A DNA stretch of 64,000 nucleotides from Streptacidiphilus albus JL83 (GTDB lineage: Bacteria; Actinomycetota; Actinomycetes; Streptomycetales; Streptomycetaceae): positions 5,218,017 through 5,282,016 of the forward strand of contig NZ_JQML01000001.1 of assembly GCF_000744705.1 (NCBI RefSeq), read 5' to 3'. A model generated the notes under the pieces. The model did no database searches, had not been told where the DNA came from, and saw only the letters and a list, made by a program, of their open reading frames with translations. This document shows, piece by piece, positions 1 to 64,000 of the stretch. Both the position numbers and the translations under genes were made by a program. The number at the start of each line of letters is the position of its first letter. Position 1 is the stretch's first letter.

Positions 1-5
1 GACAA

Positions 6-43
6 CGGGTGGGGGCATCGGCCGTAGGCCGTACCCCCACCCG
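6..43 (-). terminator. hairpin terminator after crp
   Basis: A 10-bp perfect stem (6-15 with 34-43) surrounds a second small GGCC/GGCC stem. It lies 44 bp beyond the crp stop codon, so it probably ends the crp transcript, and its symmetry would also let it work for a gene to the left. There is no T-run, as is usual for high-GC actinobacteria. Confidence 0.6.
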
Positions 44-86
44 GGTGTCTGTGGCGCCGACGTCAGCGCATCAGCGCATCAGTACG

Positions 87-761
87 TCAGCGCGAACGGC
101 GTGCCAGCCGTTCGACGTCGAGCAGGATCACCGCGCGGGCCTCCAGCCGCAGCCAGCCGCGCCCGGCGAAGTCCGCGAGCGCCTTGTTCACGGTCTCCCG
201 GGAGGCACCGACCAGCTGGGCCAGTTCCTCCTGGGTGAGGTCGTGCACCACGTGAATGCCCTCGTCGGAGGGCACACCGAAGCGGCGGGACAGGTCGAGC
301 AGCGCCTTGGCGACACGTCCGGGGACGTCCGAGAAGACCAGGTCCGACATCACGTCGTTGGTGCGGCGCAGGCGCCGGGCGATGGCCCGGAGCAGCGAGA
401 TGGCCACCTCGGGACGGGTGGTCAGCCAGGGCTGCAGGTCGCCGTGGCCCAGGCCGAGCAGCTTGACCTCGGTCAGCGCGGAGGCGGTGGCGGTGCGCGG
501 TCCCGGGTCGAAGAGCGACAGCTCGCCGATCATCTCGCTCGGGCCGACCACGGCCAGCATGTTCTCACGGCCGTCGGGAGAGGTGCGGTGCAGCTTCACC
601 TTGCCCTCGACGATGACGTAGAGCCGGTCGCCGGGGTCGCCCTCGTGGAAGAGGGACTCGCCGCGGGCGAGCGTGGTCTCCGTCATGGAGGCACGCAGCT
701 CGGCAGCCTGCTCGTCATCCAGTGCGGTGAAGAGCGGGGCACGCCGCAGTACGTCGTCCAC
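87..761 (-). CDS. crp: Crp/Fnr-family transcriptional regulator, Crp
   Basis: The product is a 224-residue cAMP-receptor-protein homologue. An N-terminal cyclic-nucleotide-binding beta-roll (about 10-125) carries the pocket motif GELSLFDPGPRTATA. The C-terminal winged helix carries QEELAQLVGASRETVNKAL. From memory it is nearly identical to the Streptomyces Crp needed for germination and antibiotic production. The GTG at 761 is chosen over an in-frame ATG 78 bp upstream because an AAGGAGG Shine-Dalgarno sequence sits just before it and the protein then starts VDDVLRRAPLF like its relatives. The gene stands alone and is followed by a hairpin terminator. Confidence 0.95.
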   Translation of the reverse strand: MDDVLRRAPLFTALDDEQAAELRASMTETTLARGESLFHEGDPGDRLYVIVEGKVKLHRTSPDGRENMLAVVGPSEMIGELSLFDPGPRTATASALTEVKLLGLGHGDLQPWLTTRPEVAISLLRAIARRLRRTNDVMSDLVFSDVPGRVAKALLDLSRRFGVPSDEGIHVVHDLTQEELAQLVGASRETVNKALADFAGRGWLRLEARAVILLDVERLARRSR

Positions 762-825
762 TCGGTCCTCCTTGTCGGCCGTGCAGGCTTGAGGTGCGAT
801 CCCCATCATGCCCGACCGGGAAACA

Positions 826-839
826 GTGCGATCAATCAC
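826..839. promoter_or_regulatory. candidate Crp operator upstream of crp
   Basis: GTGCGATCAATCAC has the GTG-N8-CAC form of the Streptomyces Crp motif as I remember it (GTG-N6-G-N-CAC) but lacks the conserved inner G. It lies 65 bp upstream of the crp start, in an AT-richer patch of the 228-bp space between crp and the next gene, so autoregulation is plausible but unproven. Confidence 0.3.
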
Positions 840-989
840 AACAAGTGTGGCTTATGGAAACCAGTGCTCCGTACGGGGGTACTGCCGGCAATGATCCGGC
901 ATCCGTCGCTGCGGCGTCGGGCACTTCTCCGTTTCTCGCTCGCAGGGCCCGCGCGGATCGGCGCGCCACAGGTCAGGGGGCGGTGCCGG

Positions 990-1955
990 TCAGGGGGCGG
1001 TGCCGCCCAGGGCGGCGATCTCGGTGGGGGAGGCGTTGCCGCCGCTGCACACCACGGCGACGCGCCGACCGGCGAATTCGTCCGGTCGGGCGAGGACGGC
1101 CGCGAGCGCGGCGGCGCCCGCGCCTTCGGCGAGGGTGTGCGCATGGCCGGCCAGCAGCCGCTGGGCGGAGCCGATCTCCTTGTCGGAGACCAGGTGGAAG
1201 CCGGACAGGCCCGTCCGCATCAGCCGCTGCGGCAGTTCGAAGCCGCGCCCGGTGGCCAGTCCCTCGACAGCGGTCAGGTTCGGCCGCTCCACGCAGACGC
1301 CCGCCTGCCAGGAGTCGTGGGCGGCCGGGGCGGCGGCGGACTGGACCGCGATCACCCGGCAGCGCGGTGCGAGCTCGGCGGCGACCAGGCAGGCGGCAGC
1401 GGCCCCGGTGCCGCTGCCGACCGGCACGACCAGCGCGTCCAGGTCCGGCCGGGAGCGGAAGAGCTCCAGGTAGAGGGTGCCGACCCCGGCCACCAGGGCG
1501 GGGGTGTCGCCGGGGCTGACCAGCAGGCTGCCCTCCCGCGCCGCCGACTCCTCGGCCCACTGCTGCGCCGTCGCCAGCGACGGCCCGTACAGGACCGTCG
1601 TCGCGCCGAGTGCCCGGACCGCCCGGACCTTGGCCTCGTTGGCGGCGGCGGGCATCACCACCGTGCAGGGCGTGCCGAAGGCCGCACAGGCGTAGGCGAC
1701 GGACTGGGCGTGGTTGCCGGTGGAGTAGGTGACCAGCCCGCGCGCCCGCTGCTCCGGGGTGAGGCCGGCCAGCAGGGTGAGGCCGCCGCGCACCTTGAAC
1801 GCCCCGACCGGCTGGGTGTTCTCGTGCTTGACGAACACCGTCGCCCCGGCCACCGCGTCGAGCGCCGGATAGGACCACATCGGGGTGGCGGGCAGCCGGT
1901 CGGCCAGCAGCGCCTCGGCGGCGAGGACGTCGGCGAACGTGGGTCCGGGTTCCAT
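990..1955 (-). CDS. PLP-dependent threonine dehydratase-like enzyme
   Basis: This is a 321-residue fold-type II pyridoxal-phosphate enzyme. GAFKVRGG contains the PLP lysine (K54), GSGTG near 178 is the phosphate-binding glycine loop, and VVCSGGN near the C-terminus matches the last strand of threonine/serine dehydratases. STGNHAQSVAYA is the substrate asparagine loop. Its length equals catabolic single-domain dehydratases with no ACT regulatory domain. The likely reaction is deamination of L-threonine or L-serine to a 2-oxoacid; serine racemase or another beta-eliminating lyase cannot be excluded. No partner genes are adjacent. The ribosome site is weak. Confidence 0.8.
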   Translation of the reverse strand: MEPGPTFADVLAAEALLADRLPATPMWSYPALDAVAGATVFVKHENTQPVGAFKVRGGLTLLAGLTPEQRARGLVTYSTGNHAQSVAYACAAFGTPCTVVMPAAANEAKVRAVRALGATTVLYGPSLATAQQWAEESAAREGSLLVSPGDTPALVAGVGTLYLELFRSRPDLDALVVPVGSGTGAAAACLVAAELAPRCRVIAVQSAAAPAAHDSWQAGVCVERPNLTAVEGLATGRGFELPQRLMRTGLSGFHLVSDKEIGSAQRLLAGHAHTLAEGAGAAALAAVLARPDEFAGRRVAVVCSGGNASPTEIAALGGTAP

Positions 1956-2020
1956 GGCGCCATCGTCCCGGCAGACCGGCGGGGGGTCCAGGGCAGGCCG
2001 CCCGGGACCTTCGTCCCGGA

Positions 2021-2070
2021 GCGGGTCGGCGCGGGTCGGCGTGGGTCGGCGTGGGTCGGGGCGGGTCGGG
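2021..2070. repeat. five tandem G(C/T)GGGTCGG(C/G) decamers
   Basis: Five head-to-tail 10-bp units fill the gap between two divergent genes. They follow directly after a 7-bp hairpin (2002-2019) with a CTTC loop. Slippage is the simplest origin. The repeats lie where both promoters must be, so copy number could affect spacing or protein binding. Confidence 0.7.
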
Positions 2071-2169
2071 GTGGCGGTCGGGGTGGCGGTTTGGTGGCGG
2101 CACGGCCGCGACCCTGGGACGGGAGCGTCCGACGGTGCATCATGGCCGACGGAGGACGGAGGTCAGTGG

Positions 2170-2919
2170 ATGGACGCCGTGACGGTCACCGTGGTCTGCG
2201 GGCTGCTGCTCCTTGCGGGCGCGGTCGGCACCGGTCGGCGGCTGGTCAGGTATCCGGGTGGCTGGGCGTGCTCCTTCGGCGGCGCCTTCTCCTCCCGGCG
2301 GCGGGAGTTGGCCGAGGCCCGGAGCGCGGTGCGGGCGCTGGAGCGGCAGCGGCGCCGTGAGCTCCACTCCGCGGACCGGGAGTTGCGTCGGGTGGAGGCC
2401 GAGCGGAACCGGCGGATCAGGGCGCTGCACCGGCAGCGGAAGCAGCTGGACGCCGTGGGCCACGGCGAACTGCTGCACAGTCTGGGTGGACTGACCCTGC
2501 ATCAACACGCCGTGCTGGTACGCGGTAGGGCAGTCCCGCTGCACCGGGCCCGGATCGGCCACGATCTGGCCCGTCATCAGCATGTGCTGCTGGTCACCGG
2601 GCAGGACGGCAGGCGGCGGCGGCTGACCCTGGACCGTGACCGGTACTCGGACGACGCGGTGCGCACCCTGGTGGCACGGGCACAGGGTGCGCTGGTCGAT
2701 GAGGAAACCTTTCAGCAGAAGCGGGAGGCCGACATCGCCGAGACGGAGGCCCAGCTGAAGCAGGCGCAGGCCGATCTCGCGCCGGTGCAGCAGGCCCGCG
2801 AGCGACAGGCGAAGGCGGTCGAACGCTGGCGCAACGACCCGCGACCGGTCAGGGCCGAGGCCCGGCTGAAGGCGGTCGGTGAGCGCTGGTGCGCCGACAC
2901 CGGACGTCGGCCCGGCTGA
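2170..2919 (+). CDS. hypothetical membrane-anchored coiled-coil protein
   Basis: The product is a 249-residue protein of unknown function. One hydrophobic segment (about 3-20) is followed by a charged Arg/Glu-rich helix (about 35-95), a compact middle part, and a second predicted coiled coil (about 180-225, QKREADIAETEAQLKQAQAD). This suggests a single-pass membrane protein with a large helical cytoplasmic part. The ATG at 2170 has GGAGG 10-15 bp upstream and places the membrane segment at the very N-terminus. The next gene follows after 64 bp on the same strand. I recognise no family. Confidence 0.75.
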   Translation: MDAVTVTVVCGLLLLAGAVGTGRRLVRYPGGWACSFGGAFSSRRRELAEARSAVRALERQRRRELHSADRELRRVEAERNRRIRALHRQRKQLDAVGHGELLHSLGGLTLHQHAVLVRGRAVPLHRARIGHDLARHQHVLLVTGQDGRRRRLTLDRDRYSDDAVRTLVARAQGALVDEETFQQKREADIAETEAQLKQAQADLAPVQQARERQAKAVERWRNDPRPVRAEARLKAVGERWCADTGRRPG

Positions 2920-2983
2920 CCGGCGCAGGCAATCCCGCTGATCGGCCGCCCGGCCGAGGGGCAGCTGAGGCACCATAACGTTC

Positions 2984-4729
2984 ATGAGTCGTACGACAGT
3001 TCTCCCGAGTCCCGCCGTCCCCAGCCGTCTCGGCAGACTCACCGAAACCGAGCGAAGGGTCTGGAAAGCCTTCCCTCTGGGGCAGTTGGTCGACCTGCGG
3101 ACGGGCGACCCGGAGCTGGACGACCCGGCCGGGGCGGACGCCTGGCCCGCCGGGCGCAGCGTGCGCGGCGAGGTGTTGGCCGCGCTGCTGCTCGGCGCCT
3201 GCCCGGCCGTGCCCGGAGCGGTCGCCGCACTGCGGCTCGCCGGGGCTCGGATCACCGGTGAACTGCGCTTCGACCACGGCACCGTCTCCTCGCTGCTGTT
3301 CCTGCGCGACTGCTGCTTCGAGGGGGCGATCGTGCTCGACGGCGCGGTGGCCGAGTCGATCGACCTGAGCGGCTCCCGGCTAGTGACGCTCAGCGCCTAC
3401 GGCGCCCGGGTGCACGGCACCTTCGATCTGCGCGACACCGTGGTCGGCGGCGCGGACGGGGTCGCCGTCCACGCGGACGGCATCCGGATCGACGGCGGGC
3501 TGCTGGTCAACCGCTGCGTCACCAACGGCTCCTTCGACCTGATCCATGCCGAGATAGCCGGCCAGGTGGCCTTCGTCGACGCCCAGCTGAGAAGCGCCGG
3601 ACCCGGCGGGGTCTGCCTCAACGCCGGCGGTATGCGGGTCGGCCGGAGCCTGCTCGCCCAGCGCCTCCGCACCCGTGGCGAACTCCGGCTGCCCGGCGCG
3701 CAGATCGGCAGTTCGCTGCTGCTGACCGGCGCGCAGTTGGACGGCGACGGCGCCGACGCGCTCTACGCGCCCTGGCTGTCCGTCGCCAGCGAGACGGCCC
3801 TCCGCCTCCATGTGGCCGACCCGGCGCGGAGCGAGCACGGCGAGGACGTCGACCGCCCCTTCAGCGCCCGGGGGACGGTCCAGCTGATCAGCGCCAGGCT
3901 CCGGGGCGGCCTCGACTGCTCCGGCGCGCAGCTCACCGCGACCGCCGGCCGACCGGCGCTGGAGGCCGACCGGATGGTGGTCGAGGGCAGCCTGCTGCTG
4001 ACCGCGGGCTTCCACACCGAGGGCGAGATCCGGCTGACGGCGGCCACCGTCAGCGGCCACCTCGACATCCGGGGTCTGGACAGCCCCAAGGCCGTGCTGA
4101 TGCTCCAGGCGGCGAGCGCGGCCGGCGGCATCCACGACCGGATCGACTGCTGGCCGGAACAGCTCCGCCTGGACGGCTTCACCTACGGCCCGTTCATCGA
4201 GTACCGGGACGCCAAGGAGCGGATCCCGCTGCTCCGCCGCCAGGCCAGGACCGCCGACCCGGGCCGGCTCGGCGCCTTCCGGGCCCAGCCCTACGAGCAG
4301 TTGGCGTCCTACTACCGCTCGATCGGCAACGACGGCGAGGCCAGGACGGTGATGCTGGCGCGCCAGCGGGCGCTGCGCGCGGTGCTGCTGCCGCGCTGGC
4401 GGCGGGTGCCCGGCGCCGCCCTGGACCTGCTGGTCGGCTACGGCTACCGGCCGCTCCGGGCCATCGGCTGGGCGGTCGCCCTGCTGGTCGCCAGCAGCGC
4501 CTACTTCAGCCAGGTCCGGCCGGTGGACGTGAGCCGGGAGGACACCTCGGTGTTCAACCCGGTTCTGTACGCGGCGGACCATCTGGTCCCGGTGATCCAC
4601 TTCGGCGAGTCCGACGTCTGGCAGTACCACGGCGTGGCGGCGGTGGTCACGGTGGTGCTCACGGTCCTCGGCTGGACCCTGGGCATCGCCATAGCTGCCG
4701 CCGCCACCAGGACCCTGACCCGCAACTGA
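2984..4729 (+). CDS. beta-helix-like membrane protein, unknown function
   Basis: The product has 581 residues. Roughly 70-400 consist of repeated short strands of the type GARITGELRF / GARVHGTFDL / SGHLDIRG, resembling pentapeptide or bactofilin-like right-handed beta-helices. Two membrane segments follow near 492-508 and 549-573. Streptomyces relatives are often labelled 'membrane-associated oxidoreductase', but I see no nucleotide or cofactor motif that supports this. A structural or scaffolding role at the membrane fits the sequence better. The residues just before the first membrane helix (YEQLASYYRSIGNDGEART) look like a conserved helical linker. Confidence 0.75.
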   Translation: MSRTTVLPSPAVPSRLGRLTETERRVWKAFPLGQLVDLRTGDPELDDPAGADAWPAGRSVRGEVLAALLLGACPAVPGAVAALRLAGARITGELRFDHGTVSSLLFLRDCCFEGAIVLDGAVAESIDLSGSRLVTLSAYGARVHGTFDLRDTVVGGADGVAVHADGIRIDGGLLVNRCVTNGSFDLIHAEIAGQVAFVDAQLRSAGPGGVCLNAGGMRVGRSLLAQRLRTRGELRLPGAQIGSSLLLTGAQLDGDGADALYAPWLSVASETALRLHVADPARSEHGEDVDRPFSARGTVQLISARLRGGLDCSGAQLTATAGRPALEADRMVVEGSLLLTAGFHTEGEIRLTAATVSGHLDIRGLDSPKAVLMLQAASAAGGIHDRIDCWPEQLRLDGFTYGPFIEYRDAKERIPLLRRQARTADPGRLGAFRAQPYEQLASYYRSIGNDGEARTVMLARQRALRAVLLPRWRRVPGAALDLLVGYGYRPLRAIGWAVALLVASSAYFSQVRPVDVSREDTSVFNPVLYAADHLVPVIHFGESDVWQYHGVAAVVTVVLTVLGWTLGIAIAAAATRTLTRN

Positions 4730-4760
4730 GGAGGGGCGGGCGGGCGGCGCCGGGTGCGGC

Positions 4761-5135
<375 letters not shown>

Positions 5136-5750
5136 TCAACGGGGGCCGTCGGCCGGGCGCACCTCCTGGAGCAGTCCCCAGGCGAACGTGGCCACCCAGG
5201 AGCGGGTTCGGCCCTCAGCGCCCAGGGCCTCCGTCTCCAGGGCCTCCGTCTCCGGGGCCTCGAAGGCGACGCCCCAGCGGGAGGGCGCGCTGCCCTCCAA
5301 CGGCCGGGCGCCGGGGAAGGCCGCGCCGACGTCGTCCACCACACAGCTCCAGGGCCGCAGGTCCGCCGCGGTGCGCAGCAGCGGCGCGGTGGTGTCCGGA
5401 GCGCGCACCAGCCACTCGTTCCAGACCGAGCCGCCGGGCCCGAGCAGCAGCTCGAACCTCAGCTCGGGCCAGAGCGACAGCGGCCACAGCAGCGCGGTGC
5501 AGCTCAGGTCCCCGGCGCGGCGCCGGACCCGCGCCTCGGCGGGGCCCAGCACCGACTCGTACCGGCGCGCCCCGTGCGCGGAGCGGGGTGACCGGATCAT
5601 CGCCTGCCAGCGCCGGTTGGCCTCGCGCATCCGGGCGCGGTCGGAGCCGAGCCGGCGTACCGCCTGCTCCACCAACTCCGGCCGGAAGTCCGCCATCCGA
5701 CGCAGCAGCACCAACTGGAACTCGTCCGGGCCGAACCCTTCGATCGCCAT
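5136..5750 (-). CDS. hypothetical protein
   Basis: The product has 204 residues with no family I recognise. It is soluble, Trp- and Leu-rich in the middle (SLWPELRFELLLGPGGSVWNEWLV) and begins with a helical segment (EFQLVLLRRMADFRPELVEQ). The C-terminal third has a short duplication, ETEALETEALG. It is the last gene of a same-strand run with the SHOCT and DUF6325-like genes, 40 bp after the former, so co-transcription is likely. Confidence 0.6.
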   Translation of the reverse strand: MAIEGFGPDEFQLVLLRRMADFRPELVEQAVRRLGSDRARMREANRRWQAMIRSPRSAHGARRYESVLGPAEARVRRRAGDLSCTALLWPLSLWPELRFELLLGPGGSVWNEWLVRAPDTTAPLLRTAADLRPWSCVVDDVGAAFPGARPLEGSAPSRWGVAFEAPETEALETEALGAEGRTRSWVATFAWGLLQEVRPADGPR

Positions 5751-5790
5751 GCCCTCCAGCCTGCCGTACCCGAGGGGTGGGGCCGCCGGG

Positions 5791-6138
5791 TCAGCCGGCC
5801 AGGATCCGGGCCTTCTCGGCGGTGAACTCCGCCTCCGTCAGCACGCCCTGGTTCCTGAGGTCGGCCAGGGTGGCGAGCTGGGAGACCCGGTCGACCGCCG
5901 GGGCGGCTGCGGCGGGAGCCGCCGGCGCCTGCTGGGCGGCGACCTGGGCCGCCGCCTGCGCGGCTGCCTGGTCCACCAGTTGCTGCTGGCTGAACTCGGC
6001 GCTCTGCTGCTGCTCGGCGCTGCGCTCGGCGGCGTTCCGCTGCATCCTGCCGGAGACCGCGGTGGCGGTGCCGGCGATCACCGTGGTGCGTGCCATCGTG
6101 CCGAGCAGGCCCGGCCGTCCCATCCGTCGACGGATCAT
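5791..6138 (-). CDS. SHOCT-domain small protein
   Basis: The product has 115 residues. The C-terminal 30 (QLATLADLRNQGVLTEAEF) form a SHOCT domain, a short helical hairpin seen at the end of many bacterial proteins. Before it is a Gln/Ala-rich helix (about 45-80), and the N-terminus has a weakly hydrophobic stretch (TTVIAGTATAVSG) that may contact the membrane. It starts 18 bp after the DUF6325-like gene. Such SHOCT proteins commonly accompany DUF6325 genes in streptomycetes, as I recall. Confidence 0.8.
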   Translation of the reverse strand: MIRRRMGRPGLLGTMARTTVIAGTATAVSGRMQRNAAERSAEQQQSAEFSQQQLVDQAAAQAAAQVAAQQAPAAPAAAAPAVDRVSQLATLADLRNQGVLTEAEFTAEKARILAG

Positions 6139-6155
6139 CGTCTTCCCCTGCTCCC

Positions 6156-6596
6156 TCAGTCCTTGTCCAGTGAGGTGATCGCCTGCAGCACGGCGTCCCG
6201 GGGAATGCGCTCCAGCAGGACGACCCGTCCGTGCGAGCCGCGCAGCGCCGCACCCAGCCGGGCCGCCCAGGTGTTCTCCCAGACCACCACCATCGCGGAG
6301 GAGCCCGGCTCCATACCGGCGCCGACCGACGCCAGGTCCTCGTCGCTGAGCAGGTCGAACTCGTCGCCGGTGACCCGCTCGAAGGCGAGGGCGACGTCCG
6401 AGTCGGACAGCTCCACCACGTCGACGGAACCGTCGCCGTCCTTGCGCAGGAAGGTCAGGTCGAGGATCCGGACCGTGCCGCTGTCCTGCAGCTCACGCAG
6501 GGCGGGAGCGACGTCGCCGTTGAATCTGCTGTTGTCGAACGCGATCACTGCGACGTCCACCGGGCCGACCGTGTCGGCCGTGAGGGTGTTGGGCAC
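6156..6596 (-). CDS. DUF6325-like protein
   Basis: The product is a 146-residue acidic protein. The pattern GPVDVAVIAFDNSRFNGDVA, then a run of Asp/Glu with LTFLRKDGDGSV, and finally MVVVWENTWAARLGAAL matches DUF6325 proteins, which I know only as an uncharacterised actinobacterial family with a ferredoxin-like pattern. It heads a three-gene minus-strand run. A stress-related or envelope role has been guessed for such clusters; nothing in this sequence proves it. Confidence 0.7.
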   Translation of the reverse strand: MPNTLTADTVGPVDVAVIAFDNSRFNGDVAPALRELQDSGTVRILDLTFLRKDGDGSVDVVELSDSDVALAFERVTGDEFDLLSDEDLASVGAGMEPGSSAMVVVWENTWAARLGAALRGSHGRVVLLERIPRDAVLQAITSLDKD

Positions 6597-6719
6597 GGAA
6601 CTGCCGCCTTCCTTGATGAATCCACATGAACGGGGACAAGTCGGAAGCGGTCCCAGCCTAAGCGCATTCCGCGGGTTCGGCGTCTTCGCCCGGGTACGGG
6701 TACGGGGTGCGGCGGGCGG

Positions 6720-7304
6720 TCAGGCCTTTGCCGCCTTCGCGGCGGCCTTCGCCGCCTGCTTGAAGGCGCGGACCTTGTCCAGCGACTCGGGGCCGGTGAT
6801 GTCGGCGACCGAGCGGAAGCTGTCCTTCTCGCCGTAGGGGCCCGCCGCCTCGCGCCAGCCCTGCGGCTGGACGCCCAACTGCTTGCCGAGCAGCGCCAGG
6901 AAGATCTGCGCCTTCTGCTTGCCGAAGCCGGGCAGCTCGACCAGCCGGTCGAACAGCTCCGTGCCGCTGCCGACGCCGCTCCACACCTTGGTGACGTCCC
7001 CGTCGTAGTGCTCGTCCAGGAACGCGCACAGCTGCTGGATCCGCTTCGCCATCGATCCCGGGTAGCGGTGGACCGCCGGTTTCTGCGAGCAGAGCGCGGC
7101 GAAGGCGTCGGGGTCCTGGGTGGCGATCGCGTGGGCGTCCAGGTCCTTCCCGCCCAGGCGTTCGAGCAGGGTGTACGGACCGGTGAACGCCCACTCCATC
7201 GGTACCTGCTGGTCCAGCAGCATGCCGATCATCGCGGCCAGCGGGCTGCGGCTGAGCAGCGCGTCGGCGTCGGGGTTCTGGGCGAGGTGGAGGGCGGTCG
7301 CCAT
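6720..7304 (-). CDS. HhH-GPD base-excision DNA repair glycosylase
   Basis: The product has 194 residues with a helix-hairpin-helix motif, LVELPGFGKQKAQIFLALLG (about 120-139), typical of the HhH-GPD superfamily. It lacks the C-terminal iron-sulfur cysteines of endonuclease III. It likely removes damaged bases, although the catalytic aspartate after the hairpin is not obvious, so the chemistry is uncertain. The C-terminus is a short Lys/Ala tail (KQAAKAAAKAAKA) that may bind DNA. A good Shine-Dalgarno sequence (GAAGGAGAG) precedes the ATG. Confidence 0.82.
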   Translation of the reverse strand: MATALHLAQNPDADALLSRSPLAAMIGMLLDQQVPMEWAFTGPYTLLERLGGKDLDAHAIATQDPDAFAALCSQKPAVHRYPGSMAKRIQQLCAFLDEHYDGDVTKVWSGVGSGTELFDRLVELPGFGKQKAQIFLALLGKQLGVQPQGWREAAGPYGEKDSFRSVADITGPESLDKVRAFKQAAKAAAKAAKA

Positions 7305-7484
7305 CGCGGTCTCTCCTTCAGGTCTGACGGTTCACGCATGTCACGGTTCACGCCCATTGTCCGGGGCGGACCCCGGTCCCGCCCGGGAAGGCGCGAGGTC
7401 CGGATTTCGCCGAACGAGGGCGACAGCGGCCCGAGTCGGGCGCAGACTTGCGGCCATGGGGGGACGCGACCGGAGCCGGCGCCG

Positions 7485-9719
7485 ATGAGGGCGGCCCACT
7501 CCGTGGCCGCCGCAGGCCGGAGGTTCGATCCGGCCCTGCCCGCCCTGCTCGTCGCGGGACAGGTCGCCCTGGGGCTGCACGGTGGGCCGGCGGTGTCGGC
7601 GGTCGCGGTCTCCTGCGGCGCACTCGCCCTGCGCCGGTACGCCCCGCTCGCCGTCCTGGCCGTCGTCCTGGCCGCCGCCCCGCTCGGCGCGGGTGCGGTC
7701 GCCCCCTGGGCTGCGGCCGCGATCGCGCTGGGTGCGGTCGCCCTGCACCGCACGGCCGGGTACGCCGCCGTCGGATGCGCGGCCGTCGCACTGGCCGGAG
7801 CGGCTGCGGCAGGTATCCAGGGGCGCCCGCCGCGGGAGGTCCTCGGAGCGGCGCTGGTGGCGCTGGGTGCCGCCGCGGTCCTCTGGGCCCTGGGCCGATC
7901 CCGGCGCCGCCGCAGGGCGTTCCGGGACGCCCTGGCCGCCTTCCGGGTCGGCTGCACGGCCGCGCCCCGGTTCGCCGTCGCCCGCGAACGCGAGCGGATG
8001 GCGGCGGAGCTGCACGATGCCGCCGCCCGGCGGCTGACCGGAATCGTGGTCTCGGCCGCCGCCGCCCTGCGGCTGCGGGAGCCCGCGCGGGCGGCCGAGG
8101 CGCTGGCTCACGCCGCCGTCACCGGCAGACAGGCGGCGGCCGAACTCGACCGGCTCGCCGGGCCGGAACCCGACGGGCCCCGGGCGACGCTCGCGGACAT
8201 CGACGCCCTCGCGGCCGGGTCCGGCGCCGACTACCGGCGCACGGTGGAGGCCGTGCCGCCGGAGGCCGCCGAGGTGGCCCACCGCGTCGTCGGCGAGGCA
8301 CTGACCAACGCCGCCCGGCACGCCCGGGGTGCGGCGGTACGGGTCAGGCTCGGCGGCGGCAGCCGATTGACCGTCACCGTCGAGGACGACGGCGGCAGCG
8401 CTGCGACCGCCGGGCTCGAAGCCGGGCTCGGCAGCGGCTTCAGCAGCGGTCTCGGCAGCGGCATCGGGCTGGCCGGGCTGCGCGGCACCGTCGCCGCCGT
8501 CGGCGGGACGCTGTCGGCGGGCCCGGCCGGGACCGGCTGGCGGGTGAGGGCCGAACTGCCGCTGGCCGCACCGGCCGTGAGTCGCCGGTGGCCGCACTGG
8601 CGCGGTCCGGGCGCCCTGGACTGGGCGCTGGTCGCACTGGCGATCGCGCTGTCCCTCGGCGCGGACCTGCTCTCCACCGGCCTGCCCGACTCCCTTGCCG
8701 GTCCGCTGCCGCTGGTGTCCGTGGTCCTGCTGTCGGCGCTGCACGCCGTGCCGCTGGGCTGGCGGACGCGGGCGCCCGCCCGCAGCCTGGCGGCGGTGCT
8801 GACCGCCCTGCTGCTGTGGCTGGCCTGCGATTCGGCGGTCCCGGCCGTGCCGCCGGTCAGCGATGTGTTCCTGGTGTACTGGTGGGTCGAACTGACGCTG
8901 CTCCACGCCGTCGGTGCGTACCCGCCCCGCCGGGGCGGCCGGCTCGCGCCGCTCGCGGTCGCGGTCGTCGGCGGACTGGTGCTCGCCGAGGGGCCGATGA
9001 TCAATGGCAGCCGGATGGGCGCCTGGGCGGTGCTGGCCGCGGCGCTGGCGGTGCCCGCGTACACGTCCTGGTCGTTCGGTCGGCGCGCGGCGCGGGGACG
9101 GGAGCGCCGCCGGACCGCCCTCACGCGGGCCAGGGCGGAGCTCGACCGGGACACCGGCGCAGCCGTGCGCGAGGAGCGACGGCGGATCGCGGACGGTCTG
9201 CGCGGCACCACCGGCGGGCACCTGCGGGCGATGGTCGACGCGGCCGACGCCGGTCGGCTGGAGACCGTGCTGGCCCAGGCCCGTGCGGCCCTCGCCGCGC
9301 TTCGCGAACAGCTCGGCGAACTGCACCGGCCAGAGGATCCGCACCGGCCGGAGGATCCGCACAGCCCGGATGCTCCGCACGACCCGGAGGACCCGCACGA
9401 CCCGCCCCCGACCATCGGCGGCGCCCTGACCCTCGCCACCCGGTACGACGCCACCTTCAGCTATGCGGCCCCCACATGCCGCCCGCTGCCGCCCGCGCTG
9501 GAGGTCACCGCCTACCGGGCCGCCGCGATGCTGCTCGCCGACGGTGCGACGCTCACCGTGCTGCACCACGACGGGGGAGTCGAGCTGTCCGGTCCGCGGC
9601 CCGCCGACCCGGCGGTACGACGGCGGTTGCTCGCCATGGCCGACGCCGTCGGCGGTACGCTCGCCACGGCCGACGACGGCGCGGCGCTGGTGTGGCTGCC
9701 GGAGGTGTGCCCCTCGTGA
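7485..9719 (+). CDS. sensor histidine kinase with a second degenerate kinase module
   Basis: The product has 744 residues. It begins with several membrane helices (about 15-140). A NarL-type dimerisation box follows with H177 (ERMAAELHDAAARRLTG), then an ATPase domain (EALTNAARHARG, GSGIGLAGLRG). A second set of membrane helices (about 375-540) leads to a second box, RRRIADGLRGTTGGHL, in which the phospho-acceptor histidine is arginine (R573). A His/Pro/Asp repeat linker (RPEDPH units, about 610-645) and a weak ATPase-like end close the protein. It is translationally coupled to the response regulator by GTGA. The ATG at 7485 is inferred from the first membrane helix. Confidence 0.85.
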   Translation: MRAAHSVAAAGRRFDPALPALLVAGQVALGLHGGPAVSAVAVSCGALALRRYAPLAVLAVVLAAAPLGAGAVAPWAAAAIALGAVALHRTAGYAAVGCAAVALAGAAAAGIQGRPPREVLGAALVALGAAAVLWALGRSRRRRRAFRDALAAFRVGCTAAPRFAVARERERMAAELHDAAARRLTGIVVSAAAALRLREPARAAEALAHAAVTGRQAAAELDRLAGPEPDGPRATLADIDALAAGSGADYRRTVEAVPPEAAEVAHRVVGEALTNAARHARGAAVRVRLGGGSRLTVTVEDDGGSAATAGLEAGLGSGFSSGLGSGIGLAGLRGTVAAVGGTLSAGPAGTGWRVRAELPLAAPAVSRRWPHWRGPGALDWALVALAIALSLGADLLSTGLPDSLAGPLPLVSVVLLSALHAVPLGWRTRAPARSLAAVLTALLLWLACDSAVPAVPPVSDVFLVYWWVELTLLHAVGAYPPRRGGRLAPLAVAVVGGLVLAEGPMINGSRMGAWAVLAAALAVPAYTSWSFGRRAARGRERRRTALTRARAELDRDTGAAVREERRRIADGLRGTTGGHLRAMVDAADAGRLETVLAQARAALAALREQLGELHRPEDPHRPEDPHSPDAPHDPEDPHDPPPTIGGALTLATRYDATFSYAAPTCRPLPPALEVTAYRAAAMLLADGATLTVLHHDGGVELSGPRPADPAVRRRLLAMADAVGGTLATADDGAALVWLPEVCPS

Positions 9720-10369
9720 TCACAGTGGTGGTCGCCGACGACCAGACCGTCGTCCGCGCCGGAATAGCGGCGATCCTCGAAGCCGAGCCCGACCTGTCCG
9801 TCGTGGGGCAGGCCGCGGACGGCGATGCCGCCGTCGCGCTCGCGCTGGCGCTGCGCCCGGACGTGGTGCTGATGGACGTCCGGATGCCCGGGACCGACGG
9901 ACTGGCGGCCGCCGCCCGGATCACGGCCGCCCTGCCCTCGCTCCGCGTGGTCGTGCTCACCACCTTCGACCTCGACGAATACGTGTTCGCCGCGCTGCGC
10001 GCCGGAGCCGTCGGCTTCCTGCTGAAGGACTCCGCGCCGGAGCGGGTGATCGACGCGGTCCGGGTGGTCGCGGGCGGCGACGCCCTGCTGGACCCGGTGG
10101 TCACCCGACGGCTGATCGGCCGCTTCGCGCAGGGACCCGGCCTGCAACCAGCCACCGGCCTCGACCGGTTGACGCCGCGTGAGACCCAGGTGCTGCGGCT
10201 GGTCGCCCGCGGCCTCAGCAATGCGGAGATCGCCTCGGTCCTGGGCATCGGCCCGGCCACGGTGAAGGACCATGTCGCCGCGGTGCTCGCCAAACTCGGG
10301 GTGCGCGACCGGATCCAGGCGACCATCACCGCCTACGAGACCGGTCTCGTCCGCCCCGGCGTGGCCTGA
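9716..10369 (+). CDS. NarL/LuxR-family response regulator
   Basis: The product has 217 residues. The receiver domain has the acidic pair D8-D9, phospho-acceptor D54 (VLMDVRMPG), T82/T83 and K104 (FLLKDSAPE). The C-terminal LuxR-type helix-turn-helix is LTPRETQVLRLVARGLSNAE followed by VKDHVAAVLAKLGVRDR. The GTG at 9716 overlaps the kinase stop codon by 4 bp and has GGAGG 10 bp upstream; a second GTG at 9707 is too close to that site. The pair should be one transcription unit. The target may include the downstream membrane hydrolase, but no operator is evident. Confidence 0.93.
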   Translation: MITVVVADDQTVVRAGIAAILEAEPDLSVVGQAADGDAAVALALALRPDVVLMDVRMPGTDGLAAAARITAALPSLRVVVLTTFDLDEYVFAALRAGAVGFLLKDSAPERVIDAVRVVAGGDALLDPVVTRRLIGRFAQGPGLQPATGLDRLTPRETQVLRLVARGLSNAEIASVLGIGPATVKDHVAAVLAKLGVRDRIQATITAYETGLVRPGVA

Positions 10370-10429
10370 ACTCCCGGGCCGGGCTTCGCGGACCGGCCCG
10401 GTGGACCGGGCCCGGCCGCTGGGGGGAGG

Positions 10430-10457
10430 CCCGGCCCCGCCGCGCGGCGGGGCCGGG
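10430..10457 (+). terminator. 14-bp perfect palindrome after the response regulator
   Basis: Arms 10430-10443 and 10444-10457 are perfectly complementary with no spacer; in RNA a 4-base loop would form. It lies 61 bp after the response regulator stop and 62 bp before the hydrolase start, so it likely ends the two-component transcript. Confidence 0.65.
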
Positions 10458-10519
10458 GTCACCACCGACCGTCCTCCGGTCCGACGGAACCCGGCCGACG
10501 CGCTCATAGCGTCGAAACC

Positions 10520-11773
10520 ATGACTTCCACCCTGCTCCGCCGCGTCCTCGGCATCGTCCTGCTGGCCGGCACCCTGGTGCTGGCCCCGCTCTCCGGCGCG
10601 GCCGGATTCGTCGCCCTGGCGACCGTCAGCGCGAACGTCCCGCTGCTCGCGGTCGCCGGCCTCGTCGCCGCGGCCGGGGTCGGCTACCTGCTGGCCCGGG
10701 GCGCGTTCGCGCTGCTCGGCAAGGGGCGGCCGGCCGCGCTGCTGTACTCCGGAGCCACGACCGCCGGTGTGGTGGCCCTCGCCCTCGCCACCGTCTTCCA
10801 GCCCATGCCGCACCCCGGCCCCGGGCCGGTCCCCGCCAACGTGCGCTTCTGGGACCTGCCCACCGGCTCGCGGATCGCCTATGTGTCGCTGCACGGGTCA
10901 GGCACGGTCCGCCCGACACCGGTGATCTTCCTGCACGGCGGCCCCGGCACCCCGGCCGAGGGGATGCCGGCGGGCGGCAGCCGACTCGCGGCAGCGGGCT
11001 TCGACGTGTACTCCTACGACCAGCTCGGGGCCGGCCGGTCCACTCGGCTGAAGGACGTCACCGGCTACACGGTCGCCCGGGACGTGGCCGATCTCGACGC
11101 GATCCGCCGCGAGATCGGCGCGGACAAGGTCATCCTCGTCGGCGACTCCTGGGGCGGTTCGCTGGCGGCGCAGTACCTGCTCGCGCACAGCGCCCACGTG
11201 GCCAAGGTGGTGTTCGTCTCGCCCGGCGCCCTGTGGGGCCACCAGTACCCCGGCACCCGCGCGGGAGACCCGTGGACCAGGCTCACCGCGCCGGAGCGTG
11301 CCCGCTACGACCAACTCCTCTCCGAGCCGAGGCTGATCGCCGCCTCGCTGCTGCTGGGCGTCAACCCGAATGCGGCGCACGCGCTGTTCGGCGACGACGA
11401 GGCCGACCACTGGCTGCACGAACTGGCCCTGACCGGCAAGGACAGCACCACCTGCGCGGGCGCCGCGCCGGTGCCGGCGCACGACAACCCGCAGGGCTTC
11501 TACACCAACCAGGTCACCAGCAGTGACTTCGACCGGCTGCCCGACCCGCGCCCCGCGCTGCGCGCGGTCCACGTCCCCGCGCTGATCCTGCGCGGCTCCT
11601 GCGACTTCATGAAGCCGGAGGTGACGGCGGAGTACCGCAGCACGCTGCCGGACTCCGAACTGGTCCTGGTCGACGGCGCGGGCCACGACATCTCCGCAGG
11701 CCGGCCTGCCCTCTACACCGCCCTGCTGACCGCCTTCCTGCTCGACCGCCCGCTACCGGCAACCGCGAGCTGA
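10520..11773 (+). CDS. membrane-anchored alpha/beta hydrolase (proline iminopeptidase-like)
   Basis: The product has 417 residues. Three hydrophobic helices lie within the first 95 residues, followed by an alpha/beta hydrolase domain. HGGPGTP is the oxyanion-hole motif characteristic of proline iminopeptidases, GDSWGG carries the nucleophile, GSCDF the acid and GAGHDIS the histidine. The enzyme probably cleaves a small peptide, ester or amide outside or at the membrane. It follows the two-component pair on the same strand but a strong palindrome separates them. It converges with the toxin gene 10 bp downstream. Confidence 0.85.
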   Translation: MTSTLLRRVLGIVLLAGTLVLAPLSGAAGFVALATVSANVPLLAVAGLVAAAGVGYLLARGAFALLGKGRPAALLYSGATTAGVVALALATVFQPMPHPGPGPVPANVRFWDLPTGSRIAYVSLHGSGTVRPTPVIFLHGGPGTPAEGMPAGGSRLAAAGFDVYSYDQLGAGRSTRLKDVTGYTVARDVADLDAIRREIGADKVILVGDSWGGSLAAQYLLAHSAHVAKVVFVSPGALWGHQYPGTRAGDPWTRLTAPERARYDQLLSEPRLIAASLLLGVNPNAAHALFGDDEADHWLHELALTGKDSTTCAGAAPVPAHDNPQGFYTNQVTSSDFDRLPDPRPALRAVHVPALILRGSCDFMKPEVTAEYRSTLPDSELVLVDGAGHDISAGRPALYTALLTAFLLDRPLPATAS

Positions 11774-11783
11774 CGGTGGGCCG

Positions 11784-12233
11784 CTAGACCAGGATCGGCT
11801 TGACCGCAGGTGAGCCAGGGAGTGTCTCGACGGCCTTGCACAGGGCCGGTACGTGGGACCTGTCGGACGTGACGAGGAGGACGGGTGGCGTCGCCAGCGC
11901 GGCCGTCGCCACGACCAGGGCATCGACCAGGCATTCGTGACCGTCCAGCCCGGCGGCGTCCAGCAGCTTCCGGGCTGTGGTCACCACGTCGTCGGTGACC
12001 GGCTTCTTGTCGAAGCGGGACAGCAGGTAGGCGAGACGCTCGGCTGCCTTGCCGGTTCGCCTGACTTCCAACGGAGTGACTGCGGAGTGGACGACGCGGC
12101 TGCCGTTCCGCTCGGCGACCTCGATCCTGGCCCGCATACCCTCGTCGCCTTCGACGTGCAGGGACAACCCCTGGGCATCCAGTACGAGGGTTCCGCCGTG
12201 CTGGACGCGGGTCTTCAGGCGCTTGCTGACCAT
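11784..12233 (-). CDS. PIN-domain toxin (VapC-like)
   Basis: The product has 149 residues. The four acidic PIN residues can be placed: D19 (TLVLDAQGL), E56 (TPLEV), D104 (CLVDALVVA) and D124 (VTSDRSHV). This predicts a Mg2+-dependent ribonuclease that cuts tRNA or rRNA. The ATG at 12233 is preceded by GGAGGAGGA, and the gene overlaps the end of the upstream antitoxin by 19 bp, the usual VapBC order and coupling. Two VapC-like features are missing here: it is slightly longer than many VapCs and the N-terminus has a short basic extension before the first aspartate. Confidence 0.85.
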   Translation of the reverse strand: MVSKRLKTRVQHGGTLVLDAQGLSLHVEGDEGMRARIEVAERNGSRVVHSAVTPLEVRRTGKAAERLAYLLSRFDKKPVTDDVVTTARKLLDAAGLDGHECLVDALVVATAALATPPVLLVTSDRSHVPALCKAVETLPGSPAVKPILV

Positions 12234-12469
12234 TCCTCCTCCGCCCGGCGCAGGGCATCGTCGGAGACGGCGCCGAATTCCTCGCGGTCGGCGGCCACCA
12301 CCTCGCGCAGCTTGGCCATGGCGAGCCACTGCTCCAGCGCTTCGGCGATGACGGCGGAGAAGCCGGTCTTCCCGGTACGCTCCTCGACCTCGTCCACGAG
12401 CGAGGTGGCCAAGGAGACGGAGCGCTTGGTGGCCCGTTCCGGTATCGGCGACTGCGCGTGTGCACTCAT
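12215..12469 (-). CDS. antitoxin partner (ribbon-helix-helix-like)
   Basis: The product has 84 residues. KRSVSLATSLVDEVEERTG near the N-terminus fits a ribbon-helix-helix DNA-binding domain, and the acidic helical C-terminus (REEFGAVSDDALRRAEEEW) is the likely toxin-binding part. It is the first gene of a two-gene unit with the PIN toxin. An imperfect palindrome around ACCGGT (12481-12494) sits 12 bp before the start codon and could be the autoregulatory operator. TACTGT seven bases before the ATG could be a -10 box of a leaderless transcript. Both sites are only suggestions. Confidence 0.82.
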   Translation of the reverse strand: MSAHAQSPIPERATKRSVSLATSLVDEVEERTGKTGFSAVIAEALEQWLAMAKLREVVAADREEFGAVSDDALRRAEEEWSASA

Positions 12470-12613
12470 CCCTGAAACAGTAGTACCGGTGGTAGGAAAT
12501 TCTGCTGCGGATCGAGGCGGCGGAGTGCTTCGCGGCGGCTCGGGATCGGGAGGGAGGGTGAGCGTGTCCGCTTCTTCCGTTGGGTGTCGGTGGGGGGTCG
12601 TAGGCTGGCGGGC

Positions 12614-13495
12614 ATGGCGAAGAGTGGCGTGGTGGCGGCTGCTGGTGGGCCGGGGTTCAGGAAGGCCAAGGTGCCGGACACCCGTGCGGGGTTGGTACGG
12701 CAGGCGCGGAAGATCAATCGGGCGCTGGCGGACGTCTATCCGTATGCCCATCCCGAGCTCGACTTCGAGAATCCGTTCGAGCTGCTGGTGGCCACGGTGC
12801 TGTCGGCGCAGACGACCGACCTGCGAGTGAACCAGACGACGCCGGCGCTGTTCGCCAAGTTCCCGACCGCGTCGGCGCTGGCGGCGGCCAATCCGGAGGA
12901 GCTGGAGGAGGTCATCCGGCCGACCGGGTTCTTCCGGGCCAAGGCGAAGTCGCTGCTGGGGCTGTCGGCCGCGCTGCGGGACGACTTCGGCGGCGAGGTG
13001 CCGAGCCGGTTGGCGGACCTGGTCACCCTGCCCGGTGTCGGCCGGAAGACCGCCAACGTGGTGTTGGGCAACGTCTTCGGCGTTCCCGGAATCACCGTCG
13101 ACACCCACTTCGGGCGGCTCGCGCGGCGCTTCGGCTGGACCGAGTCCGACGATCCGGTGAAGGTCGAGCACGAGGTCGGGGCGATGTTCCCGAAGAGCGA
13201 GTGGACGATGCTCTCGCACCGCGTCGTCTTCCACGGCCGCCGGATCTGCCACTCCCGGCGTCCCGCCTGCGGCGCCTGCCCGATCGCGGCGCTCTGCCCC
13301 TCCTACGGCGAGGGCGAGACCGACCCGGTCAAGGCGGAGAAGCTGCTGAAGTACGAGAAGGGCGGCCGGCCCGGCCAGCGGCTGAAGCCGCCGGCCGACT
13401 ATCCCGGGCTGCCGGCCTCCCCGGCCGGAGCCGGGGACGCCGGAGCGACCGGGGACGCCGGAGCGACCGGTACCGACGAAGGCAGCGGCCGATGA
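12614..13495 (+). CDS. nth: endonuclease III
   Basis: The product has 293 residues. It is a base-excision glycosylase/AP lyase for oxidised pyrimidines. [14 protein letters not shown] contains the helix-hairpin-helix and catalytic lysine, [11 protein letters not shown] the catalytic aspartate, and the C-terminal Cys-x6-Cys-x2-Cys-x5-Cys ([17 protein letters not shown]) ligates a 4Fe-4S cluster. A 50-residue Gly/Ala-rich C-terminal extension with GDAGATG repeats goes beyond the E. coli length. The ATG at 12614 is preferred over one at 12584. It is coupled by ATGA to the NUDIX gene. Confidence 0.96.
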
Positions 13496-14166
13496 CGGAC
13501 ATGGTCCAGATCGCCCGGGACGGACTGCCCGACTGGCTGGCCCCGGTCCGTGACGCCGCCGAGCGGGTCGAGCCGCGGCAGCTGAGCCGTTTCCTGCCGC
13601 CGGCCGAGGGCGGTCGGCGCTCCGCCGTGCTGGTCCTCTTCGGCGAGGGCCCCGACGGCCCCGACCTGCTGCTGATCGAGCGCGCCCGCTCGCTCCGCTC
13701 CCATGCCGGGCAGCCCTCCTTCCCCGGCGGTGCGCTCGACCCCGAGGACGGCGACCCGGACGGACCGGGCCGGGTCAACGCCGCGCTGCGCGAGGCCAGG
13801 GAGGAGACCGGCCTGGATCCGGCCGGTGTGCAGGTCTTCGGGGTGCTGCCGGACCTCTACATCCCGGTCAGCGACTTCGTGGTCACTCCGGTCCTCGGCT
13901 GGTGGCGTGAGCCGTCCCCGGTCGGGCCGGTCGATCCGGCCGAGGTCGCGGCGGTCTACCGGGTGCCGGTGTCCCAGCTGACGGATCCCGGGCGGCGGGC
14001 CCGGCTGCGGCATCCCAGCGGCTTCCGGGGCCCCGCGTTCGAGGTCGAGGGGATGCTGGTGTGGGGGTTCACCGCCGGTGTGATCGACCGGATCCTGCAC
14101 TTCAGCGGCCTGGAACGGCCCTGGGACACCAGTCGGGAGATCGAATTCTCGGGTCGGCAGCAGTAG
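13492..14166 (+). CDS. NUDIX hydrolase, CoA pyrophosphatase type
   Basis: The product has 224 residues. [17 protein letters not shown] is the CoA-hydrolase signature that precedes the NUDIX box, and [11 protein letters not shown] is the metal-binding core of the box. It probably splits CoA or related nucleotides into 3',5'-ADP and phosphopantetheine. The spacing between the two parts is longer than usual by a Gly/Asp/Pro loop. The ATG overlaps the nth stop codon, so the two repair or housekeeping genes are co-translated. Confidence 0.9.
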
Positions 14167-14343
14167 CCCGCAGCCGCGGCGCAGGAAGGGAGGTCAGCGG
14201 CTTGCAGGAACCATTCCGCCCCGTCCGAACGTGAGAAGAAGACAAGCTCTGCCACTCGGGCTCCGGAGCGCCGACCGCGCATGGGATGGTTGGCCGTTGC
14301 TCCTTCGGCCGGGGGAGCGCCCCGCCCTGCCCAGGAAGCTGCC

Positions 14344-15522
14344 GTGAACGTCCTCGACATCCTGCTGATCCTCGCTGCCTGCGGGTTCGCCGTCTCCGGC
14401 TACCGGCAGGGCTTCGTCGTCGGCGTGCTCTCGGTCGTCGGGTTCCTCGGCGGCGGGGTGATCGCCGTCCAACTGCTGCCGTACCTGCTGCAGCACCTGC
14501 CGGGCGGGACCACCTCCTCGGTGGTCGCGGTCGTCGTCGTGATCGTCTTCGCCTCGCTCGGCCAGGCGTTCACCACCCACTGGGGCTGGAAGCTGCGCGG
14601 ACCCATCGACCGCAGCCGGGTCCGGCTGCTCGACGCCGTCGGCGGCGCGCTGGTCAACGTGGTCGCGATGCTGCTGGTGGCCTGGCTGATCGGCTCGGCG
14701 CTGGCCGGGACCTCGCTGCCGACGGTCGCCCGCGAGGTCCGGACCTCGGCAGTGCTCAGCGCCGTGCAGCGGACGCTGCCGGCCGACGCGCCGTCCTGGT
14801 TCTCCAACTTCACCTCGGCCCTCGCCCGGAACGGCTTCCCCCAGGTCTTCAACCCCTTCCAGAACGAGCCGATCGCCGACGTCCCGCCGCCCGACCCGGC
14901 GCTGGTGAACAGCGCGGCCGTGGTGCAGGCGCGGAAGAGCATCGTCAAGGTCGTCGGCACCGCGCCCAGCTGCGGCAAGGTGATCGAGGGCAGCGGCTTC
15001 GTCTACGCGCCGCACCGGGTGATGACCAACGCCCACGTCGTGGGCGGGGTGAGCGATCCCACCGTCCAGCTCGGCGGCCGGACCTACGACGCCACGGTCG
15101 TCCTCTACGACTGGCAGCGGGACATCGCGGTGCTGGACGTGCCGGGGCTCAACGCCCCCGTCCTCGAATTCGCCGGCGGCGCCCAGGACAGCGCCGGCGC
15201 GATCGTCGCCGGCTTCCCGGAGAACGGCCCCTTCAACGTCCAGGCCGCGCGCGTCCGGCAGCAGCTGAACGCCCAGGGCCCGGACATCTACCACCGGGGC
15301 ACGGTCACCCGCGAGGTCTACTCGATCCGTTCGACTGTTCGACAGGGCAACTCCGGCGGACCGCTGCTCACTCCCGGCGGCGAGGTGTACGGGGTGGTCT
15401 TCGCCAAGTCGCTGGACGACGCGCAGACCGGCTACGCGCTGACGGCGGAGGAGGTGGAGGCGGACGCCAACCAGGGCAGTACCGCCACCGCCCAGGTGAA
15501 CACCGAGGGTTGTGCGCTCTGA
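14344..15522 (+). CDS. MarP-like membrane serine protease
   Basis: The product has 392 residues. Four membrane helices of the colicin-V-production type (about 5-125, starting VNVLDILLILAACGFAVSG) are followed by an extracytoplasmic trypsin-like protease. The catalytic triad is visible: His in MTNAHVVGG, Asp in DIAVLDV and Ser in RQGNSGGPLL. Two cysteines (SCGK near 210 and the C-terminal EGCAL) may form the disulfide known from mycobacterial MarP, which protects against acid and oxidative stress. The GTG at 14344 has AGGAAG upstream and matches the family N-terminus better than the ATG at 14281. Confidence 0.92.
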   Translation: MNVLDILLILAACGFAVSGYRQGFVVGVLSVVGFLGGGVIAVQLLPYLLQHLPGGTTSSVVAVVVVIVFASLGQAFTTHWGWKLRGPIDRSRVRLLDAVGGALVNVVAMLLVAWLIGSALAGTSLPTVAREVRTSAVLSAVQRTLPADAPSWFSNFTSALARNGFPQVFNPFQNEPIADVPPPDPALVNSAAVVQARKSIVKVVGTAPSCGKVIEGSGFVYAPHRVMTNAHVVGGVSDPTVQLGGRTYDATVVLYDWQRDIAVLDVPGLNAPVLEFAGGAQDSAGAIVAGFPENGPFNVQAARVRQQLNAQGPDIYHRGTVTREVYSIRSTVRQGNSGGPLLTPGGEVYGVVFAKSLDDAQTGYALTAEEVEADANQGSTATAQVNTEGCAL

Positions 15523-15685
15523 TCCGACCGCCGGTCAGATCACGGTTGAGCTGGGACGTCGGTGCTGTCGGCGGCAACTGGTAGCGTCTGGGTCGCCCAC
15601 CCGAACCGATCAAGGTGTCGTCGGGGTCAGGGCGGTCGGCGCAGGGCCGGCGTGAGGTCGGGTATCAGGGGGAGGACGAGACATC

Positions 15686-16393
15686 ATGATGGGTCACTCG
15701 CACGCCGTGAGCGGGGCGTTGCTGTTCGCGGCCACGGCGCCCTTCCTGCCGGAGGATCTGATGCACCGCCATCTCTCCCCGGCGGAGATACTGATGGGCA
15801 CGGTGCTGACCGCGGGCGCGGCGCTGCTCCCCGACCTGGACCACCACGACGGGACGATCGCCAACTTCCTGGGGCCGGTCTCCAAGACGCTCTGCCGCTT
15901 CGTCGCCTGGATCTCCGGCGGCCACCGGCACGCCACCCACTCGCTCCTCTTCGTCGCCCTGATGTCCTTCGGCACCTGGGCAGGCGTGAGCTACCTGGGG
16001 CGGCCGTTCACCCTGGGCATGACGTTCTTCCTGATGGCGCTGGCCGTACGGGCGCTCAACCTCTGCCCGCCCGGCCACGGCTTCTCGGCCTGGGGGACGA
16101 TCGTGGCGATGGCCGCACTCGGCACCGGCGTGATCGACAAGTTCATCCCCTCCGCGCCGGGCTGGCTGCCCTACGCGGTCGGCCTCGGCTGCGTGGCCCA
16201 TCTGCTCGGTGACTCCATCACCAAAATGGGCGCGCCCTGGCTGTGGCCGCTGAAGAACCGCTACGAGATCGTGGTGATCAAGAGCAGCGGCAACAAGCTG
16301 GAGACGGAGATACTCGTCCCGCTGATGGGTCTCGCCACGGTCGGCCTGCTCTGGTTCACCGCGCTCTCGCCCGGCTCGTTCCCGAAGCTCTGA
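15686..16393 (+). CDS. DUF457/YdjM-like membrane metal-dependent hydrolase
   Basis: The product has 235 residues with about five membrane helices. Conserved histidine/aspartate motifs are GHSHAVSG at the N-terminus, LPDLDHHD, GGHRHATHS and HLLGDSITKMG, the pattern of membrane-bound metal-dependent hydrolases of the YdjM/DUF457 type. The substrate is unknown; a phospholipase-like reaction has been suggested for the superfamily. It is a single gene, 163 bp after the protease. The first ATG is doubled (MMGHSH); either could be used. Confidence 0.85.
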   Translation: MMGHSHAVSGALLFAATAPFLPEDLMHRHLSPAEILMGTVLTAGAALLPDLDHHDGTIANFLGPVSKTLCRFVAWISGGHRHATHSLLFVALMSFGTWAGVSYLGRPFTLGMTFFLMALAVRALNLCPPGHGFSAWGTIVAMAALGTGVIDKFIPSAPGWLPYAVGLGCVAHLLGDSITKMGAPWLWPLKNRYEIVVIKSSGNKLETEILVPLMGLATVGLLWFTALSPGSFPKL

Positions 16394-16423
16394 TCGGCAG
16401 CACGCTGCCCGATGCCGCCCGGG

Positions 16424-16627
16424 TCAGCGCTGGCGGAGCCGTGAGGTCACCCAGCGGGCCCGGCGGGTGAGGATGCTCGGGAGGCCGGCGTGGTCCAGCA
16501 CGGCCGCGCCGCCGACCGAGTAGGGCGCGGCTCCGGGGCTGCCCAGCGCAGAGCGCAGAGGCGCTGTCTGCTGAGGCGAGCGGCGACGGGACAGGGGCGC
16601 GATGGCGCGATCGTGCATCCAGCTCAT
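16424..16627 (-). CDS. possible small basic protein
   Basis: A 67-codon frame in the 409-bp gap between two convergent genes. Third positions are almost all G or C, and the product (MSWMHDRAIAPLSRRRSP..., ending RRARWVTSRLRQR) has a sensible composition with a hydrophobic centre (SVGGAAVLDHAGLPSIL). No Shine-Dalgarno sequence precedes the ATG, which weakens the case. I recognise no family. Nothing else is visible in 16628-16802. Confidence 0.4.
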   Translation of the reverse strand: MSWMHDRAIAPLSRRRSPQQTAPLRSALGSPGAAPYSVGGAAVLDHAGLPSILTRRARWVTSRLRQR

Positions 16628-16802
16628 GAGAGAGCAGTGCCCAGACCCGGGGATCGGTAATCCCGTGCGACGAGGCCAATTGGCCTATGCGCTGGTCCTA
16701 TTTTCAGACTGGCGGCTTCCGCTGCGGCCCTCGCCACAGCTGTCGCCCAGGTCCCGCCACCGGCCGGTGGCAACGCGGTGAACAGCGGGAGCTGACGTCG
16801 GC

Positions 16803-17762
16803 TCAGCGGTCCGGCTCCGGGTCGCGGAGCCAGTTCAGCAGCTCCCGCGAGAAGCCCTCCGGGTCCTCCTCCTGCGGGTAGTGGCCGATTCCCTCCAGCA
16901 GCCGCCAGCGGTAGGGCGCCTCGACGTACTCGCCGGAGCCGGCCGCCGTCCGGTTCAGCAACAGCGGGTCCAGGGCCCCCTGCAGATGCAGCGTCGGCAC
17001 CCGCACCGGCCGCCGCATCCGGCGGGAGTACTGGAACCCGTCGGGTCGGCCCATGGACCGCATCAGCCAGCGGAAGGGCTCGATGGAGCAGTGCCGGGTG
17101 TTGGACAGCAGCATGGCGTGCCGGTACGTCAGCAGCGCCTTCTCGTCCGGCGCGCGCCCGGGGGCGGCCCACTCGGTCAGGTAGTCGGCGACCAGTTCGG
17201 CGTCGTTCGCGGCCAGCTGACGCTCCGGAATCCAGGGCCGCTGGAGCGCGAGCAGGTGCTCGGCCGCCGCGATCTGCCGCCGGTCGCTCATCAGTGCCCG
17301 GCGCAGTCGACGCGGGTGCGCGCTGGAGGCCACGGCCAGTCGGCGGATCAGGGTGGGCCGCATCACCGCCGCCGTCCAGGCGAGGAAGCCGCCCCAGTCG
17401 TGGCCGACCAGGGCCGCGTCCGAGGCGCCGAGGGAACGGATCACCCCGGTCAGGTCCAGGGCCATGTTGCTGGGGTCGTAGCCGCGCGGCGTGCGGTCGC
17501 TGCCGCCGACACCGCGCAGGTCCACGGCGACGGCCCGGAAGCCGCCCTCGGCGAGCGCGACCAGCTGGTGCCGCCAGGTCCACCAGAACTGCGGCCAGCC
17601 GTGCACCAGGAGGACCAGCGGCCCCTCGCCCATCTCGGCGACATGGAAGCGTCCGCCGTTGGCGGAGACGTCCCGATGGGTCCAGGGGCCGTCGAGCCGA
17701 GGGTCGAAGGAGAAGTCGGTGGAAGAGCTGCGGGATCCGCCGAACGTGGGGTCAGACGCCAT
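16803..17762 (-). CDS. alpha/beta hydrolase, epoxide-hydrolase-like
   Basis: The product has 319 residues. HGWPQFWWTWRHQ is the oxyanion/HGxP motif of epoxide hydrolases, GHDWGGFLAW has aspartate as nucleophile (Asp rather than Ser, hence epoxide hydrolase or haloalkane dehalogenase), GALDPLLL gives the acid and GIGHYPQEE the histidine. The tryptophans after HGWP favour epoxide hydrolase. The substrate is unknown. It is the only gene in its unit before the holin-family gene, 52 bp upstream on the same strand. Confidence 0.87.
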   Translation of the reverse strand: MASDPTFGGSRSSSTDFSFDPRLDGPWTHRDVSANGGRFHVAEMGEGPLVLLVHGWPQFWWTWRHQLVALAEGGFRAVAVDLRGVGGSDRTPRGYDPSNMALDLTGVIRSLGASDAALVGHDWGGFLAWTAAVMRPTLIRRLAVASSAHPRRLRRALMSDRRQIAAAEHLLALQRPWIPERQLAANDAELVADYLTEWAAPGRAPDEKALLTYRHAMLLSNTRHCSIEPFRWLMRSMGRPDGFQYSRRMRRPVRVPTLHLQGALDPLLLNRTAAGSGEYVEAPYRWRLLEGIGHYPQEEDPEGFSRELLNWLRDPEPDR

Positions 17763-17814
17763 GGGGACAAGCCTGTCACACTCCCGGCGATACCGTCGGG
17801 CGCGTGCCGTGCCG

Positions 17815-18285
17815 TCAGCGGCGGATCGCGGGCAGCTCGTCGGCCGGGCCGACGGCGGGTCGGGGCTTGGCGGTCTTCAGCACGTCCACGGTCGCCTTGG
17901 TCGAGGCGATGGTCCGGTCCGGCGGCGAGATCTTCTTGACCAGCCGCCAGGCGACCAGCCCGGCGATGATCGCGAGCAGTACGAAGGCGCCGCCGGTGAT
18001 CAGGAAGCACCAGGCCAGGCCGAGGCCGGAGGCGTGGATGCCGTAGGCCATGGCGAAGCTGAACACCGGGATCGAGGCGACCAGGATCACCCCGGCGGCC
18101 AGCCCGGCCGCAGCTCCGGCGCCGCCGCGGACGACGTCCTGCGTGATCTCCTTCTTGGCGAGCCTGATCTCGTCATGCACCAGCGCGGACAGGTCGGCGG
18201 TGGCGGAGGAGAACAGCTGGCCCACCGTGCGCTCGGCCCCGTCGGAGGAGGTACTGCCGTTCTCGGACCTGTAAGCGGTGGACAT
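17815..18285 (-). CDS. holin-family (DUF1469-type) membrane protein
   Basis: The product has 156 residues with two membrane helices (about 53-80 and 88-115) after an amphipathic N-terminus (TVGQLFSSATADLSALVHDE). This matches the actinobacterial 'phage holin family' (Actino_holin superfamily III / DUF1469) that is a chromosomal housekeeping protein in streptomycetes rather than a phage gene. The role is unknown. It sits between nhaA and the epoxide hydrolase on the same strand. Confidence 0.85.
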   Translation of the reverse strand: MSTAYRSENGSTSSDGAERTVGQLFSSATADLSALVHDEIRLAKKEITQDVVRGGAGAAAGLAAGVILVASIPVFSFAMAYGIHASGLGLAWCFLITGGAFVLLAIIAGLVAWRLVKKISPPDRTIASTKATVDVLKTAKPRPAVGPADELPAIRR

Positions 18286-18421
18286 CCGGTCTTCTCCTCA
18301 GGTCTTCCTGTCGCGTCGTCAGAGCTCTGCCTCAGATCATGCCTCCTCGCGGAGGGGTGCGACCACTCGGCCTGCCGATCGGAGCCGGGCGGCTTTCCCG
18401 GACGGCCCGGGAGCCGCCGTG

Positions 18422-19750
18422 TCAGACGGGTCGTCCGCCCTGCTGTTCGGCCTCCTCCTGCTCGTACAGCCGCTGGTAGGTGCGGTTGCGCAGCCGCAGC
18501 AGCACCGCCGCGACCAGGGCGCAGATCAGCGAGCCGACCAGGACCGCCGCCTTGGCCTGTCGGGCGAGGGCCGGATCGTCCGCGAAGGCCAGCTCGCTGA
18601 TCAGCAGTGAGACGGTGAAGCCGATGCCGGAGAGCACGGAGACCGCGAACAGGTCGCTCCACTCCAGCTCGGGGTTGAGCTCGGCCCTGGTGAAGCGGGC
18701 GGTCAGCCAGCTGCCGCCGAAGACTCCGATCGGCTTGCCGACCAGCAGCCCGAGCAGGGCGCCCAGTGGCGCGGCATGGGTGAAGACGTCGGCGAGCGCG
18801 TGGGCGTTGAGGGTCACTCCGGCCGACAGCAGGGCGAACACCGGCACGCAGAAGCCTGCGGAGAAGGGCCTGACCAGGTGTTCGATGTGCTCGGCCGGGG
18901 AGTGCGCCTCGCCGGGGTCCTTGGTGCAGCGCAGCAGCAGGCCCATGGCGACGCCGGCGACCGTGGCGTGGATGCCGCTCTCGTGCATCAGCGCCCAGAT
19001 CACCACGGCCAGCGGCAGGTAGAGGTACCAGCCGTGCACCCGCAGCCGGTGCAGGGCGTAGAAGAGCACCAGGCCGAGGAAGGCCAGGCCGAGCGCCCAG
19101 AGCTTGATGCCGTGGCTGAAGAAGATCGCGATGATCAGGATCGCGATCAGGTCGTCCACCACCGCGAGGGTCAGCAGGAAGGCGCGCAGCGCCGACGGCA
19201 GGTGGGTGCCGGCCACGGCGAGCACGCCGAGGGCGAAGGCGATGTCGGTGGCGGTGGGGATGGCCCAACCCCCGTGGTGGCCGTCGGCGCCGCTGTTGAC
19301 GAGGGTGTAGACCAGGGCAGGCACGGCCACCCCGCAGACCGCGGCGACCACCGGCAGCGCGGCCGCCCGGCGGTCACGCAGTTCGCCGGCCACCAGCTCG
19401 CGCTTGAGCTCGATGCCGGCCACGAAGAAGAAGACGCTGAGCAGCCCGTCCTTGGCCCAGTCGCCGAGCGGGAGGTCCAGGTGCAGCGGATGGGACGGTC
19501 CGACCGTGTGCTCGACGACGGTCTCGTAGGAATGCGGCCAGACGTTGGCCCAGACGAGTGCTGCCACGGTCGCCAGCAGCAGCAGGACGCCGCCCACGGT
19601 CTCGGCGCGGAGGGCGTCGGCGAGGAAGGTCCGTTCGGGGAGCGGGAGCCGGCCGAGGAACTGCCGTCGGGGGGCCTGGGTGGAGCCCGACTCGGGATCG
19701 GGGCCGAGCGGCGGACTGCCGTCCGGGCGGGGAGCGGGGCGGTCACTCAC
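18422..19750 (-). CDS. nhaA: Na+/H+ antiporter NhaA
   Basis: The product has 442 residues and about 12 membrane helices. TLAVVDDLIAILIIAIFF holds the two ion-binding aspartates, and WAIPTATDIAFALGVLAVAG is the neighbouring conserved helix. It exchanges sodium for protons across the cytoplasmic membrane and is usually pH-activated. The first 35 residues are a Pro/Gly-rich cytoplasmic extension. The GTG start at 19750 has GGAGG eight bases upstream. It converges on nothing; it runs in the same direction as acsA but a strong terminator separates them. Confidence 0.95.
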   Translation of the reverse strand: MSDRPAPRPDGSPPLGPDPESGSTQAPRRQFLGRLPLPERTFLADALRAETVGGVLLLLATVAALVWANVWPHSYETVVEHTVGPSHPLHLDLPLGDWAKDGLLSVFFFVAGIELKRELVAGELRDRRAAALPVVAAVCGVAVPALVYTLVNSGADGHHGGWAIPTATDIAFALGVLAVAGTHLPSALRAFLLTLAVVDDLIAILIIAIFFSHGIKLWALGLAFLGLVLFYALHRLRVHGWYLYLPLAVVIWALMHESGIHATVAGVAMGLLLRCTKDPGEAHSPAEHIEHLVRPFSAGFCVPVFALLSAGVTLNAHALADVFTHAAPLGALLGLLVGKPIGVFGGSWLTARFTRAELNPELEWSDLFAVSVLSGIGFTVSLLISELAFADDPALARQAKAAVLVGSLICALVAAVLLRLRNRTYQRLYEQEEAEQQGGRPV

Positions 19751-19812
19751 GCGCGGGGCCTCCGAACCGGTCCGACAAATCGGGCATCTCCCCCGATCCT
19801 AGGAGCTGCCCG

Positions 19813-19855
19813 CGCCGAGGGCCGCCCCAGCGCGGTGCTGGGGCGGCCCTCGGCG
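19813..19855 (-). terminator. 19-bp stem terminator after acsA
   Basis: A perfect 19-bp stem (19813-19831 with 19837-19855) with a 5-base loop lies 32 bp after the acsA stop codon. It is one of the strongest hairpins in the window and probably isolates acsA from nhaA. Confidence 0.85.
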
Positions 19856-19886
19856 GTCGGTGCGCGTGCTCGGTGCGCGCGGTGGG

Positions 19887-21872
19887 TCAGCTCTGGTCGG
19901 TACCGCCCGGGAGCTGGCTCTGGATCAGGTCCATCACCGAGGAGTCGGCCAGCGTGGTGGTGTCGCCGACCGCGCGGCCCTCGGCGATGTCGCGCAGCAG
20001 CCGGCGCATGATCTTGCCGGAGCGGGTCTTCGGCAGCTCGCTGACCACCTTGATCATCTTCGGCTTGGCGATCGGGCCGAGCACCTTGGCCACGTGGTTG
20101 CGGAGCTCGGCCACCAGGTCGTCACTGTCGGCGGCGGTGCCGCGCAGGATCACGAAGGCGGCGATGGCCTGACCGGTCGTCGCGTCGGTCGCGCCGACGA
20201 CGGCGGCCTCGGCCACCTTCGGGTGCGAGACCAGCGCCGACTCGACCTCGGTGGTGGAGATGTTGTGGCCGGAGACCAGCATCACGTCGTCCACCCGGCC
20301 GAGCAGCCAGAGGTCGCCGTCCTCGTCCTTCTTGGCGCCGTCGCCGGCGAAGTAGCGCCACTCGGGCTCGGCCGGGTCGTGGCCGGTGCCGAAACGGGAC
20401 CAGTAGGTGTCCAGGTAGCGCTGGTCGTCGCCCCAGATGGTGCGCAGCATCGACGGCCACGGCTCGGTCAGCACCAGGTAGCCGCCGCCGCCGTTGGGCA
20501 CCTCGTGCGCCTCGTCGTCGACCACGGTCGCCGAGATGCCGGGGAGCGGGGTCTGCGCCGAGCCGGGCTTGGTCGCGGTGACGCCCGGCAGCGGGCTGAT
20601 CATCATCGCCCCGGTCTCGGTCTGCCACCAGGTGTCCACGATCGGGCAGCGGTTGCCGCCGATGTGCTCGCGGTACCACATCCAGGCCTCGGGGTTGATC
20701 GGCTCGCCGACGCTGCCGAGGATCCGGAGCGAGGACAGGTCGAACTTGGCCGGGATGTCGTCACCCCACTTCATGAACGTCCGGATGGCCGTGGGGGCGG
20801 TGTACAGGATGGTGACGCCGTACTTCTGGACGATCTCCCAGAAGCGGCCCTGGTGCGGGGTGTCCGGGGTGCCCTCGTACATGACCTGGGTCGCGCCGTT
20901 GGCCAGCGGCCCGTAGACGATGTAGGAGTGCCCGGTGACCCAGCCGATGTCGGCGGTGCACCAGTAGACGTCGGTCTCCGGCTTGAGGTCGAAGACCGCG
21001 TGGTGGGTGTAGGCGGCCTGGGTGAGGTAGCCGCCGGTGGTGTGCAGGATGCCCTTGGGCTTACCGGTGGTGCCGCTGGTGTAGAGGATGAACAGCGGGT
21101 GCTCGGCGTTGTGCGGCTGGGCGACGTGCTCGGTGGACTGACGGCCCGTGATCTCGTCCCACCAGACGTCCTTGTCCGCGTTCCAGGCGGTCTCCTGGCC
21201 GGTACGGCGGACGACCAGCACGTGCTCGACGGTGGGGCAGCTCAGCACGGCCTCGTCGATGGCGGGCTTGAGCGCGGTGGGCTTGCCGCGGCGGTAGCCG
21301 CCGTCCGCGGTGATGATCAGCTTGGCGTCCGCGTCCTGGACGCGGGAGGCGACGGCCTCGGCCGAGAAGCCGCCGAAGACGACGGAGTGCGCGGCGCCGA
21401 TGCGGGCGCAGGCGAGCATCGCCACGGCCGCCTCGGGGATCATCGGCAGGTAGATCGCGACCCGGTCGCCCTTGGCGACGCCGAGCTCGGTGAGGGCGTT
21501 GGCAGCCTTGGAGACCTCGTCCTTGAGCTCCGCGTAGGTGATGGCGCGGCTGTCGCCGGGCTCGCCCTCGAAGTGGATGGCCACCCGGTCCCCGTTGCCG
21601 GCCTCGACATGGCGGTCCACGCAGTTGTAGGCGACGTTGAGCTCGCCGTCGGCGAACCACTTGGCGAAGGGCGGGTTGGACCAGTCGAGGGTCTCGGTGG
21701 GCTCGGTGGCCCAGCTCAGCCGGCGCGCCTGGGCGGCCCAGAATGCCAGCCGGTCCTCCTTCGCCTCGGCATAGGCGGCTGCGGTGACATTGGCGGCGGC
21801 GGCGAGCTCGGCGGGCGGGGTGAATCGACGCTCTTCCTTGAGCAGGTTTTCCAGGCTTTCATTGCTGCTCAA
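19887..21872 (-). CDS. acsA: acetyl-CoA synthetase
   Basis: The product has 661 residues. It converts acetate, ATP and CoA to acetyl-CoA. YTSGTTGKPKG is the adenylate-forming P-loop, WWQTETG the acetyl-AMP site, and PKTRSGKIMRR near the C-terminus holds the lysine that is acetylated to switch the enzyme off. The start is a TTG at 21872: GAGGAG lies seven bases upstream and the protein then begins LSSNESLENLLKEERRF as in other streptomycetes; an ATG 102 bp upstream would add an unconserved leader. It is a single-gene unit closed by a strong hairpin. Confidence 0.96.
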   Translation of the reverse strand: MSSNESLENLLKEERRFTPPAELAAAANVTAAAYAEAKEDRLAFWAAQARRLSWATEPTETLDWSNPPFAKWFADGELNVAYNCVDRHVEAGNGDRVAIHFEGEPGDSRAITYAELKDEVSKAANALTELGVAKGDRVAIYLPMIPEAAVAMLACARIGAAHSVVFGGFSAEAVASRVQDADAKLIITADGGYRRGKPTALKPAIDEAVLSCPTVEHVLVVRRTGQETAWNADKDVWWDEITGRQSTEHVAQPHNAEHPLFILYTSGTTGKPKGILHTTGGYLTQAAYTHHAVFDLKPETDVYWCTADIGWVTGHSYIVYGPLANGATQVMYEGTPDTPHQGRFWEIVQKYGVTILYTAPTAIRTFMKWGDDIPAKFDLSSLRILGSVGEPINPEAWMWYREHIGGNRCPIVDTWWQTETGAMMISPLPGVTATKPGSAQTPLPGISATVVDDEAHEVPNGGGGYLVLTEPWPSMLRTIWGDDQRYLDTYWSRFGTGHDPAEPEWRYFAGDGAKKDEDGDLWLLGRVDDVMLVSGHNISTTEVESALVSHPKVAEAAVVGATDATTGQAIAAFVILRGTAADSDDLVAELRNHVAKVLGPIAKPKMIKVVSELPKTRSGKIMRRLLRDIAEGRAVGDTTTLADSSVMDLIQSQLPGGTDQS

Positions 21873-22035
21873 CGCGCACTCCTCATTCGAGTCTTGGGCG
21901 CGGGCGTCCCGTGGTGTCCCGTCGTCCCAGTGGTGGTCATGGCCTAGCTCACCAGGATGCGGCCGCGCTGACAAGACTCCTCGGCGAATTGGTGTAGACC
22001 TCTGTCCGATTCTCGGGTGCGATCGTCGGTCCAGG

Positions 22036-22767
22036 TCAGGCGGCGGACTCCAGGTGGGGTCGGACCGGATCGAAGGTACGCCTGTTGTGGGACAGCACGT
22101 ACGTCTGCGCCTTCGCGAAATCGAAGTACAGCCCGGTCAGCCGAAGCCCGCCGGCCGCCGCGCGCCGCCGGACGGAGGGGTTGGCGGCCAGATTGTCGAG
22201 CTGCTGGACGACGTTGGTCAGGCAGAGTCGCTCCAGTGCGTCGGCCGACCCGCCCCCGGCGATCCGGGCCGGGGAGTGCCGGACCCGCTGCAGCGAGTCC
22301 TGCCCGTGCCGCAGCCAGCGGGTCAGCGGCGTGCGCGCCAGCCCGTCCCGGCGGTGCGCCCCGTGCAGCAGCGACTGCATGGCGCCGCAGCCCGAATGGC
22401 CGCAGACGGTGATGGTGCCGACCTCCAGGATCTCCACCGCGTACTCGATGGCGGCGGCCACCGAGTCGTCCGGCGGCGGGACCAGGTTGCCGATGTTGCG
22501 GACCGTGAACAGCTCGCCCGGTCCGCTGTTGGTGATGACGTTGGGGACGAGCCGGGAGTCCGCGCAGGTGATGAACAGCTGCGAGGGCGACTGGCCCTCG
22601 CGGGCCAGCCGGGCCAGCTCGGGCTGCAGCCCGGGTGCGGTGTGCTGCTGGAACTCCCGGACGCCGCCGAGCAGCTGCTCGCAGGGGAGCGGCTGCTCGG
22701 CGGGGAGGAACTGCTCGGGCGGGAGGCCCTGCTCGCGGTGGAGGCCCTGCGGGCCGATGCTCTGCAT
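22036..22767 (-). CDS. beta-class carbonic anhydrase
   Basis: The product has 243 residues. TCADSRL and GHSGCGAM supply the zinc ligands Cys, His and Cys plus the catalytic Asp-Arg pair of beta-carbonic anhydrases. It interconverts CO2 and bicarbonate, feeding carboxylases. The ATG at 22767 has AGGAGA eight bases upstream, whereas an in-frame ATG 39 bp earlier has none. The first 30 residues are Gln/Pro-rich (EQGLPPEQFLPAEQPLPCEQ) and unusual. It lies beside a CooC-like ATPase on the same strand. An AT-rich dyad lies in its upstream region. Confidence 0.93.
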   Translation of the reverse strand: MQSIGPQGLHREQGLPPEQFLPAEQPLPCEQLLGGVREFQQHTAPGLQPELARLAREGQSPSQLFITCADSRLVPNVITNSGPGELFTVRNIGNLVPPPDDSVAAAIEYAVEILEVGTITVCGHSGCGAMQSLLHGAHRRDGLARTPLTRWLRHGQDSLQRVRHSPARIAGGGSADALERLCLTNVVQQLDNLAANPSVRRRAAAGGLRLTGLYFDFAKAQTYVLSHNRRTFDPVRPHLESAA

Positions 22768-22854
22768 GGGTCGCGTCTCCTGGTGACGAGGACGGCGTGG
22801 CGACATGAGCGCGGCAGGGGTGGGCCACGGTTAACCAAGTGTCGGTAAATGAAG

Positions 22855-22872
22855 AGTAATGAATCCTTTACT
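22855..22872. promoter_or_regulatory. AT-rich dyad upstream of carbonic anhydrase
   Basis: AGTAA-N8-TTACT is an inverted repeat inside a 50-bp AT-rich island (about 22831-22880) in otherwise very GC-rich DNA. It lies about 90-105 bp upstream of the carbonic anhydrase start and is likely its promoter or operator. No known consensus is matched. Confidence 0.35.
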
Positions 22873-22978
22873 TTGATGAGGGCTGCGGCCCGCCGAATTC
22901 ACCCGACCGGGTGTCAGCCCGCTGTGGCCGCTGCGCTGCTGTGGTCGCGGTGGTGCCGCCGTGGCGTGGCCGGGTTCG

Positions 22979-23971
22979 TCAGGCCGGCACCGAGGCGGCG
23001 GTCCGGGCGTCCTCGCCGAGCACGAAGTCCGGGTCCACCTGGTCGGCCAGGTCCTGTCCGGTCTTGGCGTTGCCCCAGCTCTCCGCGTTGCGCAGGTGGA
23101 AGCGCACCATCTGCTCGGTGTAGCGGGCCCAGTCGCGCTGCGCGTAGGAGTCGTCGACCGCCCGGTGCAGCAGCCGCAGGGTGTCCAGGTTGCCCGGTTC
23201 CAGCTCTGCGAGCCGGGGCGCCCGCCCCTGCTCGGCCCGGCGCACCCAGTCGGACTGGCCCAGCCAGCCGATCAGGTCCGCCCCCACGGTCTCGCGCAGG
23301 TACGCCACATCGTCCTCGTGCTGCACCTTGTTGCCGACGACCCGCAGGTTGATCCCGAAGTCCGCCGCGTACTCGCGGTACTGCCGGTAGACCGAGACGC
23401 CCTTGCGAGTGGGCTCGGCGACCAGGAAGGTCAGGTCGAAGCGGGTGAACAGGCCGGAGGCGAAGGAGTCCGAGCCGGCGGTCATGTCGACCACCAGGTA
23501 CTCCCCGGGCCCGTCCGCCAGGTGGTTGAGGCAGAGCTCCACCGCGCCGACCTTGGAGTGGTAGCAGGCCACCCCCAGGTCCTCCTCGGCGAACGCGCCG
23601 GTGGCCATCAGCCGCAGCGGGGCCCCGTCGACGCTGACCTCCCGGGCGCAGAGGTCGTACACGGGGTTGGACTCGGCGATCCGCAGCAGCCGGGAGCCGC
23701 TGCCGGGCGGGGTGGTCTTGATCATTGACGCGGCGTCCGCGATCCGGGGATTGCCGCCGCGCAGGTACTCCTTGATCTGCGGGAGGTGCGTCCCCATCGA
23801 GGGCATGGACGCCGCCTGCTCCTCCGTCAGTCCCAGGGTGGTCGCCAGATGCTGGTTGATGTCGGCGTCGACGGCGATCACCGGGGCGCCTGCTGCGGCC
23901 AGATGGCGGACGAGGAGGGAGGAGAGGGTGGTCTTGCCGCTGCCGCCCTTGCCGACGAAGGCGATCTTCAT
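22979..23971 (-). CDS. CooC/MinD-like P-loop ATPase
   Basis: The product has 330 residues. The N-terminus KIAFVGKGGSGKTTLSSLL is a deviant Walker A motif of the SIMIBI class (CooC, MinD, ArsA), and VIAVDADINQHLATTLG is the following switch. CooC proteins load nickel into CO dehydrogenase, and ArsA/Get3 proteins handle metals or membrane proteins; the client here is unknown and no CO dehydrogenase is nearby. The sequence contains several cysteines (VYDLCAREV, VACYHSKVGAVELCL) that could bind metal. It has GGAG before the ATG. A possible Zur-like box lies upstream. Confidence 0.75.
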   Translation of the reverse strand: MKIAFVGKGGSGKTTLSSLLVRHLAAAGAPVIAVDADINQHLATTLGLTEEQAASMPSMGTHLPQIKEYLRGGNPRIADAASMIKTTPPGSGSRLLRIAESNPVYDLCAREVSVDGAPLRLMATGAFAEEDLGVACYHSKVGAVELCLNHLADGPGEYLVVDMTAGSDSFASGLFTRFDLTFLVAEPTRKGVSVYRQYREYAADFGINLRVVGNKVQHEDDVAYLRETVGADLIGWLGQSDWVRRAEQGRAPRLAELEPGNLDTLRLLHRAVDDSYAQRDWARYTEQMVRFHLRNAESWGNAKTGQDLADQVDPDFVLGEDARTAASVPA

Positions 23972-24058
23972 GGGAACTCCGGGGTGCTTACTGTGGAGGG
24001 CGATGCTCGCAGTGCCTGCGGGGAGCAGTCTGCTGCCAGGGTCTCGGCCGAGTCTTAT

Positions 24059-24073
24059 TGAAAAGCGTTATCG
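24059..24073. promoter_or_regulatory. weak Zur-like box upstream of the P-loop ATPase
   Basis: TGAAAAGCGTTATCG agrees at most positions with the actinobacterial zinc-uptake-regulator box TGAAAA-N3-TTTTCA as I remember it. It lies 88 bp upstream of the CooC-like gene start. A second TGAAAA at 24100 lacks the right half. It could be chance in a locally AT-rich stretch (24050-24140). Confidence 0.25.
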
Positions 24074-24206
24074 TCACCGATAGTGGTCATCGTAGCGATT
24101 GAAAACCGCTTCGTGATCGGGTTTGACGCACTGTTGACCCTTTCGAGGGAGCGTGATGCCACGCCCCGAGGCGCCCCCGTGCACCCGCGTTACGTACGCT
24201 CAGGGC

Positions 24207-25154
24207 GTGAGCACTCCTTCCGTGGACCCCCTCGAACCACTCGCGCACCTGCCCGGCGTCGCCGAGTCCGTCGCCGAGGCCCGTCGCGCCGTGGACCGCC
24301 TCTACGGCCACCGGGTGATGCGCCGCCGCGCGGGCGAGGTGACCTCCGAGTCCGCGCTGCGCGGAGCCCGTGCCTCCGCCGCGCTCGACGGCGCCGACTG
24401 GCCGCTGGAGGAGGTCCGCCGCCGTACCGACTTCGGCAGCGACCCGGAGGCCCGGGTCGTCGGCGGGGCGCTGCGGCTGAACGCCGAGGCCGGACAACTG
24501 CTCGGCACCTGGCGGCACTCGCCGCTGCAGGTGCTGGCCCGGCTGCACCTGCTGGCCTGCGGCGACGATCCGCAGTCCGCCGAGGCCGCCGGCGCCGGAC
24601 GCCCGCGCCGCGGGGACGAGCCCGCGGCGCCGCTGTTCGGCCCGGCGCTGCCGGTGGCCGATGAGGTCGAAGGAGCGGCGCCGCTGTTCCCCGAGGCCGT
24701 CGCCGGCGGAGCGTCGGCCGACACCTTCGAACTGCCGGCCGCGCCCGGCCCGGAGGAGGTCGCCGCCCGGCTGGACGGGCTCGCCCGGCTGCTGGCCGCC
24801 CGGGGCGGGAAGAAGCACCCGAACGAGAGGACCGCGCCCGCCCTGGTCGTCGCCGCCGTCGTCCACGGCGAACTGATGACCCTGCGGCCGTTCGCGGCCC
24901 ACAACGGCCTGGTCGCCCGCGCGGCCCAGCGGATCGTGCTGATCGCCGAGGGCCTCGACCCGCAGGCCATCTGCCCGTTGGAGGTCGGCCTGGCCGAACT
25001 GGGGACGGACGCCTACCGCAACGCACTCGCGGGCTACGCCTCGGGCAGCGAGCAGGGCATGGCGCTCTGGGTGGTGCACTGTGCGGCGGCACTGCGGTTG
25101 GGCGTGCGGGAGAGCACGGCGGTGTGCGAGGCGATGCAGCGCGGCATGGTCTGA
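24207..25154 (+). CDS. Fic-like protein with degenerate active site
   Basis: The product has 315 residues. The C-terminal half is helical and contains ELMTLRPFAAHNGLVARAA (about 228-246), which aligns with the Fic signature HxFxxGNGRxxR. The first His is Arg, the glycine before the Asn is lost, and the GNGR arginine is Leu, so AMP transfer is unlikely. The N-terminal part (SALRGARASAALDGADWP) resembles the regulatory helix region of Fic proteins. Streptomyces relatives carry various labels including oxidoreductase, which nothing here supports. The GTG at 24207 is inferred from its product's N-terminus. It is transcribed divergently from the P-loop ATPase. Confidence 0.75.
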   Translation: MSTPSVDPLEPLAHLPGVAESVAEARRAVDRLYGHRVMRRRAGEVTSESALRGARASAALDGADWPLEEVRRRTDFGSDPEARVVGGALRLNAEAGQLLGTWRHSPLQVLARLHLLACGDDPQSAEAAGAGRPRRGDEPAAPLFGPALPVADEVEGAAPLFPEAVAGGASADTFELPAAPGPEEVAARLDGLARLLAARGGKKHPNERTAPALVVAAVVHGELMTLRPFAAHNGLVARAAQRIVLIAEGLDPQAICPLEVGLAELGTDAYRNALAGYASGSEQGMALWVVHCAAALRLGVRESTAVCEAMQRGMV

Positions 25155-25186
25155 GCCGCCGTCAGCGTGCCTCCGGGCACAGCAAT

Positions 25187-25213
25187 GCGGCGGCACCGTC
25201 ACAGTGCCGCCGC
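25187..25213 (+). terminator. 10-bp stem terminator after Fic-like gene
   Basis: GCGGCGGCAC (25187-25196) and GTGCCGCCGC (25204-25213) form a perfect stem with a 7-base loop, 33 bp after the stop codon. No T-run follows. Confidence 0.6.
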
Positions 25214-25461
25214 TGGCACAGATTCCGAGTGACCATGCGTGCGCCAGGAATGCCCATCCGGCTGGGATCTTGCCCGTTGGCCGGGTGCGGCGGCCCGATC
25301 GCGGGTCGGCTGCACGTGGGTGCTCGGTCTCTGTGCTCGGTCCGTGGGGCCTGAAACTCAGTGGGCCGGTGCTCTGGTCCACCCGGTCTCGCGGGCCGTC
25401 TGTCTTCCTTTGTAGCGCGGTTCCGGGCAAAGCGGAACCCGGGGGCGCATTTCTTTACCTT
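25214..25461. other. gene-free stretch between two convergent genes
   Basis: This part of the 356-bp gap between the Fic-like and HAD genes holds no credible coding frame. One 7-bp stem (25419-25425 with 25433-25439) is visible, followed by a T-rich patch (25450-25457) on the plus strand, so it may be a second terminator for transcripts from the left. Confidence 0.5.
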
Positions 25462-25479
25462 CCGCCCGGCGCCGGGCGG
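25462..25479 (-). terminator. palindrome after HAD phosphatase
   Basis: A perfect 18-bp palindrome (arms 25462-25470 and 25471-25479) lies 32 bp downstream of the HAD gene stop on the minus strand. It probably forms the terminator of that gene. Confidence 0.5.
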
Positions 25480-25510
25480 GTCGCCGCCGGGCAGCTCGGC
25501 GCCGGAGGGC

Positions 25511-26377
25511 TCAGCTCGGCTGCGTCCGGCGTCTGGCGGCGTACCAGACCAGTCCGGCGGTCGCGGCTGCGGCGCCCACGGCTGCGGCGGCCAGCACCGG
25601 CCGGCTGCGGACCGCCGTCAGCGAGGGGCTGCGCTGCTTGAGCCGGACCGGCCGGTCGAACAGCAGCACCGGCCACTCCCGGGCCAGCGCCTCGCGTCGC
25701 AGTCCCCGGTCCGGGTTGACCGCGTAGGGGTGACCGACCGCCTCCAGCAGCGGCAGGTCGGTCACCGAATCGCTGTAGGCGTAGCTGCGTTCGAGGTCGT
25801 AGCCCTCGACGGCGGCGAGTTCGCGGATGGCGACGGCCTTGTTGCCGGCGTAGGCGTAGAAGTCGATCTCGCCGGTGTAGCAGCCGTCGGCCTCGGTCAT
25901 CCGGGTGGCGATGACATGGTCCGCCCCGAGCATCTCGCCGATGGGCTCCACGATTTCGGAGCCCGAGCTGCTGACGATCACCACGTCGCGTCCGGCGATG
26001 TGGTGCTCCTCGATCAGCGAGGCTGCCTCGTCGTAGATCAGAGGGTCGATCAGCTCGTGCAGGGTCTCGGCGATGATCTCGCGCACCAGTTGGACGTTCC
26101 AGCCCCGGCAGAGCGAGGACAGGTACTGGCGCATCTTCTCCATCTGGTCGTGGTCCGCGCCACCGGCCAGGAAGACGAACTGGGCGTAGGCGCTCTTGAG
26201 TACGGCCCGGCGGTTGATCAGGCCGCCCCGGTAGAGCGGCCGGCTGAAGGCGAGTGCGCTCGACTTCGCGATCACGGTCTTGTCGAGGTCGAAGAAGGCG
26301 GCGGTCCGCAGCTGCCGGGCGAGGGGCGCCGGGGCTGCGGGGATCGGCTGGCGCTGGGGGTCGCGGTGGGTGTCCAC
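25511..26377 (-). CDS. HAD-IB family phosphatase with C-terminal membrane helix
   Basis: The product has 288 residues. FFDLDKTVIAKSS is HAD motif I (nucleophile Asp in DLD-T), VSSSGSEIVEPIGEML contains motif II and YAYSDSVTDLPLLEAVGHP motif III/IV, as in SerB-like HAD-IB phosphatases. One helix near the C-terminus (VLAAAAVGAAAATAGLVWYA) anchors it to the membrane. The substrate is unknown, possibly a phosphorylated lipid or serine. The GTG at 26377 lacks a Shine-Dalgarno sequence, but a TATCCT hexamer (26385-26390) lies seven bases before it, so a leaderless transcript is likely. Confidence 0.9.
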   Translation of the reverse strand: MDTHRDPQRQPIPAAPAPLARQLRTAAFFDLDKTVIAKSSALAFSRPLYRGGLINRRAVLKSAYAQFVFLAGGADHDQMEKMRQYLSSLCRGWNVQLVREIIAETLHELIDPLIYDEAASLIEEHHIAGRDVVIVSSSGSEIVEPIGEMLGADHVIATRMTEADGCYTGEIDFYAYAGNKAVAIRELAAVEGYDLERSYAYSDSVTDLPLLEAVGHPYAVNPDRGLRREALAREWPVLLFDRPVRLKQRSPSLTAVRSRPVLAAAAVGAAAATAGLVWYAARRRTQPS

Positions 26378-26617
26378 GAAGACGAGGATAGGAGCTCGCA
26401 CGGACAGCGTGCGGTGCGGCGGTCGCACCGGGGCGGGCGCGGTGGCGGAGAACCGTCGGCAGCGGCCGCCGGTCCTCGAATCGCGCGGGTCCGACTGACC
26501 GCAGAGTTCGATTCCGGTCGCCATTCCGGCTGTTCTTCCGATCACGCTTCTCGGGTCGCTCCCGGCGATTCTTCCGCGGGCGCTTCCGACGGTGGCTGGC
26601 GCGGTACTTCCACCGGT

Positions 26618-26689
26618 GATTCGGCGCCTGATTCCGGTCGTGATTCCGGTCGTGATTCGGAGGGTGATTCGGGCCGTGATTCCGGGGCC
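26618..26689. repeat. six tandem 12-bp GATTCNGG units
   Basis: Six head-to-tail 12-bp units start at 26618, 26630, 26642, 26654, 26666 and 26678. Units 2 and 3 are identical (GATTCCGGTCGT) and the others differ at a few positions after GATTC. Related GATTCCGG/CATTCCGG words also occur at 26508-26530. Helical phasing near 12 bp is not exact. Confidence 0.85.
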
Positions 26690-26818
26690 CACCATTCGGC
26701 CCAAGGGCCGGCCCGCTGGTTTGCTCGGGAAGGGCCCCGGGTACACCATGGAGGTCACGGCTCGTTCGCGACCGTGTCGCCCCGGTCTGGCTCCTCCCCC
26801 CCGAGTCGGACTGTGGAG

Positions 26819-26854
26819 GACGACCCCCGCTCTCCCCCCCCGGCGGGGGTCGTC
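26819..26854. terminator. 12-bp stem hairpin upstream of Tad operon
   Basis: Positions 26819-26830 pair perfectly with 26843-26854 around a C-rich 12-base loop. It lies 398 bp before the CpaE-like gene. It could terminate stray transcription or act as an attenuator for the operon. Confidence 0.45.
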
Positions 26855-27251
26855 GCACGTCCGAGCCGCCTGGTGAGTAGCCGGTCGGCAGTGTGCCCCG
26901 GCGCCGACGGCGCCCCGGGCCGCTCCCTCGGAGCGTGTCCGCCGACTGCCCGGACCGGCCTGTCGCCGGCCTGTCGGCGATCCGCCGCAGGAGCTGTCCG
27001 CCCCCGGTCGAGGTCGCCCTGGGGGCGTTGTCGGACACGGTGTCAATCCCGTGCACGATAAGTCACCCGAGCGGGTGGCGGGCTTTTCCACACCCCTTGG
27101 TTTCTCCACAGATCACGGTCCCGCTTCCCGGCCGGTCCGTGAATCGCGGCAGGGTTGCTGACAGCTCAAGAACGCCCGCCGCGAGCAGCACCGTGAGCGC
27201 CGTTCACCACCCAGCGCGACTCACCGCGCATGCTGCCCGGGGGAGAGAACC

Positions 27252-28370
27252 ATGTCCGGATCCGGCCAGGGGACACAGTCCGCCGTACCGTCCGCAGACC
27301 CGCCGTCCGAGGGGCCGTTGCTGGTCACCGAGGACGATCAACTCATCGAGCAACTGCTGCGCATCTGCGCCGCCGTCGGCGCTGTGCCGCAGGTGGTGTG
27401 CGGTGCGCCGCCGGGTCGGCAGGCCTGGGAGACGGCGCCGTTGGTGCTGGTCGGCGACGATGTCGCGCACCGCCTCGCCGGGCTGGCCACCCGTCCGCAG
27501 GTGCTGCTGGTCGGACGCGACCTGGACGACGTCGGGGTCTGGCAGCGCGCCGTCGTCATCGGGGCCAGGCACGTCGTCTTCCTGCCGGACGGCGAGCTCT
27601 GGCTGCGCGACCGGATCGCCGATGCCGCCGAGGGCGTCGGGCCGCAGGCGCTCACCGTCGCCGTGCTCGGCGGACGCGGCGGGGCCGGGGCCTCCACGCT
27701 CGCCTGCGCCCTGGCGGTCACCGCCGCCCGGGAGGGCCACCGCACGGTCCTGATCGACGGCGACCCGCTCGGCGGGGGCCTGGACATCCTGCTCGGCGGG
27801 GAGTCCGAGGCCGGTCTGCGCTGGCCCGACCTGGCCGGCTCGCGGGGGCGGGTCAGCGCCGTCGAGCTGGAGCGCTCACTGCCTCGGATCCATGAACTGC
27901 TGGCCCTCAGCTGGGATCGCGGCGACCTGCTGACCATTCCGGTGGAGGCGATGCGGACGGTCCTGGGCGCCGCCCGCCGACGCGGTGGCGTGGTCGTGCT
28001 CGACCTGCCCCGGCGCATCGACGAACCGGCGGGCGAGGCCCTGGAACAGGCCGACCTGGGGCTGTTGGTCATTCCGGCCGAGCTGCGCGCCATGACCGCC
28101 TCCGGCCGGGTCGCGGCCGCGGCGCGGATGCGGCTCACCGACCTGCGTGCCGTCGTCCGGGGCCCCGCGCCCGGCGGAGTCACCGGGGAGGAGGTGGCCC
28201 GGGGCCTGCGGCTGCCGCTGGCCGGCGAGATCCTCGCCGAACCCGGGCTGAGCGGCGACCTGGAACGCGGAAGACCGCCGGGGGACCGGCCGAAGGGGCC
28301 GCTGGGGCGCTTCTGCTCCGCCTTCCTGACCGAGGCTCTGCCGAGCGCCGGAGCCGGGGTGGGGGCATGA
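27252..28370 (+). CDS. CpaE/TadZ-like protein of the helicase/secretion neighbourhood
   Basis: The product has 372 residues. A receiver-like N-terminal part (about 20-130) is followed by a MinD-type ATPase domain with the altered Walker A GGRGGAGASTL (about 143) and VLIDGDPLGGGLDILLGG. Such CpaE-like proteins (Ssd in mycobacteria) position Tad pilus/secretion machinery and can affect septation. The key lysine of Walker A is replaced (GAGAST), so ATP hydrolysis is doubtful. It heads the Tad cluster and overlaps tadA by 4 bp. The ATG has a GGGGGAGAG-type ribosome site. Confidence 0.9.
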   Translation: MSGSGQGTQSAVPSADPPSEGPLLVTEDDQLIEQLLRICAAVGAVPQVVCGAPPGRQAWETAPLVLVGDDVAHRLAGLATRPQVLLVGRDLDDVGVWQRAVVIGARHVVFLPDGELWLRDRIADAAEGVGPQALTVAVLGGRGGAGASTLACALAVTAAREGHRTVLIDGDPLGGGLDILLGGESEAGLRWPDLAGSRGRVSAVELERSLPRIHELLALSWDRGDLLTIPVEAMRTVLGAARRRGGVVVLDLPRRIDEPAGEALEQADLGLLVIPAELRAMTASGRVAAAARMRLTDLRAVVRGPAPGGVTGEEVARGLRLPLAGEILAEPGLSGDLERGRPPGDRPKGPLGRFCSAFLTEALPSAGAGVGA

Positions 28371-29569
28371 GGCAGGGCCTGCGGTCCCCCGACGCCGGGC
28401 GCCAGCGGGAGGCCCTGGTGGACGCGGTGCGGCTGCGGCTGGCCGAGGCCGGTGCGGAACCGGGCACCACCGAGGTCGCCGCCGCGCTGCGGGCCCAGGG
28501 CCACCCCTACGGCACCACCGAGGTGGTGGAGCTGGTCCGGCAACTGCGCTCGGACATGGTCGGCGCCGGTCCGCTGGACCCCCTGCTCGCCGATCCGGCG
28601 GTGACCGACGTCCTGGTCAACGGCCCCAACGAGGTCTGGATGGACCGGGGCAACGGACTGGAACGCGTCCCCGACATCCGCTTCCCGGACCGCCAGGCGG
28701 TGCGGCGGCTGGCCCAGCGGCTGGCCACGGCCGCCGGACGCCGACTGGACGACGCCCGGCCCTGGACCGACGCCCGGCTCCCCGACGGCACCCGGCTGCA
28801 CGCGGTGCTGCCGCCGGTCGCCGTCGGCTGCACCTGCATCTCGCTGCGGGTCAGTCGGGGCCGTCCGTTCACCCTGCCGGAGCTGGTCCGGGCCGGCTCG
28901 CTCAGCGAGCAGGGTGCGGCGCTGCTCCGCGCCATGGTCGGCGCGCGGATGTCGTACCTGGTCAGCGGCGGCACCGGGACCGGGAAGACCACGTTGCTGG
29001 CCACGTTGCTGGGACTGGTCGGCCCGGCCGAGCGGCTGGTCGTGGTCGAGGACTCGGCGGAGCTGCGACCCGACCATCCGCACGTCGTCCGGCTTGAGGG
29101 CCGACCGCCCAACCAGGAGGGAGCGGGCCTGGTCGACCTGCGTGACCTGGTCCGGCAGGCGCTGCGGATGCGTCCGGACCGGCTGGTGGTCGGCGAGGTC
29201 CGCGGTGCGGAGGTGGTGGACCTGCTGGCCGCGCTCAACACCGGGCACGAGGGCGGCTGCGGGACCGTCCACGCGAACGCCGCAGCGGACGTCCCGGCCC
29301 GGCTGGAGGCGCTGGCCTCGGCTGCCGGACTGGACCGGGCGGCGCTGCACAGCCAGTTGGCAGCGGCCCTGGACGCCGTGGTCCACCTGGTCAGGGACGG
29401 CGCCGGACGGCGGATGGCCGAGGTGCGGCTGTTACGGCGGGGCGCCAGCGGACTGGTCGACACCGAACCGGCGGCCTGGTTCGGGGCGGACGGGCGGATG
29501 CGGCGGGGCAGCGGATGGGCCCGGTTGGCCGGGCGCTGCGGAAACGACGAGCGATGGATGACGGGGTGA
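28367..29569 (+). CDS. TadA/CpaF secretion ATPase
   Basis: The product has 400 residues. It is the hexameric ATPase that powers Tad (type IVc) pilus assembly or secretion from the cytoplasmic face. VSGGTGTGKTTLLATLLG is Walker A, VVVEDSAELRPDHPHVVRLE the Asp box and VVGEVRGAEVVDLL Walker B, with GTVHANAA as the His box. Leu356 is encoded by TTA (29432-29434), so translation should need the bldA tRNA. The ATG overlaps the CpaE-like stop; the gene is in one operon with tadB and tadC. Confidence 0.95.
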   Translation: MRQGLRSPDAGRQREALVDAVRLRLAEAGAEPGTTEVAAALRAQGHPYGTTEVVELVRQLRSDMVGAGPLDPLLADPAVTDVLVNGPNEVWMDRGNGLERVPDIRFPDRQAVRRLAQRLATAAGRRLDDARPWTDARLPDGTRLHAVLPPVAVGCTCISLRVSRGRPFTLPELVRAGSLSEQGAALLRAMVGARMSYLVSGGTGTGKTTLLATLLGLVGPAERLVVVEDSAELRPDHPHVVRLEGRPPNQEGAGLVDLRDLVRQALRMRPDRLVVGEVRGAEVVDLLAALNTGHEGGCGTVHANAAADVPARLEALASAAGLDRAALHSQLAAALDAVVHLVRDGAGRRMAEVRLLRRGASGLVDTEPAAWFGADGRMRRGSGWARLAGRCGNDERWMTG

Positions 29570-30822
29570 GCGGCGTGGAGAGCGACCTGGTGGGCGGCGC
29601 GGTGGGCGGAGCTGTACGGCTGGACGGACTGCTGGGAATGCCCGGCGAGATGCTGCAGGCGCTGGTCTCGGGGTTGGTGCTGTGCCTGGTGGGCTGGCTG
29701 GCCTGGCGGCTGAGCAGCCTGGACGAGGCGGTGCGCCGACGGAACCGGCTGTTCCCGGGGCGGCGGCGGGAGGCGCCGGACGGGGAACAGCCGGTCCAGG
29801 AGGCCCGCCGCAGCCGTCGGTGGCGCTCCCGGGGGCGGCCGGGCCCGCGTTCTGGACGGCGCTGGGGGCGGGGCTACGGGCGGCGGTCGGGACGGCGGCT
29901 GGGACGGCGGCTGGGACGGCGGTCCCCGCTCGGCCCCGGCTGGCTGCGGCCCCCGCCGCCGGAGCTGCTGTTGCTGCCGCTGGGGCTGCTGGCGGCCTGG
30001 CCGACCCACTCGCCATTGGTGGCCGCCGCCGCTGCCGGCGCCGTGGTGCCCGCGATACGGCTGCGAAGCCGGAAGCAGCGGGCGGCGCTCCGGGAGCAGC
30101 GCCGCGGGGCGGTGGTGGGGATGTGCGCAGCGCTCGCGGGGGAGCTGCGCACCGGGGCGACCCCGCAGCAGGCGGCGCGACTGGTGGGCGCGGAGCTCGC
30201 CACGGACGGGCGGCCGCCGGACGGAGCCCGCGGTGTTCCGGGCGTAGTGGGCGTCCTGGGCCGTTGGGGCCGGAGCCGGTCGGCGGGGCCGCCGCTGGAC
30301 AGCACGTTGCTGTTGGCCGCTGTGCTCTACGGCGGGTCGGTGCCGGAGGCGTTCCGGGCCATGGCGGCCCTGCCCGGTGCCGAGGGCGCGGCCGGGATCG
30401 CGGCCTGCTGGGAGGTGGCCTCGTCCAGCGGAGCGGGCCTGGCTGCGGGGCTCGACCGCGTCGCCGAGGGGCTTCGGGCCGAACGTGCGCTGCACGAGAC
30501 GGTGCGGGCGGAGCTGGCCGGACCGAGGTCGACGGCGGCGCTGCTGGCCGCGCTGCCGCTGTTCGGGCTGCTGCTCGGGGCCGGATTGGGCGCCGATCCG
30601 CTGCGGGTGCTGCTGCACACCCCGAGCGGCCTGGTCTGCCTCGCCCTCGGTGCGCTGCTGGAGTGCGCCGGGATCGCCTGGACCGGCCGAATCGCCCGGG
30701 GCGCGGAACTCGCGGTCCCGGAGCGGGCCGAGGGCAGCGGCCCCGGCCGCAGCGGCCCCGGCCGCAGTGGCAGCGGGTCATGGAGCACCCGCGCCGAGAC
30801 AGGGACAGGAGCAGGAGCATGA
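29554..30822 (+). CDS. TadB-like inner-membrane platform protein
   Basis: The product has about 422 residues. A long N-terminal part contains one membrane helix (near 33-50) and a very Arg/Gly-rich stretch (GRRSGRRLGRRLGRRS, DNA 29872-29930). It is followed by a type II secretion F domain (EVASSSGAGLAAGLDRVAEG) and more helices. It forms the membrane platform on which TadA works. The start is uncertain: ATG 29554, or GTG 29566 which overlaps the tadA stop as GTGA. The C-terminus has GPGRSG repeats that end at the coupled tadC start. Confidence 0.83.
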   Translation: MDDGVSGVESDLVGGAVGGAVRLDGLLGMPGEMLQALVSGLVLCLVGWLAWRLSSLDEAVRRRNRLFPGRRREAPDGEQPVQEARRSRRWRSRGRPGPRSGRRWGRGYGRRSGRRLGRRLGRRSPLGPGWLRPPPPELLLLPLGLLAAWPTHSPLVAAAAAGAVVPAIRLRSRKQRAALREQRRGAVVGMCAALAGELRTGATPQQAARLVGAELATDGRPPDGARGVPGVVGVLGRWGRSRSAGPPLDSTLLLAAVLYGGSVPEAFRAMAALPGAEGAAGIAACWEVASSSGAGLAAGLDRVAEGLRAERALHETVRAELAGPRSTAALLAALPLFGLLLGAGLGADPLRVLLHTPSGLVCLALGALLECAGIAWTGRIARGAELAVPERAEGSGPGRSGPGRSGSGSWSTRAETGTGAGA

Positions 30823-31634
30823 GCGGATTGGTCTGGTTGGCGGCGGTGGCGAGCGGTGTGGCGGCGGCCCTGCTGGGCGGGGCCGGGGCGCTGGCTGCAG
30901 CCAGGGTGAGGGCGCGGTCCCGCGCCGCAGGGGTCCCGATGGAGCCGTTGCCCGGACACCGGTGGCGGCGCGGCCGGCCGGGTCGGTCCGCCGGGCGGAC
31001 GGACGAGCGGCCCGGGCTGCCCCCGCAGACGGTCCGCTGCGTGACGGCGCTGGTCATCGGGGCCGGGGTGGCGGTGACGGTGGCCGGGCTGCGCGGGCTG
31101 CTGGCCGGCGTGCTGACGGCTGCGGTCGGCTACCGCTGGCTGCCGGACCCGCCCTCGGCCGAGCAGCGGCGGGCGAGCCGGGAGGCAGCCGCGCTCGCCG
31201 CGCAGCTGCCGCTGACCGCGGACCTGCTGGCCGGCTGCCTGGCGTCCTGGTGCGCCCCGGACGCGGCGGCGGTCGCGGTCGGCGCCGCGGTCGGCGAGCC
31301 GATGGCGTCCAGGCTGGCGGAGGTCGCCGCCGACCTGCGGATGGGCGGGGACGCGGAGGAGAGCTGGTCCCGCTTCGGCGCGGATCCGGTGCTCGCGCCG
31401 CTGGGCCGCTGCCTGGTCCGGGCCAGCGCCAGCGGAGCGCCGCCGGCCGCAGGGCTCGCCCGGCTCGCCGAGGGCTGCCGGGCCTCCGCCGCGACCGCCG
31501 CCCAGGCCCGGACCCGCCGGGCGGGCGTACTGGCCACGGCGCCGCTCGGGCTCTGCTTCCTGCCCGCCTTCGTGCTGATCGGCGTGGTCCCGGTGGTCAC
31601 CGGGCTGGCCGGCACCTTCCTCGTCCACGCCTGA
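30819..31634 (+). CDS. TadC-like inner-membrane platform protein
   Basis: The product has 271 residues. A type II secretion F domain (QLPLTADLLAGCL, ADLRMGGDAEESW, RASASGAPPAAGLARLAEGC) lies between N-terminal membrane helices (2-25 and about 70-100) and a C-terminal helix (FLPAFVLIGVVPVVTGLAG). It is the second platform subunit of the Tad machine. The ATG overlaps the tadB stop as ATGA and GGAGCAGGAGC precedes it. It is shorter than many TadC proteins, as usual in this neighbourhood. Confidence 0.88.
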   Translation: MSGLVWLAAVASGVAAALLGGAGALAAARVRARSRAAGVPMEPLPGHRWRRGRPGRSAGRTDERPGLPPQTVRCVTALVIGAGVAVTVAGLRGLLAGVLTAAVGYRWLPDPPSAEQRRASREAAALAAQLPLTADLLAGCLASWCAPDAAAVAVGAAVGEPMASRLAEVAADLRMGGDAEESWSRFGADPVLAPLGRCLVRASASGAPPAAGLARLAEGCRASAATAAQARTRRAGVLATAPLGLCFLPAFVLIGVVPVVTGLAGTFLVHA

Positions 31635-31671
31635 AGCGCGGCACCGTCGGAAACAGAACAGGAGAACCATC

Positions 31672-31992
31672 ATGAGCAGTGCGTCCTTCGCCTCCAGGGT
31701 CACCGCGACCGGCGGCAGCAACCCCTCCTTCGGCACGCTGCTGCTGCGCCGGACCAGGACGCTGCCGCTGCTGGTCGCCGCCGTGGCCTGTGCCTGGCTG
31801 CTGCACCTCGGCCACCTGGTCCGCTGCCGGACGGACCGGCACCGGGCGGACGCCGGGATGACCACCGCCGAGTACGCCGTCGGCACCGTCGCGGCCTGCG
31901 GCTTCGCCGCGCTGCTGTACAAGGTCGTCACCAGCGGGGCGGTGTCCTCGGCGCTGTCCGCCCTGATCACGCGGGCCCTCAGTGCGGTCTGA
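31672..31992 (+). CDS. Flp-like pilin (DUF4244)
   Basis: The product has 106 residues. The DAGMTTAEYAVGTVAACGF stretch has the Gly-x4-Glu-Tyr prepilin motif and hydrophobic helix of Flp pilins; DUF4244 is the family name I would give. It is unusual in having a second hydrophobic segment (LPLLVAAVACAWLLHLGHL) upstream of the motif. It is probably the major subunit of the Tad structure and needs a prepilin peptidase that is not encoded here. It starts 37 bp after tadC and overlaps the next gene by 11 bp. Confidence 0.85.
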   Translation: MSSASFASRVTATGGSNPSFGTLLLRRTRTLPLLVAAVACAWLLHLGHLVRCRTDRHRADAGMTTAEYAVGTVAACGFAALLYKVVTSGAVSSALSALITRALSAV

Positions 31993-32467
31993 CCGGCGGT
32001 CCAGGTCCCGGTGCCGCCGCCGACCCCGCTTCCGCCGCCGACCCGGGTACCGCTGCCGACCCGGGCTCCTCGGCCCCGGGCTCCTGGGTCGGTCCACCGG
32101 TGACCTGGGCCGGTCCACCGGTGACGGCGGGTTCGTGACGGCGGAGACGGCGGTGCTGCTGCCGGTCCTGGTCGCGCTGACCGCCGTGCTGCTCTGGGGT
32201 GTGCTGGTGGGCGCGGCGCAGATCCGCTGCGTGGACGCGGCCCGGGAGGCCGCCCGGGCCGCAGCCCGGGGCGACCCGGCGGGGCGGGTGGCCGCGGTGG
32301 CGCAGGCCGCAGCCCCGAAGGGGGCCCGGGTCGCCGTCAGCGAGCAGGGCGACACCGTCCGGGTCGAGGTCTCGGCCCGCAGCCAGGGGCCGGGCGTGCT
32401 GGGCGGAGTGCTCTCGCTGCCGGTCTCGGCCTCGGCCTCGGCCCTGCGCGAGCCGGGGGACCCCTGA
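31982..32467 (+). CDS. TadE-like pseudopilin
   Basis: The product has 161 residues. The segment GGFVTAETAVLLPVLVALTA gives the Gly, Glu and hydrophobic helix of TadE minor pilins. The N-terminal 50 residues are extremely Arg/Gly/Pro-rich, encoded by CCGACCCGGG-like repeats and a 21-bp imperfect direct repeat (32084-32126). The GTG at 31982 is chosen since the only later start (32135) would remove the glycine needed for processing. It overlaps the preceding pilin and the next gene (TGATG). Confidence 0.8.
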   Translation: MRSDRRSRSRCRRRPRFRRRPGYRCRPGLLGPGLLGRSTGDLGRSTGDGGFVTAETAVLLPVLVALTAVLLWGVLVGAAQIRCVDAAREAARAAARGDPAGRVAAVAQAAAPKGARVAVSEQGDTVRVEVSARSQGPGVLGGVLSLPVSASASALREPGDP

Positions 32468-33042
32468 TGCGCCGCCCGGGGCCGGAGCGGGAGACAGGCT
32501 GCCCGGGGCCGGACCGGGAGGCCGGCAGCGCCTCGATCTGGCTGATCGCGCTGGCGCTGCTGGCGGGCTGTGCCATGGTCGCCGGGCTCGGCCTCGGCGC
32601 GGCGGTCGCCGCGCGCCACCGCGCGGAGTCCGCGGCGGACCTGGCGGCGCTGGCGGCGGCCGACCGGATGCTGATGGATCCGGCGGCAGCCTGCGGCGAG
32701 GCGGCCCGGGTCGCCCGGGCGCAGCAGGCCCGGCTCACCTCCTGCACGGTCCGCAGCGACTGGCAGCAGGACTCGGTGGAGGTCTCGGTCGAGGTTCCGG
32801 TGTCCGGCCTGCTGTTCTCGGGGCTGCCGCCGGCCAGGGGCCGGGCCCGGGCCGGACCGCTCTTCGCTGCCGGCGGCTATGCCAGCAGCGTGCTGAGCAG
32901 CCGGACGGCCCCGGCCTTGTCCAGCGGATCGTTGCCGTTGCCGCACTTGGGCGACTGGATACAGGAGGGGCAGCCGCGCTCGCACTCGCAGGCGGTGATC
33001 GCCGCCAGCGTCGCGCCGAGCCAGTCGCGGGCCCGCTGGTAG
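32467..33042 (+). CDS. TadE-like protein of helicase/secretion neighbourhood (Rv3654c-like)
   Basis: The frame encodes 191 residues. One membrane helix (SASIWLIALALLAGCAMVAG, about 21-40) is followed by ARHRAESAADLAALAAADRM, the conserved helix of the Rv3654c family; TIGR03816 is the model I have in mind. The family normally ends near residue 137. Here no stop occurs until 33042, so the last 55 residues run through the 3' end of the helicase gene on the other strand. The C-terminal part therefore has no conserved sequence. It is the final gene of the Tad unit. Confidence 0.75.
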   Translation: MRRPGPERETGCPGPDREAGSASIWLIALALLAGCAMVAGLGLGAAVAARHRAESAADLAALAAADRMLMDPAAACGEAARVARAQQARLTSCTVRSDWQQDSVEVSVEVPVSGLLFSGLPPARGRARAGPLFAAGGYASSVLSSRTAPALSSGSLPLPHLGDWIQEGQPRSHSQAVIAASVAPSQSRARW

Positions 33043-35306
33043 CCGCGTTCGGCGAAGCCCGCCCCGCCCGGGTGGCCGTCGTACACGAAGACGGTCGGCA
33101 GGCCGGTGTCCGGGTGGACCGGGGTCGACACCCCGCCGATGTCCCAGCGGTCGCAGGTCGCGAAGAGCGGCAGCAGGCCGATGGAGGCGTGCTCGGCGGC
33201 GTGGGCGGCCCCGGGCAGCTCCTCGGGGAGGATGCCCGCCGCGTCGAGCTGCTCCTCGGTCACGCACCACCACACCGCCCGGGTGCGGAGGGTGCGCGGC
33301 GGCAGGTCGAGCTTGGTCTCGCCGAGGATCTCGCCGGTCAGCGGCCGCCGCTTCAGGTACGAGACGACCTGGTTGGTGACCTCGACCGAGCCGAAGCACA
33401 GCCGGGCGTCGCCCCACTTCACCTCGCTGTCCGTCTCCAGGATCCGGATGGCGGTGGTGTCCCGGGCGACGGTGCTGTAGTTCGGGTCCGCCTCCACGAC
33501 CAGGGCCACGGCCTCGTCCAGGTCGAGCTCCCGGACGAGGTAGGTACGGCCCTGGTGGAGGTGGACGGCGCCGGTGTGGACGGCGGTGTGGGCCGAGGCG
33601 GCGTCCACCGTGCCCAGCAGACGCCCTGTGTCGGCCTCCACGACCCGTACCGGGGGTCCGCCGGTGGTTCTGATGTCCACGGCGTCCGCGGCCCGCTCAC
33701 GCCGCGTCCAGTACCAGGTGGGGTCCTTGCCCGGCTCCTCGCGCCGGCGCAGCATCCCGCGTCGCTCCAGCTGCGGCAGCAGCAGCGGCGTGGACGGCCC
33801 GAACAGGTCCAGGTCGGCCCCGGTGAGCGGCAGTTCGGCGGCGGCCGCGCACAGGTGCGGGGCGAGCACATGCGGATTGTCCGGGTCCAGCACCGTCGAC
33901 TCGACGGGCTGGCGGAACAGGGAGTCGGGATGGTGCACCAGGTAGGTGTCCAGCGGGTCGTCGCGGGCGATGAGGATCGCCAGTGCGCCCTGGCCGCCGC
34001 GTCCGGCGCGCCCGGCCTGCTGCCAGAGGGAGGCGCGGGTGCCCGGGTAGCCGGCCAGCAGCACCGCGTCCAGCCCGGAGACGTCCACGCCCAGCTCCAG
34101 CGCGCTGGTGGAGGCGAGGCCGAGCAGTCGGCCGGAGTGGAGGGCGCGTTCGATGGCCCGGCGCTCCTCGGGCAGGTAGCCGCCCCGGTACGCGGCGACG
34201 CGCCGCGCCGTGTCGGAGCCGGCGGCCTCGGTCAGCCGCTCCTGGGCGATCACCGCCAGCAGCTCGGCCCCGCGCCGGGAACGGACGAAGGCCAGCGTCC
34301 GGGTCCGGTTCAGGACCAGGTCGGTGAGCAGGTCGGCGGCCTCGGCGGTGGCGGACCGGCGGATCGGTGCGCCCTGCTCGCCGTGGAGCTCGGTGAGCGG
34401 CGGCTCCCACAGGGCGAACACGGTCTCGCCGCGCGGCGAGCCGTCGTCGGTGACCTCGGCGACCGGCAGCCCGGTCAGCCGTTCGGCGGAACGGCCGGGC
34501 TCGGCGGAGGTGGCGGAGGCCAGCAGGAAGACCGGGGCGGAGCCGTAGCGGGCGCAGATGCGGCGCAGCCGGCGCAGCACCTGGGCGACATGGGAGCCGA
34601 ACACCCCCCGGTAGGTGTGGCACTCGTCGATGACGACATAGCGCAGGGCCCGCAGGAACGAGGCCCAGCGGGTGTGCGCGGGCAGGATGCCCCGGTGCAG
34701 CATGTCCGGGTTGGTGAGCACCAGCGAGGCGTACTGGCGGACCCATTCGCGTTCCTGGAACGGGGTGTCGCCGTCGTAGGCGGCGGCGCGCACCCGGTCG
34801 AGCCCGTCGTCGGCGGCGTGGCGCAGCTCGTTGATCCGGCGCAGCTGGTCGGCGGCCAGCGCCTTGGTCGGCGACAGGTACAGGCAGGTGGCGCCCCGGC
34901 CGTTGGGCGCCTCGGTCCCGTCGAGCAGGCCGCTCAGCACGGGCGCCAGGTAGGCCAGCGACTTGCCCGAGGCGGTGCCTGTGGCGATCACCACATGGCT
35001 GCCGTCGAGGGCGAGCCCGGCGGCCTCGGCCTGATGGGTCCACGGTTGGTCGATTCCGGTGTCCCGCACAGCCGCGACGACCTCGGGCCGGATTGCTGAC
35101 GGCCAGTCCGCCCAGCGGGCGACGCGCTCCGGGATGTGCTCCGTATGGGTGAGCCGATCTTGCCGTCCTCGGGCCTCCGTCAGCCTGACGAGAACGGTCG
35201 CGGGCGAGTCCGGGCGCGGCTTCATCGGGACCAAGTCTGTCATCAGAGCGGTGGAGATTCGTCCTAAGGCGTCGTGCTGCCCTGGTCGTAAGTGGTTGAA
35301 TGCCAT
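32877..35306 (-). CDS. DEAD/DECH-box helicase (MrfA/Hrq1-like)
   Basis: The product has 809 residues. ATGTASGKSLAYLAPVL is motif I, VIDECHTYRGVFGSH motif II, LLASATSAEP motif III and QAGRAGRGGQGALAIL motif VI. A C-terminal cysteine cluster (ITACECERGCPSCIQSPKCG) is the Zn/DUF1998 domain found in Hrq1/MrfA-type DNA repair helicases. The group is TIGR03817-like. Leu14 is encoded by TTA (35265-35267), suggesting bldA dependence. The ATG at 35306 gives AFNHLRPGQHDALG as in relatives; a downstream ATG would avoid the TTA. It converges on and overlaps the last Tad gene by 166 bp. Confidence 0.92.
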   Translation of the reverse strand: MAFNHLRPGQHDALGRISTALMTDLVPMKPRPDSPATVLVRLTEARGRQDRLTHTEHIPERVARWADWPSAIRPEVVAAVRDTGIDQPWTHQAEAAGLALDGSHVVIATGTASGKSLAYLAPVLSGLLDGTEAPNGRGATCLYLSPTKALAADQLRRINELRHAADDGLDRVRAAAYDGDTPFQEREWVRQYASLVLTNPDMLHRGILPAHTRWASFLRALRYVVIDECHTYRGVFGSHVAQVLRRLRRICARYGSAPVFLLASATSAEPGRSAERLTGLPVAEVTDDGSPRGETVFALWEPPLTELHGEQGAPIRRSATAEAADLLTDLVLNRTRTLAFVRSRRGAELLAVIAQERLTEAAGSDTARRVAAYRGGYLPEERRAIERALHSGRLLGLASTSALELGVDVSGLDAVLLAGYPGTRASLWQQAGRAGRGGQGALAILIARDDPLDTYLVHHPDSLFRQPVESTVLDPDNPHVLAPHLCAAAAELPLTGADLDLFGPSTPLLLPQLERRGMLRRREEPGKDPTWYWTRRERAADAVDIRTTGGPPVRVVEADTGRLLGTVDAASAHTAVHTGAVHLHQGRTYLVRELDLDEAVALVVEADPNYSTVARDTTAIRILETDSEVKWGDARLCFGSVEVTNQVVSYLKRRPLTGEILGETKLDLPPRTLRTRAVWWCVTEEQLDAAGILPEELPGAAHAAEHASIGLLPLFATCDRWDIGGVSTPVHPDTGLPTVFVYDGHPGGAGFAERGYQRARDWLGATLAAITACECERGCPSCIQSPKCGNGNDPLDKAGAVRLLSTLLA

Positions 35307-35329
35307 CGCGGCACTACTTCGGCGTGACA

Positions 35330-35339
35330 ACTTCGAAGT
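35330..35339. promoter_or_regulatory. palindrome between helicase and bldG
   Basis: ACTTCGAAGT is a perfect 10-bp palindrome in the 120-bp divergent promoter region, 88 bp before bldG and 24 bp before the helicase start. It could be an operator shared by both. No known consensus fits. Confidence 0.3.
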
Positions 35340-35426
35340 GGGCCAAGATTCGCAACAATGCCGTCGCGGCAGTGTGCCCCGCACCAGCGGGCTGTGGTGA
35401 CGCGAGAGCAAGGTGCTGGAGGTTCC

Positions 35427-35768
35427 GTGGACCTGTCCCTGTCGACCCTTACCATCGGCGACCGCACGGTCGTCAATGTCGGGGGCGAGATCGATGTGTA
35501 CACCGCCCCGAAGCTGCGTGAGCAGCTCGTCGAGCTTGTCAACGAGGGGCACTACCACCTGATCGTGGACATGGAAGGCGTCGACTTCCTGGACTCGACC
35601 GGGCTGGGAGTGCTCGTCGGCGGGCTCAAGCGGGTACGTGCCCATGAGGGTTCGCTCCGTCTGGTCTGCAACCAGGAGCGCATTCTCAAGATTTTCCGTA
35701 TCACCGGGCTCACCAAGGTGTTCCCCATCCACGGTTCCGTGGACGAGGCCGTAGCCGCTAACGACTGA
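35427..35768 (+). CDS. bldG: anti-sigma factor antagonist BldG
   Basis: The product has 113 residues. It is a STAS-domain protein nearly identical to Streptomyces Bld[21 protein letters not shown] contains the phosphorylatable serine (DST). In its unphosphorylated form it sequesters anti-sigma factors and is needed for aerial growth and antibiotic production. The GTG at 35427 has GGAGG upstream and gives the known VDLSLST N-terminus. The RsbW-like gene follows after 94 bp and is normally co-transcribed. Confidence 0.97.
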
Positions 35769-35862
35769 CCCGCTCGCAGATCGAGTCAGTCATCGCGACA
35801 CCCGGGGCCCCAGCTGCTGAGGCCCCGGGCCGGTCGGAGAAAGCTACCTTCGAGGGGGAGCC

Positions 35863-36300
35863 ATGGCCACTGTCGAACTCCGATTCAGTGCGCTCCCGGA
35901 GCACGTACGGACCGCGCGGCTGGTCGCCGCCGCCGTCGCCCGCCGGGCTGGAGTCGACGAATCCGTTCTCGACGAGGTACGCCTCGCCGTGGGCGAAGCA
36001 TGTTCACGCGCGGTCGGACTGCACCGGCGCAACGGTCTCGACGAACCCGTTCGAGTGAAACTCGTCGAGCAGGAGAAGCGGTTCTTCATCGAGGTCGGTG
36101 ACGGCGTCGGTGGCAAGAACTCCGTCGACGGCCATAAGTTCGCGGACGGTTCCGACGCCGCGGCCGAGGACTCCGCCGAGGCGGCCATGGGCCTGGCTGT
36201 GATCAGCGGCCTGGTGGACGACCTCGACATCGGCAGTGACGAGGACGGAGGTCTGGTCAAGATGAGCTGGCCGGTCGCCGTCCACCCCGTACTGCCCTGA
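35863..36300 (+). CDS. RsbW-like anti-sigma factor / kinase partner of BldG
   Basis: The product has 145 residues. It is a GHKL-type ATPase domain with EVRLAVGEACSRAVGLHRR (N-box region), FFIEVGDGVGG (G1 box) and AAMGLAVISGLVDDL (G2). In S. coelicolor the gene after bldG encodes such an anti-sigma protein that binds BldG. It may phosphorylate BldG and bind a stress sigma factor. An acidic insertion (DGSDAAAEDSAE) is typical of this subfamily. Confidence 0.92.
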   Translation: MATVELRFSALPEHVRTARLVAAAVARRAGVDESVLDEVRLAVGEACSRAVGLHRRNGLDEPVRVKLVEQEKRFFIEVGDGVGGKNSVDGHKFADGSDAAAEDSAEAAMGLAVISGLVDDLDIGSDEDGGLVKMSWPVAVHPVLP

Positions 36301-36866
36301 GCCCGGATCCGACTGTCGCTGCTGGTTGACGTCGCGTCGACTGACGGCGGGTCGGCTGACGGCGTATCCGTTGACGTGGCGTCGGCTCGCCGCCGTCCGG
36401 ACGCCGACGAGCCGGAGAACCAGGTTCCCAGCAGCAGCCGTAGCTGAGTGCTGACGTCCCCTCGGCCTGCCCCGCGACTGCGAAGGCCCCAGGGAAGGCC
36501 GCCGGATGCGGGCCTCGGCCGCCCCGCCGAGCGGCGCCGGCAGCGGGTCGCCGGTCATCAGCCCGCTCCAGTCCTGACCTGCAGCCCGTATGCGGCGCGG
36601 GCAGCCGGCACCCCGAGCGTCACCCCGGTCGGTCGGTGGCCGGGTGACGCACAGTCCGGTCCGGCCGCGCCGACCGGGGCATCGGGTCGCGGGCATCGGG
36701 TCGCGGGCATCGGGTCGCGGCCCGGGACACCCGAACGGAGCACCGGGACCCGACCAGTTGGTGACGCGTGGTCGATTTGTCCGTGTTTCATGGCTTATGA
36801 CACTTATCTGATGTCTATGGTGAAGGCCAGTCCTCGTCGTGCCTTCCCAACGCCCCGGAGCTCAAC
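36301..36866. other. 566-bp gene-free region before the urea module
   Basis: No convincing coding frame. The left part contains imperfect GTTGACGTCGCGTCG-type repeats (36324-36395), the middle holds the 14-bp triplicate, and the right end (36770-36840) is AT-richer with TTATCT and a short GACA-N9-TGTC dyad (36796-36812), which probably marks the promoter of the urea transporter/urease operon. Confidence 0.5.
36678..36719. repeat. three exact 14-bp tandem repeats
   Basis: GGCATCGGGTCGCG occurs three times head to tail without a mismatch, about 150 bp upstream of the urea transporter. Related CATCGGGT words do not continue beyond it. Confidence 0.85.
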
Positions 36867-37832
36867 GTGTCGTCCGCCGATCCAGTGGAGTCGCCATCCG
36901 GTCCGGTGCGGCGACCCGTGGACCTCGTGTTCGCCATGGTGCGCGGCGTGGGCCAGGTGGACCTGCAGCCCTCCCTGCTGACCGGCGCCCTCATCCTGGC
37001 GTCGCTCTGGGTGGCGGGCTGGCAGATCGGCCTCTTCGCGACGATCGGCACGGCGGTCTCCACCGTGACGGCCGTCGTGCTGCAGGTGGACCGGAACAGC
37101 ATCGCGCAGGGGCTCCAGGGCTACTGCGGCTGCCTCACCGGGATCGCTCTGGTGGCCTCGCTCGGCAACCACCTCTCCACCTACCTGCTCGCCGTCTGCG
37201 GCGGGTTCCTGTGCACGGTGCTGACGGCCACCCTCGGGACGTTGACGGCCCCCTTCGGGCTCACCGCGCTGACCGCGCCGTTCTGCGTGATCTCCGGGGT
37301 GATGGTGGCCGGGGCCTCGTCCTTCTCCCGGATCTGGCACGGCGGCCCGGCGACGGCGGTGACCAGCACCACCCAGGGCAGCACCCGGCTCTCCTGGAGC
37401 ATCCTCTGGCACGCCTTCCTCGACAACGTGTCGGAGGTGTTCCTGGTCAGCGACTGGAAGACCGGCCTGATCATGCTGATCGGGCTGGCCTGCGCCGGCT
37501 GGCTGGTGGTGTCGTTCGCGGTCGTCGGAAGCCTGGTCGGCATCCTCGCCTCCTGGGCGCTGGGGGCGCCGACGTCCCTCGTCGCCGAGGGCATCTACGG
37601 CTACAACGCGGTCCTGGTGGCCGTCGCCATGGGTGCGGTCTACCTGCGGCCGGGGGCCTGGAACACGGCCTACGTCCTCGTCGCGGGGTTCGCGTCGACC
37701 GGTCTGACCGCCTCGGTGACCTCCCTGTTCAAACCCTTCGGCGGTCACACCTTCACCTGGCCCTTCATCCTCACCACCTGGGCCTTCATGGCGGCGGTCC
37801 CCGCACTGCCGCGCTTCCGGCGGGCCGAGTGA
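36867..37832 (+). CDS. urea transporter (UT family)
   Basis: The product has 321 residues and about ten membrane helices in two pseudo-repeats. GLQGYCGCLTGIAL and GIYGYNAVLVAVAMG are the matching helices of each half, and LTALTAPF and FTWPFILTTW are the UT signature turns. It conducts urea passively across the membrane. It lies 77 bp before ureA and should be the first gene of the urease unit. The GTG start has GGAG upstream. Sequence patterns resemble bacterial urea channels such as those of Actinobacillus and Pseudomonas. Confidence 0.92.
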   Translation: MSSADPVESPSGPVRRPVDLVFAMVRGVGQVDLQPSLLTGALILASLWVAGWQIGLFATIGTAVSTVTAVVLQVDRNSIAQGLQGYCGCLTGIALVASLGNHLSTYLLAVCGGFLCTVLTATLGTLTAPFGLTALTAPFCVISGVMVAGASSFSRIWHGGPATAVTSTTQGSTRLSWSILWHAFLDNVSEVFLVSDWKTGLIMLIGLACAGWLVVSFAVVGSLVGILASWALGAPTSLVAEGIYGYNAVLVAVAMGAVYLRPGAWNTAYVLVAGFASTGLTASVTSLFKPFGGHTFTWPFILTTWAFMAAVPALPRFRRAE

Positions 37833-37909
37833 CCGGTTCGGCTCCGCCGCAGCGGTGACAGCACGTCGCCTCTCCCACCCACGGTCCCCACGCCTGAGAG
37901 GTACCAACA

Positions 37910-38215
37910 ATGAATCTCGCCCCCCGTGAGATCGACAAGCTGCTCGTCTATGTCGTGGCCGACCTGGCCCGCAAGCGCCAGGGCCGCGGCCTCAAGCTGA
38001 ACTTCAGTGAATCGGTGGCGCTCATCAGCGAGGCCATCCTGGAAGGCGCCCGCGACGGCAAGACCGTCGCCGACTGCATGGAACTCGGCCGGCACGTCGT
38101 CGGCGCCGACGACACCATGCCCGGGGTGCGCGAGATGCTGCCGCTGCTCCAGGTCGAGACCACCTTCGCGGACGGCACCAAGCTCGTTTCCTGCCACGAC
38201 CCCATCGGGGGCTGA
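37910..38215 (+). CDS. ureA: urease gamma subunit
   Basis: The product has 101 residues, the standard length. [40 protein letters not shown] and [19 protein letters not shown] are conserved gamma-subunit blocks. It pairs with UreB and UreC in the (abc)3 urease. The ATG has GAGAGG nine bases upstream. The next gene, five bases downstream, is not ureB but the histidine-rich CbiX-like gene. Confidence 0.97.
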
Positions 38216-38220
38216 GGCGC

Positions 38221-39255
38221 GTGGCCGGCGGCAGTGGCGTGGTCGCCGTGTGCGGCCACGAGAGCGACGGCGGCAGCGCGCTCCGGGACCTCCTGGCGCC
38301 GGGACCCGGGCCGACACCCGGGCCGACACCGGGACCGGTACCGGGGCCGGGGGAGTTCCCGTTGTCCCTGGTGACGGGCGGCCGTGAACTCCTGCAGTGC
38401 ATCCGTGACCTGCTCCGGCGCCAGGGCCCGGACGATCGCCAGGAGCCGCTCTGCGTCGTGCCGATGACCCTGGGGCGTGATCCCGAGCTGGTCGCGGATG
38501 CCGCGCGCACGCTGCTGGCGCTGCCGGTCGAGGAACGCGACCGGGTGGTCCTCGCCGAGCCGTTCGGCACGGCCCAACACCTGGTCGGCTGGCTGCGGGC
38601 GGCGGCCAACCGGGTGCCGGTCGAGGCCGGACTGCTGGTCACCGCCCCGTCCGGCGGGCCGTTCGAGGACGCGGAGCTCTTCCGGATCGCCCGACTGGTA
38701 CGCCAGTACGGTCGGCACCGGATCGTCGAGGTGGCCTTCACGGACGGTGACCCCGATCCGGCCGAGGGCGCGCGCCGCTGCCGTCTCCTCGGCGCCCAGC
38801 GGGTGGCCCTGCTGCCCGCCGCCTTCGTCCAGCCCCAGCCCCAGCCCCAGCGGCAGCCCCGGCCCGCCCAAGCCGAGGCGATCCTCCCGGTCGGTCCGCT
38901 GCTCCCGGCTCCGGCGCTGCTGCGCGTGGTCGACGCGCGGGTGACGGCGGCGCGGAGCCGCCGGCGCGACCGGGGCGAGAGCGGAATCGCCGCCGGCCTC
39001 TCGGCCGCCCACGGCCACGGCCTGAGCCACAGTCACAGCCACGGCGACCAAGGCGACCACGGACACAGCCACGGCGACCACGGTCACGGCGACCACGGCC
39101 ACGGCGACCACGGTCACGGCGACCACGGCCACAGCCATCACAGCCACGACCACAGCGACGTTCCGCCGGGCCGGGACCAGTCCCCGCAGTTCCCCGGTGA
39201 CAGCGGCAAGCCCTGCGCGGCCCTCGCCGCCCACGCGAGAAGGAGCACTCCATGA
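38221..39255 (+). CDS. histidine-rich CbiX/SirB-like protein in the urease operon
   Basis: The product has 344 residues. [20 protein letters not shown] at the N-terminus and [20 protein letters not shown] near the middle match the two half-domains of CbiX/SirB chelatases; the first holds a possible catalytic histidine in CGHES. Between them is [20 protein letters not shown]. Residues 264-311 contain 20 histidines in HGDHG-type repeats, a typical nickel or zinc-binding tail. A Pro-Gly repeat ([11 protein letters not shown]) lies near 27-44. It lies between ureA and ureB, overlaps ureB by ATGA, and there is no ureE in the operon. I infer nickel storage or delivery to urease. Confidence 0.8.
39073..39132 (+). 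repeat. four tandem 15-bp GGCGACCACGGYCAC units
   Basis: Four in-frame 15-bp units encode Gly-Asp-His-Gly-His. The units differ only at the T/C third base. Looser copies flank it on both sides (39010-39072 and 39133-39160). Unequal recombination here would change the number of metal-binding histidines without breaking the frame. Confidence 0.9.
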
Positions 39256-39872
39256 CATTCGGTCAGAAATACCTCTACGGCGATGATCCGGTCGAGATCA
39301 ACGCCGGACGGCGCACCCTCACCGTCTCGGTCCAGAACACCGGGGACCGGGCCGTCCAGGTCGGTTCCCACTTCCACTTCTTCGAGGTCAACTCGGCCCT
39401 GCTGTTCGACCGGGTGGCGACCCTCGGCATGCACCTCAACATCCCCGCCGGCACCTCCGTCCGGATCGAGCCCGGCGGCACCAAGGAGGTCGAGCTCTGC
39501 GAGTTCGCGGGAACCGGCCGGGTGGTCGGCTTCAGCGGCCTGCTGAACGGCAGCGTCCGCTCACTGCCCGCGCGCGTCGAGGCCGTGCGCAAGGCCATCG
39601 AGGACGGCTTCCAGGGTGCCCAGAACAGCACGCTCGACGGCGGCCCGGGGGCCGTACCCGCAGCGAGCCCCGTCGGGAAGCCCGAGGTCAAGCCGACAGT
39701 CAAGCGGACGGCCAAGCAGACGGCCAAGCCCGCAGCCGAGCCCGCCGACAAGGCCTCGGCGAAGAGCACCGGCAAGAGCACCGCCAGGACCACGACCAAG
39801 ACCGCAGCCAAGAGCTCTGCCAAGACCACTGGCAAGGCCCCCGCCCCGTCCAAGAAGAAGGGTTCCCGCTGA
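39252..39872 (+). CDS. ureB: urease beta subunit with basic C-terminal tail
   Basis: The product has 206 residues, about twice the usual length. Residues 1-105 are an ordinary beta subunit ([37 protein letters not shown]). A linker leads to a Lys/Ala/Thr/Ser-rich tail (about 140-206: [40 protein letters not shown]) that resembles histone-H1-like or TopA tails. Such a tail is not part of the urease active site and may bind nucleic acid or polyphosphate, or aid assembly. It is coupled to the genes on either side by ATGA and TGATG overlaps. Confidence 0.94.
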
Positions 39873-41596
39873 TGCCCATCCTGCCGCGCAAGCAGTACAC
39901 CGACATGTTCGGTCCGACCGTCGGCGACCGGTTCCACCTGGGCGACACCAACCTGCTGGTCGAGGTCGAGAAGGACTGCAACGAGGGCTGCTACGGGGAC
40001 GAGATCCTCTACGGCGGCGGCAAGACCCTGCGGGACGGCATGGGCGCCAACCCGCAGGTCACCTCGGCCCAGGGTCAGTTGGACCTGGTGATCACCAACG
40101 TCGTGGTGATCGACCCGGTCGTGGGCGTGGTCAAGTGCGACATCGGCATCAAGGACGGGCTCATCGCCGGGCTGGGCAAGTCCGGCAATCCGGGGACCCA
40201 GCGCAATGTCAGCCCGCACCTGGTCATCGGCGCCGGTACCGAGGTCATCGCCGGTGAGCACCTGATCGCCACGGCCGGTGCCATCGACAGCCATGTGCAC
40301 CTGCTCTCCCCGCAGCAGGCGGAGCACGCGCTGACCAACGGCATCACCACGCTGATCGGCGGCGGCACCGGGCCGACCGACGGCACCAACGGCACGACCT
40401 GTACCCCTGGCCCGTACAACCTCGGCCTGATGCTCCAGGCGGTCGAGGACGTGCCGGTGAACATCGGCATCCTGGGCAAGGGCAACGGCAGCCTCCCGGG
40501 GTCGCTGCGGGAGCAGATCGAGGCGGGTGCCTGCGGGTTGAAGGTCCACGAGGACTGGGGGGCGACCCCGGCCGTGATCGACGCCTCGCTGACCGTCGCC
40601 GACGAGTACGACGTCCAGGTGTCCATCCACACGGACACCCTGAACGAGGCCGGCTTCTTCGAGGACACCCGTTCGGCGATCGACGGCCGGGCGATCCACA
40701 CGTTCCACAGCGAGGGTGCGGGCGGCGGCCACGCCCCCGACATCATCCGGGTGGCCGGTGAGCCGAACATCCTGCCGGCGTCCACCAACCCGACGCTGCC
40801 CTACACGGTGAACTCGGTGGACGAGTTGCTGGACATGGTGATGGTCTGTCACCACCTCAGCCACGAGATCCCCGAGGACGTCGCCTTCGCCGACAGCCGG
40901 GTGCGGGCCGAGACCATCTCCGCCGAGACCGTCCTGCACGACCTCGGCGTGATCAGCATCATGTCGTCCGACTCCCAGGCCATGGGCCGGGTCGGCGAGT
41001 CCTTCACCCGCGCCTTCCAGACCGCGCACCACTGCAAGGACAAGCGCGGCAGCCTGGCCGAGGACAGCTCGCGCAACGACAACAACCGGGTGCTGCGGTT
41101 CCTGGCGAAGGTCACCATCAACCCGGCCATCGCCACCGGCATCGCCGACCACATCGGCTCGCTGGAGCGGGGCAAGCTCGCCGACATCGTGCTGTGGCCG
41201 ATCCTCTCCTTCGGGGCCAAGCCGAAGATGGTGATCAAGGGCGGCATGGTCTCCTGGGCGCAGATGGGCGACCCCAACGCCTCGCTGCCGACCCCGCAGC
41301 CGGTCTACTACCGGGGGATGTTCGGCCAGAACGGCCGGGCCATGCAGTCGACGCACGCGACGTTCATGTCCCAGGCGGGCATCGCCGCCGGGATCCCGGC
41401 CTCGCTGGGCCTGGAACGCAGGGTGCTGCCGGTGAGCCGGACCCGCACCATCGGCAAGAGCGACATGGTCAGGAACAGTGCGCTGCCGACGATCGAGGTC
41501 GATCCGGAGACCTACAAGGTCTCGCTGGACGGCCATGTGGCGACCATCGACCCGGCCGCGAAGCTTCCGCTCACCCAGCTCTACTTCCTGGTCTAG
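39872..41596 (+). CDS. ureC: urease alpha (catalytic) subunit
   Basis: The product has 574 residues, the usual length. The nickel ligands and active-site residues are all present: HVHLLSPQQ, the lysine to be carbamylated in GLKVHEDWG (K224), [16 protein letters not shown], the mobile-flap cysteine in [14 protein letters not shown] (C326) and [15 protein letters not shown]. It hydrolyses urea to ammonia and carbamate in the cytoplasm. The start ATG overlaps the ureB stop (TGATG). ureF follows after a 19-bp gap. Confidence 0.98.
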
Positions 41597-41615
41597 GGCC
41601 GGGGAACAGGCACTC

Positions 41616-42377
41616 GTGTACACGGACAACGAAGCCGGCCAGGTCGGCGAGGGCCGGATCGACCTGGCCGCCGGCCGGGCCGGCGGCGGCACGTCCCTCG
41701 GAGCGCTGCTGGTCAGCCTCCAGCTCAGCGACTCGGCCTTCCCGAGCGGCTTCTACACCCTCTCGCACAGCCTGGAGGGCTTCGCCCAGGCCAGGGCCGT
41801 CGACGCGGAGTCGCTGCCGCTGCTGCTGGAGGACCTGCTGCGGCACAGCGTCGGCCCCGCCGACGCGACCGCCCTCGCGCTCGCCCACCGGGCCGCGGCG
41901 GCGGACGACTGGCAGCGGGTCGCCGGGATCGACGAGCACCTGTACGCGACCAAGCTCGGCCGGGAGGGCAGGCTGGCGTCCACCCGCACCGGACGCCAGC
42001 TGCTGGACCTGGCCGCCGAGGTCTTCGACCGGCCGGGGATCACCGGTTACCACCGGGCGGTCGTCCGCCGCGAGGCGCCCGGCACCCAGGCCGTCGCGGC
42101 CGGCGTCATCTACGCGGCCACCGGCGTGGCGGTCCGGCACGCGGTCGCGGCCGACCTCTACGCCTTCTGCGCCAGCTTCGCCGGTGCGGCCCTGCGGCTG
42201 CGGCTGACGGACCACCGGCGGGCGCAGGTGCTGATCCGGGGCGCGGCCCCGGTGATCGAGGAGGTGGTGGCCCAGGCGGTGCGCCGCGAACTCGCGGACG
42301 TCGGCGCCACCGCCTTCCTGGCGGACGTGATGTCAGGACAGCACGAGCGCGCGGAGGCCCGGCTCTTCGCGAGCTGA
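41616..42377 (+). CDS. ureF: urease accessory protein UreF
   Basis: The product has 253 residues. LQLSDSAFPSGFYTLSHSLE is the classic UreF start of the helical domain and QLLDLAAEVFDRPGITGYHR a central helix. UreF links UreD to UreG and gates nickel insertion. Ahead of the domain there is a 35-residue extension (YTDNEAGQVGEGRIDL) of low conservation. The GTG at 41616 is chosen; a weak AGG lies upstream. The GTG nearest the domain would be internal. ureG follows after 51 bp. Confidence 0.93.
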   Translation: MYTDNEAGQVGEGRIDLAAGRAGGGTSLGALLVSLQLSDSAFPSGFYTLSHSLEGFAQARAVDAESLPLLLEDLLRHSVGPADATALALAHRAAAADDWQRVAGIDEHLYATKLGREGRLASTRTGRQLLDLAAEVFDRPGITGYHRAVVRREAPGTQAVAAGVIYAATGVAVRHAVAADLYAFCASFAGAALRLRLTDHRRAQVLIRGAAPVIEEVVAQAVRRELADVGATAFLADVMSGQHERAEARLFAS

Positions 42378-42428
42378 GCCGGCTCGACCGCCCATCACCC
42401 CTGAACCTCTAGGAAAGGCAGCACCACC

Positions 42429-43061
42429 ATGGACGACAACGTTCTGCGGGTCGGCATCGGCGGCCCCGTCGGCTCGGGCAAGACCGCGCTCATCGAGGCG
42501 CTGGTCCCGCTGCTGATCGAGCGGGGCCACCGACCCTCCGTGATCACCAACGACATCTACACCCAGGAGGACGCCGAGCACGTCCGCCGCACCCTGGCCG
42601 GAGTGCTCGAACCCGAGCGGGTCGTCGGCGTGGAGACGGGCGCCTGCCCGCACACCGCCGTCCGCGACGACCCGACGATGAACCTGGCCGCGGGCGCCGA
42701 GATGCTGGAGCGCTTCCCGGACACCGACACCCTGCTCTACGAGAGCGGGGGCGACAATCTGACGCTCACCTTCAGCCCGGCCCTGGTCGACCTGTTCCTG
42801 TTCGTGCTGGACACCGCCGAGGGCGAGAAGATGCCGCGGAAGCGCGGTCCCGGGATCACCGACAGCGACCTGCTGGTGATCAACAAGATCGACATCGCCC
42901 AGTACGTCCGCACCAATGTCGCGACCATGGAGTCGGACGCCCTGCGGGTCCGCGACAACCGTCCGGTCGTGCTCACCGACTGCCTGACCGGCGAGGGCAT
43001 CGACGAGATCGCCCGCTATCTGGAGTCGCGCCGCAGGGTCCTGCTCGGCAGCGCCTCCTGA
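42429..43061 (+). CDS. ureG: urease GTPase UreG
   Basis: The product has 210 residues. GIGGPVGSGKTALIEALVPL is the P-loop, GVETGACPHTAVRDD carries the Cys-Pro-His nickel site, LYESGGDNL is a switch region and LLVINKIDIA the guanine-specificity motif. It hydrolyses GTP to drive nickel delivery into urease with UreF and UreD. It lacks the histidine-rich N-terminal extension that some UreG proteins have. That is consistent with histidine-rich metal storage being placed elsewhere, in the CbiX-like gene. AGGAAAGG precedes the ATG. Confidence 0.97.
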   Translation: MDDNVLRVGIGGPVGSGKTALIEALVPLLIERGHRPSVITNDIYTQEDAEHVRRTLAGVLEPERVVGVETGACPHTAVRDDPTMNLAAGAEMLERFPDTDTLLYESGGDNLTLTFSPALVDLFLFVLDTAEGEKMPRKRGPGITDSDLLVINKIDIAQYVRTNVATMESDALRVRDNRPVVLTDCLTGEGIDEIARYLESRRRVLLGSAS

Positions 43062-43073
43062 GGGGCTGTGCCG

Positions 43074-44021
43074 ATGACGCGTGACCGGCTGACCCCGTCC
43101 TACTACGAGCCGCTGCGGACCCCGCCCGAGGTGATCGGCTGGGCGTCCGAGCCGGACACCCTCGGCCCCGGCTCGCCCGCCAAGGTCGGCATCCTCGAAC
43201 TCGGCTTCGAGGTCCTCGGCGGCCGCACCGAACTGGTCGAACGCTTCCAGAAGGCTCCGCTCCACATCGTCAAGCCGCTCTGGTACGACCCGAACCTGCC
43301 GGAGATGGCGTTCCTGATCCTGATGTCCAGCGGCGGCGGAGTCGCCCAGGCCGACCGCTACCGCACGGACGTCCGCTGCGGTCCCGACACCCTGGTCCAT
43401 CTGACCACCCAGGCCGCCACCAAGGTCTACCGGATGGAGCACGACTACGCGACCCAGCTGGTGAACATCGACGTCGGACCCGGCGCCTATGTCGAGTACC
43501 TGCCGGACCCGCTGATCCCCTTCAAGGACGCCCGCTACTACCAGCGCACCGAGGTCACCGTCGCCCCCGGCGGGACCGTGGTCCTCGGCGACACCCTGAC
43601 CGCCGGACGGCTCGCCCGGAACGAGCGGCACCAGTACCGGGTGCTCGCCACGGACCTGCGGATCATCCGCCCGGACGGCCGACTGCTCGCCGTGGACACC
43701 CTCCGGCTGCAGCCGGAGGATCCCGGCTCCGGCTCGAAGGGGGTGCTCGGCCCCGGCGTGCTGGCCGGCTACGACCACGTCGCCTCGCTGTTCGTGGCCA
43801 CCGACCGCCGCCCCGCCGACGAGGTCGCCGACACCCTGCACCGGGCCCTGGCCGGGGCCGGGCTGCCCTACGGCGTCAGCGTGCTCCCCTACGACTGCGG
43901 GGCCTGGCTGCGCCTGGTCGGGGACGGCCCGGTCGAGGTGGCGCGGGCCCAGCGCACCGCCTGGGACGCCGTACGCCGACTGCTCATCGGCCGACCGGCG
44001 CCCGACCTGCGCAAGCCCTGA
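43074..44021 (+). CDS. ureD: urease accessory protein UreD
   Basis: The product has 315 residues. MAFLILMSSGGGVAQADRYR, LTTQAATKVYRMEH and PLIPFKDARYYQRTEV are standard UreD/UreH motifs. It binds the urease apoprotein and channels nickel to its active site with UreF and UreG. The ATG at 43074 is preferred since AGGGG lies eight bases before it; a GTG at 43068 would leave only two bases. It is the last accessory gene; a repeat-filled 127-bp gap separates it from amt. Confidence 0.94.
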   Translation: MTRDRLTPSYYEPLRTPPEVIGWASEPDTLGPGSPAKVGILELGFEVLGGRTELVERFQKAPLHIVKPLWYDPNLPEMAFLILMSSGGGVAQADRYRTDVRCGPDTLVHLTTQAATKVYRMEHDYATQLVNIDVGPGAYVEYLPDPLIPFKDARYYQRTEVTVAPGGTVVLGDTLTAGRLARNERHQYRVLATDLRIIRPDGRLLAVDTLRLQPEDPGSGSKGVLGPGVLAGYDHVASLFVATDRRPADEVADTLHRALAGAGLPYGVSVLPYDCGAWLRLVGDGPVEVARAQRTAWDAVRRLLIGRPAPDLRKP

Positions 44022-44026
44022 CCGAC

Positions 44027-44110
44027 CGTCCCAGGCCGTCCCAGACAGCTCCAGGCCGGACCGGACCGGCCCGTCCCAGGGGTCCGACCCTGTCCCAGCC
44101 CCCGTCCCAG
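44027..44110. repeat. five dispersed (C/T)GTCCCAG octamers
   Basis: Copies start at 44027, 44037, 44072, 44091 and 44103 in the gap between ureD and amt, with a CCGGACCGGACCGG tract between them. They might be slippage products or sites for a regulator. No hairpin terminator is evident in the gap. Confidence 0.6.
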
Positions 44111-44148
44111 CCCGTCCGGTCCATCGCAGTGAGGCAGGTAGCGTCCTG

Positions 44149-45501
44149 ATGTACACCGCTTCTTCCCCGGTCATGCCGGCCGGCTACGACTCCGGCGACA
44201 CCGCCTGGCTGCTCGCCTCCACCGCGATGGTGCTGCTGATGACGCCGGGTCTGGCGTTCTTCTACGGCGGTATGGTGCGGATCAAGCACCTGCTGGTGAT
44301 GCTGAAGATGAGCTTCTCCGCGCTCGCCCTTGGCACGGTCGTCTGGTACCTCGTGGGCTACTCCCTCGCCTTCGGCCACGACGTCGGCGGGGTCGGCCTG
44401 ATCGGCAACCTCGACCACGCCTTCTTCCGGGGCGTGCAGTTGACCACGCTCACCGGAGCCATCCCGACCTATGTCTACAGCACCTTCCAGATGGGCTTCG
44501 CCATCGTCACGGTGGCGCTGATCAGCGGATCCATCGCCGACCGGGCCACCATGAAGGGCTGGCTGGTCTTCTCGGTGCTGTGGCTGGTGATCGTCTACAT
44601 CCCGCTCGCCCACTGGGTGTTCGACCCGCAGGGCTGGATCGTCGAGCAGCTCGGGGCGCTGGACTTCGCCGGCGGGCTGCCGGTCGAGCTCGACTCCGGG
44701 GTGGCCGGCCTGGCGGTGGCCCTGGTCCTGCGGGCGCCGCGGGACTTCGCCCGCCGGGAGGAGCGCCCCAACAACATCCCACTGGTCGTCATCGGCGTGG
44801 CGCTGCTGTGGTTCGGCTGGTTCGGCTTCAACGCCGGTTCGGCGCTGAACACCCAGGGCACGGCCGCCGCCGCGTTCATCAACACCCAGTTGGGCGCGGC
44901 CGGGGCGATGATCACCTGGCCGCTGGTGGAGAACTGGCGCACCGGTCGGGTCACCATGCTCGGGGTCGCCTCGGCGGCCATCGCCGGGATGGTGGCCATC
45001 ACTCCGGCCTGCGGTGAGATCAATCCGACCGGCGCGGTGATCACCGGGCTGGTGGCGGGCGTGGTGTGCGCCTTCGCGATCACCCTCAAGTACCGCTTCG
45101 GCGTGGACGACACCCTGGACGTGGTCGGCGTGCACGGGTTCGGCGGCCTGACCGGTCTGATCATGGTCGGACTGTTCGCCACGGCCCGGATCAGCGGCCA
45201 CAAGGGCCTGTTCTACGGCGGCGGATGGGGACTGCTGGGCAAGCAGGTGGTGGCGATCCTGGCCGTCGCGGCCTTCTCCTTCCTGCTCACCTGGATCATC
45301 GCCAAGGTGGTGGACGTCGCGGTCGGCTTCCGCTCGGCCGAGCAGTACGCGGTCGTTCCGGGCGCGGACGAGGAGCGGGCCTACGACTTCGCCACGGCGG
45401 AGCGCCTGGGCGCGCTGGTCTCCGACCGGCCGGTCCGGAGCGACGACGAACTGGTGCAGGAGATCCGGAAGTTGCTGCGGGCCCGGGAGGAGGGCTCCTG
45501 A
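44149..45501 (+). CDS. amt: ammonium transporter Amt
   Basis: The product has 450 residues with 11 membrane helices. DTAWLLASTAMVLLMTPGLA is the first helix, VFDPQGWIVEQLGALDFAGG the conserved region around the substrate path, and VDDTLDVVGVHGFGGLTGLI contains the second pore histidine. It imports ammonium or returns lost ammonia. The C-terminal tail is longer than in AmtB and extends 75 residues past the last helix (AEQYAVVPGADEERAYDFAT). No glnK is present next to it. Its place after the urease genes suggests a link to urea-derived nitrogen. Confidence 0.95.
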   Translation: MYTASSPVMPAGYDSGDTAWLLASTAMVLLMTPGLAFFYGGMVRIKHLLVMLKMSFSALALGTVVWYLVGYSLAFGHDVGGVGLIGNLDHAFFRGVQLTTLTGAIPTYVYSTFQMGFAIVTVALISGSIADRATMKGWLVFSVLWLVIVYIPLAHWVFDPQGWIVEQLGALDFAGGLPVELDSGVAGLAVALVLRAPRDFARREERPNNIPLVVIGVALLWFGWFGFNAGSALNTQGTAAAAFINTQLGAAGAMITWPLVENWRTGRVTMLGVASAAIAGMVAITPACGEINPTGAVITGLVAGVVCAFAITLKYRFGVDDTLDVVGVHGFGGLTGLIMVGLFATARISGHKGLFYGGGWGLLGKQVVAILAVAAFSFLLTWIIAKVVDVAVGFRSAEQYAVVPGADEERAYDFATAERLGALVSDRPVRSDDELVQEIRKLLRAREEGS

Positions 45502-45805
45502 TCCGACTGCCCCGGCCGATGGCGCTGAGGCGCCGTCAACGTCGCCCTGCGGCTGGGACGGCAGTGCCGGAGGGGCCGTGCGGACGACCCTGGTGCGGGT
45601 GGGATTTGGCGTGATTCGGTGCTGATCATAGGGTTTGTGCACTAATCCCTGCGCATACCCTGTTTTGATCAGGCCGTGATTCCTACAATCGCGGCCTGCC
45701 GTGTCGGCACAACAGGGATGCGACGCGGCGCACACTCGCCCGCGCAGCCGGGCGGCCAACTGCCGCTGCCCGCCCGGCGCACGAGCCAGACGTCAAGGAG
45801 GACGA
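45502..45805. promoter_or_regulatory. 304-bp upstream region of hppA with an imperfect dyad
   Basis: No gene. The right half (45600-45690) is AT-richer than its surroundings. TGATCA-T-AGGGT at 45623-45634 is mirrored by ACCCT-GTTT-TGATCA at 45657-45671, and GTGCAC lies between. This looks like a regulator or promoter site for hppA, but I recognise no consensus. Confidence 0.35.
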
Positions 45806-48220
45806 ATGGCCGGGCTCATCTTCACCGGTGCTCCAGCTACCGCTGGTGCCGTGCTGACCAGTACGGACCAGACCGTTGTCGTCATCGTCGCGATCGTCGC
45901 CGTCGCCGCACTCGGCGTGGCCTGGGTGCTCGCCCGCCAGGTCCTCGCCGCGGACGAGGGCACCGAGGCCATGAAGCGCATAGCCGGCGCCGTCCAGGAC
46001 GGCGCCAACGCCTACCTGGCACGGCAGTTCCGCACCCTCGGCGTCTTCGCCGGGGCGATGGTGTTCCTGCTCCTGCTGCTGCCGGCCGACACCTGGTCCC
46101 AGCGCATCGGCCGCTCCGCCTTCTTCCTGGTCGGGGCGGCCTTCTCGGCGTTCACCGGCTACATCGGGATGCGCCTCGCGGTCCGCAGCAACGTCCGGGT
46201 CGCGGCCGCGGCCCGCGCCGCCACCCCGGCCGCCGGCTCCGCCGAGTCCGATGCGGATCCGGACATCCGGGGCGTCTCGCACCGGGCGATGCGGATCGCC
46301 TTCCGCACAGGCGGGGTGGTCGGCATGATCACCGTCGGTCTCGGCCTGCTCGGGGCCTCCGCCGTGGTGCTGATCTACAAGGAGAACGCCGCCAAGGTGC
46401 TGGAGGGCTTCGGCTTCGGCGCGGCCCTGCTGGCCATGTTCATGCGCGTCGGCGGCGGGATCTTCACCAAGGCCGCCGACGTCGGCGCCGACCTGGTCGG
46501 CAAGGTCGAGCAGGGCATCCCGGAGGACGACCCGCGCAACGCCGCCACCATCGCGGACAATGTCGGCGACAACGTCGGCGACTGCGCGGGGATGGCCGCC
46601 GACCTGTTCGAGTCCTACGCCGTCACCCTGGTCGCCGCGCTGATCCTGGGCAAGGCCGCCTTCGGCGACGACGGGCTGGCCTTCCCGCTGCTGGTCCCCG
46701 CCGTCGGTGTGGTCACCGCGGTCCTGGGCATCTTCGCGGTGTCCCCGCGCCCCCGGGACCGCAGCGGGATGACCGCGATCAACCGCGGCTTCTTCATCTC
46801 AGCCGTCTTCTCCCTGCTCCTGGTCGTGCTCGCGGCCTTCACCTTCCTCCCGGCCCGCTTCGCCGACCTCAAGGGCGTGCCCGCCGCGATCACCTCCCAC
46901 AGCGGCAACCCCCGGCTGTTCGCGCTGGCCGCGGTCGCCATCGGGATCGTCCTGGCCGCCGTGATCCAGCAGCTCACCGGCTACTTCACCGAGACCAACC
47001 GGCGCCCGGTGCTGGACGTCGCCCGGACCTCGCTCACCGGACCGGCGACGGTGGTGCTCTCCGGCATCTCGCTCGGCCTTGAGTCCGCCGTCTACTCCGC
47101 GGTCATCATCGGCGCGGCCGTCTACGGGGCGTTCCTGCTCGGCGGCGGCTCGCTCACCCTGGCCCTGTTCGCCGTGGCCCTGGCCGGGACCGGGCTGCTG
47201 ACCACGGTGGGCGTGATCGTGGCCATGGACACCTTCGGCCCGGTCTCCGACAACGCCCAGGGCATCGCCGAGATGTCCGGCGACGTCACCGGTGCCGGCG
47301 CGCAGGTGCTCACCGAACTGGACGCGGTCGGCAACACCACCAAGGCGATCACCAAGGGCATCGCCATCGCCACCGCCGTCCTGGCCGCCACCGCGCTCTT
47401 CGGCTCCTACACCGACGCCGTCAGCACGGCCGAGGCCAAGGCGGGGCCGGCCGCCCACGGGCTCAGCCTGAGCCTGGACATCTCCCAGCCGAACAACCTG
47501 GTCGGGCTGCTGCTCGGGGCCGCGGTGGTGTTCCTGTTCTCCGGACTGGCCATCAACGCGGTCTCCCGCTCGGCCGGTTCGGTCGTGTTCGAGGTCAGGG
47601 AGCAGTTCCGGACCAAGCCCGGCATCATGGAGGGCACGGAGCTCCCGGACTACAAACGCGTGGTGGACATCTGCACCCGCGACGCCCTGCGCGAGCTGGC
47701 GACGCCGGGACTGCTCGCGGTACTGGCGCCGATCGCCGTCGGGTTCCTGCTCGGCGTCGGCTCGCTGGGCTCCTACCTGGCCGGTGCGATCGGGGCCGGC
47801 ACGCTGATGGCGGTGTTCCTGGCCAACTCCGGCGGCGCCTGGGACAACGCCAAGAAGCTGGTCGAGGAGGGCAACCACGGCGGAAAGGGCAGTGCCGCGC
47901 ACGAGGCGACGATCATCGGTGACACCGTCGGCGACCCGTTCAAGGACACCGCAGGACCGGCCATCAACCCGCTGCTCAAGGTGATGAACCTGGTCTCGCT
48001 GCTGGTGGCCCCGGCCATCGTCCAGTTCAGCTTCGGCAAGGACGCCAACCTGGGGCTGCGCCTCGGCGTGGGCCTGTTCTGCGTCGTGGTGATCGTCGGC
48101 GCGGTGTGGGTGTCCAAGCGGCGCGGCATCGCCGTCGGCGCGGAGGGCGCGGAGGGCGCGGACGGTGCCACCCCGGTCGGCGAGGAGGTGTCGGCGGACA
48201 CCGCCCCGGTGGTCTCCTGA
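45806..48220 (+). CDS. hppA: K+-independent H+-translocating pyrophosphatase
   Basis: The product has 804 residues and about 16 membrane helices. GGGIFTKAADVGADLVGKVE is the substrate-binding loop and ATIADNVGDNVGDCAGMAAD, like GDTVGDPFKDTAGPAINPLL, supplies Mg-PPi-binding aspartates. GNTTKAITKG has lysine at the position that distinguishes K+-independent enzymes from K+-dependent ones (Ala). It pumps protons outward using PPi. The ATG has AAGGAGG six bases upstream. It is a single-gene unit. Confidence 0.96.
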   Translation: MAGLIFTGAPATAGAVLTSTDQTVVVIVAIVAVAALGVAWVLARQVLAADEGTEAMKRIAGAVQDGANAYLARQFRTLGVFAGAMVFLLLLLPADTWSQRIGRSAFFLVGAAFSAFTGYIGMRLAVRSNVRVAAAARAATPAAGSAESDADPDIRGVSHRAMRIAFRTGGVVGMITVGLGLLGASAVVLIYKENAAKVLEGFGFGAALLAMFMRVGGGIFTKAADVGADLVGKVEQGIPEDDPRNAATIADNVGDNVGDCAGMAADLFESYAVTLVAALILGKAAFGDDGLAFPLLVPAVGVVTAVLGIFAVSPRPRDRSGMTAINRGFFISAVFSLLLVVLAAFTFLPARFADLKGVPAAITSHSGNPRLFALAAVAIGIVLAAVIQQLTGYFTETNRRPVLDVARTSLTGPATVVLSGISLGLESAVYSAVIIGAAVYGAFLLGGGSLTLALFAVALAGTGLLTTVGVIVAMDTFGPVSDNAQGIAEMSGDVTGAGAQVLTELDAVGNTTKAITKGIAIATAVLAATALFGSYTDAVSTAEAKAGPAAHGLSLSLDISQPNNLVGLLLGAAVVFLFSGLAINAVSRSAGSVVFEVREQFRTKPGIMEGTELPDYKRVVDICTRDALRELATPGLLAVLAPIAVGFLLGVGSLGSYLAGAIGAGTLMAVFLANSGGAWDNAKKLVEEGNHGGKGSAAHEATIIGDTVGDPFKDTAGPAINPLLKVMNLVSLLVAPAIVQFSFGKDANLGLRLGVGLFCVVVIVGAVWVSKRRGIAVGAEGAEGADGATPVGEEVSADTAPVVS

Positions 48221-48399
48221 GGAGCGGCCGTCGGCCCGACCGGTGGTGGACAGGAAGCGGTCCGCCACCGGTCAGGACCTCTCATAAATCATGGGATAAC
48301 GGTCGTAATCGCTGACCTTCGTGCCGACCGGCCGTCCACTCCGTGTAGGTTCCCAGGCTGGGACTGGAGCACGCGCGGTGCGTGCGAGGAGAGGAATCC

Positions 48400-49089
48400 G
48401 TGGTGGCGAGGACATGGCTGAGACTCGCGGTTCCGGCCGTGCTGCTGGCCTTCGGTGCGGCGGGCTGCACGAGTGACAACACCGGACAGTTGAACGCCTG
48501 GGCCACGAGCCTGTGCCAGGGCATGCAGAGCCCGATCCAGCAGGCCAACACCGCCCTCGCCGACACCGGCGCGGTCAAGACGGGCGAGTCCCCGCAGGCC
48601 CTGCAGACCCGGCTGGCCACCGACCTCGGCACGCTGGCCACGGCCAACACCCAGATCGCCCAGGCGGTCCAGCAGGCGGGCATGCCGAAGGTCGACAACG
48701 GGGCACAGCTGCAGGCGAACGCGGTGGCCGAGTTGAAGAAGGCGGCGACCGGCTACACCAACGTGCAACAGGCGGTGACCGCCCTCTCCGTCGCCGACCA
48801 GGCGAAGTTCGCGGCGAACCTGAAGGGCATCGGCGACCAGGTCCAGCAACTGGCCGAGCTGTCCACCTCGGCCCTGACGCAGCTGCAGACGGGGGATCTG
48901 GGGACGGCACTGGCGAAGCAACCGGGCTGCAGCAGTGTGAACGCGTCGCCGACGGCGGGCGCGACCGACGGCTCCGGGGCCGCGCCGGTGCCCTCCGGCT
49001 CCACGGCGGGATCGTCCACGGCCTCGGGCAAGGCCGGGTCCGACGCGTCCGCTGCGGGTAAGCCGTCGCCGTCGGCGTCGGCCCACTGA
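48400..49089 (+). CDS. secreted lipoprotein, small helical
   Basis: The product has 229 residues. A signal peptide with lipobox AFGAAGC (Cys23) is followed by a four-helix-like Ala/Gln-rich domain (TANTQIAQAVQQAGMPKV) with a possible disulfide (SLCQGMQ and KQPGCSS), then a Ser/Ala/Gly-rich tail. It should be anchored at the outer face of the membrane. I recognise no function. GAGGAGAGG lies before the double GTG at 48400/48403. It is closed by the alternative-hairpin structure. Confidence 0.85.
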   Translation: MVARTWLRLAVPAVLLAFGAAGCTSDNTGQLNAWATSLCQGMQSPIQQANTALADTGAVKTGESPQALQTRLATDLGTLATANTQIAQAVQQAGMPKVDNGAQLQANAVAELKKAATGYTNVQQAVTALSVADQAKFAANLKGIGDQVQQLAELSTSALTQLQTGDLGTALAKQPGCSSVNASPTAGATDGSGAAPVPSGSTAGSSTASGKAGSDASAAGKPSPSASAH

Positions 49090-49137
49090 GGCAGTCAACC
49101 GCACGCGGGCATCGGTCGACAGTCGGCGGCCGACAGT

Positions 49138-49188
49138 CGGCGGCTGACATCTGACGGCTGACAGCAGACGTCCGGCTGTCAGCCGCCG
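49138..49188 (+). terminator. alternative-hairpin terminator after the lipoprotein
   Basis: CGGCGGCTGACA (49138-49149) pairs with TGTCAGCCGCCG (49177-49188) in a 12-bp stem. The same right arm (49176-49185) can instead pair with 49155-49164 in a tighter 10-bp stem. The two folds exclude each other. Its place 49 bp after the stop codon fits a terminator. Confidence 0.6.
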
Positions 49189-49232
49189 CCGGGTGCGACG
49201 CCCTCGGGGGCAGGCCGGGAGACAATGTCCCC

Positions 49233-50894
49233 GTGACGAACAGCACAGCTCCCACTCCCCAGCCCGCATCCGGTCCCGGCGCCGACAGCGCCCAGGCCGC
49301 GCCGCTGCGCCCCGCCGTCGACGTCGAACTGGCGGCCCGGCTCCGCGCGGCCTTCGTCGCCGCCGACTTCACCGCCGACGGCTGCCTCGACCTGCTCGGC
49401 GCGCCCGCGTACGCCGCGCTCGCCCGCAGCGAGACCGTGCCGGCCCTGCGGGCGACCGGCGGCGGCAGCGCCCGGGAGACCCTGCTGCGGCTCTTCCTGC
49501 TGCAGTGCCCGGTCTCTCGTGAGGCGGCCGAGGCGGCGGGCCTGCCGGTGGCGGAGTGCCTGGCGGCCGGATGGCTGGTCGCCGCCCCGACCGGGACCGG
49601 CGCCGAAGCCGGGACCGACTCGGGATCCGCCCCTGGGGCCGAGCAGGTGCGGGCCACCGTCGACGTCCGTCCCTACGCCAGCGACATCGCCGGGACGGAC
49701 GACGCGGGCGACGCCTGGATCGTCTCCGACCTCGGCTGCGCCGTCGGCGGAGCGGGTGGGATCGGCTCGGCGGGGGGACCGGCCGGGGTGGAGCGCTCGG
49801 AGCTGGTGCTGGGCGTGGGCGGGGCGTCGACCACGCTCGCCAACATCACCGTGCGCCGACCGGTGCGCCGGGTGCTCGACCTCGGGACCGGCTCCGGCGT
49901 GCAGGCCCTGCACGCGGCCCGGCACGGCGGGCAGGTCGTCGCCACCGACGTCAACTCCCGTGCGCTGCACTTCACCCGGCTGACGATGGCGCTGTCGGGG
50001 CTGCCCCAGGTGTCCACGCGCCAGGGCAGCCTGTTCGAGCCGGTCGGCGTGGAGCTGTTCGACCTGATCGTGTCCAACCCCCCGTTCGTGATCTCGCCCG
50101 GAGGCCGCTTCACCTACCGCGACGGCGGGATGGCCGGTGACGACCTGTGCCGCAGCCTGGTGGCCGGGGCCGGGGAGCACCTGGAGCCGGGTGGCTACTG
50201 CCAGTTGCTGGCCAACTGGCAGCATGTGCGCGGCGAGGACTGGCGCGAGCGGATCTCCGGTTGGCTCGCCGGGACCGGCTGCGACGCCTGGGTGGTCCAG
50301 CGCGAGGTCCAGGACGTCTGCGAGTACGCCGAGTTGTGGCTCCGCGACGGGGGCGACCACCGTACCGACGCGGCGCACTACGCGGCCCGCTACGCGGAGT
50401 GGCTGGACGTCTTCGAGGCGGCGAAGGTCGAGGGGGTCGGCTTCGGCTGGATCACTCTGCGCAAGGCCCCCGAGGGCCGGGAGCCGGTGGTGCTGATCGA
50501 GGAGTGGCCGCACTCCGTCGAGCAGCCGCTCGGCCCGGAGGTCGAACGTTGGTTCGCCCGACAGGACTTCCTCCGCGCCCAGGACGACGCCGGGCTCCTG
50601 GACACGGCCTACCGGCTCGCGGACGATGTCGTCCAGGAGCAGGTCGGAGTGCCCGGGGCGGAGGACCCCGAGCATGTGATCCTCCGTCAGAACCGGGGGA
50701 TGCGCCGGGCGACCAAGGTCGACACGATCGGTGCGGGCTTCGCCGGGGCCTGCGACGGCACCCTGAGCGCCGGCCGCATTCTGGACGCCATCGCCCAACT
50801 GGTCGGCGAGGATCCGGTCGCGCTGCGTGACCGTACCCCGGGGCAGATCCGCCTGCTGGTCGAACAGGGCTTCCTGCTCCCTGCCGACTCCTGA
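49233..50894 (+). CDS. class I SAM-dependent methyltransferase
   Basis: The product has 553 residues. VLDLGTGSGVQALHAARHGG is the SAM-binding loop and FDLIVSNPPFVISPGG the NPPF catalytic motif shared by N6-adenine, N5-glutamine and some rRNA methyltransferases (RlmG/PrmC-like). The N-terminal 200 residues (RAAFVAADFTADGCLDLLG) and C-terminal 200 residues are extra domains of the DUF7059-type family as I recall. It likely modifies a ribosomal RNA or protein. It is conserved in the backbone between hppA and topA. GTG start at 49233. Confidence 0.85.
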   Translation: MTNSTAPTPQPASGPGADSAQAAPLRPAVDVELAARLRAAFVAADFTADGCLDLLGAPAYAALARSETVPALRATGGGSARETLLRLFLLQCPVSREAAEAAGLPVAECLAAGWLVAAPTGTGAEAGTDSGSAPGAEQVRATVDVRPYASDIAGTDDAGDAWIVSDLGCAVGGAGGIGSAGGPAGVERSELVLGVGGASTTLANITVRRPVRRVLDLGTGSGVQALHAARHGGQVVATDVNSRALHFTRLTMALSGLPQVSTRQGSLFEPVGVELFDLIVSNPPFVISPGGRFTYRDGGMAGDDLCRSLVAGAGEHLEPGGYCQLLANWQHVRGEDWRERISGWLAGTGCDAWVVQREVQDVCEYAELWLRDGGDHRTDAAHYAARYAEWLDVFEAAKVEGVGFGWITLRKAPEGREPVVLIEEWPHSVEQPLGPEVERWFARQDFLRAQDDAGLLDTAYRLADDVVQEQVGVPGAEDPEHVILRQNRGMRRATKVDTIGAGFAGACDGTLSAGRILDAIAQLVGEDPVALRDRTPGQIRLLVEQGFLLPADS

Positions 50895-51093
50895 GCCCCA
50901 CCGGCCCCCGGCCGCACCGGCCCCCGGTCCCGTCGGCTCCCGAGCCTGCCCGCCGCGAAGCGGGACGGCCGGGGGCCACGGGTCCGGCCCTCGGCGTTCA
51001 CCATTCCTTCCCCCTGACGATGCCTGCCGTTCCCGGGGCCCTGTCAGTCTGACGGTCCAATAGGTCGCACAGTCCTATGAATCGTTACTCAGG

Positions 51094-51591
51094 GTGGTTG
51101 GGGCAGGCGTGGGGACTCCACTGGGCGTGTTCACCGGGGCGTTCTTCACGCTGTTCGGTCTGGCCGTGCTGGGGTGGTGCCTGTCCGAGATCCGGATCCG
51201 GCGCGTGCTGCTGCGCGGCGGGGCCCGGGCGACGGCGCGGGTGCTGCCCGGTCGGGCGCTGCCGACCGCTGCGTCGGCGACCGCCTCGGCGGCGCCCGGG
51301 GCGTCGGGCGCGGAGGCGGCCTTCGTCGACCATGCGGACACCTCGCCGGTGCTCGGCTTCCAGACCGAGGGCGGGGGCGTCGAGGTCGTTGTCCGCCCCC
51401 GCGGCTGGACCTCGATCCGGAGAACGCCGGCGCTGCCGCTGGACGCCCTGGTGCCGGTCTCCTACGATCCGGCGCGGCCGCAGCGGGTCGTGGTCCACGG
51501 GGTGAGCCAGGCCTTCAGCGACGTCTTCTGGCTGCTGCTCGGCCTGGCCTTCGCGGCGGCCGGCGTGGTCCTGCTGCTGCACACCCTCTAG
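51094..51591 (+). CDS. DUF3592-type membrane protein
   Basis: The product has about 165 residues. Two membrane helices (about 8-30 and 143-163) flank an outside domain with VEVVVRPRGW and LVPVSYDPARPQRVVVHG, the pattern of DUF3592 proteins. The function is unknown. The start is uncertain: GTG 51094 or the later GTG 51109; the ribosome site is weak in both cases. It stands alone before the long topA leader. Confidence 0.8.
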   Translation: MVGAGVGTPLGVFTGAFFTLFGLAVLGWCLSEIRIRRVLLRGGARATARVLPGRALPTAASATASAAPGASGAEAAFVDHADTSPVLGFQTEGGGVEVVVRPRGWTSIRRTPALPLDALVPVSYDPARPQRVVVHGVSQAFSDVFWLLLGLAFAAAGVVLLLHTL

Positions 51592-52087
51592 CCGACCATG
51601 GCCGGTTCCGGTGCCCCTACCAGCGCGGTGCGGGGTCCGGCGGCCGGATGGTCGTAGACACGCCGAAAGAGTCGGATCTTCGCTCGATCCGACCGACGGC
51701 AGTCCTATCATCCGGCTTGTATCGGTCTGTCCAATCCCCTGGCCGATTCGGTCCACCCGGCACCGCGTCCGGTCCGTCGAGCGCACAGTTGCACAGCACA
51801 GCACACAGCAGGGCAGACAGCGGTAAACCGTGGTCGACCAGCCCAGGTCCGGCCAATCCCCAGCCTCTTCTGAGCCATACCCACGACCGTCGACGGTGAT
51901 CTGCCCAGCGGGAACGACCGCTCTCGGGTTACCGTTCGAGTGGCGTCGGGTGGGTTCCACCGACGGCAGAGCGGCAAGCGTCCGTTTGACAAGGGGGACC
52001 TGGGTACGGTCACACTCCGCTTTCAGGGACGTTTCCTCAGTGAAGCGGACCGACGGCCCCCCACACGACCGGGAGAGAAGAGCGAAG
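51592..52087. promoter_or_regulatory. 496-bp leader/promoter region of topA
   Basis: No gene. Two AT-richer patches (51700-51735, 51955-51995) are visible. TTGACA (51986-51991) is a perfect -35 hexamer, but the best downstream hexamer TACGGT lies only 13 bp away; other spacings give poor -10 boxes. A short or odd spacer would suit a supercoiling-sensitive topA promoter. Alternative -10-like words near 51709 (TATCAT) exist. Confidence 0.4.
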
Positions 52088-55021
52088 GTGTCCCCGACCA
52101 GCGAGACCGCACGCGAAGGACGGCGACTCGTGATCGTCGAGTCGCCGGCCAAGGCGAAGACGATCAAGGGCTACCTAGGCCCCGGATACGTGGTCGAGGC
52201 GAGCGTCGGGCATATCCGCGACCTGCCCGGCACCGCCGCCGAGGTACCCGACGGCTACACCGGCGAGGTGCGCCGGCTCGGCATCGACGTTGAGCACGAC
52301 TTCGAGCCGGTCTATGTCGTCAACGCAGACAAGAAGGCCCAGGTCGCGAAGCTCAAGTCGCTGCTGAAGGACGCCGACGAACTCTTCCTCGCCACCGATG
52401 AGGACCGCGAGGGGGAGGCCATCGCCTGGCACCTCCAGGAGGTGCTGCGCCCCAAGGTGCCGGTGCACCGGATGGTCTTCCACGAGATCACCAAGGACGC
52501 CATCCAGGCGGCGGTCAACAACCCCCGCGAGCTGAACAAGCGCCTGGTCGACGCCCAGGAGACGCGCCGGATCCTCGACCGCCTCTACGGCTACGAGGTC
52601 TCGCCGGTGCTCTGGAAGAAGGTCATGCCGAAGCTCTCGGCGGGCCGCGTCCAGTCCGTCGCCACCCGGCTGGTGGTGGAGCGCGAGCGGGAGCGGATGG
52701 CGTTCCGCTCGGCCTCCTACTGGGACCTGACCGCGGTCTTCTCCTCGGCCACCGCGACCGAGGGCGACCCCGGCACCTTCGGCGCCCGGCTGTCCTCCGT
52801 GGACGGCCGCCGGGTCGCCGCCGGCCGCGACTTCGACTCCCTCGGCCGGCTCAAGGCCGGCTCCGCCCAGGTCCTGCACCTGGACGAGGAGGCCGCCCGG
52901 GCACTGGCGGCCGGACTGGCCGGCGCGGACTTCCGGGTCCGCAGCGTCGAGTCCAAGCCCTACCGCCGCTCCCCGTACGCGCCGTTCCGCACCACCACCA
53001 TGCAGCAGGAGGCCGGGCGCAAGCTGGGCTTCGGTGCGAAGCGGGCGATGGACGTGGCGCAGAAGCTGTACGAGAACGGCTTCATCACCTATATGCGTAC
53101 CGACTCGACCACGCTCTCGGAAACGGCCGTCAACGCCGCCCGGGCCCAGGTCGAGCAGCTCTACGGACGCGAGTACCTGCCGGACGCGCCCCGGGTCTAC
53201 ACCGGCAAGGTCAAGAACGCGCAGGAGGCGCACGAGGCGATCCGCCCCTCCGGCGACCGTTTCCGCACCCCGGCCGAGACCGGGCTGCGCGGCGACGAGT
53301 TCCGGCTCTACGAGCTGATCTGGATGCGCACCGTCGCCTCCCAGATGAAGGACGCGGTCGGCCAGTCGGTCACCGTCAAGGTCGGCGGGACCGCCACCGA
53401 CGCCCGGACCGCGACCACCCGGGACGTCGAGTTCTCCGCCACCGGCAAGATCATCACCTTCCACGGCTTCCTCAAGGCCTATGTCGAGGGCCGCGACGAC
53501 CCGGACGCCGAGCTGGACGACCGTGAGCGCCGGCTGCCGCCGGTCGCCGAGGGCGACGCCCTGGGCGCCGAGGAGATCAACCCCGACGGCCACGCCACCA
53601 AGCCCCCGGCCCGCTTCACCGAGGCGTCGCTGATCAAGGACCTGGAGGACCGCGAGATCGGCCGCCCCTCCACCTACGCCGCGATCATCGACACCATCGT
53701 CGCCCGCCGCTACGTCTTCAAGAAGGGCACGGCCCTGGTCCCGTCCTTCCTGGCGCTGGCCGTGGTCCGACTGCTGGAGGAGCACTTCGGCCGGCTGGTC
53801 GACTACGACTTCACCGCCAAGATGGAGAACGACCTCGACGGGATCGCCCGCGGCGAGGGCGCCTCGGTGCCCTGGCTGCGCCGGTTCTACTACGGCGAGG
53901 CCGCCCAGGGCGACGTCGGCCCCTCGGCCGCCGACGCCGGCAACGGCGACGGCGACCACCTCGGCGGACTCAAGGAACTGGTCACCGACCTCGGTGCGAT
54001 CGACGCCCGGGAGATCAGCTCGTTCCCGCTGGGCGACAGCGGCATCGTGCTCCGCGTCGGGCGCTACGGCCCCTACGTGGAGAAGGGCGAGCAGCGCGCC
54101 GACGTCCCGGACGAGCTGGCGCCGGACGAGCTCACCGTCGAGCTGGCCGAGGAACTGCTGGCCAAGCCCAGCGGGGTGCGCGAGCTGGGCACCGACCCGG
54201 TCAGCGGCAACGAGATCGTCGCCAAGGACGGCCGCTACGGCCCGTACTTCACCGAGGTCCTGCCCGAGGGCACGCCGAAGACCGGCAAGAACGCGGTCAA
54301 GCCGCGCACCCAGTCGCTGCTCAGCACGATGAGCCTGGACACGGTCACCCTTGAGGACGCGCTCAAGGTCTTCGGCCTGCCGAGGATCGTCGGCGCCGAC
54401 CCGGAGGGCGTGGAGATCAGCGCCCAGAACGGCCGCTACGGCCCGTACCTCAAGAAGGGCACCGACTCGCGCTCCCTGGAGAACGAGGAGCAGATGTTCA
54501 CGGTGACCCTGGAGGAGGCGCTCGCGATCTACGCCACCCCCAAGGCCCGCGGCCGGGCCGCGGCCAAGCCGCCGCTGAAGGAACTGGGCACCGACCCGGT
54601 CAGCGAGCGTCCGGTCGTGGTGAAGGACGGCCGCTTCGGGGCGTATGTGACGGATGGTGAGACCAACGCCACACTTCGCCGCGAGGACAGCGTCGAGGAG
54701 ATCACCCCGGAGCGCGGCTACGAGCTGCTGGCGGAGAAGCGCGCCAAGGGGCCGGTGAAGAAGACCGCGAAGAAGGCCCCGGCCAAGAAGGCGACGGCGA
54801 AGAAGGCCCCGGCCAAGAAGGCGGCGACGGCCAAGAAGGCCCCGGCGAAGAAGGCGGCAGCCACCAAGGCGACCGCCGACGGGGCGGCCGCGACCGGCTC
54901 CGCGGCGGCCAAGGCCGCTGTGAAGAAGGCCACGGTCAAGAAGACCGCGGCCAAGACCGTGGCGGCGGAGGCAGGCACCGCCAAGAAGGCCGCGACGGTG
55001 CAGGCCTCGGCCGCCGAGTAG
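52088..55021 (+). CDS. topA: DNA topoisomerase I
   Basis: The product has 977 residues. VIVESPAKAKTIKGYLGPGY starts the Toprim domain, LATDEDREGEAIAWHLQEVL its acidic triad, and FITYMRTDSTTLS holds the nicking tyrosine (Y335). Four C-terminal repeats of the DGRYGPY type (GRYGPYVEKG, DGRYGPYFTEV, GRYGPYLKKG, DGRFGAYVTDG) replace zinc fingers. A 100-residue Lys/Ala tail (KKTAKKAPAKKATAKKAPAK) gives processivity in streptomycetes. It relaxes negative supercoils. The GTG at 52088 (SPTSETAREGRRLV) is the conserved start, though the ribosome site is weak. Confidence 0.97.
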   Translation: MSPTSETAREGRRLVIVESPAKAKTIKGYLGPGYVVEASVGHIRDLPGTAAEVPDGYTGEVRRLGIDVEHDFEPVYVVNADKKAQVAKLKSLLKDADELFLATDEDREGEAIAWHLQEVLRPKVPVHRMVFHEITKDAIQAAVNNPRELNKRLVDAQETRRILDRLYGYEVSPVLWKKVMPKLSAGRVQSVATRLVVERERERMAFRSASYWDLTAVFSSATATEGDPGTFGARLSSVDGRRVAAGRDFDSLGRLKAGSAQVLHLDEEAARALAAGLAGADFRVRSVESKPYRRSPYAPFRTTTMQQEAGRKLGFGAKRAMDVAQKLYENGFITYMRTDSTTLSETAVNAARAQVEQLYGREYLPDAPRVYTGKVKNAQEAHEAIRPSGDRFRTPAETGLRGDEFRLYELIWMRTVASQMKDAVGQSVTVKVGGTATDARTATTRDVEFSATGKIITFHGFLKAYVEGRDDPDAELDDRERRLPPVAEGDALGAEEINPDGHATKPPARFTEASLIKDLEDREIGRPSTYAAIIDTIVARRYVFKKGTALVPSFLALAVVRLLEEHFGRLVDYDFTAKMENDLDGIARGEGASVPWLRRFYYGEAAQGDVGPSAADAGNGDGDHLGGLKELVTDLGAIDAREISSFPLGDSGIVLRVGRYGPYVEKGEQRADVPDELAPDELTVELAEELLAKPSGVRELGTDPVSGNEIVAKDGRYGPYFTEVLPEGTPKTGKNAVKPRTQSLLSTMSLDTVTLEDALKVFGLPRIVGADPEGVEISAQNGRYGPYLKKGTDSRSLENEEQMFTVTLEEALAIYATPKARGRAAAKPPLKELGTDPVSERPVVVKDGRFGAYVTDGETNATLRREDSVEEITPERGYELLAEKRAKGPVKKTAKKAPAKKATAKKAPAKKAATAKKAPAKKAAATKATADGAAATGSAAAKAAVKKATVKKTAAKTVAAEAGTAKKAATVQASAAE

Positions 55022-55058
55022 CCGTCGAGTAGCCACCGGCCAACGCTCGTTGCCGCTC

Positions 55059-55102
55059 CGGCGCCGCTCCGGTCCCGCACTCCCGGGACCGGAGCGGCGC
55101 CG
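55059..55102 (+). terminator. 19-bp stem terminator after topA
   Basis: Positions 55059-55077 pair perfectly with 55084-55102 around a 6-base loop. It starts 37 bp after the topA stop codon and is among the strongest hairpins in the window. Confidence 0.85.
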
Positions 55103-55213
55103 TCCTCCGTCACCGTCGCCGAGCCGCTCCGGTCTGTCACGGGCCTGTCCTGAACCCTCGTCCGCCGGTTCAACGACCCCTACGATGACGGCCCCTCCGG
55201 TTAGGCTGGCCGC

Positions 55214-58200
55214 ATGACGAGTGCGGAACTACCCGGATCCGACCGCCCCCAGCCTGCCGCCCGAGCCGAGACCGAGCGCGCGCGGGCCGTCCTGCGTGTC
55301 CGCCCGTACCGGCGGATGTGGCGGACGCAGCTGCTGGACGGTATCGGCGACCGGCTGGGGCTGCTGGTCCTGCTGATGCTCACCTGGACCGCAGCCGGAG
55401 AGAACGGCGTGTTCGGCGACACCGACCGGGGACTGCTGCTGGCCGTCGCCGCGGTCTTCGGCGTCCGGCTGGTCGGCACGGTCCTCTTCGGCGCCGCCCT
55501 GCTCGGGCCGGTCGCCCAGCTGACCCACCGGCTCGACCGCCGCTGGACCCTCCTCGGCGCGGACGCGCTGCGGGTCGTGCTGCTCGCACTCGCTCCCTTC
55601 TGGGCGGACTGGACCTCGTCCCAGGCCACGATCTGGCTGCTCGTCAGCGTCTTCCTGGCCGCCGTCGCCGAGCGGTTCGCCGTCGTCGTCCGTGAGTCCA
55701 CCGGACCGCAGCTGCTGCCGGCCGCCGACCCGGGCACGAGCCCGCTCGACCAGCGACCGGCGCTGCGCCGGATCGACCGCTGGACCGGCTACGCGACCGT
55801 GCCGCTGGCCGCCGTCGTCCTCGCCGTCGTCATGGTCATCGAGAACGGCCTGGCCACCGGCATCGGCTGGCTGAACGACCATCAGGGCGCGCTCGCGGCC
55901 TTCGCCGCCGCCGGCATCTTCCTGGCCGCCGCCGTCCGGCTCTACCCGCAGAGCCTCCCGGCCGCCCCGGCCGCAGCCCTGCCGCCCCGGTCCCCGCTGA
56001 CCGGTCTGCGGGCCCCCGCCGACACCACGCTCGGCCTCGGCCCGCGCGGACGCACCGGCAGCTCCGTCTTCTTCAGCTTCGCCGTCACCGGCGCGGTCGG
56101 CGCCATGGCCGCCTTCGCCGGCCTGGCCCTACCGCACGCCTACGACCTCGGCGCCGGACCGGTCGGCTTCGCGCTGCTGGTCCTCGCCGCCGCCGGCACC
56201 CCGCTGCTCGGCCTGCGGATCGCCCCGTCGGTGCTGCCCGCGCTGAGCCGCCGCCGGCTGCTGCCGCTGGCCCTGGGCACCACCGCCGTCGCGCTGATCC
56301 TCAGCGGCCTGGTCGTCGACTACGTGCTGGCCCTGGTGCTGGTCGTGCTCGCGGGCACCGCGGCCGGCACGGCCGTCCGCACCGGGCGCGCGCTGCTCGA
56401 CCAGGAGACCGAGGAGGCCCGGCAGCCCAAGGTCGCCGAGCACCTGCACGCGATGCTGCGCACCGCCGTCGGCGCCGCGCTGGTCCTGGCCCCGCTGCTG
56501 GGAGCGGCCATCGGCGGCCAGTACTACAACAGCGCGACGGTCGACTTCGACCACGGCGGCGCGGGTCTGGCGATCGCCGTCGTCGGCCTGCTGCTGCTGG
56601 TCCTCTCCGTGGTGGTGCTGGCCCGCGTCGACGACCGCCGTCGCGTCGCCCCGTTCACCCGGGACGTCTGGGACGCCCTGCGCGGCGACCGGCAGCCGGT
56701 GCCGCACCAGGCCGGCCACGGCTACTTCATCGCCCTGGAGGGCGGCGACGGCGCCGGCAAGTCCACCCAGGCCCAGGCCCTCGCCGAGTGGATCCGCAGC
56801 AAGGGCCACGAGGTCGTGGTCACCCGCGAGCCCGGCGGCAGCGCGATCGGCCAGCGGCTGCGCGCGATGCTGCTGGACGTCGGCAACACCGGCATCTCGC
56901 ACCGCGCCGAGGCCCTGCTGTACGCGGCCGACCGGGCCGAGCACGTGGAGACGGTGATCCGGCCCGCGCTGGAGCGCGGAGCCGTGGTCATCACCGACCG
57001 CTACCTGGACTCCTCCATCGCCTACCAGGGCGCCGGCCGGGACCTGTCCGGCAGCGAGGTCGGCCGGATCAACCGCTGGGCCACCGAGGGCCTGGTCCCG
57101 GACCTGACGGTGCTGCTGGACGTCGATCCGGAGGCGGCGCGCGAGCGCTTCACCGAGGCGCTGGACCGGCTTGAGTCCGAGCCGCTGGAGTTCCACAGCC
57201 GGGTCCGCGCCGGGTTCCTCGGCCTCGCCGCCGCCGATCCCGCCCGCTACCTGGTCGTCGACGCCGGCCAGCCGCCGGCCGCGGTGACCAGCGCCATCCG
57301 GCACCGGCTCGACCGTGAGCTGCCGCTCTCCGAGCAGGAGAAGGCCGCCCAGGCGGAGCAGGAACGGTTGGCCCGGGAGGCCGAGGCCGCCCGACTGGTC
57401 GCCGAGGCCAAGGCGAAGGCCGAGGCCGAGCAGGCCGAGCGGGACAAGCAGGCGCTGCTGGAGCGGCTGCGGATGGAGGCCGAGGAGCAGGCCAAGGCCC
57501 GCCAGGCCGAGGAGGACCGCCGCGCGGCCGAGGTCGCCCGGCTCGCCGCCGAGGAGGCCCGCAAGCAGGCCCTGGCCGAGGCCGACCGCCGGGCCGCGGA
57601 GGAGGCGGAGCGCCGCGAGGCGGAGCTCGCCGCCCGCCGCCACGCCGAGGCCGAGACCGCGCGCCTGGCCGAGCTGGAGCGCCAGCGCGAGGTCAGGCGG
57701 GAGGAGGAGCGCCGCCGCGCCGAGGACGCGCTGCGCCGGGCCGAGGAGGCCCGCCGGGCCCGGGACGCGGCAGCAGCGGCAGCGGCATCGGCATCGATCG
57801 GCTCCGGCGACGCTCCGACGGTCGAGACCCCGGTGGTCGGCGCCCTGCGGGCCGAGCCCGGCAACGCCGAGCCCCCCACCGCCGAACTGCCGGTCGTCGA
57901 GCCCGCGACCGCCGAGCTGCCGGTCGTGGAGACCACGGCTCCGGACGCCCGGACCGAGGTGATCCCGGCCGTGACCGACACGGCTCCGGAGGCCCTGACC
58001 GAGGTGATCCCCGCGGTCACCGATGCGCCGCCGAAGCCCAGCACCCCGCCGTCGGCTTCCCCCGTTCCGCCGAGCCCCGCCCCCGGGCAGCCCGCCGGGC
58101 AGCCGGACGCCGAGCCGGCGCCCGGGGCCGAGTCCGAGCCCGGATCCGGACCCGGCTCGGAGCCGGGCACTGGCTCCGCCTCCGGATCGGGATCCGGATC

Positions 58201-58654
58201 CGCCTCCGCGGCCGCCTCCGGATCCGTTTCCGGGTCCGCCTCCGGGTCCGGCGTCACACCGGTCTCGGCGAACGAGCGGACCGCGGTGCTGCCGCCGCTG
58301 CCGAAGGCCTGGCGGGTGGCCAGGCCGCGCAGCTCGGAGAGCGTGCAGGACCGGGTCCCCGAGTGGCTCTTCCGTCCGGAGGAGGGGACGGTCGAGACCG
58401 GTCACCGTCCGGTGGCCGCGCCCGCCGACGTCACCTCGACCCGGGAGATGCCCGCCGTCTCCGTGCCCGGGCCCGACGCCGATCCGGAGTCGACCACGGT
58501 GCTGCCGCGTGGCCGCTACGACTGGGCCGAGGAGACCCCGCTGGACAACCTGCCGAGCCTGACCGACGAACTGCTCGGTTCCCGTGACGAGTGGGCGCAG
58601 TGGCACGACAGCGGCGAGGAGGGCCCCGAGCCCGAGCGGCGGGGCAGGCGCTGA
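55214..58654 (+). CDS. tmk: MFS-fold membrane domain fused to thymidylate kinase
   Basis: The product has 1146 residues. The first 485 residues form about 12 membrane helices of the MFS type. Residues 500-710 are a thymidylate kinase: ALEGGDGAGKSTQAQALAEW (P-loop near 510), VTREPGGSAIGQRLR, and ITDRYLDSSIAYQGAGRDLS (DRY). Residues 710-870 are a long Ala/Glu/Arg coiled coil, and the rest is Pro/Ser/Gly-rich low complexity. dTMP phosphorylation is essential for DNA synthesis. A membrane-fused Tmk next to topA is known in S. coelicolor. The role of the MFS part is unclear. Confidence 0.93.
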   Translation: MTSAELPGSDRPQPAARAETERARAVLRVRPYRRMWRTQLLDGIGDRLGLLVLLMLTWTAAGENGVFGDTDRGLLLAVAAVFGVRLVGTVLFGAALLGPVAQLTHRLDRRWTLLGADALRVVLLALAPFWADWTSSQATIWLLVSVFLAAVAERFAVVVRESTGPQLLPAADPGTSPLDQRPALRRIDRWTGYATVPLAAVVLAVVMVIENGLATGIGWLNDHQGALAAFAAAGIFLAAAVRLYPQSLPAAPAAALPPRSPLTGLRAPADTTLGLGPRGRTGSSVFFSFAVTGAVGAMAAFAGLALPHAYDLGAGPVGFALLVLAAAGTPLLGLRIAPSVLPALSRRRLLPLALGTTAVALILSGLVVDYVLALVLVVLAGTAAGTAVRTGRALLDQETEEARQPKVAEHLHAMLRTAVGAALVLAPLLGAAIGGQYYNSATVDFDHGGAGLAIAVVGLLLLVLSVVVLARVDDRRRVAPFTRDVWDALRGDRQPVPHQAGHGYFIALEGGDGAGKSTQAQALAEWIRSKGHEVVVTREPGGSAIGQRLRAMLLDVGNTGISHRAEALLYAADRAEHVETVIRPALERGAVVITDRYLDSSIAYQGAGRDLSGSEVGRINRWATEGLVPDLTVLLDVDPEAARERFTEALDRLESEPLEFHSRVRAGFLGLAAADPARYLVVDAGQPPAAVTSAIRHRLDRELPLSEQEKAAQAEQERLAREAEAARLVAEAKAKAEAEQAERDKQALLERLRMEAEEQAKARQAEEDRRAAEVARLAAEEARKQALAEADRRAAEEAERREAELAARRHAEAETARLAELERQREVRREEERRRAEDALRRAEEARRARDAAAAAAASASIGSGDAPTVETPVVGALRAEPGNAEPPTAELPVVEPATAELPVVETTAPDARTEVIPAVTDTAPEALTEVIPAVTDAPPKPSTPPSASPVPPSPAPGQPAGQPDAEPAPGAESEPGSGPGSEPGTGSASGSGSGSASAAASGSVSGSASGSGVTPVSANERTAVLPPLPKAWRVARPRSSESVQDRVPEWLFRPEEGTVETGHRPVAAPADVTSTREMPAVSVPGPDADPESTTVLPRGRYDWAEETPLDNLPSLTDELLGSRDEWAQWHDSGEEGPEPERRGRR

Positions 58655-58773
58655 GCCGGGCGCAGGGCCTTCGGTCGAGCCGTCGGCGGGCGCGCCCTGT
58701 CGGTGCCGCCCGCTAGGGTCGGTGCAGAGCGGACGAGCAGTGCGGCAGACAGACAGGGCACCGGAGTGACAGC

Positions 58774-59970
58774 GTGAGCGTGTGGGACGACATCGTCGGC
58801 CAGGACGCGGTGGTGGAGCAGTTGGTCACCGCCGCCCGGGCGGCCCGCGCCGTGCTGACCGGTGAGGGTGGCGACACCTCGGGGATGACCCACGCCTGGC
58901 TGTTCACCGGTCCGCCCGGCTCCGGCCGTTCGACGGCGGCCCGGGCCTTCGCCGCCGCGCTCCAGTGCACCTCACCCGACCTGGAACTGGGAGGGGTGCC
59001 CGGCTGCGGCTTCTGCGAGGGCTGCCACACCGCGCTGATCGGCAGCCACGCCGACGTCGAGATGGTCCGCACCGACGTGCTCAGCATCGGCGTCAAGGAG
59101 ACCCGCGAGCTGGTCCGCAGCGCCTCGATGTCCCCGGCAGGCGGGCGCTGGCAGATCATCGTGCTGGAAGACTCCGACCGGCTCACCGAGGGTGCGGCCA
59201 ACGTGCTGCTCAAGGCCATCGAGGAGCCCGCGCCCCGGACGGTGTGGCTGCTGTGCGCGCCGTCGGTCGAGGACGCGCTGCCGACGATCCGCTCCCGCTG
59301 CCGACTGCTGGTGCTGCGCACCCCGCCGGTCCCGGCGGTCGCCGACGTGCTGGTGCGGCGCGACGGCATCGAGCCGGAGCTGGCGATGTTCGCGGCCCGC
59401 GCGGCCCAGGGACACATCGGCCGGGCCCGCCGACTGGCCACCGACCCCGCCGCGCGCGAGCGCCGCGCCGAGGTGCTGGCGCTGCCGATGCGCGTCGCCG
59501 ACCTCGGCGCCTGCCTGGCCGGGGCGCAGAAGCTGATCGACGCGGCGACGGCCGACGCCAAGCAGGTCGCGGAGGAGGTCGACACCAAGGAGACCGAGGA
59601 GATGCGGGCCGCGCTGGGTGCGGCGGCCGGTATCGGCGGGCGGATGCCGCGCGGCACGGCCGGTGCGATGAAGGAACTGGAGGACCGGCAGAAGCGCCGG
59701 GCCACCCGGACCCAGCGGGACACCCTGGACCGGGCGCTGATCGACCTGTCCGCCTTCTACCGCGATGTGCTGGCCCTGCAGTTCGGCGCAGGCGGCGAAC
59801 TGAACTGCGAGGACCTGCGCCCTGCGGTGCAGCGGGTCGCGGGGGAGTCCACGCCGGAGTCGACGCTGCGTCGGATCGAGGCCGTGCTGGCCTGCCGCCG
59901 GGCGCTGGAACGCAACGTGACCCCGCTGCTGGCGGTCGAGGCGATGACGGTGGCGCTCCGCGCGGGCTGA
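58774..59970 (+). CDS. holB: DNA polymerase III delta' subunit
   Basis: The product has 398 residues. WLFTGPPGSGRSTAARAF is the Walker A of the clamp-loader fold with Arg in place of Lys, typical of the non-ATPase delta' subunit. GCGFCEGC is part of the zinc module, and VLEDSDRLTEGAANVLLKAI is the stator region. It loads the beta clamp with DnaX and HolA. The GTG start has GGAG upstream. It lies 119 bp after tmk, as in other streptomycetes. Confidence 0.93.
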   Translation: MSVWDDIVGQDAVVEQLVTAARAARAVLTGEGGDTSGMTHAWLFTGPPGSGRSTAARAFAAALQCTSPDLELGGVPGCGFCEGCHTALIGSHADVEMVRTDVLSIGVKETRELVRSASMSPAGGRWQIIVLEDSDRLTEGAANVLLKAIEEPAPRTVWLLCAPSVEDALPTIRSRCRLLVLRTPPVPAVADVLVRRDGIEPELAMFAARAAQGHIGRARRLATDPAARERRAEVLALPMRVADLGACLAGAQKLIDAATADAKQVAEEVDTKETEEMRAALGAAAGIGGRMPRGTAGAMKELEDRQKRRATRTQRDTLDRALIDLSAFYRDVLALQFGAGGELNCEDLRPAVQRVAGESTPESTLRRIEAVLACRRALERNVTPLLAVEAMTVALRAG

Positions 59971-60013
59971 CCGCGCGTCATGCCCGGGCTCCCCGCCGGG
60001 CCTCGTACCGACC

Positions 60014-60052
60014 GGGGCCTCATGCCGGGGCCTCACGCCGGGGCCTCATGCC
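60014..60052. repeat. three tandem 13-bp GGGGCCTCAYGCC units
   Basis: Units at 60014, 60027 and 60040 are identical except one T/C change. They lie in the 171-bp gap between holB and the frame-broken esterase gene, just before its promoter. Confidence 0.85.
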
Positions 60053-60141
60053 CGCGCGCCCCACTTGGTGCGTCAGGGCCGCCTCGTCCCGGTCGCTCCT
60101 CTTTCGGCCGTCGCCCGATCGGGTGACAGTTGCTGCGGAGC

Positions 60142-60543
60142 GTGACGGGGACCGGCCCGGTTGGGGATGGCCTTCAAGTGATCTTTGCGGTGCTACTGGT
60201 GGCGGGCGTCTCGACGGCAATGTGGCTGGGCTGCGCGGCACAACGCTGCTGGCGCGAGCAACGGTCGGTGCTGGCCTACGAGCTGACGCCGCGCTATGTC
60301 GGCGCCGCCGTGCGCGGAGCGGCCGCGCTGGTCGCCCTGGTCTGTGCGACGGTCGGCGGGGTCCAGTTCGTCGCGGCACGCTCCGTGCCGGCGTCCCTCG
60401 CCGTCGCCGCCGACCGGGCCGTCGCCTCCGACGCCCGGGCCCCCGTCCGCACCGCCGTCCGCACCCCGCCGCCGCCGCCGGCCCGACCCCGGCGGCGGCC
60501 CAGGCTCCCGCCTCCGCAACCGCGCCCCTCGCGGGCATGGTGA
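60142..60543 (+). CDS. N-terminal part of a frame-broken membrane esterase-like gene
   Basis: This frame encodes a membrane helix (VIFAVLLVAGVSTAMWLGCA), a conserved block (CWREQRSVLAYELTPRYVGA) and a second helix (AAALVALVCATVGGVQFVAA). It then enters a Pro-rich linker (RTPPPPPARPR) and stops at 60543. The next frame continues the same linker and an esterase-like domain. Streptomyces homologues, as I recall, are one protein with this arrangement. A one-base loss near 60465-60490, in a run of CCG and C repeats, would explain the split. The start could also be TTG 60130 or GTG 60178. Confidence 0.65.
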   Translation: MTGTGPVGDGLQVIFAVLLVAGVSTAMWLGCAAQRCWREQRSVLAYELTPRYVGAAVRGAAALVALVCATVGGVQFVAARSVPASLAVAADRAVASDARAPVRTAVRTPPPPPARPRRRPRLPPPQPRPSRAW

Positions 60544-61208
60544 CGGTCGGTCATCCGGCCGGGGGCGAGCTGAGGCAGGGCGTGCTGCCGGGCTATCCGG
60601 GGCAGCTGCGGGTCTGGCTTCCGCAGCAGTACCCGCACCACAGCCATCCGCTGCAGGCCCTGGTCGTCCAGGTCGACGACGGGCAGCTGCCGGACGTCCT
60701 GGCCGGGCTGATCGCGGGGGTGGCCGAGGGCCGGGCCAACCCCTTCGTCGTGGTCCTGCCCGGCTGTGCCGGCCCGGTGGACGGGGACCGGCTCCGGGCC
60801 GCCGTGGCCCGGTCGTTCCATGTGGAAGCCGGCGCGCGGTCCTGGGGCGTGCTGGGCGTGGGTCCGGGCGCCGCCTGTGCGGTCGGGACGGAGCTGGCCC
60901 AGCCCGAGTCCTATGCGGCCGGGGCCGGGGTGAGCGGGGCCTACGATCCGCTGCTGCCGGTGCGGTCCGGTGGGCGGTCGGGGGCGCAGTCCACGGTTCG
61001 GCTGCTGCTGGCCGTCGCCCAGCGGGACAGCGCGGGCCAGGCGACGGCGGCCCGGCTGCGGCGTGCGCTCGCCGGGCTGCCGCAGAAGCAGGTGCGGCTG
61101 TCCAACAGCGTGCGCGACGTCGACGACCAGCAGGAGCGGGTCCGGCTGTGCCGGCTCGCGGTCGACTACCTGACCGAGCAGATGGCCCTGAGCTCCCGGT
61201 CGGCGTAG
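60537..61208 (+). CDS. C-terminal part of the frame-broken esterase-like gene
   Basis: This frame begins properly with the linker (PTPAAAQAPASATAPLAG) around 60480, before the ATG at 60537 that overlaps the upstream stop. The domain (QGVLPGYPGQLRVWLPQQY, NPFVVVLPGC, DVDDQQERVRLCRLAVDYLT) resembles actinobacterial secreted esterases of the alpha/beta fold. At the usual Gly-x-Ser-x-Gly nucleophile position the sequence reads WGVLGVGPGAACAV, so the serine is missing. It is either inactive or has a binding role. No ribosome site lies before the ATG, which favours frameshift over two genes. Confidence 0.65.
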   Translation: MVTVGHPAGGELRQGVLPGYPGQLRVWLPQQYPHHSHPLQALVVQVDDGQLPDVLAGLIAGVAEGRANPFVVVLPGCAGPVDGDRLRAAVARSFHVEAGARSWGVLGVGPGAACAVGTELAQPESYAAGAGVSGAYDPLLPVRSGGRSGAQSTVRLLLAVAQRDSAGQATAARLRRALAGLPQKQVRLSNSVRDVDDQQERVRLCRLAVDYLTEQMALSSRSA

Positions 61209-61264
61209 GTCGGCGTAGCCAGTTGTGCCGATACCTTTGGCGTACTCGAAGAGCGGGAGAAACG

Positions 61265-62860
61265 ATGAGCAGGTTGCGGCAGGCGGCCACAGCGGCGTTG
61301 GTGGTCACGGGTCTGGCGTTGAGCGGGTGCAGCTCCGCCGGTACCGGTCCGTCCGCGGCCGGTAAGGGATCGGTGGGCGCGAGCGGCACCAGCAGTTCGC
61401 CGACCTCCGGCGACGCCGCCACCGCCCCGGTCCTCCAGCCCCTGGCCGCGTCCATCCCGGCCGACCTCCAGCGGTACTACGCGCAGAAGTTGAGCTGGAC
61501 CCCGTGCGACAGCGGCTTCCAGTGCGCCACGATGAAGGTGCCGCTGGACTACGCGAACCCGTCCGGCGGTGACATCACCCTCGGCCTCGCCCGCAGTCCT
61601 GCGGCCGGGCACGGCTACAAGCGGCTCGGCTCGCTGCTGATCAACCCGGGCGGCCCCGGCGGCTCGGCCGTCCAGTACGCCGAGTACGCCGCCGAGACCT
61701 ACCCGGTGCCGGTCCGGGACTCCTACGACTTCGTCGGCCTCGACCCGCGCGGCGTCGGCCGCAGCACCCCGGTGACCTGTCTCAGCAACCAGCAGATGGA
61801 CGCCTACACCGCAGTCGACTCGACCCCGACCACCCCGGCCGAGGTCGACAAGCTGGTCGCGGCGGACAAGGCCTTCGCCCAGGGTTGCGAGCGGCTCTCC
61901 GGCAAGCTGCTGGACCACGTCAGCACCGTCGACGCCGCCCGTGACATGGACGTGGCCCGGGCCCTGCTCGGCGACGCCAAGCTGAACTACCTGGGCAAGT
62001 CCTACGGGACCTTCCTCGGCGCCACCTACGCCGGCCTGTTCCCGAGCCGGGTCGGGCACATGGTGCTGGACGGCGCGATGAACCCCTCGCTCACCTCGCT
62101 GGAGCTGAACAGCCAGCAGGCGGGGGGCTTCGAGACGGCGTTCAACGCCTTCGCCCGCGACTGCGTCAGCCGCAGCGGCTGCCCGCTCGGCAGCACCGTG
62201 GCACAGGCCGACAGCAACCTGGACACCCTCTTCGCCTCGCTCGACGCCAAGCCGCTGCCGACCGGGCAGTCCCGGACGCTGGACGAGTCGCTGGGCATGA
62301 CCGGTGTGATCGCCGCCATGTACGACCAGCAGCAGTGGCCGCAGCTGCGCACCGCGCTGACCCAGGCCGAGAGCGGCGACGGCTCCGGCCTGCTGGCCCT
62401 GTCCGACCAGTACTACGAGCGCGACGCCACGGGCCACTACAGCAACCTGATGTACGCCAACGCGGCCGTGGACTGCCTGGACCTGCCGGGCGCCGCGAGC
62501 GATCCGCAGCAGGTCCAGCAGCAGCTGCCCGGCTACCTCCAGTCCTCGGCCCAGTTCGGCGCCTCGCTCGCCTGGTCCGGCCTGAGCTGCGCCTACTGGC
62601 CGGTCAAGGCGACCGGCGAGCCGCACACCATCCCGGCGAAGGGCGCCGGACCGATCCTGGTGGTCGGCACCACCCGCGACCCGGCCACCCCCTACGCCTG
62701 GGCGCAGGCGCTCGCGGCGCAGCTGGACTCCGGCACGCTGCTGACCTACAACGGCGACGGGCACACCGCGTACTCGCGCGGCAGCCAGTGCATCGACTCG
62801 GACGTCAACACCTACCTGCTCACCGACAGTCCCCCGGCCGCAGGAACCGTCTGCCAGTAG
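61265..62860 (+). CDS. tripeptidyl aminopeptidase-like lipoprotein
   Basis: The product has 531 residues. A signal peptide ends in the lipobox ALSGC (Cys22). The alpha/beta hydrolase domain has NPGGPGGSAVQYA (oxyanion hole), YLGKSYGTFLG with the nucleophile serine, TTRDPATPY with the acid and GDGHTAYSRG with the histidine. This matches Streptomyces tripeptidyl aminopeptidases (SlpD/SlpE and Tap group), which clip peptides outside the cell. Cysteines FQCATM, VDCLDL and SQCIDS could form disulfides. The ATG is preceded by GGGAGAA. Confidence 0.93.
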   Translation: MSRLRQAATAALVVTGLALSGCSSAGTGPSAAGKGSVGASGTSSSPTSGDAATAPVLQPLAASIPADLQRYYAQKLSWTPCDSGFQCATMKVPLDYANPSGGDITLGLARSPAAGHGYKRLGSLLINPGGPGGSAVQYAEYAAETYPVPVRDSYDFVGLDPRGVGRSTPVTCLSNQQMDAYTAVDSTPTTPAEVDKLVAADKAFAQGCERLSGKLLDHVSTVDAARDMDVARALLGDAKLNYLGKSYGTFLGATYAGLFPSRVGHMVLDGAMNPSLTSLELNSQQAGGFETAFNAFARDCVSRSGCPLGSTVAQADSNLDTLFASLDAKPLPTGQSRTLDESLGMTGVIAAMYDQQQWPQLRTALTQAESGDGSGLLALSDQYYERDATGHYSNLMYANAAVDCLDLPGAASDPQQVQQQLPGYLQSSAQFGASLAWSGLSCAYWPVKATGEPHTIPAKGAGPILVVGTTRDPATPYAWAQALAAQLDSGTLLTYNGDGHTAYSRGSQCIDSDVNTYLLTDSPPAAGTVCQ

Positions 62861-62910
62861 CCGTCGGCCGACGCTCCCCGGCAAACGGGTCCGGTAAGGA
62901 CCGAAATAGT

Positions 62911-62961
62911 GCCACAATCCTTTCGTCATGCCAGTGGTCGGTGCGACGAAAGGATTGTGGC
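62911..62961 (+). promoter_or_regulatory. 17-bp perfect inverted repeat covering the LysE ribosome site
   Basis: GCCACAATCCTTTCGTC (62911-62927) is perfectly complementary to 62945-62961, with a 17-base spacer. The right arm contains AAAGGA, the Shine-Dalgarno sequence, and ends directly before the GTG start. If transcribed from upstream, the mRNA would fold and hide the ribosome site. The same DNA could also be an operator for a dimeric regulator. Confidence 0.75.
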
Positions 62962-63626
62962 GTGTTCGGGGTCATCAACTACGGAACCTATGCGCTGGGC
63001 GCCCTGCTGATCGTGCTGGTCCCTGGGCCGAACTCGATGTACGTGCTGTCCGTCGGCGCCCGCAAGGGCATCCGCACCGGCTTCCGGGCCGCCTGCGGCG
63101 TGTTGGTGGGCGACAGCACGCTGATCGTGCTGACCTCGCTCGGCGCGTCCTCGCTGCTGCGCACCTCCCCGCTGGTCTTCGACGCGGTGAAGCTGCTCGG
63201 CGCGGGCTACCTGCTCTTCCTCGGCTACGGGATGCTGACCTCCGCCCGCAGCCTGTGGCGCGACCGCCACGCCGCGACGGACGCCCCCGACGCCCCGCCG
63301 AGCCCGACCCGGCCGGGGACCGCGAGCGACCGTTCCGCCGGGCCCTGATCGTCAGCCTGCTGAACCCGAAGGCGATCCTCTTCCTGCTCTCCTTCTTCGT
63401 CCAGTTCGTCTCCCCGAGCTACCACGACCCCGCGGTCTCCTTCGCGATCCTCGGCGTGACGCTGCAGTGCTACAGCGTGCTCTACCTCACCACCCTGATC
63501 CTCGCCGGCACCTACCTGGCCAACACCTTCCGCCGCCGTCGCCGCCTCGCCGCGGGCCTCAGCGCCGGTGTGGCCGCCGTCTTCATCGGCTTCGCCGCCA
63601 CCCTGGCCACCGCCTCGGCCGGCTGA
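62962..63626 (+). pseudogene. LysE/RhtB-family amino-acid exporter, frame-broken
   Basis: The frame from the GTG at 62962 gives the N-terminal half of a LysE/LeuE exporter (YALGALLIVLVPGPNSMYVL, GARKGIRTGFRAACGVLVGD, LLGAGYLLFLGYGML), then loses homology and stops at 63348. The next frame encodes the second half (ALIVSLLNPKAILFLLSFFV, LYLTTLILAGTYLANTF) and stops at 63626. A one-base loss in the C-rich stretch near 63284-63335 reunites them. The expected intact product is about 221 residues and six membrane helices. This may be a real null allele or a sequencing error. Confidence 0.8.
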
Positions 63627-63717
63627 CCGCCGCCGCCGGCGGCCCCCGCCGATGCTCGTCACGACCAGGTCCGCGACCTGTGTAGACTGTCCTCCGTTGC
63701 CGGTCATGGACCGGCTC

Positions 63718-63791
63718 GCCGCCTTAGCTCAGTTGGCCAGAGCAACGCACTCGTAATGCGTAGGTCTCGGGTTCGAATCCCGAAGGCGGCT
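63718..63791 (+). tRNA. tRNA-Thr (anticodon CGT)
   Basis: The 74-nt cloverleaf has a 7-bp acceptor stem (63718-63724 with 63784-63790) and a U discriminator. The anticodon arm has the loop CTCGTAA with CGT at 63752-63754, and the T arm contains GGTTCGAATCC. CCA is not encoded. It reads the ACG threonine codon. Confidence 0.97.
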
Positions 63792-63796
63792 CACTC

Positions 63797-63831
63797 AAGG
63801 CCCAGGTCACGTAGCCCGTGACCTGGGCCTT
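63797..63831 (+). terminator. 15-bp stem terminator after tRNA-Thr
   Basis: A 15-bp perfect stem (63797-63811 with 63817-63831) and T-run (to 63833) follow the tRNA by 5 bp. It is the only hairpin in the window with a clear T-run, a classic intrinsic terminator. Confidence 0.92.
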
Positions 63832-63940
63832 TTGCTGTTCCTCGGTATGTGGGCATGCGTCAGTGACGCGCTACAAGATCGCTTGTGTGAGCGATGGCGG
63901 GGCTGGGGCTAGGGGAAGCTGGTTCCTGGACTGTGGCCGG

Positions 63941-63960
63941 CCACCAGCCGTTCCTGGTGG
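63941..63960 (-). terminator. 7-bp stem hairpin, likely terminator of the right-edge gene
   Basis: CCACCAG (63941-63947) and CTGGTGG (63954-63960) form a stem around a 6-base loop. It lies just after the stop codon of the minus-strand reading frame entering from the right edge. Confidence 0.45.
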
Positions 63961-63967
63961 ATGCGTG

Positions 63968-64000
63968 TTACTTGGCCGCGGTGACGTAGACGCTGCCACA
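63968..64000 (-). CDS. 3' end of a gene that continues beyond the window
   Basis: The last ten codons, reading CGSVYVTAAK then TAA (63968-63970), run open to the right edge on the minus strand with mostly G or C in third positions. A hairpin follows. The fragment is too short to name a product. Confidence 0.4.
   Translation of the reverse strand, partial: CGSVYVTAAK

Follow-up and report, generated by a model that had tools for sequence, protein, structure and literature searches.

Across the 14 Streptacidiphilus genomes compared here, the gene for a LeuE-type amino-acid exporter is preceded by an inverted repeat that is very probably a conserved RNA hairpin burying the Shine-Dalgarno sequence (SD), and the left arm of this hairpin carries an invariant footprint for which a promoter is the simplest account. 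Taken as a whole, the arrangement may be a promoter-embedded lock against read-through transcripts, a reading whose chances we judge to be evenly balanced.

We analyzed a window of 64,000 nucleotides, positions 5,218,017–5,282,016 of a single 9.9-Mb Streptacidiphilus contig. The original prediction had described a perfect 17-bp inverted repeat that includes the SD and extends to the start of the exporter gene, and the sequence bears this out: the arms are 17 nt each, 100% complementary and separated by a 17-nt spacer, with the last base of the right arm at 62961 and the GTG start codon from 62962.

62911–62927, forward strand: left arm, GCCACAATCCTTTCGTC; its CCTTTC (62919–62924) is the anti-SD strand
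62945–62961, forward strand: right arm, holding the SD GAAAGGA (62948–62954)

The window has three repeats whose arms are perfect over 17 nt or more and whose loop does not exceed 60 nt, as compared to none in 40 first-order Markov copies; in the other two (at 19813 and 55059) the arms are 89% G+C and the loop is 5–6 nt long. The 17-bp repeat before leuE thus exceeds chance. In 464 kb of the source genome (the window and 20 further stretches, each of 20 kb), 25 repeats have arms of 15 nt or more, the leuE repeat included. Among 339 mechanical open reading frame calls in these 464 kb, a list from which leuE itself is absent, one possible start codon is accompanied by such a repeat (arm 15, L152).

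The gene behind the repeat had been called a LysE exporter. The family assignment stands, as both halves of the gene match the LysE Pfam model, and we refine the subgroup to LeuE, the best NCBIfam match for both halves; the gene is, moreover, frameshifted here. Two intact orthologs score 268.4 and 277.9 bits against the LeuE leucine efflux model (NF008201, cut-off 165), and the two halves in the window score 137.5 and 137.2 bits, each under the cut-off. The frame changes between about 63280 and 63350, in a C-rich linker, which is either a genuine mutation or a fault of the assembly. An ortholog is present in 14/14 genus genomes, the window's included, and the other 13 are in one frame from start region to end, except for a disturbed start region in one (G013). 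A search of solved structures with the exporter gave 0 matches at E 0.01.

61283–62860 (start provisional), forward strand: gene upstream of leuE, encoding a TAP-like alpha/beta hydrolase and closed by the stop codon TAG at 62858; read-through transcripts are presumed to come from it
62962–63348, forward strand: 5' part of leuE, from the GTG to a premature stop past the frameshift; N-terminal half of the LysE/LeuE protein
63303–63626, forward strand: 3' part of leuE, in another frame; C-terminal half
63718–63792, forward strand: tRNA-Thr (CGT), downstream neighbor

The tRNA-Thr gene follows leuE in the orthologous loci inspected, the window's own row beginning only at the premature stop. With the hydrolase upstream and the tRNA downstream, the earlier remark that no regulator gene is adjacent holds for the neighbors seen. 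No terminator-like site was found between the hydrolase gene and leuE in 62700–63100.

We folded and aligned the leaders of the 14 genus genomes, which form two clades of seven species each, and found that the hairpin recurs with compensatory changes, the comparison among orthologs for which the original prediction had called. In the 14-row alignment, 84.1% of 208 cells are paired, and the covariation score is 0.303 as compared to 0.089–0.160 for slid partners; neither value is reached by any of 500 shuffles, though the clades share ancestry and the cells are not independent events. Changes on both sides are seen in 7/15 pairs, a number reached by 39/500 shuffles, and the number of further pair types is reached by 11/500. 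The double changes include C-G at columns 15/82 in G011, G012 and G013, G-C at 17/80 in the window and C-G at 18/79 in G002; judged by eye on a protein tree whose clade-1 forks are partly weak, they fall in different lineages. G-U pairs account for 22 of 175 paired cells. In 12/14 leaders CCTTYC is paired directly to the purine-rich stretch ahead of the start codon; pairing has decayed in the remaining two, of which G010 has a short, weak stem and G003 forms a different hairpin instead. The spacing between CCTTYC and its partner is 23 nt for six species of clade 1, and 12, 27, 29, 32, 34, 37, 40 and 63 nt for the rest of the 14. Predicted leader stability (−29.2 kcal/mol in the window) is matched by 0 or 1 of 300 shuffles in 10/14 genomes, and is unexceptional in the other four (116/300 shuffles as low in G010, 57/300 in G001, 24/300 in G009 and 16/300 in G008).

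The prediction that the ribosome site lies within the stem agrees with folding, in which the SD is buried in any transcript that carries both arms. In such leaders the mean predicted probability of an unpaired SD is 0.044 (13/14 scored; G003 has no SD by the rule used), as compared to 0.36 in the 16 best non-genus orthologs (Kitasatospora-type, all from g14, the genus of Kitasatospora sp. SUK 42) and 0.37 in the 55 scored of 80 named loci, at least one Streptacidiphilus locus (L054) among them. When the RNA is made to begin at offset 9, inside the left arm, predicted SD exposure rises from 0.00 to 0.87 in the window and from 0.00–0.26 to 0.33–0.91 across the 14 genomes, a rise present in 14/14 that we treat as a consistency check because truncated RNA folds less anyway. 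The AAGGA of G002 and G004 lies 13 nt before the ATG, which is far for an SD.

The two arms have diverged in different ways: the right arm mostly covaries, with two invariant columns, while the left arm stays constant. With the alignment anchored on the ATCC block, GTMAGGA-N13-ACRATCCTTYC is found in 14/14 leaders, comprising 16 invariant columns at fixed spacing (GT.AGGA...A, then AC.ATCCTT.C), and none of the columns from −60 to −23 is invariant (best 12/14). The left block is kept even in G010 and G003 despite their decayed pairing. This footprint indicates that the left arm carries information beyond pairing, and a promoter is the simplest account of what that information may be.

62894–62900, forward strand: Box 1, GTAAGGA (GTMAGGA in 14/14), columns −22 to −16; candidate −35-like element or activator site
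62910–62918, forward strand: TG-N-CACAAT, candidate extended −10 with its hexamer at 62913–62918; an alternative −10 is AATCCT at 62916–62921
62925–62928, forward strand: predicted leuE start region, about 7 nt past either candidate −10 (offset 9–12) and beyond CCTTTC

Several features bear on this reading: firstly, [CG]ACRAT is present in 14/14 leaders; secondly, in clade 1 it takes the form [CG]ACAAT (CACAAT in the window) and is preceded by TGN in 7/7, as in an extended −10; thirdly, clade 2 has an upstream TTGTCA in 7/7, placed 15 nt from [CG]ACGAT or 18 nt from GATCCT. Excerpts of two papers give the Streptomyces −10 as TANNNT and the −35 as NTGACC or TGAC (PMC4895711, PMC6742748), and in an excerpt of the latter S. 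lividans starts favor A at +1 and T at +2 (PMC6742748). The AT at offsets 9–10 agrees with this start preference. The fit to the boxes is partial, in that the initial T of TANNNT is absent from the −10-like box, the −35-like part is poor in clade 1, and two −10 registers are possible in the left arm. A scan for promoters of the E. coli type found none.

The exact core GTMAGGA-N13-ACRATCC occurs once per genome, at leuE, in 14/14 genus genomes (0 for the backward control pattern), and a regulon was rejected on the grounds that it occurs nowhere else in them. Separately, many species (L027–L029, L031–L037) have a box resembling GTAAGGA or GCAGGAG ahead of the promoter-like TGTGTA[GA]ACT of the tRNA-Thr gene as well, which could mean that Box 1 is part of a promoter.

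From the hairpin and the footprint we infer a promoter, a start site, read-through transcription and gating of translation by transcript origin. The left arm would do two jobs: as DNA, it would be leuE's own promoter, made up of Box 1 and the −10-like [CG]ACRAT; as RNA, its CCTTYC would be the anti-SD strand. Transcripts arriving from the upstream hydrolase gene would contain both arms, fold into the 15- to 18-bp hairpin and yield no exporter, while transcripts from the gene's own promoter would start at about 62925–62928, lack CCTTTC and with it most of the left arm, expose the SD and be translated. Synthesis of the exporter would then require the gene's own promoter to be on, and probably only messages begun there are translated. 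The original prediction took a transcription start inside the hairpin as a sign against it; such a start may be what the gene's own promoter uses. It would not remove the structure, whose function would then most likely be exerted on read-through transcripts.

A comparable device is described in phage T4. Excerpts of two accounts (PMC3014915, PMC2988022) report that the ribosome-binding sites of gene e and I-TevI are buried in early transcripts, whereas late transcripts, whose start is within the hairpin or immediately ahead of it, are translated, and that in relatives of these genes (soc, segB, Aeh1 mobE) the late promoter lies within the strand encoding the 5' side of the hairpin. The leuE element resembles gene e and I-TevI in the predicted sequestration of its SD in long transcripts (SD unpaired 0.044, with covariation), and its layout matches the T4 arrangement, as those excerpts give it, step by step as far as can be judged from sequence; it would operate as the T4 device does if transcription starts where predicted, and, since its promoter and transcripts are deduced in the same way, this likeness does not establish membership in the T4 class. 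Unlike the T4 examples, the leuE element sits in a bacterial chromosome before an amino-acid exporter, and its putative promoter is of housekeeping rather than phage late type. Titles and abstract openings of the literature on bacterial read-through and sequestered SDs contain no account of the leuE element, and titles and abstracts on start sites in Streptacidiphilus offer nothing relevant.

If transcription instead began before the left arm, the hairpin would be present in all leuE mRNA, to be opened by a helicase, small RNA or protein, and GTMAGGA would act in the RNA or belong to a promoter further up. We consider such purely translational control unlikely. It is compatible with the covariation, which needs just both arms in some RNA, and it can draw on the surroundings of Box 1, whose AGGA is complementary to the TCCT of the left arm and which in clade 2 lies within a second strong hairpin, whose stem reaches 16 bp and whose loop contains CAGGA (L031–L036). 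Across the seven clade-2 sequences, in an alignment whose G001 row is out of register with a 4-nt insertion, 80.0% of the cells of this second stem are paired (43–57% when slid) and 3/15 pairs are changed on both sides; its covariation score is reached by 3/500 shuffles and two other measures by 64/500 and 107/500. The second stem is weak or missing in clade 1, yet GTMAGGA stays there; the clade-2 geometry appears to leave no linker for an AGGA/TCCT pseudoknot; and in G011 the stop codon of the hydrolase gene falls inside Box 1, so that a promoter further up would lie within coding sequence. The second stem could itself be a terminator of the upstream gene, an extra barrier to read-through, an operator or part of the RNA.

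It is also conceivable, and quite improbable, that the pairing is a by-product, with the promoter and the SD alone under selection and a −10/start region rich in pyrimidines matching the SD by coincidence. Conservation of the left block in G010 and G003 where pairing has decayed is what such a history would leave; pairing over 15–18 bp is not, nor are two-sided changes at pairs well clear of the SD core (columns 17–24 with 73–80).

The original prediction also offered a large operator for an Lrp- or LysR-type regulator. E. coli leuE (yeaS) encodes a member of the same protein family, NCBIfam LeuE, and is regulated by Lrp. As half-sites for a repressor or activator of leuE, the arms would form a perfect dyad in the window, with the left block overlapping the −10-like box. 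Among the 14 species, arm spacing nevertheless varies between 12 and 63 nt, where half-sites would call for a fixed distance, departures from perfect pairing are often G-U pairs, and the right arm is not conserved in sequence. Retained G-U pairs and a varying loop length favor RNA over a DNA operator; an operator built from the two arms is thus not borne out, and we regard it as very improbable. Box 1 alone may be an operator.

Still less credence can be given to a metabolite riboswitch, thermosensor or leader-peptide attenuator, suggested by SD sequestration ahead of an amino-acid exporter and by a clade-1 TAAGGA before an NTG that could open a short frame: no Rfam family reaches its gathering score except tRNA, the match on the hairpin is to a plant-type microRNA model (23.2 of 98 bits), there is no conserved RNA of aptamer size, the loop is not conserved, and the predicted −29.2 kcal/mol appears too stable for a thermosensor. 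The element shares its anti-SD/SD hairpin with translational riboswitches and thermosensors but has no aptamer, conserved loop or Rfam match, and a literature search for leuE with riboswitches found none. The upstream stop codon in G011, 18 nt before the left-arm ATCC block, leaves no room for an aptamer there. Since the loop varies in both length and sequence, the amino-acid-responsive switch first proposed is not supported, and it is scarcely probable that the leuE leader RNA senses amino acids. A leader peptide was rejected, as the NTG frame is shut at once in G013 (GTG TGA), the codon is CTG in G011, and no leucine run is present.

We return to the element of the proposed read-through lock, hairpin and footprint together, and its distribution. 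A model (R1) built from the 14 genus genomes, which it matches by construction, had no match in 42 loci of other relatives; over 111 family genomes it gave, beyond the 14, two weak matches (E about 0.02) before an unrelated gene. When A is set at −12 of the core pattern and a single mismatch is tolerated, matches occur in 159/394 family genomes, and among the matches listed at least two exact ones are from outside the genus (G136, G170). Streptacidiphilus sp. ASG 303 (L119) has an exporter 54% identical, with the same hydrolase and tRNA neighbors; its leader has no footprint and no significant hairpin (93/300 shuffles as low), and shows TGGCACAAT followed by the pyrimidine stretch TTCCCTGG before leuE (L119, 1450–1500). 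The element thus characterizes the 14 sampled genomes, not every strain that bears the name Streptacidiphilus.

Related sequences were seen elsewhere. In G018 and G051, from another genus of the Streptomycetaceae (L210, about 1705–1785, and L211), GATCCTTTCGTCGG and, further on, CGGCGACGAGGGG lie ahead of another gene, and a TACATT box is placed between these arms; to go by these motifs, the arrangement is possibly a second design with a promoter inside a lock. Some Kitasatospora-type orthologs (L039, L044, L045) have a TACCAT −10-like box enclosed by an inverted repeat of 9–10 bp (GAAGGGGCTG / CAGCCCCTTC), with the SD outside, and a GTCAGGAGTG-like sequence further upstream of leuE.

If the read-through lock is real, a bacterial chromosome would be using a phage T4 device to prevent read-through RNA from yielding an amino-acid exporter. 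The broader proposal, somewhat less secure than the lock itself, is of a chromosomal, genus-wide gating of translation by transcript origin, in which the core promoter would encode the anti-SD strand, promoter and lock would co-evolve and the gene would ignore read-through RNA. Compact, terminator-poor actinobacterial genomes may use locks of this kind as a general form of insulation. Such locks would have a searchable signature, namely a promoter whose −10/start strand complements an SD just downstream, in genomes poor in termination, and they would carry a warning that RNA-seq coverage across such genes does not equate to protein.
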